Shown here one piece after another: positions 1 through 23,421 of a DNA stretch of 23,421 bases. The stretch's first letter is position 1. Each line of letters opens with the position of its first letter. The stretch comes from a virus. The notes beneath the pieces were generated by a model, which made no database searches, had not been told where the DNA came from, and was given only the letters and a program-made list of their open reading frames with translations. The stretch covers positions 1-23,421 of the IMG/VR virus record IMGVR_UViG_3300041411_000108, one strand, 5' to 3'. The translations under genes and the position numbers were made by a program.

Positions 1-2
1 GA

Positions 3-2579
3 AAGCTCGATACCGACACTTATAACGAATACCAGTCGAAGATAAATTCGACCCGCACAGGCCTTTCGCGGTTTGACGACTCGCTGACCCGCACCGGAAA
101 CACAGCCAAGCAGACAGCGGCAGCCCTTCGTGGTGTGCCGGCGCAATTCACCGACATCGCCACGTCGCTCCAGGGCGGCCAGGCGCCTCTGACCGTGTTT
201 CTGCAACAAGGCGGCCAGCTCAAAGACATGTTCGGCGGAGTAGGCCCGGCTGCCAAGGCATTGGGTGGCTACGTCGCAGGCCTGATCAACCCGTTCACGA
301 TTGCCGCCTCTGCCGTTGGACTGTTCACCCTAGCCGCTTACAAGGGCTACGAGCAGTCCGAGCAGTACCGTAAAGCCTTGACCATGTCCGGCGATGCTGC
401 CGGCAAGACGGCTGACGACCTGATCGCGCTGTCGAACGCCATTGCAGGCGGGCGCAATTTCGACGAAGCCAGCCAGGCTGTTCTGGCGCTGGCCGGCAAT
501 GGTCGCTTGACCGGAGAGGCATTCACGCAAGTCGCTCGGGCGGCAACAGAGATGTCTGTCGCAACCGGAAAGAGCGCTGCCGACATCGCCGACCAGCTGT
601 CCAGCACCAAAGGCAGTGTGACTGACCTGGCTGCCGAGTACAGCGACAAGTATGGCGTTATCACGCTGGCCGTATTTGAGCAGGTCCGCGCCCTTGAGCA
701 GCAGGGCGATCGCATGGGTGCTATCAAGATTCTGGCCGGGGCCGTGGCTGATGAGATGGGCGCCCGCAACAAGGAGATGGTCGAATCCACTCGCGGCTTG
801 GCTAGGGCGTGGGATGACGTAAAAACCAGCGTCTCTGGCGTCTGGAATGAGCTGAAGGCCGGGCTTTCCGCCAGCCCTGAACTTTTCAAGCTCCAGCACC
901 TTCAGGGGCAGCTGCAGGAAGCGCAGAAGATTGGCGACAAAGCCCTGATCGCCGGCCTTGAGAAGCAGGTTTCGCTGGCTCAGGCGGCGGTCGATGCGCA
1001 GACGCAGAAGAAGGAAGGTATCTCGGCTGAGGTTCAGGAGAGAAAGGCGCTTGTCTCTGCGGATGAGAAATGGAACGCGCTGACCAAAAAGGAAATGACC
1101 GAGCAGGCAAAGCTGGCCAGGGACATTGCGGCAGCCAGAAAGCTTGGGGTTGAGGCCGGGAAATCGCAGGCTGATATCGACGGTGTCGTATCAAACATCC
1201 AGGCTAAATACGACAAATCACAGCCGAAGACGCCGAAAGCCAAGGCCTACAGCGAAGACGCCGGCATGAAAATGCTCGACTCGTCGCGACAGGCCTACGC
1301 CGTACTCGTCCAGCAGAACGCTGCGATCAGCGACCAGGGCATCAAGAATGAAAAGCTCGGCGCCCAGGCCCAAGCCCTGATCAAGTGGGAGCAGCAGCTG
1401 GCCGACATCAAGTCGAAAAGCACGCTCACCGCCGATCAAAAGGCGCTACTGGCCAGTCAGGACTTGATCACCGCCCAGCTCAAGAAGAACTCTGCGCTTG
1501 AGAAGGAGGTCGAGCTACGAAAGGCCTCCAAGGAGGAAGTCGAGAAGCTGGCCGCCTTCCAGGCCAACCAAAACAGCAGACTCAGCACCGCCAAAGAGGG
1601 GCTGGATTCAAACCTTGACGGCATAGGCCTGGGCGACCAGGCGCGGGAGCGGCTCAAGCAGGACATGGCCATCCAGCGCGACTACGCCAGGCAGTCGGCC
1701 GACCTCCTGGAGCAGCGCAACACCGGGAAAATCAGCCCTGATCTGTACGCCAAGGAGAATGCGGTAATTCAGCAGGGCCTGGCTGACCGCCTGGCCATGC
1801 AGCGGCAGTATTACTCGGACGTCGATAGGGCGCAGTCGGATTGGTCTATCGGCGCCTCGTCGGCATTTCAGAACTACGCAGAGCAGGGCGCTGATGTCGC
1901 AGGGCAAACCCGCGATATGTTCACAAGCGCCTTCTCCGGCATGGAGGACGCAATCATCCAGTTCGCCCGGACTGGCAAACTGTCGTTCAAGGATCTGGCC
2001 GACGGCATCATCGCCGACCTGATCCGCATCCAAATTCGTCAGGCGGCGGTGGGCATCTTTAGCACTCTGTTCAGCGGCTTTGCTGGTGCTGGCGCATCCG
2101 CTGCGGGCAATGGCTTGGCGGCTGGCTCGGCTGGCGCAACATCTTCCAGCCTGGGTGCGTCGACGGCAGGTTATTCGTCTCAATATTTTTCAGACGGCGG
2201 CTACACCGGCGACGGCGGCAAGTTCGAGCCGAAGGGCGTGGTGCATGGCGGCGAGTTTGTCGTGCGCAAGGATGTTGTCAGTCAGCCGGGCGCCCGGGAA
2301 TTCCTCGAGCGCATGAACGCGAACTCGAAAGGGTATGCGGATGGCGGCTACGTCGGATCGACCGCGGCGGCATCCTCGTCCAATGTCGCGCCGATCTCAT
2401 CGGCATCGAGTACTTCGCCGGTTATTCATCAAACCTTCCAGTTCCAAGGAACCCCTGATGACGCCACCGTCAACATGGTCAAGGAGGCGGCCATGCAGGG
2501 GGCGAAGGGTGGTTATGAAATGGTCGTCCGCGACCTGAAGATGAACGGAACCATCCGCCAGCTTATCGCTCGGCGCTAA
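3..2579 (+). CDS. Tail tape measure protein (5' end outside window)
   Basis: Sets tail length and helps DNA ejection; it runs along the inside of the siphophage tail tube. The reading frame is open from base 3 to the TAA stop, giving 858 visible residues, so the GTG at 135 is an internal codon and the true start lies upstream. The N-terminal part matches the lambda gpH-type prophage tape-measure family (TMP_2): a QGGQ-x-PLTVF-LQQGGQ stretch near residues 56-70, then a hydrophobic segment near residues 82-114. The middle is long, charged and helical (coiled coil). Residues about 613-686, with a SAFQNYAEQ motif and an IQFARTGKLSFKDLAD stretch, match the lambda tape-measure C-terminal domain, followed by a Gly/Ala-rich hydrophobic segment. 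It is the first gene of the tail-tip block. Family call is firm; the missing N-terminus is not visible. Confidence 0.93.
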   Translation, partial: KLDTDTYNEYQSKINSTRTGLSRFDDSLTRTGNTAKQTAAALRGVPAQFTDIATSLQGGQAPLTVFLQQGGQLKDMFGGVGPAAKALGGYVAGLINPFTIAASAVGLFTLAAYKGYEQSEQYRKALTMSGDAAGKTADDLIALSNAIAGGRNFDEASQAVLALAGNGRLTGEAFTQVARAATEMSVATGKSAADIADQLSSTKGSVTDLAAEYSDKYGVITLAVFEQVRALEQQGDRMGAIKILAGAVADEMGARNKEMVESTRGLARAWDDVKTSVSGVWNELKAGLSASPELFKLQHLQGQLQEAQKIGDKALIAGLEKQVSLAQAAVDAQTQKKEGISAEVQERKALVSADEKWNALTKKEMTEQAKLARDIAAARKLGVEAGKSQADIDGVVSNIQAKYDKSQPKTPKAKAYSEDAGMKMLDSSRQAYAVLVQQNAAISDQGIKNEKLGAQAQALIKWEQQLADIKSKSTLTADQKALLASQDLITAQLKKNSALEKEVELRKASKEEVEKLAAFQANQNSRLSTAKEGLDSNLDGIGLGDQARERLKQDMAIQRDYARQSADLLEQRNTGKISPDLYAKENAVIQQGLADRLAMQRQYYSDVDRAQSDWSIGASSAFQNYAEQGADVAGQTRDMFTSAFSGMEDAIIQFARTGKLSFKDLADGIIADLIRIQIRQAAVGIFSTLFSGFAGAGASAAGNGLAAGSAGATSSSLGASTAGYSSQYFSDGGYTGDGGKFEPKGVVHGGEFVVRKDVVSQPGAREFLERMNANSKGYADGGYVGSTAAASSSNVAPISSASSTSPVIHQTFQFQGTPDDATVNMVKEAAMQGAKGGYEMVVRDLKMNGTIRQLIARR

Positions 2580-2597
2580 GCCTTTAAGGAGTACTGC

Positions 2598-3182
2598 ATG
2601 GCTCTCACGTGGCCGGCTTCGCTGTGTCCGTCAGAAATGACGTGGGGCATCGTCAACAACAGCAGGGCGTTCACTTCGACGCTTTCGAATGCCCAGCAGA
2701 TCATCGGCTACCCGGGCGCCTACTGGCAGTGCACGCTAACCTTCGGGTTGCTGACCAGAGCCCAGGAGCGAGAACTGTCGGCGTTCCTTGGGCGGCTGGA
2801 CGGGATGTTTGGGGCATTCAATCTACCGGCCTTCACTCGGCGCCGGACGGCGAGCATTGGTGCGCTTACGGTCGTCACTGGCAATGCGCAGGCGCGGAAC
2901 ATGCTCATCACCGGAGCCCCGCCAAGCACGGCCGTTTTCAGCGCTGGTGACTACATCACTGTCGCCGGAGAAATGTTCGAGGTTACCGATCCGGCATCGT
3001 CTGACGCGCAGGGGCGAGTCACCGTCCTGCTCAATAAGCGCATCCGCAAGACGCTTGTCGCTGGCACGGCGGTCGAGTACCTGAATCCGTACTCAGAAAT
3101 GCGCATGACCTCTGACACCTGGTCCATGTCCGTCCGCCCTGTCGTCGCGAACGGCAGCTACCAATTCAGGGAGGCCTTCTGA
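2598..3182 (+). CDS. Minor tail protein, distal-tail position
   Basis: A 194-residue protein directly after the tape measure. An AAGGAG ribosome site lies about 7 bases before the ATG. The N-terminus carries alternating aromatic and polar residues (WPASLCPSEMTW), and the middle holds an L-T-R-A-Q-E-R-E-L segment that leads into a GMFGAF loop. The order tape measure, about 200 aa, about 200 aa, NlpC/P60-like, J-like is the standard tail-tip order of many Pseudomonas and alpha-proteobacterial siphophages and gene transfer agents. There the first of these genes encodes the distal tail ring (DUF2460-like position). I infer a structural role at the tail tip from position; I see no catalytic motif. 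It overlaps the next gene by one base (TGATG). Confidence 0.7.
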   Translation: MALTWPASLCPSEMTWGIVNNSRAFTSTLSNAQQIIGYPGAYWQCTLTFGLLTRAQERELSAFLGRLDGMFGAFNLPAFTRRRTASIGALTVVTGNAQARNMLITGAPPSTAVFSAGDYITVAGEMFEVTDPASSDAQGRVTVLLNKRIRKTLVAGTAVEYLNPYSEMRMTSDTWSMSVRPVVANGSYQFREAF

Positions 3183-3784
3183 TGCCCTCAGCATTCCCGT
3201 TCAGCCAGAGCGTGGTGAACATCATCGCCACCGGCAAGTTCATGCCCGTGTACGCCGTGCAGCTCGACTTCTTCGATGGCATGGTCTTCGCGCACACCGG
3301 TACCGGTGACTTGGTAGTCGACGGCATCACCTATCAAGGCGTTGGCAATTTCGGCCAGGTCAGCCAGTCGCAGGAAAGCGACAACTCCGGGTCGCCAATG
3401 TCGGTCGAGCTGACCCTCAGCGGCCTGGATACCTACATCTTGTCTGAGACCAATGTGCGCGGATGCCGCGGGCGGATGGCCAAAGTCATGTTCGTGGTGT
3501 TCGACGAGGCCGGCAACTATGCGGCGGACATTCTGTTCTCGGGTCGGATGGACGCTGCAAAGTTCTCATTCTCCGGCAGCGGCCAGGACGGCAACAGCAT
3601 CACCGTCCCAGTCATTGACCGTATGGCCGAGTGGAGCCGCACCGGCACCGAGCGCTTCACCGACGAAAACCACCGAGCACGCCATGACGGCGACCGGTTC
3701 TTCTTCGCCATTGCCCAGATGTCCGAGTGGCCCATCTATTGGGGCTCGAAGAAGGACGCACCGACATTCAATTATGGAAGCTAG
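3182..3784 (+). CDS. Tail hub-like protein (DUF2163-like)
   Basis: A 200-residue protein. Its ATG shares one base with the preceding stop, and a GGGAGG ribosome site lies within the end of the upstream gene, so the two are translationally coupled. An early segment with FDG and the core (VELTLSGLD, then DILFSGRMDAA) resemble the DUF2163/BR0599-type tail-hub fold of phages and gene transfer agents, a beta-rich baseplate hub protein. It lies between the distal-tail candidate and the NlpC/P60-like peptidase, the position that hub proteins occupy. The C-terminus is short compared with full DUF2163 proteins, which often run longer, so the family label is tentative. The structural tail-tip role is more secure. 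Confidence 0.65.
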   Translation: MPSAFPFSQSVVNIIATGKFMPVYAVQLDFFDGMVFAHTGTGDLVVDGITYQGVGNFGQVSQSQESDNSGSPMSVELTLSGLDTYILSETNVRGCRGRMAKVMFVVFDEAGNYAADILFSGRMDAAKFSFSGSGQDGNSITVPVIDRMAEWSRTGTERFTDENHRARHDGDRFFFAIAQMSEWPIYWGSKKDAPTFNYGS

Positions 3785-3786
3785 CC

Positions 3787-4185
3787 ATGCGCTACCGAGA
3801 CTGGACAACCCGACTGAACGACGTGATCAAGGCCGCCCAAGAGCGGCCTTTTTCATGGGGCGAATTTGACTGCTGCCTGTTCGCGGCCGATTGCGCGGCA
3901 GCTGTTTGCGGTATCGATCCAGCCGAGCAGTACCGCGGCAAGTACACGACAGAGACGGGCGCCAAGCGACAGCTGAAGAAGCAGCACGGAAGCCTCGAAG
4001 CGGCCTGGGACGCCTGTTTTGTGCGTGTTCCGCTGACCTTCATCCAGCGCGGCGATGTTGTGATGTACGACGCGCCCGGCGGCCGAAGCATGGCTGTTTT
4101 CTGGGCTGGCGACTATTGGGCAACAACCGACGACGGCGCAGCCCGTGTCGTATGCGAGCCACTGGCCGCGTGGAGGGTTGAATGA
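3787..4185 (+). CDS. NlpC/P60-like tail assembly peptidase (DUF6950 type)
   Basis: A 132-residue protein. The ATG at 3787 is preferred over an upstream in-frame GTG at 3727, because the GTG would give a 20-residue extension inside the previous gene and GGAAG lies 6 bases before the ATG. The motif FSWGEFDCCLFAADC carries the Cys expected of NlpC/P60 and related papain-like cell-wall peptidases (pattern W-G-x-x-D-C). A later D-V-V-M-Y stretch and G-R-S-M-A-V-F match the region where the His normally sits, but a clear catalytic His is not obvious. Lambda gpK-like proteins of this position act at the tail tip during assembly or wall penetration. The stop overlaps the next start as ATGA. Confidence 0.72.
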   Translation: MRYRDWTTRLNDVIKAAQERPFSWGEFDCCLFAADCAAAVCGIDPAEQYRGKYTTETGAKRQLKKQHGSLEAAWDACFVRVPLTFIQRGDVVMYDAPGGRSMAVFWAGDYWATTDDGAARVVCEPLAAWRVE

Positions 4186-7100
4186 GCGGCGGAGTAAAGA
4201 AACTTGCCTCGGTTGTAATTGGTGCTGTTGTTGGTTTCGCCCAGGGCGGACCGTGGGGAGCGGTGGCCGGTGCGGCGCTGGCCTTCTACGCAGCCGAACA
4301 ACAGGAAAAGCTCAACACCAAGTCACCATTGCGTGACAACGAGCCATCCGCGCAGACCGTGCGGTCGTCGAAGGCTCCGGTTCGCTTCATCCTCGGCCGC
4401 GTTTCCACCGGCGGCGTTCTCGTCTGGGCTCAGGAGCAATCGGGCGCGCAAGGTGAGGGCGAGTGGCTGCACCTGGTATACGTGCTGTCCGAAGGCCCGA
4501 TCGATGCGCTTGAAAACATCTACCTCGGCGAAGAAGAGATCGGTGCGTTTGGTCCGCTGGCCAGCTATGAGCTGATTGTCAATCCGACGCAGGTTAACGC
4601 TTTCCTGAAGGCCAACTGCCCCGACTGGAAGGACAGCCAGATCGGTCGCGGCCTGTCCTTCGTTCGTGTTTCGCTGCAGTACAGCGCCGAGAAATTCCCC
4701 TCGGGCATCCCGGATACTCGGTTTGTAGTGCGCGGCCGGAACGATATTTACGACCCACGCACCGGCACCGCCGTTTACAGCGCCAATACCGCGCTGCATT
4801 TGCTCTGGTTCCTGCGGGCGCGTTGCGGTGTGCCTGACGACGAGATCGTGTTCGAAACCTTCGCCAGTGCGTCCAACGTGTGCGACGAAGCGCTTACCAA
4901 TGCCGACGGATCGACCAGCCAGCGCTATCGGAGCGGCTGCGTGATCGGTGCGGACGAACAGCGCACAGGTGTTCTGCAGAAGCTTGAAGCGGCCTCTGGC
5001 GGTCACCTGATACGTGTCGGCGGCCGCTGGATGTTTCAGGCTGGCGCTTATTACGGGCCGTATGACTTCGAAATCACCGAAGACATGGTTATCGGCACGG
5101 TCACGGGCAGCACCGAGCCCACCAATGATTCGGCAATCAACACCGTTCGGGGCACATTCATCGACCCCGATCAGTCTTGGACGGAAACCGACTACCCCGA
5201 AGTCAGTGTTGCAGAATGGATCGTTGAGGATGGTGGTGAGGCAGCGGAAACGCTGACCTACTCCTACGTCACTGATCCGTACCAGGCCCAACGCTTGGCG
5301 AACATGGAGTTGCGCCGGCGCCGCGCAGGCGGGGCAATCAGCATTCCAATGAACTTCTCCGGCTACAACTGTCGGCCGGGGCGCGTGGTGCGGGTCAACC
5401 TGCCGTCTCTGAATATCCTCGGGGAATTCATTGTTTCGGACTGGTCGATGGGCGACAGCGAAGGATGCACAGTCCAGGTTAAGCAGTATGAGGCGGCCAT
5501 CTTCGACGATGCAGTAGGTCAGCCGTACAACCCGCTGGGCTTCATTAATCTACCTACCGGCGGCCTCGGCTCGCCTACCAGTCTTGTATGGGCGGCGGGC
5601 GATGAGGCGGAGGTCATTCAGGGGGTTCTCTCCTGGGCGCCGCCAAGCGGGATCATCTCGGAATACGTGGTCATCGTTCGGCAGGGCGCTACAGCGGTTC
5701 AGTCGCACAACGTCCCGGCGACATCGACCAAATGCCTCATCAATGGCTTGCCGTCAGGCAGCTACACGATGAGCGTGGCGGCACTAGGGCCTATGGCGCG
5801 GTCGGGCGAGGCTACGATCACGGTCGGCATCGGCGGCCCGCCGATCCCTGAATCGTGCGTAGTTCAGTCATCGATCGACAACATCGTTCTGATACCGCAG
5901 AACCCGAATTACGGGCTAAATGGCGGAACCTACGAGTACTTTTTCAGTACCTCGCCAACCGCCACTGCGGACGATGCCGACTTCCTCGGTCGAGGTCTGT
6001 CGTTCACCCACACAGGATTGGCGTTCTACACGAACTATTACTACTTCGTGCGCTCGTCGAATGCCTACGGGAAAAGTGCATTCCTGCGCGTGCCGACCTC
6101 GACCTCCAATGACGTTTCCGCCTACCTGGCCTCTTTGGCGGGGAAGATCTCCGAGACTGAGCTTGGCCAGAACTTGCTAGGCCGGATTGAGCTGATCGAC
6201 GGGCCGTCAACCCTTCTGGGCTCGGTGAACTATCGCCTTAAGGAGTTGGACGACCAGGTAACCGAAGTCACCGACCAACTTCAGGAGCAGATTAATCAGG
6301 TCAGCGACATTGCTAACTCGGCCGAGTATCAAAAGGACAAAGCTTATGAAGCCGGTTCATCCACTCGGCTGAATGATCGTTTGTACCAGGCCAAGATTGC
6401 GGTGCCTGCGGATTTGACCGGGGCGAACGCTCCGCCAAACACTACTTACTGGCTGGATGTGGGGCAGGTCGTTACCGATTCGAACGGCCTAGCTGCGCGT
6501 GTCAGCACTACAGAAACCAAAATCACCAGCATCGAAGGAGTGAACACCGCACAAGGCACGGCCATTACAGGCCTACAAAGTTCGCTGAATGGCAAGGCTG
6601 ACGCCTCGGCGTTGAACAGTCTGACCACCCGAGTCAGCTCGGCAGAAGGAACAATCAGCAGCCAAGGCACGGCGATTACCGGGCTCAACAACAGCCTTAC
6701 CACCACCAATACCAACGTGACTGCGGCGCAAACCGCTGCGAATGCTGCGAACACCCTAGCGGGCGGCAAGGGCAAGGTGCTTGTGCAGACCGCTGCGCCG
6801 GCAGCTGCCGATCAATTGGCCCAAAACCTTTGGATCGATATCACTGGCGGCGCAAACACACCGAAGCGCTGGACCGGTTCCGCGTGGTTGGCCGTGTCCG
6901 ATAAGGTTGCGACAGATGCTGCGGCTGCGGCTGCGACCGCGCTGTCGCAGGTAGCGACAAAGGCCGAGGCTGCAACAGTTACCGCTCTGAGCAACACCGT
7001 GACACAGCAGGGCGATACGCTGACGGCGCAGGGACAGTCGCTGACCAGCATCCAGACCAGCATAGGTGGTCTGGGCGCGGCGGGCACCAACCTGCTTGTG

Positions 7101-8456
7101 GACAAGTACAGCTGGCTGACATCGGTGACCTTGCCGGCAACCGTCAGCGGATCTAGCCTTGCCCGGGCGGGCATCTCCGTGGCCGAAGCCTCATCGGGTT
7201 TCGGTATCAAGCTGACAACGGCCAGCACATCCACTAGCCAGTTTCTGATGCTTTCGCCGACGAACAACATCGCCGGCTGGAACATCGATCTGGAGCCCGG
7301 TTCATACCTGGTCTCCATGTACGTTAAGGCCTCAGCGGTCGGCGCCATGCGTATATCGATGTACAACGGCACCCACCGCTATTCGGCGAATGCTACCTAC
7401 GGCACGACACGGCAGCGGATGGTGTTCGTGTGCACGGCCACCGCGTTCGCACGCGCAGCGATCACGATCTACCCGAACATGTCTGCCTTGGCGGCCGGTA
7501 CCGAGATCACGATCGACAGCATCATGATCGAGAAAATGGCGGGGGCGAACACCAGCTCGACGCCTTCGCCATTTGTGGCGGGCAACTCGGCTGTGTCAGT
7601 TTCTGGCCAGGCGGTTGTCACTTCGGCGCTGGATGCTCGGGTGACTCAGACCGAAGGCGTGATCACTGCTCAGGCTTCAGCCTTCCAGGCGCTGCGCGCT
7701 TCTTCCCGTGACGACAACGGGGAAGGGGAGCTTGCGGATGCCTTGAAGGGCTGGACCAGCACCGCGGCGATCGCTTCCGAATCAAAGGTTCGCACCTCTG
7801 AAAACGAAGCGATGGCGCAGCGGATCACGACCTTCGATGTCGCTATTGGCGAGAACGCGGCAAACATCACCGAACTGGAACAGGTGGTGGTCACGAACGA
7901 GTCAGCTACCGCAACGAAGATCGATCAGCTAAGCGTTACCGTTGGACAAAACGGTTCAGATATCCAGCAGAACAGTGCAGCTATCCAGCAAACAGCAACT
8001 GCCTACGCGGACACCAACGGAAAATTATCGACCATGTGGTCGGTGAAGATGCAGGTGACGGCGGGCGGGCAGTACGTCGCGGCCGGCATCGGCTTGGGCA
8101 TCGAGAACACTGGCGCCGGCCTGCAAAGCCAGTTTCTGGTGAGTGCGGATCGCTTCGCCATCGTTAACACCATCGCAGGCGGCACCGTCTCGGTTCCGTT
8201 TGCGGTGGTTGGTGGCCAGGTGTTTATGAACTCGGCGTACATTCAGGACGGCACCATCACCAATGCCAAGATCGGTAGCTACATCAGCTCGACCAACTAC
8301 GTTGCCGGCCAGCAAGGCTGGATTCTCAATAAAGACGGAACGCTGGAGATCAATGGCATCGTCCCCGGTCAGGGGCGGCTGGTGATCAATGCGCTTAACG
8401 TCTCGGTCTACGACGCGAACAACGTGTTGCGTGTCCGGCTCGGCTATCTGGGGTGA
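4182..8456 (+). CDS. J-like host specificity / central tail fibre protein
   Basis: A 1424-residue tail-tip protein that contacts the host surface, coupled to the peptidase gene by an ATGA overlap. Layout: a Gly/Ala-rich N-terminal segment (about 5-35) resembling a glycine zipper; a baseplate-hub body with the phage-tail_3-like stretch near 358-436 (TDPYQAQRLANMELRRR, then a PGRVVRVNLPS strand); a fibronectin-III-like region near 460-556; a second beta domain to about 640; a coiled-coil repeat region about 690-960 with 37-residue repeats; a jelly-roll-like putative carbohydrate-binding domain about 970-1130; more coiled coil; and a C-terminal DUF1983-like domain about 1280-1424 (SVKMQV, then INGIVPGQGRLVI). 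Length and order fit gpJ-type proteins of lambda-like siphophages. The receptor is not predictable from sequence. Confidence 0.88.
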   Translation: MSGGVKKLASVVIGAVVGFAQGGPWGAVAGAALAFYAAEQQEKLNTKSPLRDNEPSAQTVRSSKAPVRFILGRVSTGGVLVWAQEQSGAQGEGEWLHLVYVLSEGPIDALENIYLGEEEIGAFGPLASYELIVNPTQVNAFLKANCPDWKDSQIGRGLSFVRVSLQYSAEKFPSGIPDTRFVVRGRNDIYDPRTGTAVYSANTALHLLWFLRARCGVPDDEIVFETFASASNVCDEALTNADGSTSQRYRSGCVIGADEQRTGVLQKLEAASGGHLIRVGGRWMFQAGAYYGPYDFEITEDMVIGTVTGSTEPTNDSAINTVRGTFIDPDQSWTETDYPEVSVAEWIVEDGGEAAETLTYSYVTDPYQAQRLANMELRRRRAGGAISIPMNFSGYNCRPGRVVRVNLPSLNILGEFIVSDWSMGDSEGCTVQVKQYEAAIFDDAVGQPYNPLGFINLPTGGLGSPTSLVWAAGDEAEVIQGVLSWAPPSGIISEYVVIVRQGATAVQSHNVPATSTKCLINGLPSGSYTMSVAALGPMARSGEATITVGIGGPPIPESCVVQSSIDNIVLIPQNPNYGLNGGTYEYFFSTSPTATADDADFLGRGLSFTHTGLAFYTNYYYFVRSSNAYGKSAFLRVPTSTSNDVSAYLASLAGKISETELGQNLLGRIELIDGPSTLLGSVNYRLKELDDQVTEVTDQLQEQINQVSDIANSAEYQKDKAYEAGSSTRLNDRLYQAKIAVPADLTGANAPPNTTYWLDVGQVVTDSNGLAARVSTTETKITSIEGVNTAQGTAITGLQSSLNGKADASALNSLTTRVSSAEGTISSQGTAITGLNNSLTTTNTNVTAAQTAANAANTLAGGKGKVLVQTAAPAAADQLAQNLWIDITGGANTPKRWTGSAWLAVSDKVATDAAAAAATALSQVATKAEAATVTALSNTVTQQGDTLTAQGQSLTSIQTSIGGLGAAGTNLLVDKYSWLTSVTLPATVSGSSLARAGISVAEASSGFGIKLTTASTSTSQFLMLSPTNNIAGWNIDLEPGSYLVSMYVKASAVGAMRISMYNGTHRYSANATYGTTRQRMVFVCTATAFARAAITIYPNMSALAAGTEITIDSIMIEKMAGANTSSTPSPFVAGNSAVSVSGQAVVTSALDARVTQTEGVITAQASAFQALRASSRDDNGEGELADALKGWTSTAAIASESKVRTSENEAMAQRITTFDVAIGENAANITELEQVVVTNESATATKIDQLSVTVGQNGSDIQQNSAAIQQTATAYADTNGKLSTMWSVKMQVTAGGQYVAAGIGLGIENTGAGLQSQFLVSADRFAIVNTIAGGTVSVPFAVVGGQVFMNSAYIQDGTITNAKIGSYISSTNYVAGQQGWILNKDGTLEINGIVPGQGRLVINALNVSVYDANNVLRVRLGYLG

Positions 8457-8459
8457 AAA

Positions 8460-8813
8460 ATGGCTTATGGCCTGCGTGTTTTTGATGAAAACGGTGGCCT
8501 ATCCATGGACACCAGCAGCTTCACCTATCAGGTTATCTGGCAGGGAGTGATCGACTTCAGTGGGTCTGTGCCCAGCTACACGCTGAGCATTCCAGGATTC
8601 AACCCGACCACCTGCGTGTTCATGATCATTCCGACTAGGGCGCAGGATGTGCAGTCATCGGAGGGGGACGGGAGCGGGAACATAAAATCCTATCCGTATG
8701 TCACCACCTCGTCAGGGCAGGTCGTCGTCCTTCCTAAAAACCCATCATCCAGCGCTTCGACACTCCAGACAAGGATCGTCGCCAAGGCCTACGCGATCAG
8801 GTACTCGACATGA
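8460..8813 (+). CDS. Small virion-associated protein, unknown function
   Basis: A 117-residue protein that starts 3 bases after the J-like gene stop, with GGGGTG just upstream as ribosome site. It begins with AYGLRVFDEN at residues 2-11, a motif that recurs inside the next gene product as AYGLRLWDQN. The rest is Ser/Thr-rich and predicted beta-strand. Proteins of this kind follow the J gene in many Pseudomonas siphophages and are usually listed as hypothetical or structural. I infer a tail-tip decoration or adsorption accessory role from position only. It overlaps the next gene as ATGA. Confidence 0.75.
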   Translation: MAYGLRVFDENGGLSMDTSSFTYQVIWQGVIDFSGSVPSYTLSIPGFNPTTCVFMIIPTRAQDVQSSEGDGSGNIKSYPYVTTSSGQVVVLPKNPSSSASTLQTRIVAKAYAIRYST

Positions 8814-9469
8814 GTTTTGGATTTCAGAGCATCAACGACAATGCATTTGTTCAGATTGACGCCGAAGCCCCCAGGCTTTGCATGCTCACCAAGGGGACGT
8901 ATTCAGGAACTACCAATGCGTCCGGGGTGTTTGCCAGAGCAATCACAAGCCAGGATCCGCCGCTGGTGTTCATTCGCCCGGATCAGGGAGTAATTCAGGT
9001 TCCGATCTATGTGTGGTTCACCGGCGGGCCGGGAAACTGGACCGGATTTACCATGAAGGCATCCAACGTCTACGCCACGTTAAGCGGCCAGTATTTCGTA
9101 GCCGCTTGGGCGTCCATGGGTACTGCAGCCTATGGGCTTCGGTTGTGGGACCAGAACGCGGCGCTTGTTTATGACAGCGGTGCTCCGGCGGTGGTCGTGA
9201 CCTTTGCCGCAGGCAACTGGACGTACCTCGGCACTGAGCAATTGACGGTTGGTCGACGGTATTTCTGGGGGATTAACAAGGTTCTCGGTGTGGGAGAGTA
9301 CGTATCCCTGAACCCGTTCGCCATGAACTGCCATAACGATGCGTCGGGTGGTGGCTGCGCGCTGGGCGTCGATTACGCCAACGGCCGCATCATGCTGTAC
9401 AGCCTCGCCACAACTGCCTGGACCGACCAAGGTCACCGGCCATTCCTCTGCGCCAAATTGCTGGCCTGA
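8810..9469 (+). CDS. Virion-associated protein, unknown function
   Basis: A 219-residue, beta-rich protein coupled to the gene before by an ATGA overlap. It has no membrane segment or signal peptide. Its opening MSFGFQSINDNAFVQID resembles the start of several hypothetical proteins encoded next to J in Pseudomonas phages. AYGLRLWDQN at residues 107-116 is a near copy of the N-terminus of the neighbouring 117-residue protein, so the two probably share a fold or arose by duplication. Aromatic and Gly-rich segments are compatible with a surface-exposed tail protein. The function is not recognised. Confidence 0.75.
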   Translation: MSFGFQSINDNAFVQIDAEAPRLCMLTKGTYSGTTNASGVFARAITSQDPPLVFIRPDQGVIQVPIYVWFTGGPGNWTGFTMKASNVYATLSGQYFVAAWASMGTAAYGLRLWDQNAALVYDSGAPAVVVTFAAGNWTYLGTEQLTVGRRYFWGINKVLGVGEYVSLNPFAMNCHNDASGGGCALGVDYANGRIMLYSLATTAWTDQGHRPFLCAKLLA

Positions 9470-9494
9470 AAACCTAATTTTCTGGAGATACTCT

Positions 9495-10706
9495 ATGCCC
9501 TGGTACAAGGCCGGGACGGTTTCTGTCGTCCTAAATTCGAACGCCGTGATCGGCACAGGTACCGCTTTCATTGCTAACAGCCGGGTCGGCGATGCCTTCC
9601 GCGGCCCTGACGGTGGCTGGTATGAAGTCATCAACATTGCCAGCGATACGGCCTTGTCGATCTCGCCAAACTATCAGGGCGCGACCAATGCTTCCGGCGT
9701 CTATGCGCTGGCGCCGATGCAGGGATACGTCAAAGAGTCGGCCGATGCGCTTCGCGCACTGGTCAATCAATTCGGCGCACAGCTTGCAGCGCTGACCAAT
9801 ACCGACGGCCTAAATGAGGGTGACATCAACAAATATTTCACCGATGCACGGGTTCGCGGAGTCGTGCTTCAGGGGATGGTTGCGACGGATGGGGCGCCAG
9901 TAGTTTCTACTGATACCGTTCTCGCATCCCTTGGGAAACTTCAAGCTCAAGCGAATGCTCGACTGCCGCTTACTGGCGGAAAAATGACTGGCGCGATCAA
10001 CGATGCAACTCCGGTCGCATTGGCTTCGGCGGCGACGGTGGATATTGGCGCAGCAGCATCCAACGTAGTCACCGTCAGCGGAGCAACCACCATTACTAGC
10101 CTGGGCACAGTTGCTGCTGGGGCTAGGCGTACGGTCCGGTTTACTGGTGCGCTGGCGCTAACTCATAACGCCACATCGCTGATCCTTCCGAGCGGGGCAA
10201 GCATTACCACGACGGCGAATGACATCGCCGAGTTTCTGAGTCTTGGCGGCGGGAACTGGCTATGCCTCGACTACACCAGGGCGAACGGTAAGCCCATTGC
10301 ATTTACCTTCGATAGATCGAACATAGTAGGATCGCTAAGTCAGAGCGGTGGAGTGCCAACCGGCGCCATTATTGAGCAATCAAGTAACGCAGTCGGTCGC
10401 TACGTGAAGTATGCAGACGGGACGATGATTTGCCATCGGCGATTGTCGCTGACAGTTGCTGTGAGCATAGCGGCAGGCAATTTGTTTTACTCGGGAGGAA
10501 TAGCCGCTACCGCCATGGCCGCTACCTTTGTTGGTGAGCTACCAACGGTAACTGCAACACTTGAAGATTCTGCCGGCATCAGTTGGATAGCCGAGGGTGG
10601 AAATCCAACATTAGCAAACTTTCCTCCGCTCTACATTGTTGGCCCTTTCAACGTGGGATCTCGTACCTATACAGCAAGTCTAATTGCCGTGGGCAGGTGG
10701 TATTGA
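9495..10706 (+). CDS. Tail fibre protein
   Basis: A 403-residue fibre. The ATG at 9495 is chosen because GGAG lies about 8 bases upstream; an earlier in-frame ATG (9339) would run inside the previous gene. Residues 1-95 (MPWYKAGTVSV to ADALRALVNQFG) are the conserved anchor domain seen in many Pseudomonas phage and pyocin-like fibres. Around 120-160, GDINKYFTDARVRG resembles fibre-shaft repeats. About 215-265 holds a beta-rich stretch with LALTHNATSLILPSGA, then GNWLCLDYTR. The C-terminal part (about 277-403) starts near GAIIEQSSNAVGRYVKYADG, ends IAVGRWY, and is the likely receptor-binding head. The adjacent downstream gene encodes its chaperone. Fibre heads vary fast, so the receptor cannot be stated. 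Confidence 0.88.
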   Translation: MPWYKAGTVSVVLNSNAVIGTGTAFIANSRVGDAFRGPDGGWYEVINIASDTALSISPNYQGATNASGVYALAPMQGYVKESADALRALVNQFGAQLAALTNTDGLNEGDINKYFTDARVRGVVLQGMVATDGAPVVSTDTVLASLGKLQAQANARLPLTGGKMTGAINDATPVALASAATVDIGAAASNVVTVSGATTITSLGTVAAGARRTVRFTGALALTHNATSLILPSGASITTTANDIAEFLSLGGGNWLCLDYTRANGKPIAFTFDRSNIVGSLSQSGGVPTGAIIEQSSNAVGRYVKYADGTMICHRRLSLTVAVSIAAGNLFYSGGIAATAMAATFVGELPTVTATLEDSAGISWIAEGGNPTLANFPPLYIVGPFNVGSRTYTASLIAVGRWY

Positions 10707-10707
10707 T

Positions 10708-11427
10708 ATGAAAATTGTTTTGTCCCCGCAACGTCGTGACGACACGTTGTCTGCAATTAAATCTGGTGATGTGTTGGTCTTAAACGGAAAATCCTTCGAC
10801 TTCTCTCGAATGGCCAGTGGCGACACGCTGCCTTGGTCTGCAATAGAGTCTGAATGGTTTGCGGGCGACATTGAAAAAATTGATGAAGATCTGACTTTGG
10901 CGTTACTTCTGCCCAATCCATGGAACTTTAGCCCTGAACAAGCATTCCCGCATCCTCTGCTGAATGTTCCAGACGGTGAGGTCATTTTTCCTCAACCGCT
11001 GCCAACTGATGCTGATCCGGTGCTGCCAGATCCACCGCCCGCTCCATTTGAGTCAAGCGTTGGCGTGATCGACTGGTCACTACTCATCACCAGAGAGATG
11101 AAGGTTTCCGCCGCCCAAGCCGCGCACTTGTCCGAAGTCAAAGCGGAGCTTGCCGCGAAGAACGCCAAGGCCGTTGCGCAAATTTCGCGTATGCAGGACC
11201 GCATTGATACGATCAGTTACGGCATCGATGCAGGGGAGGCGACCGAAGAGGACGAAGCCGAGCAGGCCGCGCTGCTACTCAACTTGAAGGCCTGGAAGGC
11301 CTACAAGTTCGCACTGGGCAAGGTGACTGCCAAAGCGTCATGGCCCGCCAATCCAGAGTGGCCGGCTGAGCCAGTTGTCCCGGTGATCGAGGCCAGCCCT
11401 ATGGCTCGCGCCGCCGACTCGATGTAG
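10708..11427 (+). CDS. Tail fibre assembly chaperone
   Basis: A 239-residue protein that begins one base after the fibre stop; its ATG at 10708 is preferred over an upstream in-frame start inside the fibre gene. The first half (LSPQRRDDTLSAIKSGDVLV, then LLLPNPWNFSPEQAFPHPL) is the N-terminal domain found in Pseudomonas phage tail-assembly proteins. The second half is helical (ITREMKVSAAQAAHLSEVKA) with an LKAWKAYKFALGKV segment and a Pro/Trp-rich end (SWPANPEWPAEP), like fibre-assembly proteins of the Caudo_TAP type. It should fold or trimerise the fibre of the gene before and not be in the virion. The first 300 bases are visibly more AT-rich than the rest of the late region. Confidence 0.85.
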   Translation: MKIVLSPQRRDDTLSAIKSGDVLVLNGKSFDFSRMASGDTLPWSAIESEWFAGDIEKIDEDLTLALLLPNPWNFSPEQAFPHPLLNVPDGEVIFPQPLPTDADPVLPDPPPAPFESSVGVIDWSLLITREMKVSAAQAAHLSEVKAELAAKNAKAVAQISRMQDRIDTISYGIDAGEATEEDEAEQAALLLNLKAWKAYKFALGKVTAKASWPANPEWPAEPVVPVIEASPMARAADSM

Positions 11428-11446
11428 CTATAGCCGCCATGTCCAT

Positions 11447-11471
11447 GCCCGCCACTGTGCGGGCTTTTTTT
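11447..11471 (+). terminator. Rho-independent terminator-like hairpin after tail genes
   Basis: GCCCGC (11447-11452) pairs with GCGGGC (11459-11464) around a 6-base loop CACTGT, directly followed by seven T residues. It lies 20 bases after the fibre chaperone stop and 16 bases before the endolysin start. Such hairpins are common between late phage genes and may set mRNA levels rather than fully stop transcription, since the lysis genes lack an obvious promoter of their own. Confidence 0.8.
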
Positions 11472-11487
11472 CGCCTGGAGAAAAGGA

Positions 11488-12039
11488 ATGCCAATCACCC
11501 CGCAGCAGCTGCTGCAGATCCTCCCGAACGCCGGAAAGCAGGCTGGCGTGTTCGCCTCGGCGCTCACGCTGGCCATGGACAAGTACCAGATCAACACTCG
11601 GCTTCGCATGGCCGCCTTCATTGCGCAGGTCGGTCATGAGTCCGGCCAGCTCCGCTACGTGCGCGAGCTGGGCGGCGACCAGTACCTGAGCAAGTACGAC
11701 ACCGGCGCGCTGGCCGCGCGCTTGGGCAATACGCCCGAGGCTGACGGTGACGGGAAGAAGTACCGAGGCCGTGGCCTGATCCAGATCACCGGCCACGACA
11801 ACTACCTCGCGTGCAGCAAGGCGCTGTTCGGGGATGATCGTCTGTTACGGACGCCTGAGCTTCTGGAGCAGGCCGAGTGGGCGTGCAAGTCAGCGGCGTG
11901 GTTCTGGAATTCTCGGAACCTGAATGCGTTGGCCGACTCCGGGTCGTTCGAGATGATCACCCGACGCATCAACGGCGGCCTGAACGGGCAGGACGAGCGC
12001 GCGGCCTTCTATTACGCCGCGCTGAAGGTGTTGCCATGA
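11488..12039 (+). CDS. Endolysin, glycoside hydrolase family 19
   Basis: A 183-residue muralytic enzyme of the chitinase-like GH19 family that cuts peptidoglycan glycan strands at the end of infection. GGAG lies 7 bases before the ATG. FIAQVGHESGQL carries the expected first catalytic Glu (E51), E60 in VREL is the candidate second acid, and KYRGRGLIQITGHDNY (about 91-106) is the conserved substrate-cleft motif. The end, RRINGGLNGQDERAAFY, is also typical. Length (about 180-200) fits single-domain phage GH19 endolysins. There is no signal peptide or signal-anchor, so release needs a separate holin. It overlaps the Rz gene as ATGA. Confidence 0.92.
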   Translation: MPITPQQLLQILPNAGKQAGVFASALTLAMDKYQINTRLRMAAFIAQVGHESGQLRYVRELGGDQYLSKYDTGALAARLGNTPEADGDGKKYRGRGLIQITGHDNYLACSKALFGDDRLLRTPELLEQAEWACKSAAWFWNSRNLNALADSGSFEMITRRINGGLNGQDERAAFYYAALKVLP

Positions 12040-12473
12040 CACTCTGGCTGCGGCTCCTTCCTTATATAGCTGCGGCGCTGCTGGTGGCCGGCGCGCTGTT
12101 CGGCATCTATCACCACGGGTTGTCGGTGAAGGACGCCGAATGGCAGGCCAAATGGAACGCTCGCGATACCCGGGATGCCGAGTCCGTAGCGCGGAACGAG
12201 GCGACCGAGCGCGCCAAAGAACAAACCCGCCAACAGTCAATCAACAAGGCGATTCAAGATGGACAACAGATCATCAACCAAACAACTGCTGATGCTGCCA
12301 CTGCTCGCGCTGCTGCTGACAGCCTGCGCGGGGCAGCCGACACCCTTGCCGCTCGACTCGCAGCCAGTGAAAGCAGCGGCCATTCCTGCACTGCCGCCGC
12401 AAGCAAGGCAGCTGCCCACGCCAGAGCCAGGGGCTTGACTTGCCAGCAGGCGTATTACGGTATTGCGAAATAG
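12036..12473 (+). CDS. Inner-membrane spanin (Rz-like, DUF2514 type)
   Basis: A 145-residue protein that works with Rz1 to fuse inner and outer membranes in the last step of lysis. The start ATG shares bases with the endolysin stop. Residues about 3-26 form one N-terminal membrane helix (LRLLPYIAAALLVAGALFGI), followed by a long periplasmic helix rich in Ala, Gln, Arg and Glu, as in i-spanins. The end, ARARGLTCQQAYYGIAK, fits DUF2514 proteins of Pseudomonas phages. From memory those usually have some 25-30 more residues between the SCTAAASKAAA stretch and ARARG, so this copy may carry an internal deletion. The Rz1 gene lies inside it in another frame. Confidence 0.87.
   Translation: MTLWLRLLPYIAAALLVAGALFGIYHHGLSVKDAEWQAKWNARDTRDAESVARNEATERAKEQTRQQSINKAIQDGQQIINQTTADAATARAAADSLRGAADTLAARLAASESSGHSCTAAASKAAAHARARGLTCQQAYYGIAK
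12259..12438 (+). CDS. Outer-membrane spanin lipoprotein (Rz1-like), nested in Rz
   Basis: A 59-residue ORF wholly inside the Rz gene in the +1 frame. It has a short charged N-terminus (MDNRSSTKQ), a hydrophobic segment LLMLPLLALLL, and lipobox L-T-A-C with the lipid-modified Cys at residue 23. The mature part is about 37 residues and Pro-rich (P-T-P-L-P-L, A-L-P-P-Q, L-P-T-P-E-P-G-A), close to lambda Rz1 (60 residues). Nested Rz1 genes are the known arrangement in lambda-like phages. The start at 12259 is the only ATG that gives the complete signal; I see no strong ribosome site, so coupling to Rz translation is likely. Confidence 0.88.
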   Translation: MDNRSSTKQLLMLPLLALLLTACAGQPTPLPLDSQPVKAAAIPALPPQARQLPTPEPGA

Positions 12474-12520
12474 GGATTGTGTTCGGTCGATAGAGCGCCG
12501 AGGCGGCTAAAAATCTTTAT

Positions 12521-12640
12521 TTACGACACCACATCGGGGTCCTTGCATAAAAATGAGAGCAGGTAACCAAAGCAAACGGCAATTGCCAATGCTGCAAGGA
12601 TGGGCGTGATCAGGATGATGCATAAAATTTTGCTGAGCAT
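12521..12640 (-). CDS. 39-residue single-TM peptide, unknown function
   Basis: A small ORF read from the minus strand, convergent with the lysis genes. AAGGA lies 7 bases before the ATG, a good ribosome site. The peptide starts MLSKILCIILITPILAAL, continues through a hydrophobic stretch to about residue 31 and ends with a short polar tail (CKDPDVVS). It is one predicted membrane helix, with a Lys near the N-terminus. No family recognised. Its place between lysis genes and attP could fit a small membrane toxin, a superinfection-exclusion peptide or a lysis regulator, but none of these is shown. A longer ORF in another frame over the same bases looks like a shadow. Confidence 0.5.
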   Translation of the reverse strand: MLSKILCIILITPILAALAIAVCFGYLLSFLCKDPDVVS

Positions 12641-12804
12641 GGTTAAGTCCTTTTAGTTCGGGCGCAAGGATGCCATCAAAAAGAGGGGTTGTATATTTCG
12701 GCAGGACGCCGCGGCGAGGGATGCTGCTGAAAAGTTGCTGAAGCGGGCGCGAGTCGACATCAATCCACAACAACCCTCAGCAACATTCCAAGGTCCAGAT
12801 GCAG

Positions 12805-12829
12805 CGAAACCCTCACTGGGCGGGCTTCG
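12805..12829 (-). other. Hairpin beyond the ssrA-like 3' end, possible decayed terminator
   Basis: Read on the minus strand, CGAAGCCC pairs with GGGTTTCG (one G-T pair) around a 9-base loop, starting about 14 bases after the CCA of the tmRNA-like segment. Host ssrA genes are followed by a terminator, so this may be copied along with the 3' end. There is no T tract, so it is probably not an efficient terminator. Confidence 0.35.
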
Positions 12830-12842
12830 TTGGTGTTTAAAG

Positions 12843-12870
12843 TGGTGGAGCCGGGGGGATTTAAACCCCC
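12843..12870 (-). other. tmRNA (ssrA) 3'-end copy, likely attP core
   Basis: Read on the minus strand: a T-arm with a 5-bp stem (GGGGG/CCCCC) and a 7-base loop TTTAAAT, then the 7-base acceptor strand CGGCTCC, discriminator A and CCA. This is the 3' end of Pseudomonas tmRNA as I remember it, with one change: the conserved loop reads TTC in the host and TTT here. The 5' acceptor strand (GGAGCCG or GGGGCCG) and D-arm are absent within 100 bases, so it is not a complete gene. tRNA-Ala shares the CTCCACCA end and is the alternative source. Confidence 0.75.
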
Positions 12871-12933
12871 GGTCGGTCGTTGTATTCCGTGTCCTGTAGC
12901 GGTGTGGTAGCTGAAAAGCTGCTGAAACCGTAT

Positions 12934-13422
12934 TTAGGCGTGACTGATAGTCCCTTTCGAGTCACCCATTTTTTTGTTCGGTGATTGCTTGCTCATGGCG
13001 AAGTCTGTCGCCTCGTCGAGATCAGTGAAATCGGCCTGCATAACTCCGCCGCCAAGTCCGCCAGCACCATTATCAAGGTACATAACGCTCCACCCGTCCC
13101 CGTTGTCGGAAACCTGCTGGCTGTCTCGGAAGAATCGGTAGCGTTCGGCGTCCTTGCGCAGTTCAGCCGCCAACCCTTCCAGCTCGCTTGGGTCGTCATC
13201 CATTTCGGCGCCCAAGGCCTCGCCAATGGTCCCGATGCTCACGGCAGCGCTCAGAAGCATGCGCTTGTGGGATTCGAGATCCTTGCGCAGCGCATCGCGC
13301 TCAGCCAGCAGCGTGTCATAGCTGGAGGCAAGAACGATCTCAGGGCCATGCGGCTCGTACCCGATCTTGTTGCCGTCTTCCGACAGCATCTTCACGACTT
13401 TATAACGATGAACCTCGATCAT
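12934..13422 (-). CDS. Hypothetical phage protein with coiled coil
   Basis: A 162-residue protein and last gene of the leftward region, ending 6 bases before the right attP arm repeat. GGAGG lies 7 bases before the ATG and the start overlaps the previous stop as ATGA. Residues about 33-55 (YDTLLAERDALRKDLESH) form a heptad-like helix, and the DAERYRFFRDSQQ segment near 91-103 followed by an acidic end is a pattern common in accessory proteins of Pseudomonas and enteric phages (Ead/Ea22-like in style). No catalytic motif. Function unknown. Confidence 0.75.
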   Translation of the reverse strand: MIEVHRYKVVKMLSEDGNKIGYEPHGPEIVLASSYDTLLAERDALRKDLESHKRMLLSAAVSIGTIGEALGAEMDDDPSELEGLAAELRKDAERYRFFRDSQQVSDNGDGWSVMYLDNGAGGLGGGVMQADFTDLDEATDFAMSKQSPNKKMGDSKGTISHA

Positions 13423-13643
13423 TGCATATCCTCCAGAGCTTCCCGTGGCGTTATCCCGCCGTACTGATCGATCATCCCGCCGCGCTCGGTAAGCTTCGGG
13501 CCGGCAAGCAGGTTGTAACGCTCATCCTCTGACCAGCCGCACGGACAGCCCCAAGGGCCATAGATAATCCCAATCCCTACATCTGCCGATTCTCGGCAGC
13601 AACCGCCGCCGCACGCTGGGCATTGATGCTCGTAGTTGCTCAT
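13419..13643 (-). CDS. Small Cys-rich protein, zinc-ribbon-like
   Basis: A 74-residue protein. The ATG at 13643 is chosen because AAGGAGG lies 7 bases upstream and it overlaps the preceding stop as ATGA; an upstream in-frame start would add 38 Arg-rich residues from inside the previous gene. Cysteines at 8, 11, 15, 16, 33 and 35 (CPACGGGCC, later GCPCGW) form a likely zinc-binding unit. Similar GPWGCPCGW-containing hypothetical proteins occur in Pseudomonas phages. It may bind nucleic acid or protein; function unknown. Confidence 0.75.
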   Translation of the reverse strand: MSNYEHQCPACGGGCCRESADVGIGIIYGPWGCPCGWSEDERYNLLAGPKLTERGGMIDQYGGITPREALEDMQ

Positions 13644-14245
13644 TGCGCGGCCTCCTTGTTGGCCGTCTCGGCGCTTGTGATGGCGCGGCGCACAGGCACC
13701 ATGGCGCCCCTGATGTACTTCATCCCGTTGAATACGCCGGGCCCTACCGGTGACCAAGTGGCCGCGTCATCTTCCAGGTGCTCATCCGTCGCTGCGATCG
13801 TGTCCCCTGCTTCAAGTAGACGATACGCAATTGTGGTCGGCTCGGCGCTGGCAGCCAGCCCCTCTACAGCCTTGCTGTAAATGAACTTGATCTGATCCCA
13901 TGAAATCATGTGTTTCTGTTCGTACTCGCCATCGCCGTCGCAGATTTCGCAATGCTCGTCTGGCTCATCCAGATCGACACACTCGGGACAGTCTTGGGTG
14001 ACACTAACGCTGAACTCTCCGATCAGAAGCGCTTTCGCCCCGCTCTCAGCGGTCAGCCTTCTTGGCATGACGCAGTATCCATCTGGTATCGCGCCCACCT
14101 GTTCGGCGCTCATAAAATGAGCCTGCACCGCCGTACGCATCTGCGTGAACACAGCGCCACGCTCCATCCGGTTGCGGCAAATGTCGTCTTCGATCTGGTC
14201 GAAGCGGTCGCGCAGGGCTTTCGGGATTGGGTGCGAATCAGTCAT
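13640..14245 (-). CDS. Hypothetical phage protein with central zinc-binding Cys pairs
   Basis: A 201-residue protein starting MTDSHPIPKALRDRF. The ATG at 14245 has GGAG 7 bases upstream and is preferred over an in-frame start nine residues earlier. Two CxxC pairs (C86/C89 and C99/C102), separated by an acidic loop, form a probable zinc finger between a helical N-terminal part and a helical C-terminal part (QIKFIYSKAVEGLAAS). The last part is acidic with a conserved-looking GPGVFNGMKYIRG. It overlaps both neighbours by a few bases. I do not recognise the family beyond similar phage hypotheticals. Confidence 0.75.
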   Translation of the reverse strand: MTDSHPIPKALRDRFDQIEDDICRNRMERGAVFTQMRTAVQAHFMSAEQVGAIPDGYCVMPRRLTAESGAKALLIGEFSVSVTQDCPECVDLDEPDEHCEICDGDGEYEQKHMISWDQIKFIYSKAVEGLAASAEPTTIAYRLLEAGDTIAATDEHLEDDAATWSPVGPGVFNGMKYIRGAMVPVRRAITSAETANKEAAQ

Positions 14246-14471
14246 ATGCATACTCCGAGGCGAATGCCTCACGGGATTTCAGAGTTTTGGCGTCGCGGCG
14301 AGCCAGCCAATTCAAGCAACCCTTGCAGGTCACTTCGCTTTTGAAGCGAGCGCCATCCCACTCCTCATGCTCACGGTTTCCATTTCCAACGCCGCAAGCC
14401 GAAGAGGATTCATGATCGTCGCCTTCTGGACCGCTACAACTCCAGCCGATCCAATGAATCTTCTTGCTCAT
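14238..14471 (-). CDS. Small Cys-containing hypothetical protein
   Basis: A 77-residue protein. The ATG at 14471 is chosen because GGGAG lies about 7 bases upstream and the start overlaps the previous stop as ATGA; an upstream start would add 22 residues from inside that gene. C12, C26, C49 and C52 (the last two as TCKGC), with nearby His residues, could bind one zinc. Trp-rich N-terminus (IHWIGWSC). Its end overlaps the next gene by 8 bases. No function recognised. Confidence 0.7.
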   Translation of the reverse strand: MSKKIHWIGWSCSGPEGDDHESSSACGVGNGNREHEEWDGARFKSEVTCKGCLNWLARRDAKTLKSREAFASEYAYD

Positions 14472-14950
14472 TCGCTTTCTCCCGATTCGGTGGGCTGTAT
14501 GGCGGCCTTCATCTTCTTGTGCAGGATCGAGTCGCACCAGACTGAATTCCTGGTGCTACCGTCCAGGTAGTCAGAGGTTTCACGCAGAAGCTCTATCAGT
14601 GCCGAATTCTTCTGCTGAAATTCAAATGCGTCCTTCATCTCTTCGCGCAGGGCGGCCTTGGTAGATTCCAGTTCATCCCGCAGCCGCTCAACCTCGCCCG
14701 CATCGGATCGGGTGAACAGTGGAACCAAGTTACCCTTTGGCGATTGCTCCCCGAAGGCGCAGCAGCACTCGTCGCCTCGAAGTGTTGCCAGTACGTCCGG
14801 CTTGATCCATGCCGCCGGCGCATCGGCTTGCGGCTGGGCGAGCATGGTATTCAGCTCTCTGGCCAGGGCCGCACAATGGTTGCTGGTCAGCATCACCTCA
14901 TTACTGATCTGGCAGTTCGCCGTCATTACGTCCTTCATTGTCAGCTGCAT
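14468..14950 (-). CDS. Hypothetical phage protein with coiled coil
   Basis: A 160-residue protein. The ATG at 14950 is preferred over a GTG one codon earlier because AGGGG then sits 6 bases upstream. The middle has WIKPDVLATLRGDECCCAFG followed by NLVPLFTR, a motif string I know from accessory proteins of enteric and Pseudomonas phages. About residues 85-120 (EVERLRDELESTKAALREEM) form a coiled coil. The tail is polar. The stop overlaps the next start as ATGA. Function unknown. Confidence 0.75.
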   Translation of the reverse strand: MQLTMKDVMTANCQISNEVMLTSNHCAALARELNTMLAQPQADAPAAWIKPDVLATLRGDECCCAFGEQSPKGNLVPLFTRSDAGEVERLRDELESTKAALREEMKDAFEFQQKNSALIELLRETSDYLDGSTRNSVWCDSILHKKMKAAIQPTESGESE

Positions 14951-14965
14951 CACTCACCCCTTCGT

Positions 14966-15193
14966 TTATTTGTCGCCGGACTGCCCGGCCTTCACGCATT
15001 CCGATTCCTGCACCAGCAGGCGGTTGATTGCCGCTGTAGCGCTCTCGCCTTTGGCCTCAAGATCCGCCAGAGACTCAGCGGCTTCAGGCTGCAACTTGAT
15101 CCCGCTCAGCCTCCGACCGCCACGGGCCAGCAGGTTCTTTTCGTGCGCCTCGACGCGACTGGTCGATGTCTTTGGTGGTTTCGTGGCATTCAT
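14966..15193 (-). CDS. Small putative ribbon-helix-helix DNA-binding protein
   Basis: A 75-residue basic protein. RRLSGIKLQP (about 27-36) could be the beta strand, EAAESLADLEAKG the first helix and SATAAINRLLVQE the second helix of an Arc/MetJ-type ribbon-helix-helix fold. The N-terminus is Lys/Arg-rich. The ribosome site is weak (GGAC). Size and fold suggest a local repressor or an excisionase-like factor, and it lies between int and attP next to a palindromic operator candidate. This is inference from pattern alone. Confidence 0.65.
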   Translation of the reverse strand: MNATKPPKTSTSRVEAHEKNLLARGGRRLSGIKLQPEAAESLADLEAKGESATAAINRLLVQESECVKAGQSGDK

Positions 15194-15209
15194 TCTGGGT
15201 CGTCCGACT

Positions 15210-15407
15210 TCATTGACTGAGAAGCTGGGCTAGCGGCTCCAGGTTGCCCAGTCTGGTTTCAGATAGCGCTGACTTCACGATTTCTTTGCTGTAACCCTTC
15301 CCCTCAAGATGCCGAGCTACGCAAAGCTCAAGACGGAACACCCTGTTCGATTGGGTACAGAGCTGTCGCACCAGATCCTTCTGATGCGCTTTCTCGGAGT
15401 CGTTCAC
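15210..15407 (-). CDS. Small hypothetical protein
   Basis: A 65-residue, helical, basic protein (MNDSEKAHQKDLVRQLCTQS). The start is taken as GTG at 15407 because it overlaps the preceding stop as GTGA, matching the coupling seen through this cluster; an in-frame TTG at 15422 is the alternative. No clear ribosome site. No family recognised. It ends 16 bases before the next gene. Confidence 0.6.
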   Translation of the reverse strand: MNDSEKAHQKDLVRQLCTQSNRVFRLELCVARHLEGKGYSKEIVKSALSETRLGNLEPLAQLLSQ

Positions 15408-15580
15408 CGGCTGAAATCGCAACGGTGATTAAGGATCGCGTTATCTGCTGCGTTCTGTTCTTCAACCAGGTTGCGGACGATCTGCATGGCCGCTTCCCAT
15501 TCAGCAGTGCCGAAGGTCAGGGCGTTTACTGATGCGCGAGCTGCTTTCAGTGCTTTGTCGGCGGCTTTGAAGTTGGTCAT
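15404..15580 (-). CDS. Small hypothetical protein, first gene of attP-side cluster
   Basis: A 58-residue helical protein starting MTNFKAADKALKAARASVNA. GGAG lies 9 bases before the ATG at 15580. An upstream in-frame start at 15652 would lie upstream of the predicted transcription start, so the shorter form is chosen. It is the first gene after the putative promoter at 15629-15657 and is coupled to the next gene by GTGA. No function recognised. Confidence 0.68.
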   Translation of the reverse strand: MTNFKAADKALKAARASVNALTFGTAEWEAAMQIVRNLVEEQNAADNAILNHRCDFSR

Positions 15581-15628
15581 ATCGGCGTGCTCCGTAGTTC
15601 GGTCGGCACCGCGCCTCCCATGGAATGA

Positions 15629-15657
15629 ACTATAGGATAGTTGGTGCACCAACGCAA
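15629..15657 (-). promoter_or_regulatory. Putative promoter of the attP-side gene cluster
   Basis: On the minus strand, TTGCGT (-35, 15652-15657) and TATAGT (-10, 15629-15634, one base from consensus) are separated by exactly 17 bases. Transcription would start near 15622, leaving a leader of about 40 bases before the 58-residue protein gene. It lies just beyond the integrase stop, so the eight downstream genes could be expressed without int, for example from a quiet prophage. Predicted by eye only. Confidence 0.55.
15640..15653. promoter_or_regulatory. Perfect 14-bp palindrome, candidate operator
   Basis: GTTGGTGCACCAAC is a perfect inverted repeat placed between the predicted -35 and -10 elements, overlapping the edge of the -35. 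A repressor bound here would block RNA polymerase. The binder is unknown; candidates in the window are the double-HTH protein (19243-19734) and the ribbon-helix-helix-like proteins. Confidence 0.6.
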
Positions 15658-15670
15658 GAAGAGAATTCGA

Positions 15671-16840
15671 TTATCCGTGCTTTCTGATTTCAGCCTGCTC
15701 AGGACTCCCAAACATCGCCACCGCCTTATCCCCCGACGAGTCGCCATCGGTTGGAATCCAGCGCCCGTATACCCTGGCAATCATGAGCCAGGATGCGTGC
15801 CCCATCTGCTTGGCCACCCACATCGGATGCTCGCCCGCGCTCAGCATCATGGATGCGTAGGTGTGCCGGGTCTGGTACGGGTTCCGGTAGCGCACGCCTG
15901 CCCGGCGGATGGTCGGCGTCCACAATGATTTACGCAGCTCCTGGTCGCCGTTGAATGCCCGGTTGTGCCTCGGGTCGTGGAAAACGGCCTTCCCCTCTAT
16001 ATAGGTGTGCTCGCGCTGGGCCTTCAGCGCCTCGAACGACATGGGCAGCAGGCGCACACTACGAACCCCGGCCGCTGTCTTCGGCGTCTCTGCCTCGCTG
16101 GCCGCCGCCGTCAACCCTCGCGACACCCTCACCTCTCCTCGATGCCAGTCAATGTCGCCCCACTCCAGCGCGACCAGCTCCGACGTGCGCAACCCAGTCC
16201 AGAAGGCGAACTGCAACAGGTTCCGATATTGCCCGGTCGCTGCCGCCAGAATTGCTCGCTGCTCATCTGGACTGAAAGGGTCGATCTCGTCCTCGGTGCG
16301 CGGCTTGCCCTTCACTGAATACGTCCAGCCGGCCAGTGGGTTCGATTCGATCAGCTCGTCATCCACGGCATCGCTCAGGGCCGAGCGCAGGCAGCTTTGC
16401 ACGTTGGCCAGCCGCTTGTTCGTCGCCGACATCTTGGCCATGGCCGCCTTGACCTCCTTTCGCGTAACAAGCGCTAGTGGGAGCGAGCCCAGCGCCGGGA
16501 CCAGCACCCCAGAAACGATCTTGCGGTAACCATCCAGCGTGGACGCCTTCAGGATGCCGGCCTTGCGCTCAAGCCATTCATCCAGGTACTGGCCCAGCGG
16601 CACCTGGCCGGACTGGCCGACAGCCGATGCCGCGCGCTTCGACCGTGGGAACGCCTCGGCATAGTCAAACTCGCCCCGGTGAATCGCCAGATCGATGGAA
16701 GCCTTCTGCTGCTGCGCCCGCTTCAGGTTGGCCGGCGTAGGCTCCAGCGGCAGGCGCTCGCGACGCTGAACGCCATCCAGCATAAAGCTGATCTCGATAC
16801 TGCTTTTCGATGCCGCACGCACCCCGCGCTTCGCAGCCAT
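15671..16840 (-). CDS. int: Tyrosine site-specific integrase
   Basis: A 389-residue phage integrase that recombines attP with the host att site. AGGGG lies 6 bases before the ATG. The N-terminal part (residues about 12-66: ISFMLDGVQRRERL to FDYAEAFP) is the DUF3596-type arm-binding domain. Residues about 80-165 are the SAM-like core-binding domain, and 185-360 the catalytic domain with R218 (TGLRTSEL), K254, R325 with H326 (YQTRHTYAS), H348 (QMGHAS) and nucleophile Y358 (ARVYGRW). The usual first His of the HxxR box is Tyr (Y322), as in other members of this group I know. The probable attP lies about 2.7 kb away on the left, with eight small genes between, which is further than usual. Confidence 0.95.
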   Translation of the reverse strand: MAAKRGVRAASKSSIEISFMLDGVQRRERLPLEPTPANLKRAQQQKASIDLAIHRGEFDYAEAFPRSKRAASAVGQSGQVPLGQYLDEWLERKAGILKASTLDGYRKIVSGVLVPALGSLPLALVTRKEVKAAMAKMSATNKRLANVQSCLRSALSDAVDDELIESNPLAGWTYSVKGKPRTEDEIDPFSPDEQRAILAAATGQYRNLLQFAFWTGLRTSELVALEWGDIDWHRGEVRVSRGLTAAASEAETPKTAAGVRSVRLLPMSFEALKAQREHTYIEGKAVFHDPRHNRAFNGDQELRKSLWTPTIRRAGVRYRNPYQTRHTYASMMLSAGEHPMWVAKQMGHASWLMIARVYGRWIPTDGDSSGDKAVAMFGSPEQAEIRKHG

Positions 16841-16911
16841 ACGCCACCCCTGACGATTCGTTTAGTTGGCCGACAGTTTAGACCCGTGCCGCGCTGGGCG
16901 GCAGAAGGTGG

Positions 16912-17235
16912 TTATAGGTTGCGAAGTTCTTTTCGCTGCTCTGGCGACTGAGCTGGATAGCCGAAATAGAAGCGCCGCTTGCCTGTGTAGCCGCACTCAC
17001 TGCAACCGGTCGATGGTCCGCAACCGCAGCCACCCTCACATCCGCAGCTGCACCCACTACATGACAATGTCACAACCCCTTCTTCCTCGACTTCGCCGTC
17101 CTCGGTAATCCAATATTTACGCCGCCGATCAAGCCGGAACCCGGCCACCTCTTCAGCCTGCTCATATGTCGCCGGCTCGACTCGAAATCCATACTCAGCG
17201 CTTGGATCAGCGACTGATCGCATAACTTTTGGCAT
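16912..17235 (-). CDS. Cys-cluster protein, probable metal-binding
   Basis: A 107-residue protein. GAGGA lies 7 bases before the ATG. Residues 59-81 hold eight Cys in 23 positions (C59, 62, 64, 66, 70, 72, 78, 81), embedded in Gly, then GYTGKRRFYFG. The first half is charged (Arg/Glu-rich). The dense Cys set can bind two zinc ions or more; it recalls DnaJ-like zinc repeats but does not keep their spacing. It is the gene before int in the leftward region; 71 bases separate it from the int start. Function unknown. Confidence 0.72.
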   Translation of the reverse strand: MPKVMRSVADPSAEYGFRVEPATYEQAEEVAGFRLDRRRKYWITEDGEVEEEGVVTLSCSGCSCGCEGGCGCGPSTGCSECGYTGKRRFYFGYPAQSPEQRKELRNL

Positions 17236-17286
17236 GTCGAATTCCTCGCCCGCCGTACACCGGCAGGCTCTTGTGTGGGGTAGGGG

Positions 17287-17484
17287 TTAGGCGAGTTCGG
17301 CGTTGAACGCTTCGATAATCGCCGGGGCGCAGAAGGTGATCGGCAGAGCGTCGGAGCTTTTGCCATCGCTGATGATCACCCAGCCATCTTTTCGCAGGGT
17401 GCAGGTCTCGTTACCACGCCGGATGCGCGCGATCGGCAGGCCATGGAATGGCAGGCGGCGATTGATCCAGTAAATCCACTTCAT
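17287..17484 (-). CDS. Small hypothetical protein
   Basis: A 65-residue protein starting MKWIYWINRRLPFHGLPIAR. GAGGAG lies a few bases before the ATG, and the start overlaps the preceding stop as ATGA. Basic, Trp-rich N-terminus and a helical end (APAIIEAFNAELA). No recognised domain. Confidence 0.65.
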   Translation of the reverse strand: MKWIYWINRRLPFHGLPIARIRRGNETCTLRKDGWVIISDGKSSDALPITFCAPAIIEAFNAELA

Positions 17485-17810
17485 ATCAGCTCCTCGTCGC
17501 CGTCACAGCTCGGCGTTCCAGCCTTGGCCAGCGCGATCACCTCTTCGGTCTGCTTGAGCAGTTCAGGGTATTGATCGTTCCAGTTCTGCTTGTAGGCCTT
17601 TTCCAGCATGGCTTCGAGCGCCTTCAGCAGCTGCGGAGCGGTGCGCATCAGATAGGCATTGGCCCATGACTCGTCGCCGATGACGAACTTGATGCCGTTG
17701 TGATCCATGGCGCCGAGGTTGGCCACGGCCAGGTAATCCCCGTCACGCTCGACGCAGATCGAGTAGTCCTGCCGATCGACCAGCCATTCTTCCTTCGTGT
17801 GGTTGCTCAT
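17481..17810 (-). CDS. Hypothetical phage protein (APxLLxALE type)
   Basis: A 109-residue protein of a type very common in phage early regions: an N-terminal W-x-V-type beta half (EEWLVDRQDYSICVERDG), then ANAYLMRTAPQLLKALEAML, the characteristic helix seen as 'NA-x-LI-AAP-x-LLEALE' in many phage hypotheticals, and a short acidic tail. Function of the family is unknown. ATGA overlaps on both sides show tight coupling with its neighbours. Confidence 0.75.
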   Translation of the reverse strand: MSNHTKEEWLVDRQDYSICVERDGDYLAVANLGAMDHNGIKFVIGDESWANAYLMRTAPQLLKALEAMLEKAYKQNWNDQYPELLKQTEEVIALAKAGTPSCDGDEELI

Positions 17811-18160
17811 GGCTTCGCCGCCTGCATGGATTTACCAATCTCAGCGGCTGCGCGGACGATGGCGCGGCGCAGTGCTTCGCGCTTGCCACCAGTCTCTGCC
17901 ACTGGCTGCATGATTGAGTTGCAGGAGTCTGGCCCGGTCGGGTAGGTGGCATAAGCGCACGGCCCAAAGAAACGGTCGTCATAGCCGGTACTCAGGCAAA
18001 GCTTGTGGCGAATGCTTTTCGCTTGAGAAAGCTCGACCAGCGGCTCCCACTGCTCGTAGTTGAAGCCGCCGTCGAATGTGATAGACCCGGTAAGTGCGTC
18101 GTAAGCGCCTCCGATAGCCTTGGCGGCAAGCTCCAGTAATTCGCGATCTGTCATGTTCAT
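17807..18160 (-). CDS. Hypothetical phage protein (DUF2591/NinX-like)
   Basis: A 117-residue protein with a helical start (MTDRELLELAAKAIG) and a WEPLVELSQAKSIRHKL segment, ending in REALRRAIVRAAAEIGKSM. The pattern 'WNPL..DGDALRL...' followed by 'RRAIVRAAAEIG' is typical of phage proteins near the DUF2591/NinX group. The start at 18160 overlaps the previous stop as ATGA with GGAG 9 bases upstream; ATG 18154 with GAAGG 7 bases upstream is nearly as good. Function unknown. Confidence 0.7.
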   Translation of the reverse strand: MNMTDRELLELAAKAIGGAYDALTGSITFDGGFNYEQWEPLVELSQAKSIRHKLCLSTGYDDRFFGPCAYATYPTGPDSCNSIMQPVAETGGKREALRRAIVRAAAEIGKSMQAAKP

Positions 18161-18315
18161 GCCTTCGCACTCCAAACGCTGCCGTCTACCAGGTCACCGC
18201 GGCGAACAAACTTCGCTCCGCCCGTCAGGTGATGCAGGATCGCGAACTCGGCAGAAGTGCGAGCCAGCGAGTAGGTGCGCCCGGTCGGGCGGTGGGTGTA
18301 GGTTGTGGTTTCCAT
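18157..18315 (-). CDS. Small hypothetical protein
   Basis: A 52-residue protein (METTTYTHRPTGRTYSLART). CAGGAG lies 8 bases before the ATG at 18315, which is preferred over an in-frame start 15 residues upstream inside the previous gene. The end (GAKFVRRGDLVDGSVWSAKA) looks folded and not repetitive. It sits 5 bases after the previous stop and overlaps the next start. No family recognised. Confidence 0.65.
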   Translation of the reverse strand: METTTYTHRPTGRTYSLARTSAEFAILHHLTGGAKFVRRGDLVDGSVWSAKA

Positions 18316-18320
18316 GCGGG

Positions 18321-18716
18321 TTACTCCTGGCTGAGGATGTCGAGCTGGGCTTTGGCGCATTCGTCGGGACCGTGCGGCAGGCGGTTCGGTTCGATTACTA
18401 CGTACTCACTGTCATCACCGTGATGACCGGCTTCACGTCGCGACTCGTTGTCGAACTTGTCGCGCAACGATTTGCTGATCTTGATTTCGTGGCGCGGAGG
18501 CTTCAGGAACTCGATCAATTCGGCGTCAGTCATGGCGTCCATCTTGAGGATGGCCAGCTGCAGGACTTCGCTGATTTCTTCGGTGCTTGATCGCTCCCGG
18601 ATGCGGTCCATCGCCTGGTGAATCCCGGGCCGGACCTTGTGTCTCAGTTCGCGCTCGTCGTACTGCTCGCGCTTCTTCGCGGCCTTCGCTGACCGTTCCT
18701 TCGTGCTCTTCGCCAT
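18321..18716 (-). CDS. Putative ribbon-helix-helix-like phage protein
   Basis: A 131-residue basic protein. The start MAKSTKERSAKAAKKREQYD at 18716 matches the start of a hypothetical family I know from Pseudomonas phages; the ribosome site GGAAGG is 9 bases upstream. The ERELRHKVRP strand, HQAMDRIRERS helix and TEEISEVLQLAILKM helix (about 21-60) could form an Arc-like DNA-binding fold. A second PPRHEIKISKSLRDKF segment follows. It lies one base after the previous stop. A DNA-binding role is plausible but unproven. Confidence 0.7.
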   Translation of the reverse strand: MAKSTKERSAKAAKKREQYDERELRHKVRPGIHQAMDRIRERSSTEEISEVLQLAILKMDAMTDAELIEFLKPPRHEIKISKSLRDKFDNESRREAGHHGDDSEYVVIEPNRLPHGPDECAKAQLDILSQE

Positions 18717-18717
18717 G

Positions 18718-19176
18718 TTATGCCGCCTTCCTTTGGTTCCATGCCCCGGCGGCCTCGAACAGCTGAGCCGCCTGCCTTTCTTCCAGTGATGTTTCGTAGG
18801 GGATCGCAATCCAGCCGCTCGCAGCCAGGTGCTGAGCATTGCAGGAATCTCGCAGCTCGATATAGAAGTGCTCGATCACGTCCGATATGTTGGCCGCCAG
18901 ATGAACACCTACTGGCGAGACCTCGACTGATTTGCAGTATTCGGCGCCGGCCTGGTCGATACACATGCAGCTGATGTAAATCGTCCATTGGTGCGCTATT
19001 TCAAAGATGGCGCTACCGATTTGATGGCTGATAATTCGGCGGGAGTTGGCCACGTTGAACAGCGACTGCTTGCCGCTCGGGTCGATATTCACGATACAGG
19101 TGTGATTGGTCCGCAGCAGTGACCGGCAGGCTCGCTCGACCCTGGCCCGCATGTTGTTCGGTTTGCGCTTTTTCAT
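18718..19176 (-). CDS. Hypothetical Pseudomonas phage protein
   Basis: A 152-residue protein that starts MKKRKPNNMRARVERACRSL. The ATG at 19176 is chosen because this opening is conserved in Pseudomonas phage relatives as I remember them; a GTG at 19221 would add 15 residues. The ribosome site is weak. It has a mixed alpha/beta middle (IAHQWTIYISCMCIDQAGAE), then HLAASGWIAIPYETSLEERQ and GAWNQ near the end. No catalytic motif seen. Its role in the early region is unknown. Confidence 0.75.
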   Translation of the reverse strand: MKKRKPNNMRARVERACRSLLRTNHTCIVNIDPSGKQSLFNVANSRRIISHQIGSAIFEIAHQWTIYISCMCIDQAGAEYCKSVEVSPVGVHLAANISDVIEHFYIELRDSCNAQHLAASGWIAIPYETSLEERQAAQLFEAAGAWNQRKAA

Positions 19177-19242
19177 TCGATAGCCCGCTCGCTGGCAGTT
19201 GGTGCTGGTCAAGGCGCGCACGCTGGCGCACCAAGGATTTGA

Positions 19243-19734
19243 TCATTCGCACGAAGACGGCCCTGGGAAGGCGATGCGGTAGGTGTTCACCAATCTGTCC
19301 ATCCTGTGCCAGCCGATGCCGATCTGATTCCGCACCTTGAGTTTGCTCAGGCCGATCTGTGCCAGTGCATTGATCCGCTCGACCAGCGCCTTATCCTCAC
19401 CTGGCTTTACATGCCTGCTGCCCGGGTTGCGCCCGGCACCATTGCGCAGACTGATCCCCGACAACTTGCAGACCTTCGTTATCCGGTCCTGAGAAATTCC
19501 CATGTGCTGGGCCATTTCCGTCTTGCTCATCGTTTCGCTCAGCGTTCGGATCTGATCGGCCATCTGTCGTAGCTCGATCTCTTCCTGCGTCAGCCGAGGC
19601 TCGATGCGCGGCGGTAGGGGTTTGAATTCGAAGGTTTGCAGCACGTCGATCTTGCCGCCAGAGCGCAGGAACGCTTCTTGAGCAGAGGCCAGTGAAGATC
19701 GGTCAATAATTCGGAGGTCGTTGTATTGGTTCAT
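19243..19734 (-). CDS. Double helix-turn-helix protein, putative regulator
   Basis: A 163-residue protein. The ATG at 19734 is preferred over 19761 because the latter lies inside the terminator hairpin. Residues about 70-94 (SKTEMAQHMGISQDRITKVC) are a good helix-turn-helix, and about 128-153 (LSKLKVRNQIGIGWHRMDRL) a second one. The N-terminal 60 residues are acidic and helical near the end (EEIELRQMADQIRTL). It is the first gene after the terminator that follows the exonuclease, so its expression may depend on read-through or antitermination. A control role in the downstream leftward genes is inferred. Confidence 0.72.
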   Translation of the reverse strand: MNQYNDLRIIDRSSLASAQEAFLRSGGKIDVLQTFEFKPLPPRIEPRLTQEEIELRQMADQIRTLSETMSKTEMAQHMGISQDRITKVCKLSGISLRNGAGRNPGSRHVKPGEDKALVERINALAQIGLSKLKVRNQIGIGWHRMDRLVNTYRIAFPGPSSCE

Positions 19735-19743
19735 TTGGCACCC

Positions 19744-19772
19744 AAAAGAAAGGGCGCTCATTGGCGCCCTTT
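19744..19772 (-). terminator. Rho-independent terminator after the exonuclease gene
   Basis: A 9-bp perfect stem (AAAGGGCGC at 19749-19757 with GCGCCCTTT at 19764-19772) and a 6-base loop. On the minus strand it is followed by CTTTT, making a TTTCTTTT tract. It lies 18 bases after the exonuclease stop and just before the HTH gene. On the plus strand there is no T tract beyond the stem, so it should act leftward only. Confidence 0.8.
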
Positions 19773-19789
19773 GTCGGTTACTTGGTTGG

Positions 19790-20458
19790 TTATTTGGTCA
19801 GAGCCTTGCGCAGGTACGGGTCAATGTCAGTTCCGAGCAGCCAGGATTTATAACTGGCCGGAATGTCTTCGATTTTCGATCCGGCGTGCTTGCCGAAGCG
19901 GATCACGGTCGGAATGCGCGCCTCTTCGGAGATCTCCCAAAGCTTCTCGAAGCTGGAAACCGCCACCCCGTTACGAATGTTCAGCTCCATCAAGATGACG
20001 ATCAGCAGCATCCGGCAGTTGTGCACGTCGTCGAGCGCGGCGTGTGCGCCCTGGAGCATTTGCCGGGCCTGGGCGCGGTAGTGCAGGTAGATCATCGCCG
20101 ACTGGCTGTGCGAGTCAGCATCCGGCCAGAGCGCACGGCTCAGCGCCTGAGTGCAGATCCGCTTCACGTCCGGCTGACCGATCACGCCCCAGTCATAGTC
20201 GACGTTGTGGCCGATGATGTACTGGGTGCCGGCGGGCAGCGCGAAGTCAGTGTGCGGCGGGCAGCCGACCAGCTCTTCGTCGTAGATATGGCTGGTGGCC
20301 AGCGCGCCCAGCTCGATCGGCTTATCAGCCTTGTAGCGCTGCAGGAATTCTTCGACGACTTCCAGGGTCTGGATGTCGGCGAGTTTGAGATAGGCGCCTT
20401 CGACCATTTGCGGGTCTTTCAGGCCGGTGGTTTCACTGTCAAAGATAATTGCGTTCAT
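19790..20458 (-). CDS. DEDD-family 3'-5' exonuclease with DUF3820 tail
   Basis: A 222-residue DnaQ-like exonuclease. The metal-binding residues are visible: D7 and E9 in FDSETTGL, D87 or D89 in HNVDYDW, and H139 with D144 in HAALDDVHNC, giving a DEDDh-type set. Residues about 186-220 (IRFGKHAGSKIEDIP, SYKSWLLG) are a DUF3820 module, often found fused to such exonucleases. AGGGG is about 7 bases before the ATG. With SSB and the Sak4-like ATPase upstream it forms the DNA recombination/replication block. It may trim 3' ends in recombination; the phage substrate is not known. Confidence 0.9.
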   Translation of the reverse strand: MNAIIFDSETTGLKDPQMVEGAYLKLADIQTLEVVEEFLQRYKADKPIELGALATSHIYDEELVGCPPHTDFALPAGTQYIIGHNVDYDWGVIGQPDVKRICTQALSRALWPDADSHSQSAMIYLHYRAQARQMLQGAHAALDDVHNCRMLLIVILMELNIRNGVAVSSFEKLWEISEEARIPTVIRFGKHAGSKIEDIPASYKSWLLGTDIDPYLRKALTK

Positions 20459-20487
20459 TTGTTACCCCTATGGTTTTTGCTGAATGA

Positions 20488-20511
20488 CCGATGCCGGGAT
20501 TCCGGCATCGG
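20488..20511 (-). other. Strong intergenic hairpin between ssb and exonuclease genes
   Basis: A perfect 10-bp stem, CCGATGCCGG with CCGGCATCGG, and a 4-base loop fill most of the 61-base gap. No T tract follows on either strand, so it does not look like a classic terminator. It may stabilise or process the leftward mRNA, or be a protein site. Confidence 0.6.
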
Positions 20512-20519
20512 CCTGATAG

Positions 20520-21026
20520 TTACGCTCCGGCCAGGTGGTGCATTGGCGCGAACGGTATGTCGTCGTCGAAGCTGTCAGGCGGCGCGGCCTGCTGGTTTTG
20601 CTGAGGTCGGGATTGCTGCGATTGCTGGCGCTGCTGCTGAGGCTGCTGGCGCTGCGCCGATTGCTGCTGGTCACCTTCTTGAGGCCTGCCTCCGAGCAGC
20701 TGCATGGTGCCCTGCATGTCGACGACGATTTCCGTGGTGTAACGCTTGATGCCGTCCTTCTCCCACTCGCGGGTCTGTAGCTTGCCCTCGATGTACACCT
20801 GCGAACCTTTGCGCAGGTACTCGCCGGCGATCTCGGCAACCTTGCCGAACATCGACACCCGGTGCCATTCGGTTTTCTCAACCTTCTGGCCGGTCTGCTT
20901 GTCGGTCCACTGTTCGCTGGTGGCCAAGCTCAGGTTGGTTACCGCGTTACCGTTTGGGAGGTAGCGAACCTCCGGATCTTGTCCGCAAGTTCCCACCAAT
21001 ATGACTTTGTTTACACCACGGGCCAT
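20520..21026 (-). CDS. ssb: Single-stranded DNA-binding protein
   Basis: A 168-residue SSB that coats ssDNA during phage replication and recombination. The ATG at 21026 ([19 protein letters not shown]) is the usual SSB start and has GAGG 8 bases upstream; an ATG two codons earlier is too close to that site. The OB-fold fills about residues 1-110 ([19 protein letters not shown], then [19 protein letters not shown]). It is followed by a Gln/Arg/Pro-rich linker. The acidic tip DSFDDDIPF is kept, but nine more residues (APMHHLAGA) follow, whereas cellular SSB ends at IPF. That tip normally binds partner proteins, so the extension may change partner choice. Confidence 0.94.
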
Positions 21027-21074
21027 GCTCATTACCTCGATTGGATGCCCCGGCGTCTGCCAGGGCTTGAATGG

Positions 21075-21932
21075 TTATGCCGCCTGCGTCAGCTCGGCCT
21101 TGCGCTTGTCTTTGGCCTCAACGACCTTTGTAACCAGGTCATCGAAGCCAATGGCGATGGCCTTGGCTGCGTTGAATGCCGACTGAAGTGCGTTCATGTC
21201 GGCGGCGGCGGCGATGTCGAATATCGCGTCGATCAGCAGCTCTTTGGCGCGATCCTCTGGACTGACGCCTGAGTTAAGCCAGGCCAGCAGCTTGTGACCG
21301 GTTGCCTCAGTGATCAGCTCGGGGGCGTCGAAGATCTTCGTCCGGTCCTTGCTGGCCAGGGCGGTGTGTGAGTCGTGCGTGACATCCAGCACAACCGTGA
21401 ATTCGTAGTCAGTGCCATCGCGCTGTTCTGACTTCATTCCCAGCTTGACGATCTTCTTGCCCTCGCCCTGCACCGTTTCAGTCTTGCTTCGCATGGTGCA
21501 AATGACGTGCAGGGAGCTGGTCAAAATCTTGTTGGTCAGCTGACGGTGCCGTGGCGTGGTTTCATTCCAGGCCGCCCAGGTGTTGCCGCGAAACTTCTGG
21601 TGGGCAAGTTGCTCGTTGGCCTCAAGGCAGCCGCCAGGTCCTGTCCACTCATGTGAGTAGCTATCGATGATCAGCACGTTGTACCCGGCCGCCTCGGCCG
21701 CAGTGATGGCCTCGACATAGCGCTCTGGCGAGAAAGGTGGCTGCAACTCAAGGACATCAAAGTCGGCTATGTCTGAGTACAGCGAGGCGCTTCCCTGCTC
21801 GGTGTCGATCACTGCGATGCGGCCGCCCAGCCCCTTGGCCATGAGCAGCGCGGAATAGGTCTTGCCCGATCCTGATGGCCCGGCAAGTGCTAACCGTAGT
21901 TTTGCCTGCTTGCGTTCGGCTTTCTTGAACAT
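21075..21932 (-). CDS. RecA-like ATPase, probable Sak4-type annealase (AAA_24)
   Basis: A 285-residue P-loop ATPase. The ATG at 21932 has GAGG 8 bases upstream. Walker A is GPSGSGKT (18-25), a DTEQGSAS segment follows near 43-50, and Walker B is NVLIIDS with D90. This fits the phage nucleotide-binding family AAA_24 (PF13479), which includes Sak4 recombinases that act with a cognate SSB; here ssb is the next gene. The ATPase core ends near 230. The last 55 residues are helical (EDRAKELLIDAIFDIAA) and exceed a minimal Sak4, so they may be an added domain. It probably takes part in homologous recombination; a replication-helper ATPase is the alternative. Confidence 0.82.
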   Translation of the reverse strand: MFKKAERKQAKLRLALAGPSGSGKTYSALLMAKGLGGRIAVIDTEQGSASLYSDIADFDVLELQPPFSPERYVEAITAAEAAGYNVLIIDSYSHEWTGPGGCLEANEQLAHQKFRGNTWAAWNETTPRHRQLTNKILTSSLHVICTMRSKTETVQGEGKKIVKLGMKSEQRDGTDYEFTVVLDVTHDSHTALASKDRTKIFDAPELITEATGHKLLAWLNSGVSPEDRAKELLIDAIFDIAAAADMNALQSAFNAAKAIAIGFDDLVTKVVEAKDKRKAELTQAA

Positions 21933-21945
21933 GGTGTCACCTCGG

Positions 21946-22089
21946 TTAAATCGGTTGGTTGTCCCACTGGCGTTCAATCTTGATCGCCTCGTCTTCGTAC
22001 TCTTTGCGCTGATCGCCCTTGAACTGCTCAGGGTCGAACGCGCCTACCGTCATCCAGTCGAGCTGGGCGGTCAGTCGTGGTGTGTTCAT
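21946..22089 (-). CDS. 47-residue acidic protein
   Basis: A small ORF between the coiled-coil gene and the ATPase gene, with GAGG 5 bases before the ATG and a TAA stop 14 bases before the next start. It reads MNTPRLTAQLDWMTVGAFDP, then a charged helix with EQFKGDQRKEYEDEAIKIER. The composition is coding-like and it fills a gap that would otherwise be empty. No family recognised. Confidence 0.62.
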   Translation of the reverse strand: MNTPRLTAQLDWMTVGAFDPEQFKGDQRKEYEDEAIKIERQWDNQPI

Positions 22090-22096
22090 GGGCGCC

Positions 22097-23173
22097 TCAG
22101 TAGGTCAGGGCGATGGCCGGGATCTTTCCCTGCACAATCAGCGTGATGGCTTGCTTGGCGCAGGCTTCGGTCATGCCGTTAGCGGTGAAGGCTTCCAGTG
22201 CGGACCGGTTGATCTTGGCGCGGTGCGCCATATCGGCTGCGCGGGCTTCCTGCTGGCGGACGATCTCGGCGGCGGCATCGTCTGCGCGCTTCTTCTCATC
22301 CAGCCGCGCTTGCTCTACTGCCTGCTCTTGCCGGGCTACTGCTTCCTTGCGCTCACGATCAGCGCGCCGCTCGGCTTCTTCCTGATCGGCCTTGGCCTGC
22401 TTCGCCACTCGCTCGGATTCCTCTGCCTGCTGCTTCAGCGCCTTTTCGCGCTGTTCGGCCTGGTCCCGCTCGCGCTGGGCTGCCTCGTCGGCGTCCCGCT
22501 GCGCCTGCTCGGCCGCTTCCTTCCTGATCCGCTCGTCATGCTCACGCTGGGCTCGCGCTTCGTCGTCAGCGCGCCGCTGGGCCAGTTCCGCCTGATCTGC
22601 CTCGTACTGCTTGCGAGCGGTGAGCGCGTTGCGCAGCGTGGCCAGCGTCGAATCTTTAGCCTTCGCCGCGTCCAGCTGGAACTCTGCCCACTTGTCCTCG
22701 ATGGTGATCGCTTCAACCCTTGCAATGCGCTCATCAAGGTCGGCGGCGGTGACGCCATCCAGGTTCATCGCCTGATCGCTGATCTTCTCGATGTCCGCCT
22801 TGATAGCGTCAATCCTTCGGTCTTCGGCTGCCTGCCAGTCGTCCAGCGGCTTGCGGACTTCCTTCTGCCACAATTCCAGCTTGTCCCACACGCGCTTACG
22901 CTCGGCGTCGATGCGCTTCGGGACTTCCTTCTGCTGGGCTGACAGCTCCTTGCCGACGGCATCCAGCGCCGTTTTCGACTTGGCAACCTTGTGCGCCATT
23001 GAGGCATACAGGTCGCGACCTTTCTTGGTGGTCAGGTCCGGCAGAACCGACAGGAACTTGTCGACCTCGGCGCGGATCTGTTCGAGCCATGGGTCAAGCC
23101 CGTTTGCTGCGCTATAGACGGCCAGCGCGGTTTCCTTTGGCGGCACGGTGGCCAGCTCAGTCGTTGCGTTCAT
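22097..23173 (-). CDS. Phage coiled-coil protein (TolA-like in composition only)
   Basis: A 358-residue protein. The ATG at 23173 (MNATTELATVPPKETALAVY) has AAGGGG 7 bases upstream, although the frame is open further upstream. Residues 1-180 are helical (DLTTKKGRDLYASMAHKVAK). About 180-315 is an Ala/Glu/Arg/Gln-rich coiled coil. The end (INRSALEAFTANGMTEACAK, then VQGKIPAIALTY) is a conserved C-terminal motif of early phage proteins in many temperate phages. Automatic tools may call it TolA, but it has no membrane anchor or TolA C-terminal domain. Its place before the ATPase and ssb suggests a recombination or replication helper. Confidence 0.8.
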   Translation of the reverse strand: MNATTELATVPPKETALAVYSAANGLDPWLEQIRAEVDKFLSVLPDLTTKKGRDLYASMAHKVAKSKTALDAVGKELSAQQKEVPKRIDAERKRVWDKLELWQKEVRKPLDDWQAAEDRRIDAIKADIEKISDQAMNLDGVTAADLDERIARVEAITIEDKWAEFQLDAAKAKDSTLATLRNALTARKQYEADQAELAQRRADDEARAQREHDERIRKEAAEQAQRDADEAAQRERDQAEQREKALKQQAEESERVAKQAKADQEEAERRADRERKEAVARQEQAVEQARLDEKKRADDAAAEIVRQQEARAADMAHRAKINRSALEAFTANGMTEACAKQAITLIVQGKIPAIALTY

Positions 23174-23419
23174 ATTCACCCCTTGTGCGTCGATTGTCCC
23201 GTGCAAGGGACTGTTAGAAACATTTCCATTAAGGCCGAAGAAGTCGCCGATCTGCTCGACTGCTGCATTGATCCGCGCCTGGGCGGCCTTGCGTTCGGCC
23301 AGTCGGATCGCCTCCCGCTCAATGCTCCGGGCGGCGCTCGCCTCGTAGTCGTGGAAGAAGTCATTCGATGTCTGCTTGGGTCTGCCCCATGCGTCATGCC
23401 TCCGGTCCCATTCCCGGGC
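23174..23419 (-). CDS. In-frame open extension upstream of the coiled-coil gene, partial
   Basis: Reading leftward from the window edge, the frame of the coiled-coil gene has no stop. It translates to a coding-like, charged helical segment (AREWDRRHDAWGRPKQTSND, then ARSIEREAIRLAERKAAQAR) ending with a less typical stretch NGNVSNSPLHGTIDAQGVN. The other open minus frame here is Ser/Arg/Thr-rich and looks like a shadow. It is either the N-terminal part of one longer protein or an upstream gene that has lost its stop. Confidence 0.45.
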
Positions 23420-23421
23420 CT

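Follow-up and report, generated by a model that had tools for sequence, protein, structure and literature searches.

Does this stretch of viral DNA carry an attachment site directed at the host tmRNA gene and, if so, to which phage does the site belong? In the window, by which we mean the whole 23.4-kb virus record analysed here, a segment resembling the end of Pseudomonas ssrA lies between the lysis genes and an integrase gene and is framed by paired 11-bp repeats. We put the probability at about 0.88 that positions 12723-12928 are the att site of an ssrA-targeting tyrosine integrase of the Arm-DNA-bind_2 type, and that this site is a composite of halves from two lineages.

Organization of the window

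From left to right, the window carries tail genes, an endolysin gene, an Rz-like gene (PF10721), the att region, eight small minus-strand ORFs, the integrase gene and early genes (Table 1). End repeats are absent from it. Phage genes are found on both sides of the att region, with lysin and Rz on the left and the tyrosine integrase, 2.7 kb off, on the right. The earlier note on this DNA had proposed a DUF3596-type integrase at this distance with eight genes in between, and it was right on each of these points. The protein scores 68.6 bits with PF12167 (cut-off 22), the Arm-DNA-bind_2 family (DUF3596 by its former name), and 57.6 bits with the tyrosine recombinase catalytic domain PF00589 (cut-off 27.1). 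It has both the N-terminal arm-binding domain and the catalytic domain that define Arm-DNA-bind_2 integrases.

The eight-ORF interval between the att site and the integrase gene varies among relatives. Short segments at 13638-13677, 14461-14497, 14681-14724, 14948-14991 and 17227-17295 are about 85-100% identical across many of them while the genes around these segments change; several lie at gene boundaries and resemble shared linkers between gene cassettes. A possible membrane peptide of about 40 residues, MLSKILCIILITPILAALAIAVCFGYLLSFLCKDPDVVS, is encoded on the minus strand between Rz and the att site (12522-12644).

Table 1. Features of the att region and of its surroundings, in window positions
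Feature	Positions	Strand	Basis or remark
Rz-like spanin gene (DUF2514)	12069-12473	+	PF10721 match; left neighbour of the att site
Left arm direct pair, 11-bp units GCTGCTGAAAA and GTTGCTGAAGC	12723-12744	+	-118 from core start
Left arm inverted pair, CAACAACCCTCAGCAAC	12768-12784	-	Decayed in the window but whole in MR13 and others
Terminator hairpin copied from host ssrA, beyond the CCA end	12795-12842	-	Aligns with the 3' flanks of host ssrA
Core: ssrA T-arm, 3' acceptor strand and CCA	12843-12871	-	28/29 bases as in the Pseudomonas ssrA 3' end
Candidate strand-exchange segment GGGGGATTT and lineage joint	12854-12862		Placed by the change of kinship
Right arm direct pair, 11-bp units GTAGCTGAAAA and GCTGCTGAAAC	12907-12928	+	+66 from core start
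Hairpin and T-run, probable terminator of rightward (late) transcription	12937-12975	+	z -2.81; part of the conserved block
Eight small ORFs, att site to integrase	12934-15652	-	No Pfam family at E<=0.01
The same, one by one	12934-13422, 13419-13757, 13640-14272, 14238-14537, 14468-14953, 14966-15193, 15210-15422, 15404-15652	-	
Tyrosine integrase with Arm-DNA-bind_2 domain	15671-16840	-	PF12167 and PF00589 above cut-offs; phrog_1 integrase

The core and the copied ssrA terminator

The core, TGGTGGAGCCGGGGGGATTTAAACCCCCG, differs from the end of Pseudomonas ssrA by a single base, an A for G at 12863, in the T-loop. This is the near-identity to the 3' end of a host gene that is found in an attP at a tRNA or tmRNA gene, and it bears out the T-arm/acceptor/CCA segment of ssrA type that had been recognized here, along with the alignment to host ssrA that had been suggested as a check. 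ARAGORN and Rfam at the gathering threshold give no match within the window. A permissive search returns a weak RF00023 match on the minus strand at 12843-12902 (14 bits, E 1.3e-5), under the family cut-off. With a query of the joined ssrA end and flank, the ssrA end was found in all 40 of 40 Pseudomonas genomes at E<=1e-20, a result that cannot prove an empty site because the phage carries a similar terminator.

The likeness to ssrA extends further left than the core, through the terminator hairpin at 12795-12842; the phage sequence left of the CCA end is similar to the host's own ssrA 3' flank. On the ssrA strand, phages and hosts share a terminator hairpin with a 10-bp stem and CCCGC ... 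GCGGG at its centre. In an alignment of 14 sequences, 97.1% of the stem cells are paired and 8 are compensatory, and none of 500 shuffles was as high on either measure; one pair of the stem is lost in the window. Judging from this alignment, integration should supply ssrA with both a new end and a new terminator. The second hairpin, to the right of the right arm, is present in most of the half-site contigs described below and is not among the hits listed by a scan for terminator-like structures.

Arm units and their register

Allowing up to 2 mismatches, the window has two occurrences of the 20-mer GYTGCTGAAAAGYTGCTGAA, exactly at the two direct pairs, against 0.00 expected from 100 shuffles. 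The paired units that the earlier note had seen on either side of the tmRNA-like segment (12723-12744 and 12907-12928) are confirmed by this count. Its "inverted half copy" (12777-12784) has to be revised: the inverted motif exists, but it is really part of a full inverted pair, which relatives have intact and which has decayed in the window.

The left direct pair is found at the equivalent place in phage MR13 and in further phages and prophages of what we call the ssrA-restoring group. Among the cores of a group with integrases about 74% identical, the right pair lies within the search tolerance in 36 of 36, and at +66 in 35 of these; the left pair is present in 21 of the 36. The cores without a left pair are probably attR sites bordered by host DNA. 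Two positions are used by the left pair, -118 in the window, MR13 and others (a few members are 1-2 bp off) and -96 in a second set. The difference is exactly 22 bp, that is two helical turns. In both sets the inverted pair begins 43 bp inside the start of the left direct pair, with the proviso that for part of the -96 set the loose search pattern was anchored 10 bp away.

In a more distant integrase group (about 55-60% identity) the motif is a different one, GCTGNCAT, found twice with an 11-bp period at +64. A fixed place combined with a changed motif is how arm-type sites and the domain that binds them should behave. From position and conservation we infer that Int binds the arm units. Matches to short patterns in three further records (L242-L244) were due to chance.

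Related prophages and phages

In P. brassicacearum 38D7, two core copies 41.9 kb apart on one contig bound a prophage. Its attL is the end of an intact ssrA (tag ANDENYGQEFALAA) and its attR lies beside the integrase gene, so that the proposed mapping of attL and attR in related prophages leads to ssrA. Next to the intact ssrA, the phage arm shares 89.5% identity with window 12700-12871 and, like the window, comprises left arm, terminator and core; this prophage is integrated at ssrA with the tmRNA restored. It departs from the window in that its integrase protein is only 72% identical, its right arm is diverged and its integrase gene is next to attR. As in P. brassicacearum, core copies, one of them within the intact gene, also bound an element with a more distant integrase in P. 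graminis. In Pseudomonas graminis (L138/L207), a 5.4-kb stretch from the intact ssrA to a second core encodes an integrase of the more distant group; this stretch represents either a small integrating element at the ssrA site or what is left of one.

The free Pseudomonas phages MR13 and MR15 (MT104473, MT104475) carry the whole site, with 75% DNA identity over 12700-12925: the ssrA core, the pairs at -118 and +66, the inverted pair and the terminator copy. Unlike in the window, their integrase gene is about 0.1 kb from the core without gene cassettes in between, and their T-loop is that of ssrA. A short ORF of MR13 that overlaps attP, gp19 (MT104473.1 15444-15638; L082 5017-5211), bears the annotation "putative site-specific integrase" and is probably not a real gene.

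CP4So of Shewanella oneidensis (PMC5148205) is also an element located at ssrA, and base differences between its att copies likewise decide tmRNA function; it differs in being a cryptic prophage in which the effect is exerted on excision, via a one-base deletion.

A clade with half a site

The integrases closest to that of the window (92-98% identity, about 30 viral contigs) stand beside something else. Those of these relatives that include the att region have only 12854-12975 in common with the window, namely the core from its G-run onwards, the right arm and the rightward terminator hairpin. They are devoid of the CCA end, the ssrA terminator and the left arm; left of the equivalent of 12854 they continue with [A/G]TCC and then with unrelated small genes. 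This half-site, a block of about 120 bp, is found in 35 viral contigs (L002-L032, L161-L195). No left arm lies within 3 kb of the half-sites and no second left arm was found elsewhere in 21 half-site records. An acceptor end with the window's T-loop variant is present in no viral contig besides the window, and the full site together with the window's Int is known from this one contig only. In sequence terms, the window is atypical within its own integrase clade.

The half-site clade integrases are intact and evolve under purifying selection (median dN/dS 0.14, dS 0.31), which indicates that they are still functional in some way. Plasmid and phage collections contain no relatives of 12854-12977. 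Searches for lysogens of the 92-98% clade were negative among genome-contig relatives and in 399 Pseudomonas genomes. Nor did Pseudomonas yield another conserved attB for the clade: candidates with its ATTTAAA stretch are absent, with 0 of 399 for CCGGGGGATTTAAACCCC and 0 of 59 for CCGGGGGATTTAAA.

From its att sequence, the half-site clade may integrate without restoring ssrA. On the acceptor side, 29 of 34 half-site contigs have a gene, preceded by a plausible ribosome site, whose start is no more than about 45 bp from the core, a figure that proves little alone because the region is dense in such genes. If this arrangement is brought next to ssrA, the ssrA promoter would read into the adjoining gene. 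This leads to a tentative and rather unlikely proposal: the sister clade would integrate at ssrA through the 9-bp core without rebuilding the tmRNA, which would be silenced in the lysogen, the host ssrA promoter would read into a phage gene, and the window would be the trace of such an integration next to a resident prophage. If the half-site Int does use ssrA, the tmRNA gene of the lysogen would stop at the T-stem, lacking the acceptor strand and CCA, and such a lysogen would be recognized by an ssrA truncated at the T-stem and followed by GGATGGAAAA or GGATGCGACAACC.

The nearest precedent for such behaviour would be tRNA-dependent lysogeny, in which cores of 8-10 bp are used, the tRNA is not rebuilt and the phage supplies the lost tRNA, integration having been shown (PMC10865867). 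Fionnbharth and Gaia (PMC10865867) resemble the present case in that related integrases occur with and without the gene-restoring half and share a short common core, as with GGGGGATTT in the half-site. The phages of that system encode the lost tRNA and integrate demonstrably; in the half-site clade there is no tmRNA match and integration is only hypothetical. Indeed, none of 15 half-site records, some of them fragments, has an RF00023 match, so the phage-encoded RNA of tRNA-dependent lysogeny has no counterpart in these records.

Probable composite origin of the window's site

In the integrase tree the window is nested within the half-site clade (branch 98/92), in a nine-row group that includes the half-site carriers L003, L010, L016 and L017. 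The half-site is therefore the likely ancestral state, and the window would have gained its left half. By sequence, this left half resembles that of the ssrA-restoring group, and the right half and the integrase appear to come from the half-site clade. Rz adjoins the site in the ssrA-restoring group and in the window; the half-site phages taken for comparison yielded none.

The change of kinship at the core is sharp. Half-site relatives begin to match at 12854, and the joint falls within 12854-12862; sequence of ssrA type, with six G, stands to the left of this segment and the half-site clade's ATTTAAACCCCCGGTC to the right. With only about 9 bp in common between the parents at this point, homologous exchange is less likely than an exchange of the Int type. 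The core copies of U. squillarum (L108), considered for mapping the crossover, have the same base in both copies found and are uninformative.

The site is either a recombinant attP or the junction of two tandem prophages. As far as an att site at ssrA is concerned, the earlier reading stands; the site is composite, however, and instead of being one phage's attP it may mark the place where two prophages adjoin. At such a junction, which is possible if on balance unlikely, a half-site phage would have integrated beside a resident ssrA-restoring prophage, so that the half-site integrase and right arm would be followed by the core and then by the resident's acceptor, terminator, left arm, Rz and lysin. 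Tandem integration yields precisely the window's sequence, joint included, in one step, and the late-gene neighbours (lysin, Rz and left arm) fit the layout of the ssrA-restoring group. A hybrid ssrA junction of like kind exists in Pseudomonas sp. N40 (L101 12700-13200), where the right arm of the distant integrase group, the core and a left arm of the ssrA-restoring group (83.9% identical to the window) are joined; this left arm, however, belongs to a scar of about 240 bp beside bacterial genes, so that N40 does not hold a full tandem pair. Also against a tandem junction, the window reads as a single lambdoid genome (tail-lysis-att-int-early) without a second integrase. Tail genes proved unusable as an arbiter between recombinant phage and tandem prophage, the phages being too mosaic.

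Other explanations of the site fare less well. It might be an evolutionary leftover, with the clade's Int acting solely on the right half-site and making no use of the left half of ssrA type. This would agree with related integrases adjoining half-sites, or sitting on contigs not long enough to include the left side, and with an Int that is constrained (dN/dS 0.14) where the left half is missing; it is improbable given that the window's left direct pair is unmutated and in register and that the joint lies inside the core, where functional exchange would put it. Metagenome misassembly of two phages at a shared core might account for a full form seen once in the viral collection and for several half-site contigs whose ends coincide with the core or lie close to it (L010/L169, L187). 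We consider it very improbable, as the 9 bp or so shared by the parents is far under the usual assembly overlap. Initiators and repressors also use repeats of such length, which leaves the idea that the TGCTGAA repeats have no part in integration and serve as iterons or regulator sites. Their position, fixed family-wide relative to the ssrA core beside the integrase, and the other 11-bp repeat at a similar place in the distant integrase group make this hardly credible.

Proposed mechanism and significance

For the composite ssrA att site that we favour, the following scheme can be drawn. The N-terminal domain of Int would bind the 11-bp units of the left direct, left inverted and right direct pairs, and its catalytic part the core. 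Strand exchange would take place where the 3' strand of the T-stem of the tmRNA is encoded, probably in GGGGGATTT. Integration would then join the 5' part of host ssrA to the phage DNA on the left side of the crossover, and this DNA would provide acceptor strand, CCA and terminator, so that the tmRNA would still be functional; the mismatched T-loop base at 12863 would remain on the phage side. It is sequence comparison that points to this exact crossover and to a joint made by Int. The closest integrases come without the left half, which speaks against the use of a full site; that this Int may use one is suggested by its other relatives. The T-loop mismatch to ssrA, the single contig that combines the full site with this Int and the negative searches for lysogens of the 92-98% clade also count against the favoured reading.

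The window's ssrA attachment site is of an ordinary, already known type; what deserves further attention is its composite make-up and the half-site clade. What emerges is an anatomical model of the ssrA attP for Arm-DNA-bind_2 integrases, with six arm units in fixed register and a copied terminator, in which the left arm shifts only by two helical turns. Beside it stands a phage clade with a constrained integrase but half an attP, and the question that it poses is whether tmRNA repair has been traded for a gene behind the ssrA promoter.

Follow-up and report, generated by a model that had tools for sequence, protein, structure and literature searches.

Anti-CRISPR (acr) genes offer few features by which to recognise them, and an adjacent gene for an HTH repressor is often what leads to them. 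In the immI region of phage P22, the ribbon-helix-helix (RHH) repressors Arc and Mnt act on the promoter Pant, the operator being located between the -35 and -10 elements. For Aca1-10, a model has been described in which a strong promoter gives a burst of cargo at infection and the repressor subsequently excludes RNA polymerase (PMC9410906). The 12 known Acas used by AcaFinder are all described as having an HTH domain, while Aca13, which has none, is described as not validated (PMC9765179). RHH repressors of plasmids have been set against the HTH repressors of phages, and the gene set controlled by the plasmid repressor Reg was likened to acr operons in the same work (PMC8708921). The passages on RHH proteins and anti-CRISPRs in PMC11065993 and PMC8708921 describe no phage RHH Aca.

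The window, i.e. the whole stretch of viral DNA analysed here, is a 23,421-base IMG/VR virus record. Its plus strand carries tail and lysis-type genes, which are followed by minus-strand genes including int (15671-16840), which encodes a tyrosine integrase and forms the left border of the cassette described below. Directly behind the int stop codon, a -35-like hexamer TTGCGT (15652-15657; TTGC.. is kept in relatives) and a -10-like hexamer TATAGT (15629-15634; likewise kept) are separated by a 17-base spacer, and the position of this pair, proposed earlier in a sequence-only reading, was confirmed on the minus strand. The same reading had placed a perfect 14-bp palindrome within the spacer. 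The palindrome, GTTGGTGCACCAAC (15640-15653), is perfect and is proposed as an operator from its sequence and from the relatives; it does not lie wholly within the spacer, as it also takes in the final two bases of the -35 hexamer. TTGCGT agrees with the sigma-70 -35 consensus at 3 of 6 positions only, and hence the promoter is absent from a generic promoter scan; its conservation in relatives is taken as the better evidence. Transcription is expected to start near 15622. The constant leader (15577-15621, minus strand) has an ATG 7 nt behind the -10 hexamer, which could open a 14-codon leader ORF overlapping the first cargo start. An ATG 6 or 7 nt behind the -10 was seen in 25 of 31 loci, i.e. 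in most relatives, and there translation may be leaderless or involve a short leader ORF; ATGG.. accompanies the RHH-like repressor and ATGCC.. the Aca1-type repressors. A second inverted repeat, AACTATCCTATAGTT, lies over the -10 (15628-15642) and is kept in the scanned promoters of type A (see below). No tRNA or known RNA element was found in the window.

The operon order is promoter, at least one small gene that is not the same in all relatives, and then a small repressor gene. In the window, the first cargo gene (15404-15580, minus strand) encodes 58 amino acids and the second (15210-15407, minus strand) encodes 65 from a GTG or 70 from an upstream TTG; both are candidate anti-defence proteins, the former by its operon position and the latter with a homolog in L118. 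The last gene (14966-15193, minus strand) encodes a protein of 75 amino acids that is RHH-like by sequence pattern only and is proposed as the cognate repressor from covariation and distant homologs. Its position and size fit those of an Aca, although none of the window cargo before it matched a known Acr; the inverted repeat in the core promoter that marks Aca operons is present. The first cargo protein gave no match in Pfam, PHROG or NCBIfam. Likewise, no cargo of the A operons matched a known Acr, though NCBIfam returned no Acr family for 10 cargo proteins with known Acrs among them and thus cannot exclude Acrs. Relatives of the 58-residue protein occur in L002-L006 behind other promoters, those of L003, L004 and L006 having ACAAG..CTTGT repeats; in L002-L004 and L006, they occur without the RHH-like gene.

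An integrase search yielded 80 viral loci. With L040 and L052 omitted because their matches stop before the end of int, the sequence behind the gene was read for the other 78. Thirty of these loci and the window carry one of eight palindrome types behind int: A (GTTGGTNNACCAAC, 12 loci including the window), B (TAGGAACNNNGTTCCTA, 7), C (GACAAACNNNGTTTGTC, 2), D (GACATACNNNGTATGTC, 2), E (TAGGAAANNNTTTCCTA, 3), F (AGTCCCT..AGGGACT, 2), G (TAGGATCNNNGATCCTA, 2) and H (GTAGCTACA.., 1). The int of palindrome-bearing loci is 84-98% identical to that of the window. TTG.. and TATAGT-like hexamers are fixed in classes A to E, the -10 of L027 being TAAGAT, and between these classes both palindrome arms change at once while the palindromic symmetry stays; this is the behaviour of an operator that tracks its protein. 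In class F (L036 and L039), the promoter holds an operator-like repeat, and no repressor gene was identified behind it. No DNA relatives of the promoter region were found in the phage collection, where the wider region matched int only; in genome_contigs, integrases were at most 74% identical over the gene and no integrated close relative was found. The integrases of L043-L081 (72-75% identical) commonly end in GGGACGCCGGTTCAAATCCC, which resembles a tRNA 3' end and may be an att core.

The 14966-15193 protein was found in 11 of the 11 A loci with enough sequence, the window included, and in none of the 19 loci that have another palindrome. In L015 and L023, the sequence stops too close behind the promoter for a repressor to be seen. 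The 11 A loci do not count as 11 independent cases, since L017 is nearly identical to L018 and the first cargo gene of L029 is also that of L035. The sequence-only reading had named loss of the palindrome in relatives keeping the genes as an outcome that would speak against it, and the opposite was observed: the A palindrome is kept with this protein. Operator and repressor type match one to one across the relatives, with palindrome class equal to repressor class in 27 of 27 loci having both (0 of 20,000 shuffles reach 27); the repressor classes received their names once the loci had been inspected, classes with a single member contribute nothing to the agreement, and near-copies occur among the loci.

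Homologs of the protein were detected at 14 viral loci at first and at 19 with a wider alignment, and further ones on one P. monteilii plasmid, in 1 of 398 genomes of one genus and in 1 of 398 genomes of the family; none was found in the phage collection and none was confirmed in genome_contigs. The upstream operator was scored in 11 homolog loci outside group A, L120 being left out as its contig begins 353 nt upstream. In 10 of these 11, a TTGC-type promoter contained GTTRG-N4-CYAAC in exact or near-exact form. It is exact and in a TTGCGT promoter in seven (L119, L121, L284, L266, L267, L280 and L286), and this includes L286, the repressor homolog of which is 49% identical. Three have altered operators, as judged by eye: L279 (GTTAGTTAAGCAAC and GTTGATTAACTAAC), L285 and L287 (two copies of TTGGTGCACC). 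At the remaining locus, L288, which looks degenerate, no operator was found upstream of the homolog. The pattern TTGCGTTRGN4CYAAC occurred 0 times in 1,195,873 bases of comparison loci on either strand. Because they are independent of the window's close relatives, the operators of distant homologs are regarded as the strongest evidence for a link between this protein and the palindrome.

Some of these distant loci differ in arrangement. In L267 (3860-4190), L280, L279, L285 and L287, no cargo precedes the RHH-like gene, which is by itself behind tail genes and has two copies of the operator around its promoter; of these loci, L267 is a plasmid that carries phage tail genes. In L286, the second cargo protein shows, over its first 35 residues, a weak match to the ParD antitoxin family that falls short of the curated cut-off, and hence the operator partner is not unique in this locus.

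The sequence pattern of the 14966-15193 protein resembles RHH proteins by eye. In its model (pLDDT 79, pTM 0.53), a first helix leads into a short hairpin, after which come two further helices. None of 13 members had a Pfam match at E up to 10, PDB-sequence and fold searches gave no family either, and the models match no solved fold; it is therefore claimed that the repressor is not a recognised HTH protein. The strand-helix-helix order fits an RHH protein, a fold that is only suggested here. A weak profile match to YhfG (E 0.34) was also recorded.

The repressors of classes B, C, D and E belong to a single HTH family but differ in their recognition helices. Profile A1, made from B, D and E members, matched Aca1 in the PDB with E values of 6.5e-33 to 8e-33 over positions 3-69; homology to Aca1 is thus found for these relatives' repressors and not for that of the window. 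The class C repressor was found with the same profile, and the viral scan with A1 gave 67 loci. When palindromes in promoters were searched for upstream of the Aca1 genes proper, ATTAGGCACAATGTGCCTAAT was recovered, a sequence contained in Aca1-binding DNA as published (PMC9410881). The cargo of operons with ATTAGGCACAATGTGCCTAAT includes AcrIF1 and AcrIF3, and that of L169, with the operator TAGGAACATTATTCCTA, is AcrIE4-F7. Since known Aca1 operons show the same layout, the anatomy of the window is that of an acr-aca operon. The more two repressors differ in the recognition helix, the more their half-sites differ (Mantel r 0.706, 0/5000, 25 distinct pairs); for the N-terminal segment, the correlation is lower (0.260, 99/5000). 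In the operator count, 66 of the 67 Aca1-type loci were used, L175 being lost to the anchor pattern, and an operator of the patterns used was found in 40, of which that of L187 (1666 nt upstream) is doubtful. From the 26 loci without one, 19 were re-read, and in 14 of these a promoter-like TTG..TA...ATG encloses a different centre of lower symmetry. Aca1 relatives with the recognition helix WPGFRNYL (L142, L144, L145, L153, L155, L158, L160-L162, L164 and L165) have the promoter core TTGTGG..TTGTTACCCA, which is likely another operator class.

The two types of operon use the same site. A right flank at and behind the repressor 3' end, GCCGGGCAGTCCGGCGACAAATAAACGAAGGGGTGAGTGATGAGC, is common to most A-type and Aca1-type loci, the exceptions including L115, L128, L129 and L132; in the window, the start of this flank, shared by cassettes with unrelated repressors, was placed by flank comparison at 14966-14989 (minus strand). 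L030 represents the empty site: it has neither promoter nor repressor, and 18 nt separate the int match from the flank ACGAAGGGGTGAGTG. The first cargo genes of 13 A operons belong to 10 unrelated families, and 13 first-cargo families were counted in 17 operons with a window-type repressor. L266 encodes a fusion in which the repressor domain is joined to another that is 63% identical over 68 residues to the cargo of L137, an Aca1-type operon in which this cargo stands alone. On account of this match, A-type and Aca1-type operons have common cargo at least once; no other cargo link between the two types was found among 92 cargo proteins. The L266 fusion recalls the Acr-Aca fusions in print (PMC8934645). 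A new, non-HTH (probably RHH) family of Aca-type repressors, which is exchanged freely with Aca1 and in which each repressor and its own operator are the bookends of a cargo slot, appears plausible, at slightly better than even odds.

That the palindrome arose by chance in an unregulated promoter is scarcely credible. About two perfect 14-bp palindromes are expected per window and three of at least 14 bp were observed against a shuffle mean of 2.0, so the palindrome alone is unremarkable; however, one centred in a TTGNNN-16/18-TATANT promoter occurred in 1 of 300 shuffled windows, and chance is already contradicted by the presence of a palindrome, often in other letters, at the same place in relatives and by its covariation with the repressor. 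It is also improbable that the site is the operator of a lysogeny (CI-like) repressor or another phage regulator, with the 14966-15193 protein as a passenger of the cassette. Such a regulator would be usual on a promoter behind int, and the 19243-19734 protein has a weak HTH match. However, this protein and that of 18321-18716, both named in the sequence-only reading as candidate binders, were found alongside all palindrome types but H, which has a single locus; they do not follow palindrome class and were rejected as binders, which leaves from the three candidates the 14966-15193 protein, found only with this palindrome. Moreover, GTTGGTGCACCAAC is present in a single copy in the window, GTTGGTNNACCAAC occurs once per contig at zero mismatches in each of the 11 group-A contigs searched, and each of 10 B/E contigs has one copy of its palindrome (none in L030, searched alongside). 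As there is one copy per contig, even in contigs of about 50 kb, a repeated operator of a general repressor was rejected. Distant homologs of the 14966-15193 protein in unrelated surroundings, such as a plasmid, also keep the half-site.

An autoregulated toxin-antitoxin module, with the cargo as toxin and the RHH-like protein as antitoxin and repressor, would be in line with RHH antitoxins, which autoregulate through operators in their own promoters; the likeness of aca and antitoxin operons has been remarked by AcaFinder and others. Antitoxins, however, fit their own toxin, and the fixed pairing was not found here, the 10 unrelated families of first cargo standing against one nearly constant repressor type, which makes the module very improbable. 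An autoregulated accessory operon for lysogenic conversion or superinfection exclusion, rather than for counter-defence, is unlikely to a lesser degree: the cargo genes are small, vary widely and occupy the accessory end of the genome, the cargo of L116 looks like a membrane protein, and the A-operon cargo is without a known Acr match, but the same slot carries Aca1-type cassettes and one cargo domain is common with an Aca1-type operon.

It is concluded, with a probability of about 0.78, that the window holds a negatively autoregulated anti-defence operon of acr-aca design with a repressor that is not a recognisable HTH protein. The palindrome is very probably the landing site of the small repressor from the same operon, and the earlier proposal that a repressed promoter gives the cluster behind int a switch of its own is supported and fits all the comparative evidence. 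During infection, the free promoter would drive the leader, the small cargo (one or two genes) and, last, the 75-residue protein, which would bind GTTGGTGCACCAAC between the -35 and -10 elements, probably as a dimer, and block RNA polymerase at the promoter core. The cargo, which would counter host defence, would thus be made in an early burst and later kept low, and every dynamic step is drawn by analogy with Aca1-10. Operator, promoter, cargo and repressor move as one cassette, from the int 3' end to the common flank, that can be replaced by one with an Aca1-type repressor and another operator.

If this holds, searches for HTH genes beside acr genes miss every anti-defence gene in such operons. 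The searchable operator TTGCGTTRG-N4-CYAAC and the non-HTH repressor family would then be a new handle on anti-defence genes and point to a set of candidate phage counter-defence genes. In addition, the pairing of repressor and operator types at a single locus is a natural experiment in how DNA-binding specificity changes with its site.

The Aca1 acr operons of Pseudomonas phages resemble the window operon in having a palindrome in the core promoter, variable small cargo and a terminal small repressor, and the slot behind int in close relatives holds true Aca1-type cassettes. They differ in that the window repressor has no homology to Aca1 by any search made, in the half-site, which is TAGGCACA and kin for Aca1 and GTTRG for the window type, and in the cargo, where the window has no known Acr. 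P22 immI combines RHH repressors with an operator within a phage promoter, but it controls an antirepressor and has no cargo slot. In the early anti-defence regulons described for archaeal viruses, a conserved regulatory sequence precedes unrelated small anti-defence genes; unlike in the window, the promoters are archaeal, Aca8 is a wHTH protein and RHH domains occur in predicted anti-defence genes (PMC11065993). Reg of p576 and the clade II pLS20-family plasmids acts in Gram-positive conjugative plasmids, with operators at the promoter sides; as described, it is an RHH repressor of autorepressed early establishment genes, which resembles the role proposed for the RHH-like window protein (PMC8708921).
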